A DNA stretch of 35,716 nt from the NCBI GenBank assembly GCA_021793215.1, contig JAJYTE010000028.1, positions 1-35,716 of the forward strand. The letters run 5' to 3'. Both the position numbers and the translations under genes were made by a program. A model generated the notes under the pieces. The model did not search any database. It was not told the origin of the DNA and worked only from the letters and a program-made list of their open reading frames with translations. The first letter of the stretch is position 1; the number at the start of each line of letters is the position of its first letter. The stretch comes from Bacillota bacterium. Its GTDB lineage: Bacteria; Bacillota; Sulfobacillia; JAJZYS01; JAJYTV01. Below are positions 1-35,716 of the stretch, one piece after another.

Positions 1-192
1 GCCCGGCCCGCCGTAACTGATCAGCCGCAGTCCGCGGGCGACGGCGTCCTCTGCCTTCGCCGTGACGATACCCGCGGCGGATGGCGTTCCATTGTGGACG
101 ATGATGGCTGGGCCGCCGCGCTCGCCCGCTTCGACGACCTCGCAGCTGCGCCCGTCGGGAAGGGGAACGACTTGCCGGAGCAGCTCGGCCAT
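1..192 (-). CDS. alpha/beta hydrolase, N-terminal part (cut by window edge)
   Basis: Only the first 64 codons are visible; the gene runs off the left edge. The start is the ATG at 190-192, preceded on the minus strand by a GGGAGGAAAG Shine-Dalgarno. The product begins with a strand-rich segment (LPDGRSCEVVEAGERGGPAI), then IIVHNGTP, which matches the oxyanion-hole HG-type loop of alpha/beta hydrolases, and ends in SYGGPG at the position of the usual RPGYGGS turn. The nucleophile elbow and catalytic His are outside the window, so substrate and activity cannot be judged. It is divergent from the aminotransferase at 364; the 171-bp gap between them should hold both promoters, but I see no convincing hexamer pair there. 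Confidence 0.75.
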   Translation of the reverse strand, partial: MAELLRQVVPLPDGRSCEVVEAGERGGPAIIVHNGTPSAAGIVTAKAEDAVARGLRLISYGGPG

Positions 193-363
193 GCGCACTT
201 TCCTCCCAATGCCGTCCAATACCTGGAGCAACTCTACACGCCACCGCGCGGGTGGGGCAATCGCAGATTGTCGCATGCGTTCCGGCGGCGAGGGCTGCCC
301 CTTGCATCGCCCGCTGCAGAGGCAAACGCGGTACGATGGAACCCGAAGGGGGCATGCGGCCGG

Positions 364-1485
364 ATGTTCACCCCGTTTGCACTGGAAGAATGGCAGTCGC
401 GTTACGAGCAGGAGGTCGAGTTCAACCTCGCCGACTCTGGGGTGCACCCCGTTCGGCTCAAAGAGCTCGTGGACGACCCCGACAAGCTGGAACGCCTCCT
501 GGCGACTCCGCTGCACTACCCGCCCGTGGGAGGGAGCGACGGGCTCCGCCGACGGATCGCGGACCTCTACCCCGCAGCAGGTGCCGAGAACGTCCTCGTC
601 ACCGTAGGGGCTTCGGAAGCCAATACGCTCGCGATCCACGCCCTGATCGAACCGGGAGACCATGCCGTCGTGCTGGAGCCGGGCTACCGCCAGGCGTGGG
701 GCACGCTGCGAAACCTCGGCGCCAGGGTCGACGCGTTCCATCTGCGCGAGGAAAACGACTGGCGTCCGGACATGGCCGAGCTCGCCAAGACGATCCGGCC
801 CGACACGCGCCTTTGCTGCATCAACAACCCCAACAACCCCGTTGGCACCATCTTCGACGCAGCGGAACTGCAGCAGGTGGTCGAAGCGTGTCGCAGGGTC
901 GGGGCTTGGCTCCTGGTGGACGAGGTGTACCGCGGGACGGAGCGCGTGCGCCAGGATGAGACCGAGACGGCGTGGGGCAGCTACGAGCGGGTGCTTTGCA
1001 CCGGCTCCCTCTCGAAGGCGTACGGCCTGCCCGGACTGCGGGTCGGCTGGCTCGTGGCCCCGAAGGAGTTGGTCGAGACGGCTTGGCGGCACCACGAGTA
1101 CTTCGCCATCTCCACCGGCGTACTCGCGATGCAGATCGCGGAACTCGCGCTCGCCGAGCCGACCCGCCAGCGCCTCATTGATCGTACGCGGGGCTACATC
1201 CGTCAGGGCTGGCAGCACCTCTCGGAATGGGCGGACGCGAACCGGGAGCTCGTGAGCGTCCACCCGCCCGACGCCACGGCACTGGCGTTCGTGCGCTACC
1301 GGCTCGACCTGCCGTCGGAGGTTGTCGCGGACCGGCTGCGCACCGAGGCCGGCGTGCTGGTGGGTCCAGGCTCGACGTTCGGGGTGGAGCAGCACCTGCG
1401 CATCACCCATGGCTTCGAGCCCGAGTACCTCGACGTCGCGCTCTCCCGCATCAGCGACACGCTTCGCGGCATGCAGCGCGCCTGA
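364..1485 (+). CDS. PLP-dependent aminotransferase, class I/II
   Basis: A 373-residue fold-type I aminotransferase, close to the usual family length. Visible hallmarks are the substrate-loop NNPNNP at about residues 154-159, the LVDEVY segment carrying the PLP-binding Asp, and GSLSKAYGLPG with the Schiff-base lysine at Lys218. RVGW follows and an Arg in the C-terminal domain (HLRITHG) would bind the substrate carboxylate. I chose ATG 364 because the frame upstream has no family similarity and AAGGGGG lies 12 bases before it. The amino donor cannot be read from the sequence. The alpha/beta hydrolase starts only about 6 bases after the stop, so the two are probably co-transcribed. Confidence 0.88.
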   Translation: MFTPFALEEWQSRYEQEVEFNLADSGVHPVRLKELVDDPDKLERLLATPLHYPPVGGSDGLRRRIADLYPAAGAENVLVTVGASEANTLAIHALIEPGDHAVVLEPGYRQAWGTLRNLGARVDAFHLREENDWRPDMAELAKTIRPDTRLCCINNPNNPVGTIFDAAELQQVVEACRRVGAWLLVDEVYRGTERVRQDETETAWGSYERVLCTGSLSKAYGLPGLRVGWLVAPKELVETAWRHHEYFAISTGVLAMQIAELALAEPTRQRLIDRTRGYIRQGWQHLSEWADANRELVSVHPPDATALAFVRYRLDLPSEVVADRLRTEAGVLVGPGSTFGVEQHLRITHGFEPEYLDVALSRISDTLRGMQRA

Positions 1486-1490
1486 GCGAC

Positions 1491-2369
1491 GTGCGCGACG
1501 AGGGCGTCCCTTCACCGCAGAGCGCAGGCGGAGTGCGGTACATGAAGTGTGGGCGCGAAGGCGGCCAGCCGGCGCTGTTCCTCCCCGGCGCGGGATGGAC
1601 GTGCACCGAGGGCCTCTCGCTCGCCCGGATGCTGCCGCAGTTCCCCTGGTACCTCGTGGACCTCCCCGGCACCGGCGGCAGTGCACCGCTGGCGTTGGCA
1701 ACCGCGGCGGGTTTCGCAGCCTGGCTTCGCGCGTTCTGCGAGCGGCTTGGGATCGAGCGGCCGCACCTCGCCGGGCACTCGCTCGGCGGCTACCTGGCGC
1801 TGGCGGCCGCCGCACGACGACTGCCGCTGCGCTCCCTCCTCCTGATCGACGGCGGCGTCGCTCCGCTGATCGTGCCGCAGTCTCTCGGGGCGATCGCCTA
1901 CGCCGTGCCGCTGATCTCGCTGCTCGATCGGCTGACGGGCGGTGCGCTCGTTGCGAAGCGCCCCGGACGACCCGGCGCGGCCGAGCCGCCCGAAGCGCCA
2001 GAGGCCCTGGCCCGGCGGTTCGGGCTGCCGATGACCGAGGACCTGTGCGTTGCGGTCGAGGATGCACCGAAGCCCGGCGAACCTTGGGAGCTCGACGCTG
2101 CCGCGCAGCAGCGCCTCGGGCTGATCGGGGCGCGACTGCGCTGGCGACGGGCGATCTCCGCTGTGGAGGCACCGGTGTTCGCGGTCATCGCCCAGCATCC
2201 CGCTGGTCCGGAGTGGGCGCGTCGGCGCGCTGCGCGGTCGGCTCGCCTGCTGCGCGGCATGCCCGGCGTCAGCGTTGCGGAGTCCCCCACGGGCCACTAC
2301 CCGTTCTGGGAGGATCCGAACGGTTTGCGGCCGCGTTGCGGGGCTTTTCGCTGGAGGAACCCTGGATAG
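1491..2369 (+). CDS. alpha/beta hydrolase with a likely frameshifted C-terminus
   Basis: An alpha/beta hydrolase with an LFLPGAGW oxyanion loop, the nucleophile elbow GHSLGG, and the catalytic His in TGHYPFWED near the end. The start is uncertain: GTG 1491, GTG 1533 and ATG 1542 are all in frame, and the GGVRYMKCG segment typical of the first strand favours an upstream start. After about 2317 the encoded tail (NGLRPRCGAFRWRNPG) is unlike the family. The +1 frame of the same DNA instead reads SERFAAALRGF, a normal C-terminal helix for this family, which suggests loss of one G at about 2316-2319. The annotated frame still stops just before a terminator, so the protein may be functional with an altered last helix. 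Specific substrate unknown. Confidence 0.75.
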   Translation: MRDEGVPSPQSAGGVRYMKCGREGGQPALFLPGAGWTCTEGLSLARMLPQFPWYLVDLPGTGGSAPLALATAAGFAAWLRAFCERLGIERPHLAGHSLGGYLALAAAARRLPLRSLLLIDGGVAPLIVPQSLGAIAYAVPLISLLDRLTGGALVAKRPGRPGAAEPPEAPEALARRFGLPMTEDLCVAVEDAPKPGEPWELDAAAQQRLGLIGARLRWRRAISAVEAPVFAVIAQHPAGPEWARRRAARSARLLRGMPGVSVAESPTGHYPFWEDPNGLRPRCGAFRWRNPG

Positions 2370-2373
2370 AACG

Positions 2374-2406
2374 GGCCCTGAGAGGAGTTGCCTCTCAGGG
2401 CCTTTT
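2374..2406 (+). terminator. Rho-independent terminator
   Basis: A perfect 12-bp stem (GGCCCTGAGAGG pairing with CCTCTCAGGGCC) with a 5-base loop is followed by TTTT. It lies 4 bases after the stop of the alpha/beta hydrolase and would end the aminotransferase-hydrolase transcript. There is no A-run on the other side, so it is not obviously bidirectional. Confidence 0.9.
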
Positions 2407-2436
2407 GGGGTTGATCCGGAGCGGTCCGCTCTTCGG

Positions 2437-2793
2437 CTACTTGGGCCGGGACGCGACGGCGCGCGCCTGGGCGAAGCGGATCAACGCCGCTAGTGCCGCG
2501 ATGAGTAGTATCGTCCACCAAGCGAGGTGCAGGTACTCGAAGCTGAAGGTGACCGCCACGACGCCGCCCAGCCACTCGCCAACCAGACGGACGGCGGGAC
2601 CCGCCGGGCTCTCGAAGGGAAGCAGGGTTGGAATTGCGGCGACACCGAGAATGCCTGCCAACACTGCAGTGAACGAGTGGTGGAAGAGGTGGAGCGCACC
2701 GAGCACGATCAGCAACATCAGCGAAACCGTCGCCAGCGCACGCGCGAATGCGTTCCAGAGTTCCTGCGACGACGTCGTGGGCTGGTCCCCCAA
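2437..2793 (-). CDS. small multi-pass membrane protein, last gene of the Cys-rich peptide cassette
   Basis: A 118-residue protein with about four hydrophobic segments (around residues 15-37, 39-58, 72-87 and 88-107) separated by short polar turns, and a basic tail. The start is TTG 2793 with GGGGGTGAG upstream. I do not recognise the family. It is the third gene of a same-strand group with the exported Cys-rich peptide (3579-3902) and a membrane thioredoxin-like protein (2867-3565), from which it is separated by 73 bp. By position it could be an immunity, export or quinone-linked redox partner for the peptide system; that is inference only. The segment SFEYLHLAWW is rich in aromatic residues. 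Confidence 0.6.
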   Translation of the reverse strand: MGDQPTTSSQELWNAFARALATVSLMLLIVLGALHLFHHSFTAVLAGILGVAAIPTLLPFESPAGPAVRLVGEWLGGVVAVTFSFEYLHLAWWTILLIAALAALIRFAQARAVASRPK

Positions 2794-2866
2794 CTGCGCT
2801 CACCCCCACGTTTGTAGGCTGAGGCGTGTCCCAACGGAGACGCGCCAGCCGCCGGCGGGGCGGACG

Positions 2867-3565
2867 TCACGAGCCCCGCGCAGACTTGATTCTTTGGGCC
2901 AACTGGCTGAGCGTCATGCCGCCTTGGGACGCCCACACGACGGCCCCTTGCGCGTTCAGAACCGCGACCGTCGGGAATCCGGTGACCTTCCACGCCGCTC
3001 GCGTGGCCTGCGGCGCGACGTAGGCGCTGACGCCTGGATCCCCGCTGAGATCGTACTCCACCATGTACTGTTGGAGAACGGCCTCCATCCCCGCCACGTC
3101 GACTGGGGGTGGGGAGGTGGCGTCAGACCCGTGGAACGGTGGAGTGGGTGGACCCGGATCGGCGATGCCGCCAGACGGGCTGACATCGACGATGTCCACC
3201 CGAACGCCTCGCATCCTCGCCACCTTCGGGACGACCCACCGGTCCATGTAACCACAGTACAAGCACCATGTTGCCATTGCGATCACGACAGTCGCCTTGC
3301 GCCCGATCGCGAGATGCGTGGACTTTCCCTGGAGGGTCAGGAGGGACGCGCCGAGCAGCCCCCTCGCCCCGACGGTGAAGGGTCCGGTCTGCTGAGGCGC
3401 GCTGGCGGCGCGAGTGCCGGCGCTGGATGCGACGGGCGCCGTGAGGCGCCCCGCCGCGAACCCGGTAGCTGCTGCGGCCCATGCGAGCAGCACCGCCGTG
3501 ATCACCAGTTGCGTGAGACCGAACGTCACCTGCTTGCCCGACGCGCCCTCCGCGCTGCTGGCCAT
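2867..3565 (-). CDS. membrane-anchored thioredoxin-like protein
   Basis: A 232-residue protein with a single N-terminal membrane anchor (about residues 16-38), a short linker, then a thioredoxin-like domain outside the membrane. The redox motif is WCLYC with Cys101 and Cys104, followed by GYMDRWVVPK, and the cis-proline loop is probably TGFPTVAV near the C-terminus. A Pro/Gly-rich insert (SGGIADPGPPTPPFHG) sits between them. The start ATG 3565 has GGGAAG upstream. It begins 13 bp after the gene for an exported eight-cysteine peptide, so the obvious inferred role is forming, isomerising or reducing that peptide's disulfides. The family is broad (TlpA/DsbA/SoxW-like), and the redox direction cannot be told from sequence. 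Confidence 0.75.
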   Translation of the reverse strand: MASSAEGASGKQVTFGLTQLVITAVLLAWAAAATGFAAGRLTAPVASSAGTRAASAPQQTGPFTVGARGLLGASLLTLQGKSTHLAIGRKATVVIAMATWCLYCGYMDRWVVPKVARMRGVRVDIVDVSPSGGIADPGPPTPPFHGSDATSPPPVDVAGMEAVLQQYMVEYDLSGDPGVSAYVAPQATRAAWKVTGFPTVAVLNAQGAVVWASQGGMTLSQLAQRIKSARGS

Positions 3566-3578
3566 GCCGCTTCCCAGT

Positions 3579-3902
3579 TCAGGGGGTCGGGCACGGCTCG
3601 TAGGCCCAGGTCGTGCACTCCTGGTAGCCAGGCACGTAGCAGGCCCCGTAGGCGGCCGCAAGGCAAGCGGCTCTTGCCGCCGGCGTGCCGAGGCTCGCAA
3701 CGGAGCAGCCCGCGCTTGCGATGGCGTAGCACGTCCAGTCCTCGTGCCCTGGGTAGGTCTGGTACTGGGTGCAGACGCTGCAAAGGCCGGTCGGCGGAAC
3801 ATTGGGCGACGCAGCGGAGCCCTTGGCACTTGCGACGGCCGCCACCGACGCCAGCAAGGCCGCGGCTGCCGCGAACGCGGTAATGAACATTCGAATCCGC
3901 AC
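3579..3902 (-). CDS. exported cysteine-rich small protein (possible bacteriocin-like peptide)
   Basis: A 107-residue precursor with a clear signal peptide: MRIRM, a hydrophobic core to about residue 24, and an AVASA cleavage site near 26. The mature part of about 80 residues has eight cysteines (41, 44, 58, 66, 80, 88, 96, 104) and Ala/Gly-rich helices between them. An even cysteine count in an exported peptide implies disulfides. The pattern, beginning with CxxC and then GC in a small-residue helix, is loosely reminiscent of the halocin C8-like group, but I cannot establish homology. The start GTG 3902 has an excellent GGGAGGGAGG SD, and a near-consensus promoter lies just upstream. First gene of a three-gene cassette with a thioredoxin-like protein and a small membrane protein. 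An alternative is a structural or spore-surface protein. Confidence 0.72.
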   Translation of the reverse strand: MRIRMFITAFAAAAALLASVAAVASAKGSAASPNVPPTGLCSVCTQYQTYPGHEDWTCYAIASAGCSVASLGTPAARAACLAAAYGACYVPGYQECTTWAYEPCPTP

Positions 3903-3923
3903 GATTCCTCCCTCCCCAAATTA

Positions 3924-3952
3924 TGTATAGACAAATACAGAATCTCTGTCAA
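3924..3952 (-). promoter_or_regulatory. SigA-type promoter of the Cys-rich peptide cassette
   Basis: On the minus strand TTGACA (3947-3952) and TATACA (3924-3929) are separated by 17 bp, close to the vegetative consensus. It sits in an AT-rich island within very GC-rich DNA, a few bases before the GGGAGGGAGG ribosome-binding site of the gene starting at 3902. Confidence 0.75.
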
Positions 3953-3995
3953 ATATCGTGACGTAATGTCGAGCGAAACGCCCTTGCCGTCGCGC

Positions 3996-5033
3996 TCAGC
4001 GGACGTAGATCGGGTTCGTGTAGGCCCAGGGGCAGAGCCTGCGGCCGGATCTCGCGCGCAGTTCCGCGCGGTAGACCCCGGGGCCCTCGACCTTGGCGGC
4101 AGTTTCCCGGCCGAAGGTCTGGATGATCTTCCGGCCATCGCGCAGCAGCCGAAGCTCTGCCTCCTGCGGCGACGAGAGCGCGATGTCGAGGTTCGGGGCG
4201 AACGCGATCTCGTCGCCCATCGCCGCCACCTCGCTGCCGGCCGCGTCGCGCACCTTCAGGGAGAGCCCCCTGGGGTCGCCCATCGCGTGGTTCGCGAAGA
4301 ACAGGTGGCCGGCCGCGACCGCAGAGAGCCAGACGGACTTCGCTTCGTCCGCCGACGCCGGCCATGCGGGCACCAGCACGTGGCAGAGGATGCTCCCGAA
4401 CGCGAACGGGTAGGGGAAGAGCCGCACCTTCAGGGGGCCCTTGCCGATCTGCACGTCGTGAACGTCGAGACCGCCGATCCCGACGACCCTGCGCGCACGT
4501 CCCGCCTCGTCCCAGAGCGAGAGCGTTTCGGGCTCTGGCCCCCGGAGGAAGCGGTGCGGCTTGATCGCACCGCGTAGCGCGCGCGGCAGCCCACGGATGC
4601 CACCGGACCAGTCGGAGAGGTGGTTCCAGATCTCGAGCCCGGTGTAGCGGTCGATCGGCCAGGCTTCCCAGCGGTAGGACGGGATCCTGGCGAGGGGAAC
4701 GCCGCGGTCGTGCGGGTGGGCGAGGAACGTGAGGGCGCCCTGTTCCCTGAGTTCGTCGATGTAGCCCTGCGGCGCCTGGTCACGCGAAGGGCAGGTCAGG
4801 GCACCTACAGTCAGAAGGTGGTTCGTTGGCGGGCTCACCTCGCAGCCGATCAGCAGCAGCGTCCTGCCGCGGAAGCCCTCGCCGACGTCATCGAGCGGCT
4901 TCAGCGTGTCGTGGTCGGTCATCACGAGGAAATCGAGTCCAGCGGCCTGCGCCGCCTGCAAGATCTCCGGGTAGGTGCCGGACCCGTCCGAGTAGGTGGA
5001 GTGGCCGTGGATCGCGCCGACGAGTTCCGTCAC
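3996..5033 (-). CDS. PHP-domain phosphoesterase
   Basis: A 345-residue metal-dependent phosphoesterase of the PHP superfamily. The metal-binding motifs appear in order: HGHSTYSDG at residues 9-17, TDHD near 40, a central GCE, AHPHD near 107, and GGLDVHD near 190. The C-terminal 100 or so residues form a beta-rich extension, as in the stand-alone PHP proteins that also bind membranes or carbohydrates. The start is GTG 5033 with GGGAGGG upstream. It stands alone: the promoter of the next minus-strand gene lies beyond its 3' end, and it is divergent from the Rrf2 gene. The substrate is unknown; nucleotide or histidinol-phosphate-like phosphoesters are known for relatives. Confidence 0.85.
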   Translation of the reverse strand: MTELVGAIHGHSTYSDGSGTYPEILQAAQAAGLDFLVMTDHDTLKPLDDVGEGFRGRTLLLIGCEVSPPTNHLLTVGALTCPSRDQAPQGYIDELREQGALTFLAHPHDRGVPLARIPSYRWEAWPIDRYTGLEIWNHLSDWSGGIRGLPRALRGAIKPHRFLRGPEPETLSLWDEAGRARRVVGIGGLDVHDVQIGKGPLKVRLFPYPFAFGSILCHVLVPAWPASADEAKSVWLSAVAAGHLFFANHAMGDPRGLSLKVRDAAGSEVAAMGDEIAFAPNLDIALSSPQEAELRLLRDGRKIIQTFGRETAAKVEGPGVYRAELRARSGRRLCPWAYTNPIYVR

Positions 5034-5054
5034 GTTTGATCCCTCCCGTGTTCG

Positions 5055-5084
5055 TTGACAGGGCTTCTCCGTCGATGCTAGCCT
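5055..5084 (+). promoter_or_regulatory. candidate promoter of the Rrf2-cysteine desulfurase-mnmA operon
   Basis: TTGACA at 5055-5060 is followed after 18 bp by TAGCCT (5079-5084), a weak -10. The hexamers lie 40-70 bases before the GTG start of the Rrf2 regulator. A weak -10 would fit a promoter controlled by the Rrf2 protein itself, but no clear Rrf2 dyad is visible to me. Confidence 0.4.
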
Positions 5085-5122
5085 AAAACCAATTGAATGC
5101 GTCGGAATTAGGAGGCCGTGGA

Positions 5123-5566
5123 GTGCGCTTCTCGACGCGGGTGCGCTACGGAGTGCAGGCGATGCTCACGCTCGCAGTGCGCCCACAGCAGGTGCCCCTC
5201 TCGGTGAAGGAGATCGCCGAACGCGACGCGCTTCCGGAACATTACCTCGAGCAGCTGATCACTCCATTGCGCCGCGCGGGCCTCGTGCAGAGCGCCCGTG
5301 GGGCCCAGGGCGGCTACCTTCTGGCGCGCCCGGCTGGGGAGATCAGCCTACTCGAGATCGTCGAAGCGCTGGAGGGTCCCATCGCGGTCGAGGGCTGCGA
5401 CTGCCCGGAGGATGCGCCGCACGCGCTCGGCTACTGCCTTGAGCACGGCGTCTGGCGTAAACTCAAACAGGCGATCGAAGAACATCTCGCCTCTCGCAGT
5501 CTCGCGGACCTGCGCGACGAGACGCTTCATGCCGCGCGGCAGGTCGCGCCCGCCTACGAAATCTGA
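5123..5566 (+). CDS. Rrf2-family transcriptional regulator (IscR-like)
   Basis: A 147-residue winged-helix repressor of the Rrf2 family: FSTRVRYGVQAM at the N-terminus, the recognition helix and wing (LEQLITPLRRAGLVQSARGAQGGYLLAR) at residues 42-69. Cysteines at 92, 94 and 105 in GCDCPEDAP and YCLEH sit where IscR carries its [2Fe-2S] ligands (92, 98, 104), so cluster or sulfur sensing is likely, although the spacing is not the canonical one. I chose GTG 5123 because AGGAGG ends 7 bases before it. It is 14 bp ahead of a cysteine desulfurase, the classical context for an Fe-S or cysteine-responsive regulator, and probably autoregulates this operon. Confidence 0.88.
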   Translation: MRFSTRVRYGVQAMLTLAVRPQQVPLSVKEIAERDALPEHYLEQLITPLRRAGLVQSARGAQGGYLLARPAGEISLLEIVEALEGPIAVEGCDCPEDAPHALGYCLEHGVWRKLKQAIEEHLASRSLADLRDETLHAARQVAPAYEI

Positions 5567-5580
5567 CGGGGAGGTATCCC

Positions 5581-6732
5581 ATGATCTACCTCGACCACGC
5601 GGCGACGACCCCGCTCGATGCGAGGGTGCTCGACGCGATGTTGCCTTTTCTTCGCGGGGGCTTCGGAAACGCCTCCTCCGTGCACCGGGTCGGACAAGAG
5701 GCGCGGCGCGCCGTGGACCGCGCGCGCCAGGAGGTCGCGACCCTCATCGGAGCGCGGGCGGACGAGATCATCTTCACCTCGGGCGGCACGGAGGCAGACA
5801 ACCTGGCCGTCTTCGGGCTGACTGCGGCGCGGGAAGATGGGCGGCGCCACGTCGTGACGAGCGCCATCGAGCACCACGCGGTGCTGCACGCGATGCAGCG
5901 CCTCGCGGCAAGCGGCTACGAACTGACGATCGTGGCCCCAGGGTCTGACGGGCGCGTCGAGCCGGCTGTTCTCGCCGCCGCCCTGAGGCCGGACACAGCG
6001 CTCTGCAGCGTCATGCTCGCCAATAACGAGATCGGAACATTGCAGGACATCTCTGCGATGGCCGAAGCTGCGCACGCGGTCGGCGCGCTCTTCCACACCG
6101 ACGCCGTGCAGGCGGCGGGACTCGTGCCGGTCGAAGTGGGTGAGCTCGGAGTCGACGCCCTCACGCTGACAGGGCACAAATTCTACGGTCCCAAGGGAGC
6201 TGGAGTACTCTACTTGCGGCGGGGTACCCGCATCTCGCCGACGCAGGTCGGCGGCGGACACGAGCGCGGGCGGCGCGCGGGAACGGAGAACGTCGCAGCG
6301 ATCGTCGGGCTCGGTGCCGCGGCGACGCTGGCGCTCGAGGAGATGGGGACGCGTGCCGACCGGATCGGCGCCTTGCGCGACCGGCTGTGGGAGAAGGTGC
6401 AAGAGGCCCCAGGGGCCCATCGCAACGGCGACCCGATTCGAACGCTGCCGGGCCACCTGAACGTGCGCTTCGACGGCGTGGACGGCGAAGCGGTCGTCCT
6501 GAACCTCGACCTGCGCGGCATCGCCGCGAGCATGGGGTCCGCGTGCAGTTCGGGCTCGCTCGAGGCGTCGCACGTCCTTTTGGCGCTCGGGCTCTCGAAC
6601 GAGAAGGCGCGTGGCGGCGTGCGGCTGACGCTCGGGCGGGAGACGACAGAGGCCGACGTGGACGCGGCGGCCCAGGCGCTTCGCGAGATCGTGGAACGAC
6701 AGCGCGCCCTTTCTGCGGCGCGAACTGGATGA
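5581..6732 (+). CDS. cysteine desulfurase (NifS/IscS family)
   Basis: A 383-residue PLP enzyme that takes sulfur from L-cysteine as a persulfide and passes it to thiolation or Fe-S assembly partners. Seen: N-terminal YLDHAATTP, SGGTEADN, TSAIEHHAV, the PLP lysine Lys200 in TGHKFYGPKG, GGGHERGRRAGTEN, and the active-site cysteine Cys322 in GSACSSGSLEASHV on the mobile loop. Length and motif spacing are normal. The SD is GGGGAGG just before ATG 5581. The gene lies between the Rrf2 regulator and mnmA, which strongly suggests that its persulfide feeds tRNA 2-thiouridine synthesis, possibly alongside Fe-S assembly. No iscU-like scaffold is adjacent. Confidence 0.95.
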   Translation: MIYLDHAATTPLDARVLDAMLPFLRGGFGNASSVHRVGQEARRAVDRARQEVATLIGARADEIIFTSGGTEADNLAVFGLTAAREDGRRHVVTSAIEHHAVLHAMQRLAASGYELTIVAPGSDGRVEPAVLAAALRPDTALCSVMLANNEIGTLQDISAMAEAAHAVGALFHTDAVQAAGLVPVEVGELGVDALTLTGHKFYGPKGAGVLYLRRGTRISPTQVGGGHERGRRAGTENVAAIVGLGAAATLALEEMGTRADRIGALRDRLWEKVQEAPGAHRNGDPIRTLPGHLNVRFDGVDGEAVVLNLDLRGIAASMGSACSSGSLEASHVLLALGLSNEKARGGVRLTLGRETTEADVDAAAQALREIVERQRALSAARTG

Positions 6733-6747
6733 GTGCGGAGGAGAGAC

Positions 6748-7809
6748 ATGGGCAAGCGGGTCGTCTGCGCGATGAGCGGCGGTGTCGACTCCTCGGTCGC
6801 CGCCGCGCTCCTGAAGGCGCAGGGCTATGAAGTGATCGGGATCACGATGGAGATATGGCCGGAGATGGACCAGGCGGAGATGGCGCACCACGGCGGCTGC
6901 TGCTCGATCGCCGCGGTGGAGGACGCGCGCGCCGTCTGCGATCGCCTTAACATCGCGCACTACGTGCTGAACCTGCGTGAGCGCTTCCAGCGCGGCGTGA
7001 TCGACCTCTTCCGCAGCGAGTACCTCGCGGGCCGGACTCCGAACCCCTGCATCGCCTGCAACCGCTCCGTCAAGTTCGACGAGCTTCTGTCCCGCGCCGA
7101 GGCGCTCTCCGCCGATTACCTGGCGACCGGCCACTACGCGCGGGTCGCGGGAGGGCAAGGGGGATACCGGCTCCTGCGCGCGATGGACCCCGGTAAGGAC
7201 CAGACGTACGTGCTCTACGGCCTGGGTCAGCGCGAACTCTCGCGCGTGCTCTTCCCCTGCGGCGAGTACGAGAAGCCGGCGATCCGGCAGATCGCGCGAG
7301 AGGCAGGGCTCGCGCTGTGGGACAAGCCAGACTCGCAGGAGATCTGCTTCGTCGCGGGAGACTACCGCGAACTTGTCGCCGCCGACGCGGTCAGGGGCCG
7401 CTTCGTCGACAAGGCGGGACAGGACCTCGGAGCCAGTCCGGGCGTCGCGAACTTCACCGTCGGCCAGCGCCGCGGCATCGGGATCTCGGCAGATCGGCCA
7501 TACTACGTCATCGAGCTGCGTCCGGGCGAGAACCGCGTCGTGCTGGGCCATAGGGAGGATCTCTTGGGCTACGGCTGCACGCTCGAGGATGTACGGTACG
7601 TCCAGGGCGAGGCGCCTTTGGAGCCCTTCGACTGCACCGTGCGCATCCGCGCGCATGGGCAGGAGGTGCCCGCCAGAGTGACGCCGCACGACGACGGAGC
7701 GTCGGTTGCGTTTCACCAGCCGCAGCAGGCGATCGCGCCTGGGCAGGCGGCCGTTTTCTACCGCGACGCGGAATGCCTCGGCGGGGGAACGATCGCTCGA
7801 GCCGGCTAG
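6748..7809 (+). CDS. mnmA: tRNA-specific 2-thiouridylase MnmA
   Basis: A 353-residue enzyme that makes s2U34 in tRNA-Lys, -Glu and -Gln, using ATP and persulfide sulfur. The PP-loop ATP site is SGGVDSS at residues 10-16. The catalytic cysteines are Cys101 in PNPCIACN and Cys200 in QEICFVAGDY, both at the standard positions. The C-terminal OB-like barrel (GQRRGIGI, then VRIRAHGQEVPA) is complete. ATG 6748 is preceded by GGAGGAG. It follows the cysteine desulfurase by 15 bp in the same operon, its expected sulfur donor. A GC-rich hairpin follows the stop. Confidence 0.96.
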   Translation: MGKRVVCAMSGGVDSSVAAALLKAQGYEVIGITMEIWPEMDQAEMAHHGGCCSIAAVEDARAVCDRLNIAHYVLNLRERFQRGVIDLFRSEYLAGRTPNPCIACNRSVKFDELLSRAEALSADYLATGHYARVAGGQGGYRLLRAMDPGKDQTYVLYGLGQRELSRVLFPCGEYEKPAIRQIAREAGLALWDKPDSQEICFVAGDYRELVAADAVRGRFVDKAGQDLGASPGVANFTVGQRRGIGISADRPYYVIELRPGENRVVLGHREDLLGYGCTLEDVRYVQGEAPLEPFDCTVRIRAHGQEVPARVTPHDDGASVAFHQPQQAIAPGQAAVFYRDAECLGGGTIARAG

Positions 7810-7825
7810 CGGAACTGTATTGCGT

Positions 7826-7860
7826 CACCCCCGTCTGCGGAACACTGCAGGCGGGGGTGT
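7826..7860 (+). terminator. GC-rich hairpin after mnmA (terminator or attenuator)
   Basis: ACCCCCG-t-CTGC pairs with GCAG-g-CGGGGGT around a short loop, giving about an 11-bp stem starting 16 bases after the mnmA stop. Only GTTATC follows, so the U-tract is poor. The 3' arm contains GGGGGTG, which may also be the ribosome-binding site of the TTG start at 7867, so the hairpin could tune translation of the next gene. Confidence 0.5.
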
Positions 7861-7866
7861 TATCGC

Positions 7867-8250
7867 TTGCTCGCGCGATCGCTGATCGGGAGGGCGGTGC
7901 GGGACCGAGGCGGCGTGCTGCTCGGCCGCGTGCGCGATGTCGGCTTCGTGGACGGGGAGCTCCGCTACTGCCGCACTGAACGGGGCATGTACGAGGTGTA
8001 CGCGCGGGCTGGCGACCACCTGATCGCCGGTCGGCGGACGCAGGGCGACGCCCTGTGGCTCCGGGCGCACCCGCGCCTACGGGACGACCCCGGGGGGTCT
8101 GTCTCGGACTTCGTGCTCGGCGGAGGACTCACCGCGCCGCTGTGCGTCGTGACGCGCGGTCTCGTGAACGATCTGATGCGAGGACGGGAACTGCTGCCGA
8201 CGACTCGCGTCGTCTGTGAGGATGAACATGGTCTGCCCGGGCTGCGGTAG
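7867..8250 (+). CDS. PRC-barrel-like protein
   Basis: A 127-residue protein whose first half fits a PRC-barrel: SLIGRAVRDRGGVLLGRVRDVGFVDGEL, the typical six-strand start, then a less typical second half. The start TTG 7867 is the first in frame; its SD (GGGGGTG) overlaps the hairpin after mnmA. PRC-barrel genes are often found between mnmA and alaS in Bacillota, where they are thought to bind RNA or act in surface or sporulation complexes; the role here is unknown. Its 3' end overlaps the next small gene by 23 bases in another frame, which suggests translational coupling. Confidence 0.65.
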   Translation: MLARSLIGRAVRDRGGVLLGRVRDVGFVDGELRYCRTERGMYEVYARAGDHLIAGRRTQGDALWLRAHPRLRDDPGGSVSDFVLGGGLTAPLCVVTRGLVNDLMRGRELLPTTRVVCEDEHGLPGLR

Positions 8251-8395
8251 TCGGGCGACGGGCCAGGTCGGGCCCGACCAGTTCTACTGCTGGGACTGCT
8301 GCATCGAGTGGCAGCTGGGCCCGCAGGGCAACCAGCTCTACATGATCGGCGAGGAAGGCGATCTCATTCCCGTGGACCCCGCGGAAGGAGGTTGA
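8228..8395 (+). CDS. small zinc-ribbon protein
   Basis: A 55-residue protein (57 if ATG 8222 is used) with MVCPGCGS at the start and CWDCC after 15 residues. This CxxC-x15-CxxC arrangement is a zinc ribbon. The C-terminal part (YMIGEEGDLIPVDPAEGG) is acidic. It overlaps the PRC-barrel gene and lies just before another small gene whose SD is inside its last codons. Similar zinc-ribbon micro-genes occur at this location in related genomes, as far as I recall; function unknown. Confidence 0.65.
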   Translation: MVCPGCGSRATGQVGPDQFYCWDCCIEWQLGPQGNQLYMIGEEGDLIPVDPAEGG

Positions 8396-8400
8396 GTTGA

Positions 8401-8568
8401 GTGCGCCCCTACATCCGTGGCCTGATGACCGGTGGACTCATTGCGGCGGGACTCCTGATGTATTTGAGAGGACGGCGCCAGCGCCGCCGTTTCATGTTCC
8501 TGGGTGCGCGTACGGTGGCCCAAGCCGCGCAGGGGGGCCGGCGGTGGCTGGCCCGTGCCGGGCGCTAA
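8401..8568 (+). CDS. small basic single-pass membrane protein
   Basis: A 55-residue ORF starting at GTG 8401 with a strong GGAAGGAGG nine bases upstream. The product has one hydrophobic segment (LMTGGLIAAGLLMYL, residues 8-22) followed by a very basic stretch RGRRQRRRF and an amphipathic Ala/Arg tail, giving a membrane-anchored, positively charged tail. It overlaps the start of the AI-2E permease gene, so the two are probably translationally coupled. No family recognised. Confidence 0.6.
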   Translation: MRPYIRGLMTGGLIAAGLLMYLRGRRQRRRFMFLGARTVAQAAQGGRRWLARAGR

Positions 8569-9589
8569 GCGACTCGTGCTCCTGGCCGCGGTTGGGCTCG
8601 CCGCCGCGGCCCTTCTCTATGCTGTACGGGTGGTGCTGCTGCCGTTCGCGCTCGCCGGGGTGATCGCATACCTCCTGAGCGGCCCGGTGCGCTACCTCGA
8701 GTCGCGCGGGACGAAGCGCGTGCGAGCGGTCCAGATCACCTACCTCGCCTTCGTCCTTGCGCTCGTGGGGATCGCGATGTGGCTCGTCCCGGCGGTGGGC
8801 CAGGAGGCGCGCCACCTCCTGCAGCAGTTGCCGCGCCTCGGACACGGACTCGACGCCCTGATCAGCGGGTACGACCGCATGATGCGCGGGCGCGCGCTAC
8901 CCGCGAGCTATCGGCGGGCCGGCGACGCCCTGATCGCCACCCTCGAGGCGCGAGTGGTCGGCGGGCTGCGCGGGACGGCGGAGGGCCTTCTAAGCGCGGC
9001 GCCCATCCTGCTGGCGATGGCGATCGCGCCGTGGATCGGCTACTACCTCCTGCGCGACGGGCCGCGCATACGCCGCAGCCTGCTCTCGCTGCTCTCCGCG
9101 GACTGGCAGTCGGTCGCTTCGCTGTGGATCTCGGAGGTTGACCGCGTCCTCTCGGGCTACCTAAGAGGGCAGGCGCTCGTCGCGCTCGTTGTCGCCCTGC
9201 TGTCGTTCGGGGTGATGACGGTGTTCGGGCTCGGGTTCGGCGCGATGGTGGCGCTGGTCGCCGGGGTAACCGACATGGTTCCGTTCGTGGGCCCGATCCT
9301 CGGTGCGGTGCCGGCAGTCGTGATCGCATCCGGGCGCTCCCTCGAAACGGCCGGATGGGTCGCCTTCGCCTTCTTCCTCATCCATGAGACGGAGGGAAAC
9401 CTCCTGGCGCCGCTCCTCGTCGGCGAGTCGATCGGCATGCACCCGGTGCTTCTGCTCCTCTCGATCTTCATCGGTGGCGAGATCGCGGGCATCGGAGGGG
9501 TGCTTGTGGCGGCACCTTTGGCGGGTGTCGCACTGGCCACCGGCCGCATCGTGTCGCGCGGCCTATTGCTGCCGAAGGCCCTGCGCTAA
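8555..9589 (+). CDS. AI-2E family transporter (TqsA/PerM-like permease)
   Basis: An integral membrane protein of about 344 residues with the AI-2E (UPF0118) layout: paired N-terminal helices (LVLLAAVGLAAAALLYAVRVVLLPF, then an LAFVLALVGIAMWLV helix), a soluble middle part, and a C-terminal block of helices with the family motifs YLRGQALVALVV, PFVGPILGAVPAV, and EGNLLAPLLVGESIGMHPVLLLLSIFIGG. The start is ambiguous: GTG 8555 lies just before the first helix; GTG 8504 would add 17 basic residues. Members export small molecules or act as antiporters; the substrate here is unknown. It sits upstream of alaS, a common arrangement. Confidence 0.85.
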   Translation: MPGAKRLVLLAAVGLAAAALLYAVRVVLLPFALAGVIAYLLSGPVRYLESRGTKRVRAVQITYLAFVLALVGIAMWLVPAVGQEARHLLQQLPRLGHGLDALISGYDRMMRGRALPASYRRAGDALIATLEARVVGGLRGTAEGLLSAAPILLAMAIAPWIGYYLLRDGPRIRRSLLSLLSADWQSVASLWISEVDRVLSGYLRGQALVALVVALLSFGVMTVFGLGFGAMVALVAGVTDMVPFVGPILGAVPAVVIASGRSLETAGWVAFAFFLIHETEGNLLAPLLVGESIGMHPVLLLLSIFIGGEIAGIGGVLVAAPLAGVALATGRIVSRGLLLPKALR

Positions 9590-9650
9590 CCCCTGGGCAC
9601 GCGAAGGCGCTATACTTGGGGCAACTTGTCCCTCGGGAGGATGCAGCGCC

Positions 9651-12287
9651 TTGCAGTCGGCGGAGATCCGCAGCGCATTTCTGGACTACTTCAAAGAGCA
9701 TGGACACACCGTGGTGGAGAGCGCGTCGCTCGTGCCCCACGGAGACCCGACGCTGCTCTTCACGAACGCGGGCATGGTGCAGTTCAAGGACGTCTTCCTT
9801 GGCCGTGAGCAGCGCCCGTACCGTCGGGCGACGACGGCGCAGCGCTGCCTGCGCGTCAGCGGCAAGCACAACGACTTCGAGCAGGTGGGCCGCACGCTGC
9901 GCCACCACACGTTCTTCGAGATGCTGGGGAACTTCAGCTTCGGTGACTACTTCAAGCGCGAGGCGATGCAGTTCGCCTACGAGCTCCTGACAGGCCGGCT
10001 GGGCATCGCGCCGGGGCGCCTCTACTACTCCGTGCACCAGGGAGACGATGAGGCGTTCGGTCTGTGGCAGGAGGTCACGAGCGTGGGGCCGGAGCGGATC
10101 GGGCGCTTCGGCGACGAGGACAACTTCTGGTCGATGGGCGACACCGGCCCCTGTGGGCCGACGGCGGAGATCTTCTACGACCGGGGGGCGGAGTTCGCCT
10201 GCGGCGAGGGCTGCGACTTCGTCCACTGCGCGTGCGACCGTTACCTCGAGATCTGGAACCTCGTCTTCATGCAGTTCGACCGCGACGCCGAAGGCAGGAC
10301 GACGCCGCTTCCCCGCCCCTCGATCGACACGGGGATGGGGTTCGAGCGCCTGACGTCGGTACTGCAGGGCGTCGAGAGCAACTGGGACACCGACATCTTC
10401 CAGCCGCTGATCCAAGAGGTCGCGCGCCTTTCCGGTATCGCCTACGACCGCGGCGAGGCGGGCTTCCCCTTCCGCGTGGTGGCGGACCACCTGCGCGCCG
10501 CCGCGTTCCTGATCGCGGACGGGGTGCTGCCCGGCAACGTAGGCCGCAGCTACGTCCTGCGCCGCATCATCCGGCGCGCGGTGCGGATCGGGACGACGCT
10601 GGGCCTTAGGACGCCATTCCTCCCCGGCCTCCTGCCGACGCTCGTCGCGACGATGGGCGACGCCTACCCAGAGCTCGCGGAGCGCATGGAGAGCGTGCGC
10701 GTCGCGCTGGCGGCGGAGGAGGAGCGCTTCTCGCAGACGCTCGAGGAAGGGGGGCGCATCCTCGAGCAGCGTCTGCAGGCGGTGCGAAGCGCGAATGCGG
10801 ACGTCTTCCCCGGGGACGCGGCGTTCCTCCTCTACGACACGTACGGCTTCCCCATAGACCTCACCGAGGAGATCGTCGCCCAGGAGGGCCTGCGCCTCGA
10901 TCGCGAGGGATTCGAGGAGGCGCTGGCGAGTCAGCGGGCCCGGGCGCGGGCCGCCCGCAAGCAGGACCAGGACGAACTGCAGCGCATCGCGGAGGAGACG
11001 GCCGACATCGCCGCGGCCGAGTTCACGGGCTACCGGCAGCTGGAGGACGATGGCAAGGTGCTCGCCCTGTACACCGGCGGTTCGCGCGCTCCGTTCGCGG
11101 CGGAGGGAGACGAAGTGCACATCCTCCTGAGCCGTACGCCGTTCTACGGCGAGGGGGGCGGACAGGTCGGGGATCGGGGCGTTCTGCTCACTCCGACCGG
11201 CCGGGTAGAGGTGAGCGACACGCGCAAGCTTCCCGGAGGGCGCATCGTGCACATCGGCCAAGTGGTGCACGGCGGGCTTTCCGAAGGTGACGTCGTACGG
11301 ACGGAAGTGGATCGGCAGCGGCGCGAGGCGACGAGGCGAAACCACACGGCCACGCACCTGATGCACGCGGCGCTGCGCGAAGTGCTCGGCGAGCACGTGC
11401 GGCAGGCGGGTTCGGTCGTCGAACCGGAGCGCCTTCGCTTCGACTTCCTGCACCATGGACCGATGCAGCCGGAGGAGATCCGTGCCGTCGAGCGGCGGGT
11501 ACAGGAGCAGATCCTGCGCGACACGCCCGTCGAGACGCGCGAGACGACCCCGAGCGAGGCGCGGCGCAGCGGTGCGATGGCACTCTTCGAGGAGAAGTAC
11601 GGCGACGTCGTCCGCATGGTCGGCATCGGGGAGTTCAGCCGCGAGCTGTGCGGCGGAACCCACGTCGCGCGCACCGGGGAGATCGGTCCGTTCAAGATCA
11701 TCGAGGAGACATCCGTCGGGTCGGGCATCCGTCGGGTCGTCGCCCTCACGGGTACGGGTGCGCTCGAGCACTGGCAGGAGATCGACGCTGCACTGCAGCC
11801 GGCGCTCGAGAGGCTGCGCACGACCCCGTTCGGGCTCGCGCAGCGGGTCGAGGAACTGCGCGAGGAGCTCGCCGCGCGCGGCGCGGAGGTCGAGAAGCTC
11901 CGGCTCGAGTCGCACGCCGCGGCGCTGCGCGTCGCGCTGCAGTCGGCGCTTGAGCACGGCGGAGCCCGCATCGTCGCGGCCGAGATCCCCGGGGCCGATG
12001 CCGCCTCGCTGCGGCGTGTGGCCGATCTGTGGCAGTCTCAGGAGAAACGCGGTATCCTATGCCTAGCATCGCGGGCGGAGGGAAGCCTCGCCCTCCTTTG
12101 CGCCGTTACGCAGGAGCTTGTGACTGAAGGGGTCCGCGCGGGGGACATCCTTTCCAGGATGGCCACCGCGGCGGATGGCCGCGGCGGCGGCCGCGCGGAT
12201 CTGGCGCAGGGCGGCGCACGCGACCCGGAGAAGGCGCCGCAGGCCCTGCAGGCGGGCAGGGACGCGGCACGCGCAGCACTCGGATAG
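9651..12287 (+). CDS. alaS: alanine-tRNA ligase
   Basis: An 878-residue class II alanyl-tRNA synthetase, the normal full length. Motif blocks seen are the N-terminal [13 protein letters not shown] and [31 protein letters not shown] in the aminoacylation core, and GMGFERL as class II motif 3. The editing domain has the zinc-binding [12 protein letters not shown] and [13 protein letters not shown], and a C-terminal coiled coil and C-Ala domain follow. The start is TTG 9651, with GGGAGG ten bases upstream; an ATG at 9641 is out of frame. The leader is only about 60 bases, so no T-box fits; TATACT at 9611 could be a -10 but has no good -35. Confidence 0.97.
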
Positions 12288-12307
12288 CATACCGGGAGGT
12301 GGCGGCG

Positions 12308-12553
12308 TTGCAGGACGACAAGACCAGGATGTTCGACGTTCGACCGGAAGGTCCGAACGCGGCCGAGGTCTTGCGCAGCGTGCACCGGGCCCTGAAGGAG
12401 AAGGGCTACAATCCGGTGGTGCAGATCGTCGGCTATCTCCTTTCCGGCGATCCGGCGTACATCACGGCGCACCTCGACGCCCGCAACCTCGTGCGGCAAG
12501 TGGAGCGGGACGAGCTGATGGAGGAGCTGGTGCGCCACTACCTGGAGCAGTAG
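12308..12553 (+). CDS. ireB: IreB family regulatory phosphoprotein
   Basis: An 81-residue protein of the UPF0297/DUF965 (IreB, YrzL) family: KTRMFDV at the start, then [41 protein letters not shown], which is nearly the family consensus. IreB is a small substrate of the PASTA kinase IreK in enterococci, phosphorylated on N-terminal threonines; one Thr lies near the N-terminus here. The likely start is TTG 12308, with GGGAGG eight bases upstream; GTG 12299 would overlap that site. It is directly followed by ruvX with no spacer, the usual alaS-ireB-ruvX order of Bacillota. Confidence 0.9.
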
Positions 12554-12982
12554 TTGGGCCGCACGCTGGCGCTTGATCCCGGCACGCGGCGCATCGGTGT
12601 CGCCGTGTCGGACGAGCTTGGCCTCACGGCGCGCGGGGTGGAGACACTCGACGCCCGCAAAGATCCGGTCGCACTCTACCAGGAGATCGCGGAACTTGCG
12701 CGAAGGTACGACGTGGAGCGCGTCCTGGTGGGCCTGCCGCGGCACATGAACGGCAGCGAGGGAGACAGTGCGAAGGCTGCGAGGGAACTTGCGGCCGGAT
12801 GCGCTTCCGCCACGGGGCTTCCGGTGATACTGTGGGATGAGCGCCTCAGCACGAAGGGTGCGGAGCGCCTCTTGATCGAGGCGGACGTGTCCCGTGGGCA
12901 TCGGCGGCGGATCATCGACCGCCAAGCAGCACAGTGGATTTTACAGAGCTATCTCGACCAGCGGCGCGGCCCGGCGAGCTAG
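12554..12982 (+). CDS. ruvX: YqgF/RuvX family Holliday junction resolvase-like nuclease
   Basis: A 142-residue RNase H-fold protein. LALDPGTRRIGVAVSD at the N-terminus carries the first catalytic Asp (Asp8), VLVGLPRHMNGSEG is the second block, and LWDERLSTKGAERLL and HRRRIIDRQAAQWILQSYLD form the third. The TTG start directly follows the ireB stop, so translation must be coupled. Family members process 16S rRNA precursors in some bacteria and act on Holliday junctions in others; the in vivo role here is not decidable from sequence. Confidence 0.93.
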   Translation: MGRTLALDPGTRRIGVAVSDELGLTARGVETLDARKDPVALYQEIAELARRYDVERVLVGLPRHMNGSEGDSAKAARELAAGCASATGLPVILWDERLSTKGAERLLIEADVSRGHRRRIIDRQAAQWILQSYLDQRRGPAS

Positions 12983-13001
12983 CGCGGAAAGGAAGTCTGG
13001 C

Positions 13002-13340
13002 ATGGCTGATTACCCGGACCACGAGCACGAGCACGAGCACGCCGCAGAGGACGAGGTCATCACCCTCCTCGATGAGGACGGCAAGGAGCACCAGTTCGCG
13101 CTGCTCGACGTCATCGAGGTGGACGAGAACGAGTACGCCATCCTGATTCCGGCCGGCGAGGGCACCGACTCCGAGGAGGAGGCCGACGAGGCCGTCATCC
13201 TGCGCATGGAGGAGGACGCCGAGGGCAACGAGGTGCTCGTCGATATCGACGACGAGTCGGAGTTCGAGCGTGTCGCGACTGCGTGGGAGGAGCTCCTCGA
13301 CGAGGAGGACGCCGCCGACGAGGAGGACGACGAGGACTAG
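13002..13340 (+). CDS. DUF1292 acidic protein
   Basis: A 112-residue, extremely acidic protein of the DUF1292 (YrzB) family: ITLLDEDGKEHQFALLDVIEVDENEYAILIP and ILRMEEDAEGNEVLVDIDDESEFERVATAWEELLDE form the conserved core. The N-terminus holds an HEHEHEH run and the C-terminus an Asp/Glu tail. ATG 13002 has AAAGGAAG upstream; the longer in-frame extension overlapping ruvX is not conserved. Always found next to ruvX in this locus; its function is not known. Confidence 0.88.
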   Translation: MADYPDHEHEHEHAAEDEVITLLDEDGKEHQFALLDVIEVDENEYAILIPAGEGTDSEEEADEAVILRMEEDAEGNEVLVDIDDESEFERVATAWEELLDEEDAADEEDDED

Positions 13341-13391
13341 CCGCCGCACGAATGGATCGTGCTGGAGGCGAATCGCGGGCGGAGGGATCCG

Positions 13392-14417
13392 ATGGACCTA
13401 TCCACGATGCTGCGCCGGGGCGGCCCAGGAAGACTCCTGGGCCTTCTCGTTGTTCTGCTGGTGCTGGCGGCTGGCGGGGCACTGGCCTTCTTCTGGACGA
13501 CGGGCGGCGACGCGGTCTCCGCGCGGGCGCCCTACGTACTCTTAAAGATCAAGAAGGGCGAGCCGCTGCAGGCGGTAGCCGCCCAGCTGCAGCAGGACGG
13601 TGTGATCCGCAGCGCGCTCTACTTCCGGCTCTTCGCCGACTTCGGACACAGCGCCGCCGATATCCAGGCCGGGACGTACCGCGTCAGCGGGCGCCAGGAC
13701 GCGGCGGCGATCCTCCAAAAGTTCGTCGACGGCGCAGTGGCGACCCACAAGCTCACCGTGCCGGAAGGCTTCACTGTTTCCGGTATCGCGTTCCGCCTGC
13801 AAGATGAGCACATCGCCTCGGCATCCGCATTCGTGCGCGCGGCCAAGGACTTCGCGAACCCCTTCCTCGCGCAAGGTGCCAAAGTGCGCTACCGCCTCGA
13901 GGGCTACGCCTTCCCCACGACCTACGCGCTACCCTACGGCGCATCCGCGGACCAGATCGCAGACATCATGTTCGCGCAGTGGGAGCGCGAGTTCACACCC
14001 GCGATGCGCGCGCTGGCTGTGAAAGAGGGCCTTACACCGAATCAGGTGGTCACGCTCGCGTCCGTCGTCGAGAAGGAAGCGTTCTCCAACGCCGAACGAC
14101 CGAAGATCGCGGCGGTGTTCCTCAACCGGCTGAAGAAGGGCATGAAGCTGCAGTCCGACCCCACCGTCGCGTACGCGCTCGGGACGCACCTCGTCCACGT
14201 GTCGTTGAAGGACGAGCTCTACCCGTCGCCATACAATACCTACTACGCCGCCGGGCTCCCGCCCGGTCCGATCTGCAACCCTGGCTTGCCCTCCATCCAG
14301 GCGGTGCTGCACCCGGCGGACGTCAGCTACCTCTACTTCTACAGTCTGCCGAACGGCAGCGTCGTCTTCAGCGACACCTACGACCAACAGCTCGCCGCGG
14401 AGCGCGCGCATCCCTGA
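13392..14417 (+). CDS. mltG: endolytic transglycosylase MltG
   Basis: A 341-residue membrane-anchored enzyme that cuts nascent peptidoglycan glycan strands and so sets their length. A single transmembrane helix lies at about residues 15-36 with an outside catalytic part. LysM-like YVLLKIKKGEPLQAVAAQL comes first, then the YceG fold with LEGYAFPTTY, the catalytic Glu227 in LASVVEKEA, SDPTVAYAL, SPYNTYYAAGLPPGPICNPG and the C-terminal YFYSLPNGSVVFSDTYDQ. I chose ATG 13392 because GGAGG lies six bases upstream. It closes the alaS-ireB-ruvX-DUF1292 run. Confidence 0.94.
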   Translation: MDLSTMLRRGGPGRLLGLLVVLLVLAAGGALAFFWTTGGDAVSARAPYVLLKIKKGEPLQAVAAQLQQDGVIRSALYFRLFADFGHSAADIQAGTYRVSGRQDAAAILQKFVDGAVATHKLTVPEGFTVSGIAFRLQDEHIASASAFVRAAKDFANPFLAQGAKVRYRLEGYAFPTTYALPYGASADQIADIMFAQWEREFTPAMRALAVKEGLTPNQVVTLASVVEKEAFSNAERPKIAAVFLNRLKKGMKLQSDPTVAYALGTHLVHVSLKDELYPSPYNTYYAAGLPPGPICNPGLPSIQAVLHPADVSYLYFYSLPNGSVVFSDTYDQQLAAERAHP

Positions 14418-14431
14418 GGTGAGGTGACGGC

Positions 14432-15883
14432 ATGGAGGCCGCGGACGCCTGGCTTCTGGACGGCGAGAAGCGGCTCGTGATCGACGGGCGGCTTGTCCGC
14501 GCGTCGGACGGTGGTCTCCGAGAGGTGATCGAGCCGGCGAGCGGCGCACCGCTCGCCAAGGTTTCGAGCGCTGGGGCCGTCGACGCGGCGCAGGCGATCG
14601 AGGCCGCGCGGCGCGCAGTGGACGACGGGCCGTGGCCGCGCATGCGCATGGGCGACCGCGCCGCGCGCCTGGAGGAACTCTCGCGGCTTTCGGCGGAGGA
14701 CCATGCGATATTGGCGCGGATCGAAGCGCGCGACAGCGGGCGCCCACTGCGGGAGACGTCGGTCGACGCTGCGTGCGCCGCAAAGGCGCTTCGGCGGGCA
14801 GCGCAACTCTCCGTGGCGGCGGAAGGCAGCTGGCGGCGGACGGGGCGAACCGCGGAGGCGCTCACGCTGCCTCTCGGGCGCGGAGTGGTTGTGGTGGCGG
14901 CAGGCGCCCATGCCCCGCTGCGGTCCGCCGTGCTCGCGGTCGCACCGGCCCTTGCGGCGGGCAATGCCGTGATCGTGCTGCCGGACGTGCGTACTCCGCT
15001 GACAGCGCTACGCCTCGGAGAGCTCTCGCGGCTGGCGGGGTTCCCACCGGGTGTCCTGCAGGTGCTCTCCGGCGGCAGGGACGCCGGTACAGCGCTCGCG
15101 CGGGCCGATGCGGTGGACCTCTTGGCCGCGGACCTCGGCGTCGAACGCGAGGACTGGCTCGGGGCAGCGCGCGGTGCCCGTCCCCTCCTCAGCGCGCCTC
15201 GCGCGAAGGGCACGCTTGTCGTCCTGAACGGAGCGGATCCGGTGATCGCGGCGGAGCATGCGCTGCTCGGCGCCTGCTACGGGCAGGGCGCACTGCCGTT
15301 CGGCGTGCAGCGGGTGATCGCCGAGCGCAAGGTGCACGACCACTTGGTGCTGCAGCTGATCGCGCGCGCGTCCACCTTGACCCTCGGCAACCCGATCGAC
15401 CCGGACTGCGAACTCGGCCCGCTCGCGTCCGAGGGAGCTCGCGAGGCAGTGGAGGCGCAGATCGCCGCAGCTCGTGCGCAGGGAGCCACCCTGGTGCACG
15501 GTGGTGCGCCCGCCGACGACCCGCGCGTTGGGAACGGATTCTTCCTGCGCCCGGCGCTGCTGGTCGGCGGGGGCCCGGAGCTGGGCGTCTGGACGCGCGA
15601 CGTTCCAGGACCGCTCCTCCTGATCCACGACGCCCCGGACCGCGAGCATGCGCTCGCCGCGCTGCCCGCCGAAGGGCCCGTCGGCGTCTTCGGCGCGAGC
15701 GCGGCCGGCACATCGGAGTTCGCGGCAAGCCTTTTTGAACGAGATCTCTTCATCGACACGTGGAACCTGCCAGATCTCCTGCAGGATCCCGAGGCCACGC
15801 CATGGGCCGCGGAAGACTTCACGCGGTCCCGTCACGTGCTGCGGGCGGCGCCGGACGGACCGGCCTGGTATCAGACGAGCTAG
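14432..15883 (+). CDS. aldehyde dehydrogenase-like protein lacking the catalytic cysteine
   Basis: A 483-residue protein with the full-length aldehyde dehydrogenase architecture: IEPASGAPLAKVSSA, then MRMGDRAARLEELSRL, PLGRGVVVVAAGAHAPL, APALAAGNAVIVLPD, and late NPIDPDCELGPLAS. The expected GQxC loop reads GQGALPFGVQRV, so Ala287 or Leu replaces the nucleophile. The ELGG general-base glutamate is absent (the sequence there is RAKGTLVVLNG), and the EIFGP motif reads DVPGP. These losses together mean it should not oxidise aldehydes. It is intact, with no stops, so it may be a pseudo-enzyme with a binding or structural role. It starts 14 bp after mltG, and its stop overlaps the convergent azlD stop. 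Confidence 0.85.
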   Translation: MEAADAWLLDGEKRLVIDGRLVRASDGGLREVIEPASGAPLAKVSSAGAVDAAQAIEAARRAVDDGPWPRMRMGDRAARLEELSRLSAEDHAILARIEARDSGRPLRETSVDAACAAKALRRAAQLSVAAEGSWRRTGRTAEALTLPLGRGVVVVAAGAHAPLRSAVLAVAPALAAGNAVIVLPDVRTPLTALRLGELSRLAGFPPGVLQVLSGGRDAGTALARADAVDLLAADLGVEREDWLGAARGARPLLSAPRAKGTLVVLNGADPVIAAEHALLGACYGQGALPFGVQRVIAERKVHDHLVLQLIARASTLTLGNPIDPDCELGPLASEGAREAVEAQIAAARAQGATLVHGGAPADDPRVGNGFFLRPALLVGGGPELGVWTRDVPGPLLLIHDAPDREHALAALPAEGPVGVFGASAAGTSEFAASLFERDLFIDTWNLPDLLQDPEATPWAAEDFTRSRHVLRAAPDGPAWYQTS

Positions 15884-16197
15884 GGAAGATTCGCGAGCAG
15901 GCCAAGCGCCGCGATGGCGACGGCTCCTGCGACGGGCCAGAGGACGCCGCCCGGTCGGATCGAGAGCGCGAGGGCCCCAAGGAGCGCTGCCGCCGTCACA
16001 AGGAGGTGGCCGGAGGGCAGAGACCCCGGTGCGCTCTGGGCCAGCAGTGCGCCGAGGGCGGCGGCGGGCACCCCCTGCAGCAGGTGCTCCAGGCGCGGGT
16101 GGATCGGGCGGCTTGCGAAGAGCGCGGGGAGGTAGCGCAAGAGCGCCGTCCCCAGGGCGGAGAGCGCGACGAGCAGCAGCAGCTCTGCGTCGCTCAT
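15880..16197 (-). CDS. azlD: AzlD-like branched-chain amino acid export subunit
   Basis: A 105-residue protein with four hydrophobic segments and the AzlD signature ALLRYLPALFASRPIHPRLEHLLQGVPAAALGALL. It is the small partner of the AzlC permease; together they export branched-chain amino acids or analogues. Its ATG overlaps the azlC stop by four bases (ATGA), the classic coupled arrangement. Its stop codon overlaps that of the convergent aldehyde dehydrogenase-like gene, leaving no room for a terminator between them. Confidence 0.85.
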   Translation of the reverse strand: MSDAELLLLVALSALGTALLRYLPALFASRPIHPRLEHLLQGVPAAALGALLAQSAPGSLPSGHLLVTAAALLGALALSIRPGGVLWPVAGAVAIAALGLLANLP

Positions 16198-16919
16198 GCC
16201 GCGTCCTCCGGTGCGTGCGAGACCGCGAGGTTCACCACCGCACCGACCCCGATGCCGATGAGCAAGGACCACCCGCCGAGCGGCTGCGCGAGCAGGGCGG
16301 CTCCCGCCCCGGACAGCGCGGACCAGAGACGTCTTGGATGCTCGCGTAGCGTGCCGACCAGAAGTGCGATGAACAGGGCGTCGATGGAGATTCCGAAGGC
16401 GTTCCTCAGCAAAGCCGGCAAGAGACCTCCCGACAGGGCGCCGAGCACGGTTCCGCCGACCCAGGCGACGTACGGAAGCCAAGCCAGATGAAGGAATTCC
16501 CAGGCCGTCGGCGCAGGGCCGAGGCTCGCGGCGACGAACGTCTCGTCGGTGAGCCAGAGCGCGAGCGTGCGCGGCCGTCCTGTCCAGTGCGCACGACGGA
16601 AGAACGAGATCGACTCCAAGGCCATGCGCAGGTTGATCAGCCAGATTGCCAGTGCGGACGCGAGGAGCGAGCTTCCCGTCGCGACCAGGTGGAGGGCGGC
16701 GAACTGGCTGGCGCCTGCGTAGAGGAGGAGGGAGAGCAGGATCGGAAACCAGGCTGGTGCGTGGAGTGCGACTGCCGCGAGGCCGAACGCGAACGCCACC
16801 GGCAGGTAGCCGAGCGCGATAGGAACGGCGCGGGCGTCGACGATCCGGGAAAGGCGCGGCGGCAATGGTCCATCTCCTGCGGCAGCAGTTTGGGGATGCC
16901 CGATGCATCTTTCGGACAT
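16194..16919 (-). CDS. azlC: AzlC-like branched-chain amino acid permease
   Basis: A 241-residue membrane protein with the AzlC layout: ALGYLPVAFAFGLAAVALHAP, LLYAGASQFAALHLVATGS, LAIWLINLRMALESISF, then LTDETFVAAS and several further helices. Starts at 16919 (ATG) and 16937 (ATG) are in frame and neither has a good SD, so the N-terminal 20 residues are uncertain. It is divergent from the unknown gene at 16969. Together with azlD it probably exports leucine-type amino acids; an Lrp-type regulator, common beside these genes, is absent here. Confidence 0.88.
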   Translation of the reverse strand: MSERCIGHPQTAAAGDGPLPPRLSRIVDARAVPIALGYLPVAFAFGLAAVALHAPAWFPILLSLLLYAGASQFAALHLVATGSSLLASALAIWLINLRMALESISFFRRAHWTGRPRTLALWLTDETFVAASLGPAPTAWEFLHLAWLPYVAWVGGTVLGALSGGLLPALLRNAFGISIDALFIALLVGTLREHPRRLWSALSGAGAALLAQPLGGWSLLIGIGVGAVVNLAVSHAPEDAA

Positions 16920-16968
16920 GCTAGCGGATTGGACCATCAGGCTCAAGTGCTGATCTGGAGGTGGGACG

Positions 16969-17622
16969 ATGTGGTTTCTTCCGCTGCCGGCGGAGCAGGG
17001 GCGCGCACTGTGCGCGCGGTCTCTTCGCGTAGGGAGCGACGGGCGACGCGCGATCTACGCGCGGGCACTCTGGGGCAAGGGGTATCCGGACGGCACTGCG
17101 CGCCTCGTGCTGCGCGATGTGCAGGGGGATGCCTACCGGATGTACGAGGGTACGGCGTGGGACGATGCGTTGCGCATCGATCTGCCCGAAATGGATGTCG
17201 ACGAGGTGGAGAAGCATCTCGCGGCGTCCGCGATGGTCGCGAGCCCGCTGAATCCTGGCGCACCCGAGGTGCGAGCGGGCGGGGTGGACCCTGGGAACCT
17301 CGTGGAGCATGCGGCGGCACTGCACAGGATCACCCGCGTCTGCTGCGGGGTGTACTGGAGCGAGCGGCTGAAATGGGGCGCGATCGTGCTCGGTGCGGAA
17401 CCGCTCGACGACGTGACACCGGCGCTCGCGATGTACCTTCGCCAGGCCGGTGGAGGACTCGGCAGACTCACGCGAAGATGGCGGACCCGTCACGACAAGG
17501 GCGAAGGGAAACTCGGTCGCAGCATCGCGCGGGCGCAGTTCATCGAGCGCATGGCGCTGGAATTTTCTCTTATCTGGCAGGATGGCGTTTCCGTGGACAA
17601 CCCCGCAAGGCGCCAGTCCTAG
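16969..17622 (+). CDS. hypothetical protein
   Basis: A 217-residue soluble protein with no family that I recognise. The start ATG 16969 has GGAGGTG eight bases upstream. The first half is rich in short strands (AIYARALWGKGYPDGTARLVLRDVQGDAYRMYEG), ending in an acidic DLPEMDVDEVEKHL helix. The second half is helical and basic (LTRRWRTRHDKGEGKLGRSIARAQFIER), and a CC pair (VCCGVYWSERLKWG) lies in the middle. It is monocistronic: divergent from azlC on one side and followed by a symmetrical terminator on the other. Codon use is like the chromosomal neighbours, so it looks like a native gene. Confidence 0.7.
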   Translation: MWFLPLPAEQGRALCARSLRVGSDGRRAIYARALWGKGYPDGTARLVLRDVQGDAYRMYEGTAWDDALRIDLPEMDVDEVEKHLAASAMVASPLNPGAPEVRAGGVDPGNLVEHAAALHRITRVCCGVYWSERLKWGAIVLGAEPLDDVTPALAMYLRQAGGGLGRLTRRWRTRHDKGEGKLGRSIARAQFIERMALEFSLIWQDGVSVDNPARRQS

Positions 17623-17635
17623 TTCCGTAGCGATG

Positions 17636-17672
17636 CGAAGGGATCGGACGGCTTGGCCGCCCGATCCCTTCG
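17636..17672. terminator. symmetrical hairpin between convergent genes
   Basis: A perfect 12-bp stem, CGAAGGGATCGG pairing with CCGATCCCTTCG, sits between the stop of the unknown plus-strand gene and the stop of pstS on the minus strand. U-tracts are poor on both sides, but the position fits a shared, bidirectional terminator. Confidence 0.7.
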
Positions 17673-17685
17673 CGTTCGCCTCGGT

Positions 17686-18765
17686 TTACTTGATCTCTCG
17701 GATCTGCTTCGTGCTCAGCGGCAGAACGTTCGCGGGCAGCGGCAGGAAGTGCACTTGCGTCAGGAACTTCGCCGAGTTGCCCTCGTTCGGGTTGACCGCC
17801 CAGATCAGGAACGTCCGCAGCGCGGCCGCGACCTGGGAACTGGGCTGGGCCCGGCTGACGATGGCGTACTCGAAGTTGATGATCGGGTACGAGTTGACGC
17901 CGGGGGCGAGGATCAGCGAGATGCGCTCGTCCGCAGGCGTCTGCTTGACCCGCGCCTGCGCCGCGGCCGCGATCGTTGCGCTGGTTGGGAGAAGGAAGCG
18001 GCCCGCCCGGTTCTCGACCGCGGCCTCGCCGAGGTGGTCCTGCAGCGCCTGGCTCAGCCACGAGATGCCGACGTAGCCTACGCTGCCAGGGGTGTTCACC
18101 AGCTCCTGGACGATGCCGCCGTTGCCGACGCCGGTCACCGAACCCTGCACGCTGGGCCAGGAGACCGATGTGCCGTAGCTGACCGCCTTCGACCAGCTGC
18201 GGGTCGAGAACGAGAGGTACTGGGTGAAGAGGAACGTGTCGCCGGAGCCGTCCGCCCGGTGGACGGGGACGATCGGGAAGTTCGGGAGGCTAACGCCGGG
18301 GTTCAGCTTCTGGATGGTCGGGTCGTTCCAGTTCGTGACCTTGCCCTCGTAGATCAGGGCGAGGACCGCGCCGCTCAGGTGCAGGTGCACGCCGCTCGAG
18401 ACTCCGGGCAGGTTGTACATCACCTGCTGCGCCGAGATGGCGAGCGGGATGTTGAGGATGTTCGGGTCCTGCTGCATCTGCGCCGTGGGCATGTAGGCGT
18501 CGGATGAGCCGATCTCCACCGTGCCGTTGAGCGCGTCCGCGATGCCGGTGCCGGACCCGGTTGACTGCGTGTTGATGGTGACCCCCGCGTGCGTCTTGGA
18601 GTACACCGGAACCCATATGTTGAACAGCGGGTACAAGAGGCTCGAACCGGTCTCCGTCAGCTGGATCTCTGAACCAGCAGCCGCACCGGAGCCCAGACCC
18701 AAGGTCGCCACCATCGCCAGGACGGCGGCAACGCCAACCGAGCGCAGACGGGGCAGACGGATCAT
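17686..18765 (-). CDS. pstS: phosphate-binding protein, PstS family
   Basis: A 359-residue periplasmic-binding-type protein. A signal peptide occupies about residues 1-28. The phosphate-binding motifs follow: LTETGSSLLYPLFNIW, QSTGSGTGIADALNGTVEIGSSDA, PIVPVHRADGSGDTFLFTQYL, and NGGIVQELVNTPGSVGYVG. Unusually for a Gram-positive PstS, no lipobox cysteine is seen at the signal peptide end (GAAAGSE), so anchoring is unclear. The start ATG 18765 has AAAGGGG upstream. It stands alone: no pstC, pstA or pstB lies beside it in this window, so its transporter must be elsewhere, or it works in sensing or scavenging. Confidence 0.88.
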   Translation of the reverse strand: MIRLPRLRSVGVAAVLAMVATLGLGSGAAAGSEIQLTETGSSLLYPLFNIWVPVYSKTHAGVTINTQSTGSGTGIADALNGTVEIGSSDAYMPTAQMQQDPNILNIPLAISAQQVMYNLPGVSSGVHLHLSGAVLALIYEGKVTNWNDPTIQKLNPGVSLPNFPIVPVHRADGSGDTFLFTQYLSFSTRSWSKAVSYGTSVSWPSVQGSVTGVGNGGIVQELVNTPGSVGYVGISWLSQALQDHLGEAAVENRAGRFLLPTSATIAAAAQARVKQTPADERISLILAPGVNSYPIINFEYAIVSRAQPSSQVAAALRTFLIWAVNPNEGNSAKFLTQVHFLPLPANVLPLSTKQIREIK

Positions 18766-18900
18766 ACGGCATCCCCTTTCCACGATCTGACGCTGACTTT
18801 CTGCCTCGCACCTTGCGGTTTACGGAAGATCTTATGAAGACTGCGTTGCGGTCGACGGTATCCGGGACCGGACACAGCGCTGGACGCCCGGGCTTGGCGA

Positions 18901-18929
18901 TTGACGCGTTCCAGAAAAGTCCATACCAT
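18901..18929 (+). promoter_or_regulatory. candidate SigA promoter of the MFS-acyltransferase gene
   Basis: TTGACG (18901-18906) and TACCAT (18924-18929) are separated by 17 bp, in a locally AT-rich stretch some 70 bases before the ATG at 19000. Moderate match only. The pstS promoter must lie in the same 230-bp gap on the other strand; I could not identify it or a Pho box. Confidence 0.45.
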
Positions 18930-18999
18930 TATCGTAGTAGCAATTATTTCCCCATGCTGCCGCCCGACGTTACTCCTCCCGCATGTAAGGTGAATCCCC

Positions 19000-21399
19000 A
19001 TGGCGGAGCGCCACGAGGTTTCCCGCGCCGTCCCGGCGGGCCAGCAGGTCGCACTGTCGGCCTACTGGTTCTCACTGAACTTCCAGGGTTCGGCGCTCTT
19101 GACGATCCTCATACCGACCGCCCTCGACCGCCTTGCGTACGGCAGCCACACACTGCTGCTGACACGCCTCGCGGCCCTTGGATCGGTTGTCGCGATGGTG
19201 CTGCCTCCGATCGCCGGCGCGTTCTCCGATCGGGTGAAGCGGCGCGGCGGTCGGCGCCGGCCACTGCTGCTCTGGGGCACGGGAGTGAACGTCGCCGGCC
19301 TTCTGGTGATCAGCGGGGCGGGCAGCGTCTACATGCTCGCGGGCGGATTCGTCATCGCGGTCGTGGGTCAGAACATCGCGGGGGCAGCGTACCAGGCGAT
19401 GATGCCGGACATGGTCCCCGAGGAGCACTGGGGGACCGCCTCAGCGTACATGGGGGTGGCGAGCCTTCTCGGCACGATCGCGGGACTCGGCGTCGCGGGA
19501 ACCTCGTCGGCGCGCACCGCGTACTACGCGATGGCGCTCGTGGCGGCCCTCGGCGCGATCTACAGCGCGTCCGCGATGAGCGACCGGCAGACGGCGGAGG
19601 CGCCATCTCTAACCGCGAAGGTCCGGAACCGCAGGGACTTCCTCCTGGTCTTCTTCGCCCGCTTCGCCGTCATGTTCGGGCAGACGCTGCTGATGACGTT
19701 CGCCCTCTACTTCTTCCAGGACGTCCTGCACGTGGCGAGCCCGAAGGGAAGCACCGCCCTGATCGCGGGCCTCGCGCTCGTGGGCGCCGTCGCGTCGACG
19801 GTCGTCCTGGGAAGGCTGTCGGACCGCTCCGACCGTCCGGGCATCGTGTTCCTCGCGGGCATCCCCATGGCGGTGGCGGTGGGGGGGTTCGGCCTCTTCC
19901 CGGATCCGCGCCTGCTCCTGGTCTTCGCGCTGCTCTACGGCGTCGGCTACGGCGCCTACCTCTCGGTCGACTGGGCCCTCGCGCTCGACTCGATCCCGGA
20001 CCTTCGCAACGTCGCGCGAGACCTCGGCGTCTGGGGCATCGCCTCGAACCTCCCAAGCGTGCTCGCACCGCTCGTCGGCGGCTGGCTGATCCTCCACTAC
20101 GCCGTGCCTGCCGTCGGATACAAGGCGCTGTTCCTCCTCTCGGGCGCAACGACGCTGCTCGGATCGTTCATCGTGCTCGGAGTTCGCTCGCGGCGCCAGA
20201 CGTCGATCGTCGAGGGCGCGCTGCATCTCCTCGTTGCCCTGATCCTCCGGGTGTACGTCGGGCTGGGGTACCGCGTACGCGTATGGGGGAGGCTTCCGCA
20301 CGGGCGCGGCGCGACGCTCGTCGTCGGGAACCACGGCCACGACCTCGAGGGCATGGTCGTCCCGCAGCTCCTCTACTGGATGGGACGGCCCACGTTCGCC
20401 GCAGGCTCGGAGCGCATCTTCGAGCCTGGCTTCCTTGCGACCCGCGCGCCGTCCCGTTTCGCAGCGCTGCTCGCGGGCGCGAGCGTCGGTCCAATCGTCT
20501 CGGCCCTCGGTGTGCGCCCGATCGAGAACATGCCGCGGGTGCGCCCCTTCGTCAGCCTCTGCTATGAGGTGCTGCGCCGCCATGGCGACCTGCCACTGCG
20601 CAGCGTCTTCACGGAGAGTGCGCTCGCGGCTGTGCTGCCTGCGCATGCCGCAGACGTTGAGCTGCACCTGCGCGACGCGTGGCGACCGCGGCTGCTGACG
20701 TCTGCGCAGACGATCCTCGCGTTCTCGGCCTTGCGCGAGCCCTTTCGCACGGAGGTGCGCAGCGCGGTGCGCCCCCGGATCGAACGCGAACTCAAGGTCC
20801 TCGAGGACATCCTGCGGACAGGAGGCACCCTCTACCTCACGCCGGAGGGGAAGTACACCGACAGCGGCAGGCTCTCGCGCTTCCGGGCCGCCTACGATCT
20901 GCTTTGGCCGCTCGCGGAGCGCGTGTACCTCGCCGCGACGAGCTACGATCCATTCCTGCCGGGCCGGATGCGGATGCTCCTGCGCTTCGTCCCGGCCGCT
21001 CCGGGGGAGGACCTGCGGGTGAGCCTGCTCGCCGCGAGGCCCGTGACGGTGAGTCAGGTCGTCGCGCAGGCGCTGCTGCGCGACGTGGAGCCCCGCCGGG
21101 CCGAGGAGATCGAGGCCGCCGCGCTGGAGATCCTGGCAGGGGTCCCCAAGGGCGCCTTCCTCAGTCCCGAGCTGGCGACCGATCCGCGGCGTGGCATCCG
21201 GCGCGCGCTACGCTGGCTCGTCTTCCGAGGGTATCTCGCCCGAAGCGCAGGGCTCCTTCGCGCCACGGGCCTCCGAACTGACCCGCGGTTCGTCAACGTG
21301 CCCGACATGATCGCATACCAAGCGGCTCAGATCGAGGAGACGAGAGAGGCGCTCGTCGACTCCCGCAGGGTTCAGCCGGATCGGATGCTCCCGGTGTAG
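19000..21399 (+). CDS. MFS transporter fused to a PlsC-like acyltransferase domain
   Basis: A 799-residue fusion. Residues 1 to about 405 form a 12-helix MFS domain of the sugar-cation or lysophospholipid-transporter type: NFQGSALLTILIPTAL, GAFSDRVKRRGGRRRPLLLWG, LSDRSDRPGIVFLAG, GVWGIASNLPSVLAPLVGG. Residues from about 430 to 650 carry acyltransferase motifs: VVGNHGHDLEG, where the HX4D box reads His445-x4-Glu450, and YLTPEGKYTDSGRLSRFR, matching the FPEGTRS block (Pro615-Glu616-Gly617). The two motifs are about 170 residues apart, roughly twice normal, implying an insertion. LplT-Aas fusions remodel lysophospholipids with the same domain order, so lipid flipping plus reacylation is the best guess. 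Start ATG 19000, AAGGTG upstream. Confidence 0.8.
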   Translation: MAERHEVSRAVPAGQQVALSAYWFSLNFQGSALLTILIPTALDRLAYGSHTLLLTRLAALGSVVAMVLPPIAGAFSDRVKRRGGRRRPLLLWGTGVNVAGLLVISGAGSVYMLAGGFVIAVVGQNIAGAAYQAMMPDMVPEEHWGTASAYMGVASLLGTIAGLGVAGTSSARTAYYAMALVAALGAIYSASAMSDRQTAEAPSLTAKVRNRRDFLLVFFARFAVMFGQTLLMTFALYFFQDVLHVASPKGSTALIAGLALVGAVASTVVLGRLSDRSDRPGIVFLAGIPMAVAVGGFGLFPDPRLLLVFALLYGVGYGAYLSVDWALALDSIPDLRNVARDLGVWGIASNLPSVLAPLVGGWLILHYAVPAVGYKALFLLSGATTLLGSFIVLGVRSRRQTSIVEGALHLLVALILRVYVGLGYRVRVWGRLPHGRGATLVVGNHGHDLEGMVVPQLLYWMGRPTFAAGSERIFEPGFLATRAPSRFAALLAGASVGPIVSALGVRPIENMPRVRPFVSLCYEVLRRHGDLPLRSVFTESALAAVLPAHAADVELHLRDAWRPRLLTSAQTILAFSALREPFRTEVRSAVRPRIERELKVLEDILRTGGTLYLTPEGKYTDSGRLSRFRAAYDLLWPLAERVYLAATSYDPFLPGRMRMLLRFVPAAPGEDLRVSLLAARPVTVSQVVAQALLRDVEPRRAEEIEAAALEILAGVPKGAFLSPELATDPRRGIRRALRWLVFRGYLARSAGLLRATGLRTDPRFVNVPDMIAYQAAQIEETREALVDSRRVQPDRMLPV

Positions 21400-21446
21400 G
21401 ATCGGAAGTTCTTTACACCGCAAGCGAAAAACGCGTCGAGACAGTG

Positions 21447-21475
21447 TCACCCTTCGCGCGCGTGCTCTATAGACT
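21447..21475 (+). promoter_or_regulatory. possible SigE-type promoter of sigK
   Basis: TATAGACT (21468-21475) matches 6 of 8 positions of the SigE -10 (CATACAMT), and TCACCCT lies 14 bp upstream at 21447-21453 (4 of 7 of the -35). In Bacillus, sigK is first transcribed by SigE in the mother cell. This is a weak match proposed from context. Confidence 0.3.
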
Positions 21476-21506
21476 GATAAGGCACGCTGGCGCGGAGGTG
21501 CAGGGT

Positions 21507-21722
21507 ATGGACTTCGACATCGTCGCTCTGGTGGTTCTGCCGCTCTTGCGCGGAGTGTGGCTGCTGATCGGCTACCTCTCCGGCAGCGCGTTCCCGCAGC
21601 CTCTCTCTGAGGTCGAGGAGGCCGATGCGCTGCACAGCCTCAAGGCCGGCGACCGCAAGGCGAGACAGCTCCTCATCGAGCGCAACCTGAGGCTCGTGGC
21701 GCACATCGTGAAGAAGTTGTGA
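21507..21722 (+). CDS. sigK: RNA polymerase sigma-K factor, N-terminal part (interrupted sigK)
   Basis: The first 71 codons of sigK, the late mother-cell sigma factor. The hydrophobic pro-sequence (FDIVALVVLPLLRGVWLLIGYLSG), removed by SpoIVFB in relatives, is followed by the SigK hallmark AFPQPLSEVEE and by region 2.1 up to ERNLRLVAHIVKK. In intact SigK proteins this continues with F-E-N-T-G-E-D; here one more codon (TTG) is followed by TGA. Everything needed for promoter recognition is missing, so this is the 5' half of a gene split by an insertion and should be rebuilt on excision. ATG 21507 has GGAGGTG upstream. The truncation lies upstream of the split in Bacillus subtilis, as I recall that site. 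Confidence 0.88.
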   Translation: MDFDIVALVVLPLLRGVWLLIGYLSGSAFPQPLSEVEEADALHSLKAGDRKARQLLIERNLRLVAHIVKKL

Positions 21723-21736
21723 TCATTATAACAAGT
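21708..21736. other. candidate left attachment site (attL)
   Basis: sigK similarity ends at GTGAAGAAGTT (21708-21718), so the crossover core must lie in or just before it. Outside it follows an AT-rich imperfect dyad, TTGTGATCATTATAACAA (21717-21734), untypical of this GC-rich DNA and a plausible recombinase-binding arm. The exact 2-bp core cannot be fixed without the right junction. Confidence 0.5.
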
Positions 21737-21770
21737 CGCGGAATCCGGCCCTGGAGCGCGATTTGCGGTG

Positions 21771-23261
21771 TTAAGAGAAGTCGGCGTACTGCAGCACGAG
21801 CTGTGGGTCTCCGTCGTTTTTGAAGATGATGCGCGCGTAGGACTCGCGGACGATCGCTTGCAACCCGGCGTTCCCTGCACCAACGTCCAGTCTGGCCATG
21901 CGACCGCGGAGCTCTGAGCGCGCAGTCTGTACGTCGGGCTTGTCCGAGATCTCCGCACGCAACGCTGCGATACGCTGTCGCCATGCCTCATGCTGCGCCG
22001 CCGCGTCGGAAATGGTCGTGCGGTACTCGTCGATCGTGAACACTCCCTCGACCAACGCCAGTCGCGCGCGCCGCGCGGCCTCCGGTGCTTCTGAGAGGCG
22101 ACGCTCCAGCGCCGTGATCTCCTGCCTCACCGCGTCTGCGCGTTGCGACGAGCGCTCGACCTCTCGCCGGATCGCGAGTTCGCTGGTCGATTCCTCTGCG
22201 CCGGCGAGCAGGTCGTCGAGGACGACGCGCTCCGCCGTCTCCGCGCGCACCGCGTTGCGTCGGCAGGTGCCGCGCCTAGAGTAGGCGCCACAGATGTAGT
22301 AGGCCCACGAGCCGCCGTTCCCGTCGCTCGACCGCGAGTAAACCATTCGCGAGCCGCAGTGGCCGCAGAAGAGGACGCCTGAGAGCAGATGCGGGCTGCC
22401 GGCTGCTTGACCACGCATTCCGGCGCGAGACCGGCGCTGGCGCTGCGCCCTCTCGATCGTCTCGTCGTCCAGGATGCGTGGGTGGGCGTCCTCCACCGTT
22501 AGGTAGTCGCCCTCGTTGCGAATGATCCGGGGGTAGGCGCCAGAGCCTTTCACCTTGCGCCACTTCCCGTAGGTGACGGCGCCGCGGTAGGTCTCCACGT
22601 CCTCGAATAGGAGGCGCACCGACGAAACGCCCCACTGCGCGCCGGTTTTGGTACGCGCCCCCATGGCGTTCAGACGGCGCGCGATCTCGCGCATCCCCAC
22701 CGACTCGTCGAGGTACCAGCGGTACGCTTCGCGGACGTGCCGTGCCTGCTCCTCGTCGACGACAAGCCGGCCGTCGCCTCCCATGCGGTAGCCGTACTTG
22801 ACGCGGCCGAAGACTTTGCCCTCGCGCACGCGCAGGGCTTGGTTACTACGCACCTTGCGCCCGAGCTGTCGGCGGAAGTAGTGAGCGAACGCCGAGAGCA
22901 GGTGCAGCTGCAGTTCGCCTTCCGGCGTCGTCAGGTCGATCTCGTTCGCAACGGCGGCGAAACGCACGCCAGCCTGGCGCAGCTCGTCGATGAATAGGAG
23001 CGTCGAGATAAGGTTCCGTGAGAGGCGGTCGAGCTCATAGACGACGACTACGTCGGCGCCCTCACGTCCTGCCGTCTCAAGGATCTCGCGCAGCTCACGC
23101 TGGTTCCGCGCACCGGACTGCACGTATTCCAGCATCCGCGCGAGTTCCCAGCCCTGCTGCGCGCAGTAGGCCGCGATCTGTTCGCGCTGGTTTCCCAGGC
23201 TGTAGTGGTCGTCTTCGGCCTGCGCCTTTGATGAGACGCGGACAACACCGAGTGCCCTCAT
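21771..23261 (-). CDS. large serine recombinase (SpoIVCA-like)
   Basis: A 496-residue site-specific recombinase. The N-terminal resolvase domain has GVVRVSSKAQ with the nucleophile Ser10, YSLGNQREQI, and ELDRLSRN. A Recombinase domain follows (GKVFGRVKYGYRM to about residue 300), then a zinc ribbon LFCGHCGSRM with ICGAYSRRGTCRRN (four cysteines), and a C-terminal coiled coil (about 370-440). The start ATG 23261 has AAGGAG upstream; the longer in-frame extension is unlike the family. It converges on the truncated sigK, with 48 bp between the two stops, the arrangement I recall for spoIVCB and spoIVCA in Bacillus subtilis. It should catalyse excision of the element and restoration of sigK. Confidence 0.93.
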   Translation of the reverse strand: MRALGVVRVSSKAQAEDDHYSLGNQREQIAAYCAQQGWELARMLEYVQSGARNQRELREILETAGREGADVVVVYELDRLSRNLISTLLFIDELRQAGVRFAAVANEIDLTTPEGELQLHLLSAFAHYFRRQLGRKVRSNQALRVREGKVFGRVKYGYRMGGDGRLVVDEEQARHVREAYRWYLDESVGMREIARRLNAMGARTKTGAQWGVSSVRLLFEDVETYRGAVTYGKWRKVKGSGAYPRIIRNEGDYLTVEDAHPRILDDETIERAQRQRRSRAGMRGQAAGSPHLLSGVLFCGHCGSRMVYSRSSDGNGGSWAYYICGAYSRRGTCRRNAVRAETAERVVLDDLLAGAEESTSELAIRREVERSSQRADAVRQEITALERRLSEAPEAARRARLALVEGVFTIDEYRTTISDAAAQHEAWRQRIAALRAEISDKPDVQTARSELRGRMARLDVGAGNAGLQAIVRESYARIIFKNDGDPQLVLQYADFS

Positions 23262-23301
23262 CCTGCGGTCGCTCCTTGCGTAAGATGGCGACGGGTGCGG
23301 T

Positions 23302-23412
23302 ATGGCAGACAAGCCGACGATCACGGTGGGCCGGGTGAACGGCCCGACGGGCGCTTGGCGCCAGCACGTCGCCGCGGCGCTCATTCGCTGGTTGCTGCGC
23401 GGTGGTCGTTAA
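23302..23412 (+). CDS. micro-protein A, related to the one at 24896
   Basis: A 36-residue ORF (MADKPTITVGRVNGPTGAWR, then AAALIRWLLRGGR) between the divergent start of the recombinase gene and the convergent end of immA, whose stop codons it overlaps by four bases. No good SD is visible (GACGGGTG only). It is reported because a second small ORF 1.5 kb away encodes the same ITVGRV...AA-L-RW pattern with different codons, which suggests a real, selected protein. The predicted form is a short strand followed by an amphipathic helix. Function unknown; a small regulator of excision is one possibility. Confidence 0.5.
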   Translation: MADKPTITVGRVNGPTGAWRQHVAAALIRWLLRGGR

Positions 23413-24131
23413 AAGCCCATCAACCGAGGGCGCGAGGGGATTGACTTCTCCTCGTCCTCCCGAACAGCCTTCTCGTCGTCAGGGTACGGCGTGGGCTCTT
23501 CGTTTTCGCCCAATTCGGCCGTGGCACCCGCCTCGCCTTCTTCAGTAAGTTCCCACTCTGGCAAATTGCCATCGTGAGTCACGACGAAGCACTCGGTCAT
23601 CAACTCTTGGTAGTGTCTATCCGACAATCCCAATTTGGCTGCACCGTCATCGTTGTACAATTTACGAACTTGCAGCAGACGCCATCCACACGCTTCTTCC
23701 GAGACTTCCATGTACTCCGCCCAGTCTCGCAGATAGCGGTAGGATTGTCCCTCGACGAACTCCCATGGGATCAGAAGTTCCTCCGCAAATATGTTCGCTT
23801 CCCGTTCCATCCATCTGAACATCTTATTCGGGACTCCGCCCGGTGGCATCTCAGCAAAGTGCTGCAAAATGATGTGCGCCAGTTCATGGGCCATTGTCCA
23901 CCGTACGCGATTATAGGGCCGCTCCAGATTGATCAACGAACGGAAATGGCCCGTGTAAGGGTTCTGTATTGTCCAGCCATCCTTGATCGTGGCGTCGCCT
24001 ACAACATCGGCAAACATGTGCAGCCACTTCTCGGCAGGGGTCGGAGGATGGTGGCACGCGAATGACCTTCTCAGATCACTCGCCTTTTGGCGAATGATCG
24101 GATATCGCACCTTTCTGTAAAGCGCTGCCAT
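23409..24131 (-). CDS. ImmA/IrrE family metallopeptidase
   Basis: A 240-residue protein with the zinc-protease motif HELAH at residues 82-86, inside VRWTMAHELAHIILQHF, and a third ligand in WMEREANIFAEELLIP, the ImmA/IrrE pattern. The C-terminal third is acidic and low-complexity (ELGENEEPTPYPDDEKAVREDEE). The start ATG 24131 lies 10 bp after the xre repressor stop, in the same transcript. In ICEBs1-type elements, ImmA cleaves the neighbouring XRE repressor ImmR to induce excision; the same role is inferred here. Base composition is clearly more AT-rich than the rest of the element. Confidence 0.85.
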   Translation of the reverse strand: MAALYRKVRYPIIRQKASDLRRSFACHHPPTPAEKWLHMFADVVGDATIKDGWTIQNPYTGHFRSLINLERPYNRVRWTMAHELAHIILQHFAEMPPGGVPNKMFRWMEREANIFAEELLIPWEFVEGQSYRYLRDWAEYMEVSEEACGWRLLQVRKLYNDDGAAKLGLSDRHYQELMTECFVVTHDGNLPEWELTEEGEAGATAELGENEEPTPYPDDEKAVREDEEKSIPSRPRLMGF

Positions 24132-24141
24132 TGTTCTGCGG

Positions 24142-24495
24142 TTACTGATCCTGAGGATCAGGCTTGTCTTCTTCCAAAAATTGCTCCATGGCACGGATCA
24201 TTTTCCGTTTCATATCGTCGGTCAGTTTCTCCGATGCACGACGTAGAAACTTGACGCCTTCCGGCCAGTCGAGAGGTTTCTCTTCCTCCGAATCACCTGG
24301 ACCCTTCACCAGATAATCCACGGTCACGCCCAACACCTCCGACAGGCGCGCGAGTTCCTGCGCTCCTGGCGATGCCCGGTCGATTTCCCATGAGGCCAGT
24401 GTCGCTCGAGCCACGCCAACATGCACCGCGAGCGCTTCTTGCGTCAGATTCTTAAGCCCTCGCGCTGTTTTGATGCGCGCACCGAGCGTAGTCAC
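24142..24495 (-). CDS. XRE-family repressor (ImmR/cI-like)
   Basis: A 117-residue DNA-binding protein. The helix-turn-helix spans about residues 5-62: LGARIKTARGLKNLTQEALA, VGVARATLASWEIDRASP, LARLSEVLGVTVDYLV, typical of cI/ImmR repressors. A helical C-terminus (ASEKLTDDMKRKMIRAMEQFLEE) would serve dimerisation or recognition by the protease. Start GTG 24495, with AGGAG and GAGGTAGG upstream. It is divergent from the excisionase-like gene; two 17-bp dyads lie in the shared control region, which it most likely binds. It forms an operon with immA downstream. A perfect 17-bp palindrome (24145-24161) overlaps its last codons. Confidence 0.9.
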   Translation of the reverse strand: MTTLGARIKTARGLKNLTQEALAVHVGVARATLASWEIDRASPGAQELARLSEVLGVTVDYLVKGPGDSEEEKPLDWPEGVKFLRRASEKLTDDMKRKMIRAMEQFLEEDKPDPQDQ

Positions 24496-24539
24496 CCTAC
24501 CTCAACTCCTGTAGCCAACCTATCAGTGCCTTCACCCCA

Positions 24540-24569
24540 TATACAATCCTGTGTGTCTATAGTGCACAA
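24540..24569 (-). promoter_or_regulatory. leftward promoter of the xre-immA operon
   Basis: On the minus strand TTGTGC (24564-24569) and TGTATA (24540-24545) are 18 bp apart, a fair SigA match. The spacer contains operator-like dyad O1, so transcription of the repressor would be autoregulated. Confidence 0.55.
24552..24568. promoter_or_regulatory. putative operator O1 (17 bp)
   Basis: TGTGTCTATAGTGCACA is an imperfect dyad with the same length and end bases as the perfect dyad O2 42 bp to the right. It overlaps the leftward promoter spacer and its -35. The likely ligand is the XRE repressor. Confidence 0.6.
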
Positions 24570-24586
24570 AACGTCTCGCAAATCCC

Positions 24587-24616
24587 TTGACAATGTGTAG
24601 AAGCTACACATATACT
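24587..24616 (+). promoter_or_regulatory. rightward SigA promoter of the element
   Basis: TTGACA (24587-24592) and TATACT (24611-24616) with an 18-bp spacer is the best promoter in the element. It drives the excisionase-like gene and probably the genes that follow. Its spacer is fully occupied by the perfect dyad O2, so the bound repressor would shut it off. Confidence 0.8.
24594..24610. promoter_or_regulatory. putative operator O2 (17-bp perfect dyad)
   Basis: TGTGTAGAAGCTACACA, two 7-base arms around AAG, lies exactly between the -35 and -10 of the rightward promoter. Centre-to-centre distance to O1 is 42 bp, four helical turns, so two repressor dimers would sit on the same face of the DNA. 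Confidence 0.72.
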
Positions 24617-24654
24617 CTTTCCGACGGCACTTCGACACCGGAAGGAGGCCGATG

Positions 24655-24843
24655 ATGGAACGCCTGCTCTGGCGCCTCAGCGAGGTTTCAGAGGCCACCG
24701 GCATTTCGCGCCCTGAACTCTACTTGCTCATCAAGAGGGGTCGCCTGAGGGCGATATACGTGGGCAGGGCAGTCAGGATTCCGGCCACTGAGCTTGAGCG
24801 GCTCGTGAAGTACGGCATTCCCGCGGAGCGCGTCGCAGAGTAA
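24655..24843 (+). CDS. excisionase-type helix-turn-helix protein
   Basis: A 62-residue protein with the winged HTH_17/excisionase pattern: WRLSEVSEATGISRPELYLLIKRGRLRAIYVGRAVRIPATELERLV. ATG 24655 is six bases after AAGGAGG (ATG 24652 is a less well spaced alternative). It is the first gene of the rightward transcript, directly under the O2-controlled promoter. By family and place it could be the directionality factor that makes the serine recombinase excise, or a rightward activator. It is also the normal position of xis in ICEBs1-type switches. Confidence 0.78.
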   Translation: MERLLWRLSEVSEATGISRPELYLLIKRGRLRAIYVGRAVRIPATELERLVKYGIPAERVAE

Positions 24844-24895
24844 CGACCGCTCCAGGTCGTGGGGCAGATCGCTGGCGCAAAGGAGGACGAGGCCG

Positions 24896-25069
24896 GTGCC
24901 GAACCGCAGCGCACCAATCACTGTCGGACGTGTCGGCCAGAGGCCGAACGAGCGCATCGCGGCGTCCCTCGTCCGCTGGGCGCTGGCGCAAGGCCCCAAG
25001 CCGACGCCGCAAGCCCCTGACCCGCAGACACGGCCGCGCAAGGACAGGCTGCCGCAGGACGGTTCCTGA
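24896..25069 (+). CDS. micro-protein B, related to the one at 23302
   Basis: A 57-residue ORF from GTG 24896 with AGGAGG nine bases upstream. Its first 30 residues (APITVGRVGQRPNERIAASL, then VRWALAQG) align with micro-protein A at 23302 (PTITVGRV, AAALIRWLLRGG), while its tail is a Pro/Arg-rich extension (PKPTPQAPDPQTRPRKDRLP). Codons at the matching positions differ, so the similarity is at protein level. It follows the excisionase-like gene in the same transcript. Function unknown. Confidence 0.6.
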   Translation: MPNRSAPITVGRVGQRPNERIAASLVRWALAQGPKPTPQAPDPQTRPRKDRLPQDGS

Positions 25070-25240
25070 GCACCACCCTTTCTTGTCGAACGCGTGGCCC
25101 ATCCCCAAGACCGCTTCTGGCGGCAGCCGCCCTGCAGGGGCGGTGACAAGACTGCTTCTGGCAGCAGGCTCTTCGGAGCCACCTATTCGGCGAGATTCGC
25201 AGGCTTACCCTGCGATCGCTGCGACAGGAGAGGTGTGCCC

Positions 25241-26044
25241 ATGGTTACGCTTCTCGACGATCAGTACCAGTTTGCCCATCTGATCCCACCCGGTCGCGCG
25301 CAGCGGCGTGTTGCAAAGGGTCTCGCTGAGTGGGTCACTGCCGCAGGCGCCCCACCGAACACGTACTGGGGCACGTTGAGAATGCTCCCGAGGCCGGGGG
25401 GTGTTCCGTCGACAGTTCGCCGGCTCGACACGACCATCCTGGTTGGTCCGGATGGCGTCCCGGTGACCCGCATCTCGCCTCGCGGGCTCGGCCAACTCCG
25501 CGCCCTCCTGCGGCGACACGGCGTTGAGGCCGAGTACAAAGGCCACTGCGTCATCCTGCGGGAACCGTTGCGCGAGGAGCGACGCGAAGAGATCATGCGT
25601 GCTCTCCTCGTCGGCGTCGCGGATGGTATTGCACACAGGGCCGTGTTGCGGAGAGAGGTCATGGAGGTCTTGGCACGCGCCGGAGTGACCGATCCTCGTC
25701 AGGCTTCGCAGGAGGATCTTGCCCGCATCGCTCGGTTGCTCTTTGCCGGCTTGAAGATCCGCCAGGAGGCTACACTCGCCGAGATCATCGTCTTACTCGG
25801 TCGCGCCGGTGACGTGTTGGCACGACCGGAGATCGACTCCCAACCCGATATGTTTCAGCTTCGCGCACTCATGAATGCTGCGCGTGAGGAAGACGCGGAA
25901 CGGAGGAATCAACAGGCACTGGAGCCCAGCGATGGGCCAGTGGGCGGTCGGATCGAGGATATCGGCAGCAGGCACACTGGTCGAGGTGGTGGCCGTCATT
26001 CCATCGCTGCATCTCAGGCTCACGCTGCGGTAGGCGGCCAGTGA
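25241..26044 (+). CDS. hypothetical element protein
   Basis: A 267-residue soluble protein not recognised. ATG 25241 has AGGAGAGG upstream; the in-frame region before it reads like non-coding DNA. The N-terminal half (about 1-115) is strand-rich with TTILVGPDGVPVTRISPRGLGQLRALLRRHGVEAEYKGHCVIL; the middle is helical (MRALLVGVADGIAHRAVLRREVMEVLARAGVTDP, then ARIARLLFAGLKIRQEATLAEIIVLLGRAG), and the tail is low complexity. It lies early in the rightward operon, between the micro-protein gene and other unknown genes, where a regulator or replication accessory protein would be expected. The 171-bp gap before it holds no obvious signal. Confidence 0.65.
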   Translation: MVTLLDDQYQFAHLIPPGRAQRRVAKGLAEWVTAAGAPPNTYWGTLRMLPRPGGVPSTVRRLDTTILVGPDGVPVTRISPRGLGQLRALLRRHGVEAEYKGHCVILREPLREERREEIMRALLVGVADGIAHRAVLRREVMEVLARAGVTDPRQASQEDLARIARLLFAGLKIRQEATLAEIIVLLGRAGDVLARPEIDSQPDMFQLRALMNAAREEDAERRNQQALEPSDGPVGGRIEDIGSRHTGRGGGRHSIAASQAHAAVGGQ

Positions 26045-26056
26045 GGGGGGCCAGAC

Positions 26057-26329
26057 TTGCAAGGTTCGCTTTGGACAGTAATCCGTCCGGATGGGTCGAT
26101 AACCCAGGAGTCCGCTAGGCAAGCTCGTCAAGAGTTGCATAGGCGGCGGGCCGTCCAGATTGGCCGCACGGTTATACGCAGGCTTGCACCGGGCGAGACG
26201 CTCGCAGAAGCTCTCGACGTAGAGGCTCGCATCATCGCCCGGCAGCAAGGGATTCCTGAATGCGACGTCCGGCTCGCCCTTGAAGCTCTTCACGGCGCAA
26301 CCCGCCCGAAGCTGACCCGTATGTCCTGA
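26057..26329 (+). CDS. hypothetical small element protein
   Basis: A 90-residue protein starting at TTG 26057, 12 bp after the previous stop, with GAGGGGGG upstream. The first part is strand-turn-like (SLWTVIRPDGSITQES), the rest mostly helical and basic (ARQARQELHRRRAVQIGRTVIRRLAPGETLAEALDVEARIIARQQG). No family recognised. It probably shares the transcript of its neighbour. Composition matches the surrounding element genes. Confidence 0.55.
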   Translation: MQGSLWTVIRPDGSITQESARQARQELHRRRAVQIGRTVIRRLAPGETLAEALDVEARIIARQQGIPECDVRLALEALHGATRPKLTRMS

Positions 26330-26440
26330 GATCTCCCATCGCCTTCGTCCCAAGGGATTGGCGTCCCGCGTGGCTTCTGCTGTGCGGGGCGTCTTTCGTT
26401 TGGTGAGGGCTCCGACGACCCGACGAAAGGATGATCGCCG

Positions 26441-26788
26441 ATGGACGGCCAGTTGTTTGACGCGGCCACGCTCGACGCGAAGCTCCGTGCAGTTTTCGCC
26501 TCGCATGTTGACGAGCACGGCAAGAAGGACCCCATCGCCATCGAGGTGCATCGTGGAGGCAAGGGCGGCGGCAGTGTGGTCGAGGGCCGCATCGTAGGCG
26601 TGTACGCCCACGGGGTGCTCTTCAAGCGGCAGTACGACCGGGAGTTCTTTGCGTACGTCGACTTCTACACCGGCCACGTGCGTGTGAGGGCAGGCGCCAT
26701 GAAGCCGGACATCGACGCGCTCTTCCCGCAGATCTACAACCTGGCGCTGGCCACCATCCGCGAGCGGCCCCGCCCCGTCCCGGTCTAA
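26441..26788 (+). CDS. hypothetical small element protein (beta-barrel-like)
   Basis: A 115-residue protein with ATG 26441 preceded by AAAGGATG. The middle consists of alternating strands, IAIEVHRGGKGGG, VVEGRIVGVYAHGVLFKR, REFFAYVDFYTGHVRVRAG, a pattern like small SH3/Veg-type barrels, flanked by helices. I cannot assign a family. It ends the first group of rightward genes: a long hairpin follows the stop. Confidence 0.6.
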   Translation: MDGQLFDAATLDAKLRAVFASHVDEHGKKDPIAIEVHRGGKGGGSVVEGRIVGVYAHGVLFKRQYDREFFAYVDFYTGHVRVRAGAMKPDIDALFPQIYNLALATIRERPRPVPV

Positions 26789-26798
26789 CCTCCCCTCC

Positions 26799-26832
26799 AG
26801 TGCCCCGCACAGCCGAAGCTGTGCGGGGCACT
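26799..26832 (+). terminator. 15-bp perfect hairpin without U-tract
   Basis: AGTGCCCCGCACAGC pairs perfectly with GCTGTGCGGGGCACT around a CGAA tetraloop, starting 11 bases after a stop codon. No T-run follows, so it may act as a weak terminator, an mRNA stabiliser or a barrier in front of the replication gene. Confidence 0.65.
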
Positions 26833-26892
26833 CGCAGTTAACCGAGGCCCCACAAAGACGGCGGCTAGCCGCATCATGAGGCAGGTGAGACC

Positions 26893-27975
26893 GTGGATCA
26901 GGAACGCGGAGTGAGTTTTGCGCCGGGGACGGACCCAAGGTTTGCTGGGGGCTTCACTCAGGTGCCCAACGCCGTTTTACGTCGGCCAGACTTGAGCGCC
27001 GGCGGTAAGGAGATGTACGGCGTACTGCTGAGTTATGCCTGGAGCGACGGTACCTGCTACCCCAGCCAGGCCCAACTGGCCGCCGACATCGGGGGCTCTC
27101 TTTCAAGCGTCGAGCGTCACCTCCGAGAATTGGTGGAAAAGCAGTACATTGCTGTCGAACGACGCGGCCTCACACAACCGAACCGATACATCATCCTGCC
27201 GCTGCCCCCTGACCCGTCAAAAATGACGAGTCAAGAACCGTCACCAGTGATTCCTCCTGACCCGTCAAAAATGACGAGTCAAGACTCTGCAAAAATGACG
27301 AGCAACGAATACCCAGGGAAGAATACTCAATCAGCAGCATCGTCCTCGCGCACGCGCGCAGGCGCGCGCGAAGGAACTGCTGCTGACCTTTCGCCTTCGG
27401 CTCCTCCGGACACCGAACCCAAACCGCCCAGCGAGGCTGAGGTGATTGGGGCCCTGCTGGCGATCGTTCCCGGCGCCGACGTGCGGGCCGTGCCGACCTG
27501 GGTGCGCCAGCGAGGCCCTGCTCACGTGCTGCTGCGGGTCGAGTGGCTCGCGGCTGTACTCGCCGATCCAAAGCATGTGCCCATCGAGTCGCCGATCGCG
27601 TACTTGTACACGCTGCTGGACACTCCAGATGACCAACCGCCGGCGGCCTACCGCCGTCTGCTGAAGCAGCGGGAACGCGAAGCTCGGAGGCAGGCTCTGC
27701 GCGAGGCGGAGGCCGCGCGGGCCGAACAGGCCGCCGCGGCGGCCGAGGACGAGATGCGCCGCCTGCAAGATCTGCAGGCGGCCTACTTCGCGCTGCCTTC
27801 GGACAGGCAGAAGGAGGTTGACTCGGCTGCCCGCGCGGCCGTCGCGGCCGGCCCGGCCGGTCAGATGGTCGATGTACCGGCGGCGTGCGATGCATGGGAG
27901 TCGCGGACGATCGGCGCCGTACTGTGGCGGCAAGCCGTTGGCGGGATTCTTCATGCGGAGAGAGGAGTGGAGTAG
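26893..27975 (+). CDS. plasmid/phage-type replication initiator (HTH_36-like N-terminus)
   Basis: A 360-residue protein. The N-terminal part (residues 20-100) is a winged helix of the replication-initiator type: FTQVPNAVLRRPDLSAGGKEMYGVLLSYAWSDG, CYPSQAQLAADIGGSLSSVERHLREL, and RGLTQPNRYIILPL. A repetitive linker follows at about 106-137 with two copies of DPSKMTSQ and one AKMTSN. The C-terminal half has helices (EVIGALLAIVPGADVRAVPTWV) and a long Ala/Arg/Glu coiled coil (about 255-300). The start is GTG 26893. Repeats within the linker DNA look like origin iterons. I infer initiation of element replication; a purely regulatory role is possible. Confidence 0.7.
   Translation: MDQERGVSFAPGTDPRFAGGFTQVPNAVLRRPDLSAGGKEMYGVLLSYAWSDGTCYPSQAQLAADIGGSLSSVERHLRELVEKQYIAVERRGLTQPNRYIILPLPPDPSKMTSQEPSPVIPPDPSKMTSQDSAKMTSNEYPGKNTQSAASSSRTRAGAREGTAADLSPSAPPDTEPKPPSEAEVIGALLAIVPGADVRAVPTWVRQRGPAHVLLRVEWLAAVLADPKHVPIESPIAYLYTLLDTPDDQPPAAYRRLLKQREREARRQALREAEAARAEQAAAAAEDEMRRLQDLQAAYFALPSDRQKEVDSAARAAVAAGPAGQMVDVPAACDAWESRTIGAVLWRQAVGGILHAERGVE
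27208..27302 (+). repeat. iteron-like direct repeats inside the replication gene
   Basis: Two identical 29-bp copies (27208-27236 and 27256-27284) and a third, 12-bp partial copy AAAAATGACGAG (27291-27302). Copy starts of the common core are 27219, 27267 and 27291, spaced 48 and 24 bp. Each full copy contains the dyad CGTCAAAAATGACG. A-runs are rare here, so this is a local AT-rich island. Intragenic iterons mark the origin in RepA_N-type plasmids. Confidence 0.75.
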
Positions 27976-27977
27976 GG

Positions 27978-28919
27978 ATGGGCGACAGGAGCGGCATTGA
28001 ATGGACCGACGCGACATGGAACCCCGTCACCGGCTGCAACAAGGTCAGCGAGGGTTGTAAAAACTGCTACGCCGAGAAGATGGCGAAGCGCCTGCAGGCG
28101 ATGGGTGCGCCGCGCTATGCCAACGGGTTCAAGGTGACCTTGCACCCGGACGTGCTTACCAAGCCCCTGCACTGGACGCGTCCGCGTCGCGTTTTCGTGG
28201 ATAGCATGGCAGACCTCTTCCACCCCGAAGTGCCTTTCGAGTTCATCGACAAGCTGTTCGGGGTCATGGCGTTAGCCCAATGGCATGTGTTCCAGGTGCT
28301 CACCAAGCGACCTGAGCGCATGAGGGCCTACTTCACCGAGAAGGATGCGCGCGGCTGGAGGGCGCAGAGTCGCATCTACGCTGCCGTGCGAGAGACAGAA
28401 ATGCCGCCCGGCAAGTTCGCATCCGAATGCGGATGGCCGCTCAAGAACGTCTGGCTAGGAGTCTCCGTCGAGAACCAGCGCCGTGCCGACGAGCGCATCC
28501 CGCTCCTCCTGCAGACGCCTGCGGCGGTGCGTTTTCTGTCGTGCGAGCCGCTACTTGGACCACTGGACCTGACGCCACACCTCGGCGAGATCCGTGTCTG
28601 CGATAACCCGCGCCACGGCCAGCTCTGCCCCGAGGGAGTCACGAAGGCCGCTGACGGAACGATCCTCTGTCGCTACTGCAAGCGCCCTGTGGAACGGATT
28701 AGGCCGCTGCACTTGATCATCGCAGGTGGAGAAAGTGGCCCTGGCGCGCGACCGATGGACCCAGAATGGGCGCGCTCCCTGCGCGATCAGTGCGAGGAAT
28801 CCGGTACGCCGTTCTTCTTCAAGCAGTGGGGTGGCACTCGCGTTGCCGCTGGCGGCCACGAGGAGGCGCTGCTTGACGGCGCGTTGTGGAAGCAGATGCC
28901 TGCCACGGCGATGCCGTGA
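27978..28919 (+). CDS. DUF5131 family protein (phage Gp37/Gp68-like)
   Basis: A 313-residue protein with the DUF5131 signature: IEWTDATWNPVTGC, then VSEGCKNCYAE, giving Cys20, Cys27 and Cys30, a radical-SAM-like C-x6-C-x2-C cluster. Also seen are FVDSMADLFH, VLTKRPERM, NVWLGVSVENQ, FLSCEPLLGP, IIAGGESGPGARPM and FFFKQWGG, all family landmarks. An additional zinc-finger-like insert (CDNPRHGQLC, then CRYCKRP) lies at about 220-235. ATG 27978 follows the rep stop by two bases. The family occurs widely in phages, plasmids and ICEs; its reaction is not established, though a radical or nucleic-acid-modifying role has been suggested. Confidence 0.88.
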   Translation: MGDRSGIEWTDATWNPVTGCNKVSEGCKNCYAEKMAKRLQAMGAPRYANGFKVTLHPDVLTKPLHWTRPRRVFVDSMADLFHPEVPFEFIDKLFGVMALAQWHVFQVLTKRPERMRAYFTEKDARGWRAQSRIYAAVRETEMPPGKFASECGWPLKNVWLGVSVENQRRADERIPLLLQTPAAVRFLSCEPLLGPLDLTPHLGEIRVCDNPRHGQLCPEGVTKAADGTILCRYCKRPVERIRPLHLIIAGGESGPGARPMDPEWARSLRDQCEESGTPFFFKQWGGTRVAAGGHEEALLDGALWKQMPATAMP

Positions 28920-28946
28920 TCACTACGGATCGGGGAGGTGGAACCA

Positions 28947-29675
28947 ATGGCAGCGACCGCAACACGCGAGGACGTAATCAGCAAGGTGCGGCGGCTTCTC
29001 ACACTCGCCGAGAGAACGACGTTCCAGGGAGAGGCGGAGGCTGCCCTCCTGCAGGCCCAGGCCCTTCTCGTGCAGCATGACCTCTCGACGCGCGACCTGG
29101 AGGAGGACGAGACCGAACAGCAGCTCGTGGATACCGCGATCGAGGCTTCCGGACGTTTGGTCTCCTGGCGAGGCTGGCTCGCCCAGGTGATCGGAGACAA
29201 CTTTCGAGTTCAGACATACCAGACCCGGACTCGCCACGGACTCACCCGGCTGCGTTTCCTGGGGCTTGCGGGAGATGTCGAGGTGGCCGTCGCCGTCTAC
29301 AGGGCTGCGGCCACGACAGTGGAGCGCTTAGCGGAGGCATACCTCAGCCGGGAGCGGGCGAGGGCCTGGGGACCACTCGGCCGGGGCGAAGCCAAGCAGA
29401 GTCGCTCGTCGTTCATCGGCGGTTTCATCTACGGCCTACGCGACAAGTTCCGGGAACAGGTGGACAAGCAGGAGTGGGGGCTCGTGCCCATTCAGCCGGC
29501 GGCGGTCCAGGAGGCGGTCAAGGCGCTCCACCTTGGAACCGCCCGGACCTCTCAGGCGAACTACCACGGAGACCCCGAGGCCAGCGACGCCGGCTACACC
29601 TGCGGGAGGAGCTTCGATTATGCGGCGCAGACGAGTTCAAGGCAGGCAAGATTGGAGGCTACGACATGGATCTGA
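28947..29675 (+). CDS. DUF2786 domain protein
   Basis: A 242-residue protein. Residues 8-50 match DUF2786: ISKVRRLLTLAERTTFQGEAEAALLQAQALLVQHDLS. A second conserved-looking part is WRGWLAQVIGDNFRVQTYQ with LRFLGLAGDVEVAVAVYRAA, and YGLRDKFREQV lies later. ATG 28947 has GGGGAGGTG upstream. The last ten bases overlap the next gene, so translation is coupled. DUF2786 proteins are common in phages and plasmids; function unknown, though nucleic acid binding is commonly supposed. Confidence 0.78.
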   Translation: MAATATREDVISKVRRLLTLAERTTFQGEAEAALLQAQALLVQHDLSTRDLEEDETEQQLVDTAIEASGRLVSWRGWLAQVIGDNFRVQTYQTRTRHGLTRLRFLGLAGDVEVAVAVYRAAATTVERLAEAYLSRERARAWGPLGRGEAKQSRSSFIGGFIYGLRDKFREQVDKQEWGLVPIQPAAVQEAVKALHLGTARTSQANYHGDPEASDAGYTCGRSFDYAAQTSSRQARLEATTWI

Positions 29676-30301
29676 CACGAGTGTGCTACCGCCTGACGCT
29701 CCAAGAGCCGATCCTGGGTTCCACGCCGAAGGCACGTGACATTTACACCGCCTACGTCGCAACGCGAGCCACAGCGGCTCAAGCTCCGGCCGCCTCGCAA
29801 GTTGCGATTGCGCAAGAAGCCCAGGACGTTCAGGAAGACCTTGAAGCGCGTGGATGGACGGGCTTTCTCAGCGACGCTCATGGCGTTTACATCTTGGACT
29901 ACGTGCTGAGGGGTTTTCTCAAGAGCGCGTCCCGCGCGCTCGACCTCACGCTGCCGGGAAAGCGCAAGGCGTCCGTCACGCTCGGCCCCTCCTTCATCGA
30001 CAACTACGTTTTCGTCTTCCCGCGCAAACTCCGCTTCTTGCGCAACGGCTCGCCGATCACTGCAGCAGAGGACGTTCTTGAACGCCCCCTCCGCGCCATG
30101 ACGGCACAAGGGCCGCGCGTTTCGTTGACACGCTCTGACCTGATCCGCGAGGGCGCTACCCTCGACTGCGAGATCGGCCTGCTCGGCGGACGAGTTACTC
30201 AGGACCTCATCGAGGAACTCCTGAACTACGGCACGCTGCAGGGCCTTGGTCAATGGCGCAACGCATCCTACGGCCGCTTCTCCTGGGAGCGCATCGTGTG
30301 A
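29666..30301 (+). CDS. hypothetical phage/plasmid protein with Gly-rich C-terminal loop
   Basis: A 211-residue protein whose ATG 29666 overlaps the DUF2786 gene; TTGGAGG lies upstream. It alternates strands and helices (VCYRLTLQEPILGSTPKARDI, then DYVLRGFLKSASRAL, DNYVFVFPRKLRFLR, GPRVSLTRSDLIREG, DCEIGLLG) and ends GLGQWRNASYGRFSWERI. This Gly-rich GLGQWR...YGRF loop resembles the RNA-binding loop of RAMP-fold proteins such as Cas6 and is frequent in phage genes of unknown role. There are no CRISPR repeats or other cas genes here, so I do not call it Cas6. Confidence 0.7.
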   Translation: MDLTRVCYRLTLQEPILGSTPKARDIYTAYVATRATAAQAPAASQVAIAQEAQDVQEDLEARGWTGFLSDAHGVYILDYVLRGFLKSASRALDLTLPGKRKASVTLGPSFIDNYVFVFPRKLRFLRNGSPITAAEDVLERPLRAMTAQGPRVSLTRSDLIREGATLDCEIGLLGGRVTQDLIEELLNYGTLQGLGQWRNASYGRFSWERIV

Positions 30302-30601
30302 GCCCGCCCGCGGGGCACCCGCGACAGTCGGTGCCAGACGATGCAATGCCGAGGTGACGCGTAGTGGAGCGAAGCAGCGGTAGCGCAGCGCAAAGTCGCG
30401 TGAAGCAAGGGTAGAGGACAGCACAGTACAGCGACGGTAATGCCAAGCGAAGTACAGTGAGGCATTGGCAGGGTGGAGCGGAGTCGCACGACGTCGAGCC
30501 GAGCAGGGGTATCTTGCAGCTCCGTCTGGAGGGGTCGGCCGCGGCTCAAGGGCTCCGGGCAACACCTCAGGGGCGCCCTACGCCCTTTCGCCGCGTGGGC
30601 C

Positions 30602-30681
30602 TGTGGACTTGCCGTTCCTGTGGACAACCGGGTTGCCCACAGGAACTTGCACAACCCCTCGGGTTGCGCACAGGGTCCACA
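30602..30681. other. DnaA-box-like cluster with nested palindromes (oriV or oriT candidate)
   Basis: Within 80 bp: TGTGGACTT (30602), TGTGGACAA (30619, a GC-type DnaA box), TTGCCCACA (30633), TTGCGCACA (30664) and GGTCCACA (30674). A 33-base near-perfect palindrome spans 30614-30646 (arms GTTCCTGTGG and CCACAGGAAC), followed by a second dyad at 30648-30670 (TGCaCAACCC, loop CTC, GGGTTGcGCA). Such a density is not expected by chance. Replication origin or relaxase nick region are both possible. Confidence 0.6.
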
Positions 30682-30812
30682 GGCCACGGCACCCCCTCTC
30701 CCATCGTCGCTTTCGCTCCTCCCGCCTCTCCCCCAATTCTGGGATGAGAGGCGGAGCATAAAGCGGCGGTTACACACACGCGGCGGTGCCGCGTGGTTGA
30801 GCCATTCCGGGC

Positions 30813-30934
30813 GGTGCAGCTTCGGACACGCCGGTGCAACTGCGGTGCACCCGGAAACGCCCATGCGGCGCGGGTTGTGCGGCTGCGGCTTGTACCCGAT
30901 GCGTAGACGGTGCAGGATGTGGGAACGCGTGCAC
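30813..30934. repeat. GTGCA repeats upstream of the RHH genes
   Basis: GTGCA occurs at 30814, 30834, 30845, 30910 and 30929; four are preceded by G and two extend to the palindrome GTGCAC. They cluster in the 150 bases before the first ribbon-helix-helix gene. RHH proteins usually bind short repeated sites in their own promoters, so these are candidate operators or relaxosome sites. Confidence 0.45.
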
Positions 30935-30963
30935 CACCTAATATGTGGACGGAGGGAACTTCT

Positions 30964-31449
30964 ATGGCAGGTATCACAGTCCGATTTGACGACGATCTCC
31001 ACGAGGCTGTCCGGGTCGCTGCCAGGGCACGTGGAATATCTGACGCCGAAATGGTGAGGCGCCTCGTGGCTCGCGGCCTCGCCATTGTGAGTAGCGACGC
31101 CCAGTCGCAGGCGCTCGCGGATGCGGTTCGGGGTGTCATCCGCGAGGAGCTGCGTCCCACGCAGCGCTACGCCTACCTCGCCGCCAGGGAATCCATGCGG
31201 TCGCATCGCTACGGCATCGGCCTCGTCAGCATCCTGGTGAGCAACGTGCTTCGCTGGTCGGAGCGGGAGCGGGAGACCGCCCTCGACCAGTCGGAAGCTG
31301 CCGCGCGGCGCTATGCCGCCCAGCATATGCAGGAAGACTCGGAGCCCGATCACCAGACGCTGGACGCGCCGGCGAAGCCGCAACCCGACCCCGAGGATGA
31401 GGTGACGGTGGACGATCGCGACACTGCGGCGATGATCGACGGCGTATAA
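30964..31449 (+). CDS. ribbon-helix-helix protein, copy 1 (relaxosome accessory or regulator)
   Basis: A 161-residue protein. The N-terminus is a ribbon-helix-helix fold: ITVRFDDDLHEAVRVAARARGISDAEMVRRLVARGLA (strand, helix, helix). The middle (SQALADAVRGVIREELRPTQRYAYLAARESMRSHRYGIGLVSILVSNVLRW) is helical with a hydrophobic stretch; the tail is acidic and proline-rich. ATG 30964 has GGAGGG upstream. A paralogue of the same length follows 42 bp downstream, and the relaxase comes next, so it is probably a DNA-binding accessory of the relaxosome or an autoregulator. The hydrophobic middle suggests membrane or coupling-protein contact as an alternative. Confidence 0.72.
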   Translation: MAGITVRFDDDLHEAVRVAARARGISDAEMVRRLVARGLAIVSSDAQSQALADAVRGVIREELRPTQRYAYLAARESMRSHRYGIGLVSILVSNVLRWSERERETALDQSEAAARRYAAQHMQEDSEPDHQTLDAPAKPQPDPEDEVTVDDRDTAAMIDGV

Positions 31450-31491
31450 GCGGCGATGTAGCCACCCATCTGGCGGAAGGAGCGACTTCCT

Positions 31492-31977
31492 GTGGAAGGC
31501 ATCACAATCCGAATGGAGGGCGAGTTGCGGGCGGCGCTGCATGTTGCTGCAGAGGTGCGAGGCGTTTCGGACGGCGAGATGGCCCGGCGCATCATTCGCC
31601 GTGGCCTAGCGGTTCAAGCCAGCGACACCCAGTCGCAGGTGCTCGCGGATGCGGTTCGAGGGGCCGTCCGCGAGGAGCTGCGCACGACGCAGCGCTACGC
31701 CTACCTCGCCGCACGCGAGGCCATGCGGTCACACCCTTACGGCATTGGCCTCGTCGGCATTCTGGTGACGAACGTCCTCCGCTGGCCGACGCATAGGCGA
31801 GAGGCAGTTCTCGAGCAGTTGGCCGTCGCCGCCCAGCACTACGCCGCCCAGCACCTTGAGGAGGGCAAGGAGCCCGACGACCCGGCGCTCGACGGGCCGG
31901 CTAAGCCGCTCCCCGGCCCCGAGGAGGAAGTGACGATCGGGGACCAGGACACCGCATCCATGATCGAAGGCGTCTAG
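31492..31977 (+). CDS. ribbon-helix-helix protein, copy 2
   Basis: A 161-residue paralogue of the preceding protein; the two align end to end without a gap. Most conserved are the middle block (LADAVRG, REELR, TQRYAYLAARE, MRSH, YGIGLV, ILV, NVLRW) and the end (TA or TASMI with GV). The RHH strand differs more (ITIRMEGELRAALHVAAEVR), which implies different DNA sites or a heteromer. Start GTG 31492 with AAGGAG upstream. A strong terminator follows the stop, so the two copies form their own unit, separate from the relaxase operon. Confidence 0.72.
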   Translation: MEGITIRMEGELRAALHVAAEVRGVSDGEMARRIIRRGLAVQASDTQSQVLADAVRGAVREELRTTQRYAYLAAREAMRSHPYGIGLVGILVTNVLRWPTHRREAVLEQLAVAAQHYAAQHLEEGKEPDDPALDGPAKPLPGPEEEVTIGDQDTASMIEGV

Positions 31978-31990
31978 TTTCGCTGCAGAG

Positions 31991-32042
31991 GGCCGGCTCC
32001 GGAGGTGTCGACTTGACGCCTTCCGGGCCGGCCTTCTTTTTT
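31991..32042 (+). terminator. Rho-independent terminator after the RHH pair
   Basis: A long stem (GGCCGGC-t-CCGGAGG pairing with CCTTCCGGGCCGGCC) around a GTCGACTTGAC loop is followed by TTCTTTTTT. It separates the RHH genes from the relaxase operon, though the relaxase start lies only 20 bp further on, so readthrough may feed it. Confidence 0.88.
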
Positions 32043-32061
32043 GTGAGGGAGGTGATCGCCG

Positions 32062-33525
32062 GTGAGACCACTGGTACTCAACGCGCACATCTACATGCCC
32101 GGCAAGGGCGGCAAGCGTTCGCTGTTCAGCGCCGGCAAGCACCTGAACTACATGGGCAATCCGAAGAAGGAGGAACTGGTGCGCGACGACGAGGCGATGC
32201 GCGAGCAGGGGCTCGACGAGGCCGCCGTCCACGCGCGCTACGCCGCGCACCGACCGGGCAGCACCGGGATGTTCGGCCCGGAGCGCGACAAGCCGGTGGA
32301 CGAGAAGGAAGTGCTCCAGGCGATCCGCTCCCACCGGGGGCCGGTCTGGCGCATCATCGTCTCGGTCCACGAGGACGACGTGCGCGCGATGGGCGGGCAG
32401 CTCTACCATCGAGCCGCCTGGGAGGATGCGGCGAGAACCGTACTCCCAAAGATGGCGGACGAGATGGGTATTCCGGCCGACGCGCTGCGCTGGGCCGCTG
32501 CGATGCACCGCAAGGTGGGACCGGAGGTGATCGCGGCGGGCAAGACCCCCACCTGCCACGTGCACATCCTGCTCTGGAGCGAAGACTCGGAGAAGGGCTA
32601 CCTCAACCGCCAGGGCATCGACGCCGCGCGCCGCGCTTGGGCCCATGAACTCTACGCCCCCGCCCGCGAGGCGCTGGGCAAGGAGAAGTCGGCCCTGCGG
32701 CAACAGATCACCCAGCAGTCCCGGCTCCTGCTGGGTCAGGGCAGCGCGGAGGACCTTGGGGCACGGCTCGCAGCGATCGCCGCGGAACTGCCGGGCAAAG
32801 GACGGCTCGCGTACGCCTACATGCCCGCCCCGGTGAAGAAGAAGCTCGACGAGGCGGCCGACTGGCTGCTCTCTCAGCCCGAGATGCGGGCGCAGGCCGA
32901 GCGCTACGGTGCCATCGCGGCGGAACTCGCCTCGCACTACAGCTACAAAACGCAGAGGCATGATGAGGCCCGCGAGAACGCCATGCAGGACCTGCGGGAG
33001 AGGCTCGCGGGAGGCGTCTTGCGCGCCGCCGTCGGCTACGACGACCGACTCGCCTGGCAGTCCATCCAGGCAGACGTGTGGCGCGCCACCCGAGGCGGGG
33101 GTGAAGCGCCGAAAGCCCTTTCGGGTCCGGTGCGCGAGGCCGTCTCGCGGCTCGCGAGTGCGCCGTCGCGCGACGCCGCGCTCAAGGAGGCGCGGGCGCT
33201 CCTCTCTGGCCCGCTGCAGGAGGCGAGGGACGAGCTTGCGGCGCGCGCCGAACGGCGAGGGAAGCCAGACGATGCGGCGGAGCGCGCAAGGCGCGCCCAG
33301 GAGCGGCTCGAAGCCGCGATCGCGCGGCGGCTGGAGCGCAGCGCGGAGTACGTGCGGGACGCACGCGCCTTCCAGGCACGGCAGGCCGCCTCGGGGCTGA
33401 TGATGGCCCTGCAGAGCACGATCCGCGACGCGGAGCGCGCGGCGCTGCGGGCGGCGGCGCGCGAGGCGGAGGAAGAGGCCGAGCGCAAGCGCCAGGCCGC
33501 GCGAGACGCGGAACGGGCGATATAG
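32062..33525 (+). CDS. relaxase of the MobP type (MobP3-like)
   Basis: A 487-residue protein. The N-terminal relaxase domain has a candidate nucleophile Tyr30 in KHLNYMGNP, RIIVSVHEDDV, and the metal-binding motif TCHVHILLW with His166 and His168 (HRKVGP lies shortly before and may supply the third His). This matches MobP relaxases of Gram-positive plasmids and ICEs. From about residue 240 it is helical with a long Arg/Ala/Glu coiled coil to the end. GTG 32062 has a near-perfect GGGAGGTGATC SD. First gene of the relaxase-parM-parR-virD4 operon. It should nick oriT and lead strand transfer. Confidence 0.85.
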   Translation: MRPLVLNAHIYMPGKGGKRSLFSAGKHLNYMGNPKKEELVRDDEAMREQGLDEAAVHARYAAHRPGSTGMFGPERDKPVDEKEVLQAIRSHRGPVWRIIVSVHEDDVRAMGGQLYHRAAWEDAARTVLPKMADEMGIPADALRWAAAMHRKVGPEVIAAGKTPTCHVHILLWSEDSEKGYLNRQGIDAARRAWAHELYAPAREALGKEKSALRQQITQQSRLLLGQGSAEDLGARLAAIAAELPGKGRLAYAYMPAPVKKKLDEAADWLLSQPEMRAQAERYGAIAAELASHYSYKTQRHDEARENAMQDLRERLAGGVLRAAVGYDDRLAWQSIQADVWRATRGGGEAPKALSGPVREAVSRLASAPSRDAALKEARALLSGPLQEARDELAARAERRGKPDDAAERARRAQERLEAAIARRLERSAEYVRDARAFQARQAASGLMMALQSTIRDAERAALRAAAREAEEEAERKRQAARDAERAI

Positions 33526-33542
33526 ACGAGGAGGGTTCAGAT

Positions 33543-34574
33543 ATGCGCGTTGCGATTGATGTGGGGTACGGCTTCACCAAGGCGCTCTCCGGGAACGGAG
33601 GGCGCTCGATCTTTCCGAGCGCAGTCATCACGGCCCGTGGATCGGGTGACCTGGCCGCTGCTCTAGGTGGGGGTTCGCAGAAGCACCGGCTCTCAGTGCA
33701 GGGCAGCACGGATCTTCACCCGCGAGAGTACCTCGTGGGCGCAGCTGCGCTCACTGCGGGAGCGTCCCGGTCCTGGGACACCTCCGGGTCTGGGCGCGAC
33801 GATTACCTGCTCCTCGTGCTTTCGGCTCTTGGGGCTGTTGGGGCGGAGGGGCCGATCGACCTCGCCCTGGGCCTTCCGTTGTCGGTGTATCTCCAGCGTG
33901 ACGAGCGCCGGGCACTGCGCGACCGCGTGGCAGGGCTCTCGGCGTGGGTCTCGTGGGATGGGCGCGATGCACGGCGGGTGGAGATCGCTTCGGTGAAGGT
34001 CTTGCCGCAGGCGGCCGGCGCCTACTACCAGGCGCTTGCCCAGGACGGGCCGCGTCTTGCAGGACAGATGGCTGGCGTCGTCGACATCGGCTACCACACA
34101 ACGGACTACATGCTCATGTCTCCCGGCGACGGCGGCACGTCCGTGCCGGACGAAGCACGGAGCGATTCGCTGGATGCCGGCATGAGCCAGGTAATCGATG
34201 CAGTGCGGGCCTACGTCTCGGCACAGACCGGCGTGGCGTTCTCGCCGCCGGAAGGCATGGTGGAGACAACGCTCAGCAACGGCGGGCACCTGACAGTGCG
34301 CGGCCGTGACTTGGACCTACACCCCGCTTATGAAGCCGCGCTGCGGGACCTCGCCGGGAGGGTCGAGGCGGAGATGCAGCGGGCATGGGGCGACCGCATC
34401 GACTACCTCGCCGCCCTCCTGGTCGCGGGGGGCGGCGGTGCGGCAGCGGCGCCGCACCTGAGGCTACCCGGATTGCGGGTGATGGCGGACCCGGCGTTCG
34501 CGAACGCGGCCGGGTTCCTGGAGATGCTGGGCCGGGCTTCCGCCCAGGCCCCGCGCGGTGTGGCCGCCCGATGA
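33543..34574 (+). CDS. ParM/StbA-like actin family ATPase (plasmid segregation)
   Basis: A 343-residue actin-like ATPase. The nucleotide-binding blocks are in order: phosphate-1 loop IDVGYGFTKA with Asp6, phosphate-2 loop VVDIGYHTTDYM with Asp181, and the adenosine loop LVAGGGGAA near residue 300. Length fits the archaeal/Gram-positive ParM/Alp group. ATG 33543 has GAGGAGGG upstream, 17 bp after the relaxase stop. It is followed by a small RHH-like gene in the place of parR. Such filaments move plasmid copies apart, so their presence in an integrated element implies an extrachromosomal, replicating stage. Confidence 0.87.
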   Translation: MRVAIDVGYGFTKALSGNGGRSIFPSAVITARGSGDLAAALGGGSQKHRLSVQGSTDLHPREYLVGAAALTAGASRSWDTSGSGRDDYLLLVLSALGAVGAEGPIDLALGLPLSVYLQRDERRALRDRVAGLSAWVSWDGRDARRVEIASVKVLPQAAGAYYQALAQDGPRLAGQMAGVVDIGYHTTDYMLMSPGDGGTSVPDEARSDSLDAGMSQVIDAVRAYVSAQTGVAFSPPEGMVETTLSNGGHLTVRGRDLDLHPAYEAALRDLAGRVEAEMQRAWGDRIDYLAALLVAGGGGAAAAPHLRLPGLRVMADPAFANAAGFLEMLGRASAQAPRGVAAR

Positions 34575-34635
34575 GCCTTGTTTTCGGCCCGGCCGGTCCG
34601 CCGAATGGGCCGCACCGTAAAGGAGGCGGGCCAGT

Positions 34636-34950
34636 TTGAGCATCCGCCGCCAACCCAGCCCTCCTCCACAGCCAGATGCAGGGCGGGCCACCGCTGACGG
34701 AATGCGGCTGAGGTTTAGGCTTTCACGTACGGACGCTGCCCGGCTCCGCGAGTTCCAAGAGGACGACGAGGCGCCGGTCGACACGATTCGTCGCCTCATC
34801 CGCACGGCGGCAATGGTTCTCCCGATTCTCGAAGCACTGCGGGCAGGGCAGGCAGTCGCCGCTCCTGCGGTGGAGAGTACGCCGACCCAGCCTGATGGCC
34901 TTGTAGAGCGTCAAATGGCAGCGATGGACGCATGGTTGAAAGACGACTGA
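34636..34950 (+). CDS. ParR-like partition adaptor (RHH-type small protein)
   Basis: A 104-residue protein starting at TTG 34636 with AAAGGAGGCGG upstream. A proline-rich leader (about 1-20) is followed by MRLRFRLSRTDAARLREFQEDD, a strand-helix of RHH type, VDTIRRLIRTAAMVLPILEALRAG as second helix, and an acidic C-terminal peptide (VERQMAAMDAWLKDD) such as ParR uses to contact ParM. Its size and place right after the parM-like gene support this reading; sequence similarity is not conclusive. No clear parC repeats are seen in the 61-bp gap before it. Confidence 0.6.
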   Translation: MSIRRQPSPPPQPDAGRATADGMRLRFRLSRTDAARLREFQEDDEAPVDTIRRLIRTAAMVLPILEALRAGQAVAAPAVESTPTQPDGLVERQMAAMDAWLKDD

Positions 34951-34963
34951 CGGAGGTGATCCG

Positions 34964-35716
34964 ATGGCTTCGACCACGGCCGCCCGCCTCAAGGTGGTTG
35001 GCATCGTAACCGCCGCTATGGGCGGTGTCGTTCTTCCGGCTCCGATCGCCGCAGCCTGGCAGGTGCTCGCCCTGCCGATCCGAGCGACCGCCGGCGCGCT
35101 GCCCCTCACGCGGCTCCACGCCGTCGAGCACGCCTGGGCCGCTTGGCTCGCCGCCCATGGCTACCTGCCGTGGGCGAGCTGGCCCGTCGTCGCCTCACAG
35201 CGCGACCTGCTGCTCGCAGAACTGATCGGCACAGGCGCCGTCGCCGTCTGGCTCCTGGCCCAGGTCTGGCAGGGGCGGAAGAGCGGAGGCTCCGGTTACG
35301 GCGGGCCGCCCGTCGCCGGCAAGGGCGAGCACGGCACCGCGCGCTGGCGAACCGCCGCAGAGTTGCCCCAGAGCTTCGCGCTCTGGTCGGCGGACCGCCC
35401 CAAAGACAGCAACCCCAGCGGCATCTACGTCGGCCAGGGACCGGGGAACCGTCCAGCGGACGGTTCCCCCCGCAGCGCCTGGGTGCTCTCCAGCGACCAG
35501 CATGCCCTGATCGTCGGCTCGCCGGGCAGCTTCAAGACCCGTGGCCTCGTGCTGGAGAGCATGGGCGTGATCGGGTCGGCGCGGCGAGAGTCGATGCTGG
35601 TGACCGACCCGAAAGGCGAACTCTACGCGCACACCGCCAACTGGCTGCACGCACAAGGCTACGACGTGCGCCGCTTCGACCTGCGCGAACCCTCCCGCTC
35701 GGTGCGATCGAACCCC
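34964..35716 (+). CDS. VirD4/TraG-type coupling protein, N-terminal part (cut by window edge)
   Basis: The first 251 residues of a type IV secretion coupling ATPase; the frame is open to the last base. Two membrane helices lie at about residues 11-35 and 86-102, followed by GEHGTARWRTAAEL (the conserved GxARW step), ALIVGSPGSFKT with the Walker A motif at residues 185-192, and LVTDPKGELYAHTANWLHAQGYDVRRFDL, also a family landmark. ATG 34964 has GGAGGTGAT upstream, 13 bp after the previous stop. This protein brings the relaxase-DNA complex to a secretion channel; the Walker B region and any channel genes lie beyond the window. Confidence 0.92.
   Translation, partial: MASTTAARLKVVGIVTAAMGGVVLPAPIAAAWQVLALPIRATAGALPLTRLHAVEHAWAAWLAAHGYLPWASWPVVASQRDLLLAELIGTGAVAVWLLAQVWQGRKSGGSGYGGPPVAGKGEHGTARWRTAAELPQSFALWSADRPKDSNPSGIYVGQGPGNRPADGSPRSAWVLSSDQHALIVGSPGSFKTRGLVLESMGVIGSARRESMLVTDPKGELYAHTANWLHAQGYDVRRFDLREPSRSVRSNP

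What the first reader, a model, noticed from the sequence alone, without database searches (positions are those of the whole stretch)
2437..3952. Cassette for an exported eight-cysteine peptide with its own thioredoxin
A signal peptide-bearing precursor with eight cysteines, a membrane-anchored WCLYC thioredoxin-like protein and a small multi-pass protein are transcribed together behind a near-consensus promoter and a very strong SD. The logic fits a disulfide-rich bacteriocin or signalling peptide with dedicated maturation and possible immunity. A loose likeness to halocin C8-type peptides exists but is not proof.
Basis: partly seen in the sequence, partly recalled or inferred. Interest (0 to 1): 0.68.

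Follow-up and report, generated by a model that had tools for sequence, protein, structure and literature searches.

The report
Exported cysteine-rich peptide with dedicated thioredoxin
A bacterium of (probably) the Sulfobacillus class carries a small operon for an exported, disulfide-rich peptide of a kind not found in any other genome searched, together with a membrane-anchored thioredoxin that most likely shapes its disulfide bonds, which looks like a new bacteriocin-type or signalling peptide.

Summary
Three minus-strand genes follow a 10/12 promoter and a strong SD: a 107-aa precursor (signal peptide, then an 81-aa, 8-Cys domain), a TlpA/ResA-like membrane-anchored WCLYC thioredoxin 13 nt downstream, and a 118-aa, Cys-free membrane protein. 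The peptide is a real protein: a second, insertion-sequence-truncated copy of its domain lies elsewhere in the genome (57-59% identity, core dN about 0.18, dS about 1.7), but no third copy turned up in 154 class genomes, 398 phylum genomes, GTDB r220, IMG/VR, plasmids or phages. The thioredoxin belongs to a class-wide clade. Its sister (96/86 support), in a related genus, also follows an 8-Cys signal-peptide precursor, of unrelated sequence, beside an HTH-TPR regulator, a pheromone-like mini-gene and an FtsX-type ABC transporter. A search of 666 kb for signal-peptide/8-Cys mini-genes found only these, all directly upstream of that thioredoxin type. So "exported Cys-rich peptide plus dedicated oxidoreductase" is supported; the three-gene set is not (the membrane gene is an orphan), and the halocin C8 likeness failed its test. 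Best reading: a bacteriocin-like or signalling peptide matured as in the PedC/BdbA systems; its activity is unproven.

The parts
3924..3952 (-). promoter: -35 TTGACA (3952-3947), 17-nt spacer, -10 TATACA (3929-3924)
   Evidence: sequence; 10 of 12 consensus, one of two such sites in the window
3907..3917 (-). Shine-Dalgarno region GGGGAGGGAGG upstream of the GTG start
   Evidence: sequence
3579..3902 (-). precursor of the exported Cys-rich peptide, 107 aa, GTG start
   Evidence: ORF and codon usage; second genomic copy of its domain under purifying selection
3825..3902 (-). predicted signal peptide (residues 1-26, ...VASA|KG)
   Evidence: inferred from sequence: basic N-terminus, hydrophobic core, A-x-A; no dedicated predictor was run
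3582..3824 (-). predicted mature peptide, 81 aa, 8 Cys (spacing C2C13C7C13C7C7C7C), 8292 Da if all oxidised, pI about 4.8
   Evidence: low-confidence model with two helices carrying the two Cx7C pairs
2867..3565 (-). TlpA/ResA-like thioredoxin with N-terminal membrane anchor (helix 17-37); active site WCLYC at 3254-3268
   Evidence: (pLDDT 87.5)
2437..2793 (-). orphan Cys-free small membrane protein (3-4 hydrophobic segments), TTG start; possible immunity or helper protein
   Evidence: no homologue; membership of the operon uncertain
2374..2402 (.). 12-bp hairpin between the convergent operon end and the hydrolase gene, terminator-like (T tract on the + strand side)
   Evidence: z -3.9

Best explanation
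The operon makes a Sec-exported, disulfide-rich peptide of about 81 residues and a membrane-tethered, extracytoplasmic thioredoxin-fold oxidoreductase dedicated to it. Inferred mechanism: the precursor crosses the membrane by its signal peptide, which is cut after ASA; the oxidoreductase, anchored on the outer face of the membrane, introduces or corrects up to four disulfides with its WCLYC site; the oxidised peptide is released and acts outside the cell, most likely as a bacteriocin-like antagonist or else as a signal. The small membrane protein would protect the producer or assist, which is the weakest step. Shown here: genes, order, promoter, fold and anchor of the oxidoreductase (predicted), conservation of the peptide domain, recurrence of the peptide-oxidoreductase pair. 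Inferred: disulfide state, direction of the redox reaction, activity, immunity.
For: Close gene coupling and an own strong promoter. Second copy of the peptide core with dN about 0.18 and dS about 1.7. The sister thioredoxin (96/86 support) in G008/G006 is also preceded by an 8-Cys signal-peptide precursor; a 666-kb scan for such mini-genes gives only these three cases (two independent), all directly upstream of this thioredoxin type. The G008/G006 cassette adds an XRE-TPR regulator, a pheromone-like mini-gene, an FtsX permease and a LolD/MacB-type ATPase, and has a strong hairpin between peptide and thioredoxin genes, features usual in peptide-export operons. The thioredoxin models as TlpA/ResA/Mtb DsbF/SdbA fold with a TM anchor. 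Members of its clade sit beside VKOR, a disulfide-forming partner, in L069, L097, L099 and L064 and within 4 kb in three more loci. Known precedent: PedC raises pediocin potency, and BdbA and BlpGst are involved in disulfide formation of other bacteriocins (PMC4919988). Patchy occurrence of peptide and close-clade thioredoxin: 3 of 10 genomes of the family, none with only one of the two intact.
Against: The peptide of G008/G006 is not detectably homologous to the window's, so the pairing rests on two independent cases. The mature peptide is acidic (pI 4.8), unlike most bacteriocins. No exporter or proven immunity gene is in the window operon. No VKOR was found in this genome, so how an oxidase would be re-oxidised is unknown; TlpA/ResA relatives are often reductases. 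No bacteriocin family model matches the peptide.
Confidence: 0.45

Rival explanations
1. The peptide is a secreted surface, envelope or spore-associated structural protein rich in disulfides, and the thioredoxin is its folding helper; no antagonism is involved.
For: Acidic, non-cationic mature peptide; no exporter; the nearest structural kin of the thioredoxin include StoA, a spore-related oxidoreductase.
Against: A structural protein would be expected to be conserved among relatives, but the peptide is absent from all nine other genomes of its family and everything else searched. No spore or envelope family matched.
Confidence: 0.2
2. The peptide is a secreted metal- or redox-active protein (CxxC and PGHEDW ligands), kept reduced or recycled by the thioredoxin, for instance in metal or oxidative stress.
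For: CxxC plus conserved His/Glu/Asp in the core; TlpA/ResA-type proteins often act as reductases; the likely relatives live in metal-rich acidic places (general knowledge of Sulfobacillus).
Against: No metal-stress genes in the operon or in the G008 cassette; the latter's peptide has no PGHEDW motif; VKOR neighbours point to oxidation for the clade.
Confidence: 0.15
3. The peptide is an intercellular signal, in the way of a large pheromone, rather than a killer.
For: The sister cassette lies next to an HTH-TPR regulator and a pheromone-like mini-gene.
Against: There the small Cys-free mini-gene, not the 8-Cys peptide, is the natural pheromone; the window genome lacks the regulator.
Confidence: 0.12
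4. Chance neighbourhood: a lineage-specific secreted peptide next to a class-wide thioredoxin that serves many substrates.
For: Most members of the thioredoxin clade have no Cys-rich peptide nearby.
Against: 13-nt spacing in one operon; sister thioredoxin again paired with an 8-Cys precursor; only such mini-genes in 666 kb.
Confidence: 0.08

Closest known systems
Pediocin PA-1 operon (pedABCD; PedC thiol-disulfide oxidoreductase)
   Same: small exported Cys-containing peptide with an extracytoplasmic thioredoxin-fold protein in the same operon that is thought to improve disulfide pairing (PMC4919988)
   Different: pediocin has 4 Cys, a double-glycine leader and an ABC exporter with peptidase (recalled); here a Sec-type signal peptide, 8 Cys, no exporter, and a TlpA/ResA-like rather than PedC-like protein
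Sublancin 168 (sunA, bdbA, bdbB) and other glycocins with thioredoxin-like partners (thg, org clusters)
   Same: dedicated oxidoreductase encoded with a Cys-rich peptide; OrgA also has eight Cys (PMC12457901)
   Different: glycosyltransferase and PCAT transporter are missing here; no sequence relation found
Halocin C8-like domain (TIGR04449)
   Same: exported Cys-rich peptide beginning with a CxxC (recalled)
   Different: model has no match in the window genome at E <= 1
TlpA/ResA/DsbE-type thioredoxins (ResA, Etrx1/2, Mtb DsbF, SdbA)
   Same: fold, CxxC, cis-Pro, membrane tether
   Different: own clade with a conserved GGIxxPGPxxPPFxGxDxxG stretch after the second strand; best solved matches only about 20% identical
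VKOR-thioredoxin disulfide-forming pairs
   Same: clade members adjacent to VKOR in several genomes of the class
   Different: no VKOR in the window genome

Membership tests
Halocin C8-like bacteriocin domain (TIGR04449) | match to the family model above its 24-bit cut-off | tested here: not met
   no match at E <= 1 in G000 or 40 relatives; control genomes ring; not in hmmscan
TlpA/ResA-like extracytoplasmic thioredoxins | thioredoxin fold with CxxC and cis-Pro | tested here: met
   model pLDDT 87.5, Foldseek top hits include ResA, Etrx2, DsbF, TlpA; C101, C104, P198 invariant
TlpA/ResA-like extracytoplasmic thioredoxins | N-terminal membrane anchor or lipobox | tested here: met
   helix 17-37 in the model; lipobox-like start in L069
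TlpA/ResA-like extracytoplasmic thioredoxins | passes curated Pfam/NCBIfam cut-offs | tested here: not met
   Thioredoxin_2, TraF, ResA models match below cut-off; placement rests on fold and profile
Bacteriocin operon with dedicated oxidoreductase (PedC/BdbA kind) | exported Cys-rich precursor beside a thiol-disulfide oxidoreductase gene | tested here: met
   window and G008/G006
Bacteriocin operon with dedicated oxidoreductase (PedC/BdbA kind) | cognate exporter | tested here: not met
   none in the window operon; an FtsX-type ABC pair is present in the G008 cassette
Bacteriocin operon with dedicated oxidoreductase (PedC/BdbA kind) | immunity gene | tested here: inconclusive
   118-aa orphan membrane protein, no homologue
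Bacteriocin operon with dedicated oxidoreductase (PedC/BdbA kind) | antimicrobial activity of the peptide | not testable with these tools
   needs expression and an inhibition assay

The most novel reading that the evidence does not exclude
A new family of Sec-exported, twin-Cx7C, four-disulfide antagonistic peptides in Sulfobacillia, each matured by a co-inherited clade of TlpA-like oxidoreductases; in sister genera the same slot holds unrelated 8-Cys peptides under peptide-pheromone (HTH-TPR) control.
Probability: 0.3. Interest if true: 0.62.

Novelty: new variant of a known kind. Interest (0 to 1): 0.45.

Why it matters
If true, it adds an orphan disulfide-rich peptide scaffold and a clade of thioredoxins that marks such peptides, so that one can find more of them by searching beside this clade, in a class of bacteria (Sulfobacillia) for which I know of few described bacteriocins or peptide signals. 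It also gives a testable case of a dedicated disulfide catalyst in an organism without VKOR.

Tried and rejected
Halocin C8 membership: rejected. Prophage, plasmid or defence origin: no PHROG or PADLOC match for any of the three proteins, and no plasmid or phage hits for the peptide. Wider homologues of the peptide: none in GTDB r220 by pattern scan, IMG/VR, 154 class and 398 phylum genomes; weak hits have low scores, many with internal stops, and were discarded. Close relatives of the thioredoxin in genome contigs by pattern scan: none, although genome search found many, so that pattern scan misses relatives at about 50% identity. Membrane protein: weak SdpI and Presenilin matches are far below cut-off, and it is no VKOR (no Cys). 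Peptide structure: mean pLDDT 55.6, not used for a fold search. Insertion at a fixed site: the PHP-IscR block is conserved in eight relatives, all without the cassette next to it, but the other flank is not syntenic, so no exact empty site was defined.

Full report
What is there. Three genes lie on the minus strand at 3902-2437 between a PHP-domain gene (3996-5033, same strand; Pfam) and a convergent alpha/beta-hydrolase gene (about 1491-2369). The first encodes a 107-aa precursor with a typical signal peptide (MRIRMFITAFAAAAALLASVAAVASA) and an 81-aa remainder with all eight cysteines in the pattern C2C13C7C13C7C7C7C. The second, 13 nt on, encodes a thioredoxin-like protein with a transmembrane N-terminus and WCLYC. 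The third, 73 nt on, has a TTG start and encodes a 118-aa, cysteine-free membrane protein. Each ORF is the best of six frames by codon usage. The promoter is TTGACA-17-TATACA followed by a strong SD.

Reality of the peptide. A search of the whole genome (G000, 2.74 Mb, 97.7% complete) found a second copy of the mature domain on another contig (C14:18270-18452, 57% identity; 59% over the domain). In the core (PGHEDW..CYAIASA.C....TP..RAACLAA.Y..CYVPG) codon positions 1 and 2 agree at 80 and 85%, position 3 at 41%; dN is 0.17-0.19 and dS, where it can be estimated, about 1.7. The core was therefore under purifying selection. That copy has lost its signal peptide; it lies among transposon remains (an intact-looking ISL3 transposase nearby; a transposase-like fragment directly upstream, by eye), with no thioredoxin next to it. 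I take it for a relic.

Distribution. No other homologue of the peptide was found: 154 genomes of the class, 398 of the phylum, the GTDB r220 pattern scan, IMG/VR, plasmids and phages. It has no family in Pfam, NCBIfam or PHROGs.

The thioredoxin. It belongs to a clade found in 48 of 154 class genomes if its more distant members are counted. An alignment of 25 members shows invariant W-C-x-x-C, a cis-Pro and a clade-specific GGIxxPGPxxPPFxGxD stretch. The predicted structure (pLDDT 87.5) matches TlpA/ResA-type proteins: ResA, Etrx2, M. tuberculosis DsbF, S. gordonii SdbA. In a maximum-likelihood tree the window protein is sister to that of G008, a genome of a related genus, with 96/86 support. 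The second, more distant thioredoxin of the genome (C39) stands between unrelated housekeeping genes.

The recurring pair. In G008, and in the 94-98% identical locus of G006, the sister thioredoxin is again directly preceded by a signal-peptide precursor with eight cysteines (GTVHPNMAPSCCLENVCVGTEVCNSVTCYCSGTWECTDWGACPIG). The sequence is unlike that of the window apart from a tail rich in Cys and Trp, and searches do not link them. A scan of 666 kb of fetched loci for small ORFs with a hydrophobic N-terminus and at least eight cysteines behind it found three: the window's, G008's and G006's, each immediately upstream of this thioredoxin type. The loci were chosen for the thioredoxin (and the window for the peptide), so this is not an unbiased sample; the independent evidence is the G008/G006 case. 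No genome of this family (f1) has the close-clade thioredoxin without such a peptide; in the rest of the class most members stand alone.

What the sister cassette adds. Around the pair in G008 lie an XRE-TPR regulator, a divergent 50-aa mini-gene ending NPHDNGPGDPGPF, an 842-aa FtsX-type permease and a LolD/MacB-type ATPase, and a strong hairpin between the peptide and thioredoxin genes. Related regulators in sister genomes have similar mini-genes with an NGPG(D/G)PG-like motif. This arrangement suggests density-controlled production of the peptide and an ABC transporter for export or self-protection. The window genome lacks this regulator.

Direction of the redox reaction. Other members of the clade sit beside VKOR, which re-oxidises disulfide-forming thioredoxins, in four loci and within 4 kb in three more. 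This favours oxidation. Against it, no VKOR was found in the window genome, and TlpA/ResA kin are often reductases. Isomerase or oxidase with another electron acceptor remain possible.

Mechanism and standing. I commit to an exported, disulfide-rich, bacteriocin-like or signalling peptide with a dedicated membrane-tethered oxidoreductase, working like PedC with pediocin PA-1 or BdbA with sublancin (PMC4919988; PMC12457901). It is not filed as a member of those families: there is no exporter in the operon, the oxidoreductase is of another type, and the peptide is unrelated. The halocin C8 idea was tested and failed. The membrane gene as immunity gene is a guess; it has no homologue.

Noticed in passing
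L121:2188-3577 (G008:C440); L145:4946-6338; L146:4549-5977; L147:4414-5834; L148:2824-4244: Family of XRE-TPR (RNPP-like) regulators, each with a divergent signal-peptide mini-gene whose tail carries N(G/A)PG(D/G)PG(P/T)(F/L): a candidate peptide-pheromone quorum-sensing system of this bacterial family. Absent from the window genome.
   Followed up: partly
L146:812-4812 (G003:C88): One such regulator locus is followed by two thioredoxin-like proteins (TRCTPC, PTCPIC), a MauE-type membrane protein and an ABC exporter: another possible peptide-maturation operon.
   Followed up: partly
L069:3943-5026, L097:3883-4987, L099:3860-4963: VKOR directly beside a thioredoxin of the same clade, a probable disulfide-forming pair in this class.
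   Followed up: partly
L101:3771-4037 (G100:C100): A small secreted protein with a Gly-rich two-cysteine tail sits about 110 nt upstream of a distant member of the thioredoxin clade; maybe a third peptide-thioredoxin pair.
   Followed up: no
L023:4585-5105 (G000:C14): Next to the truncated peptide copy: a Phd-like antitoxin reading frame and a PIN-like toxin frame cut by an ISL3 element, by eye.
   Followed up: no
window:3926-3952: The spacer between -35 and -10 holds a perfect ACAGA-gat-TCTGT inverted repeat, a possible operator.
   Followed up: no
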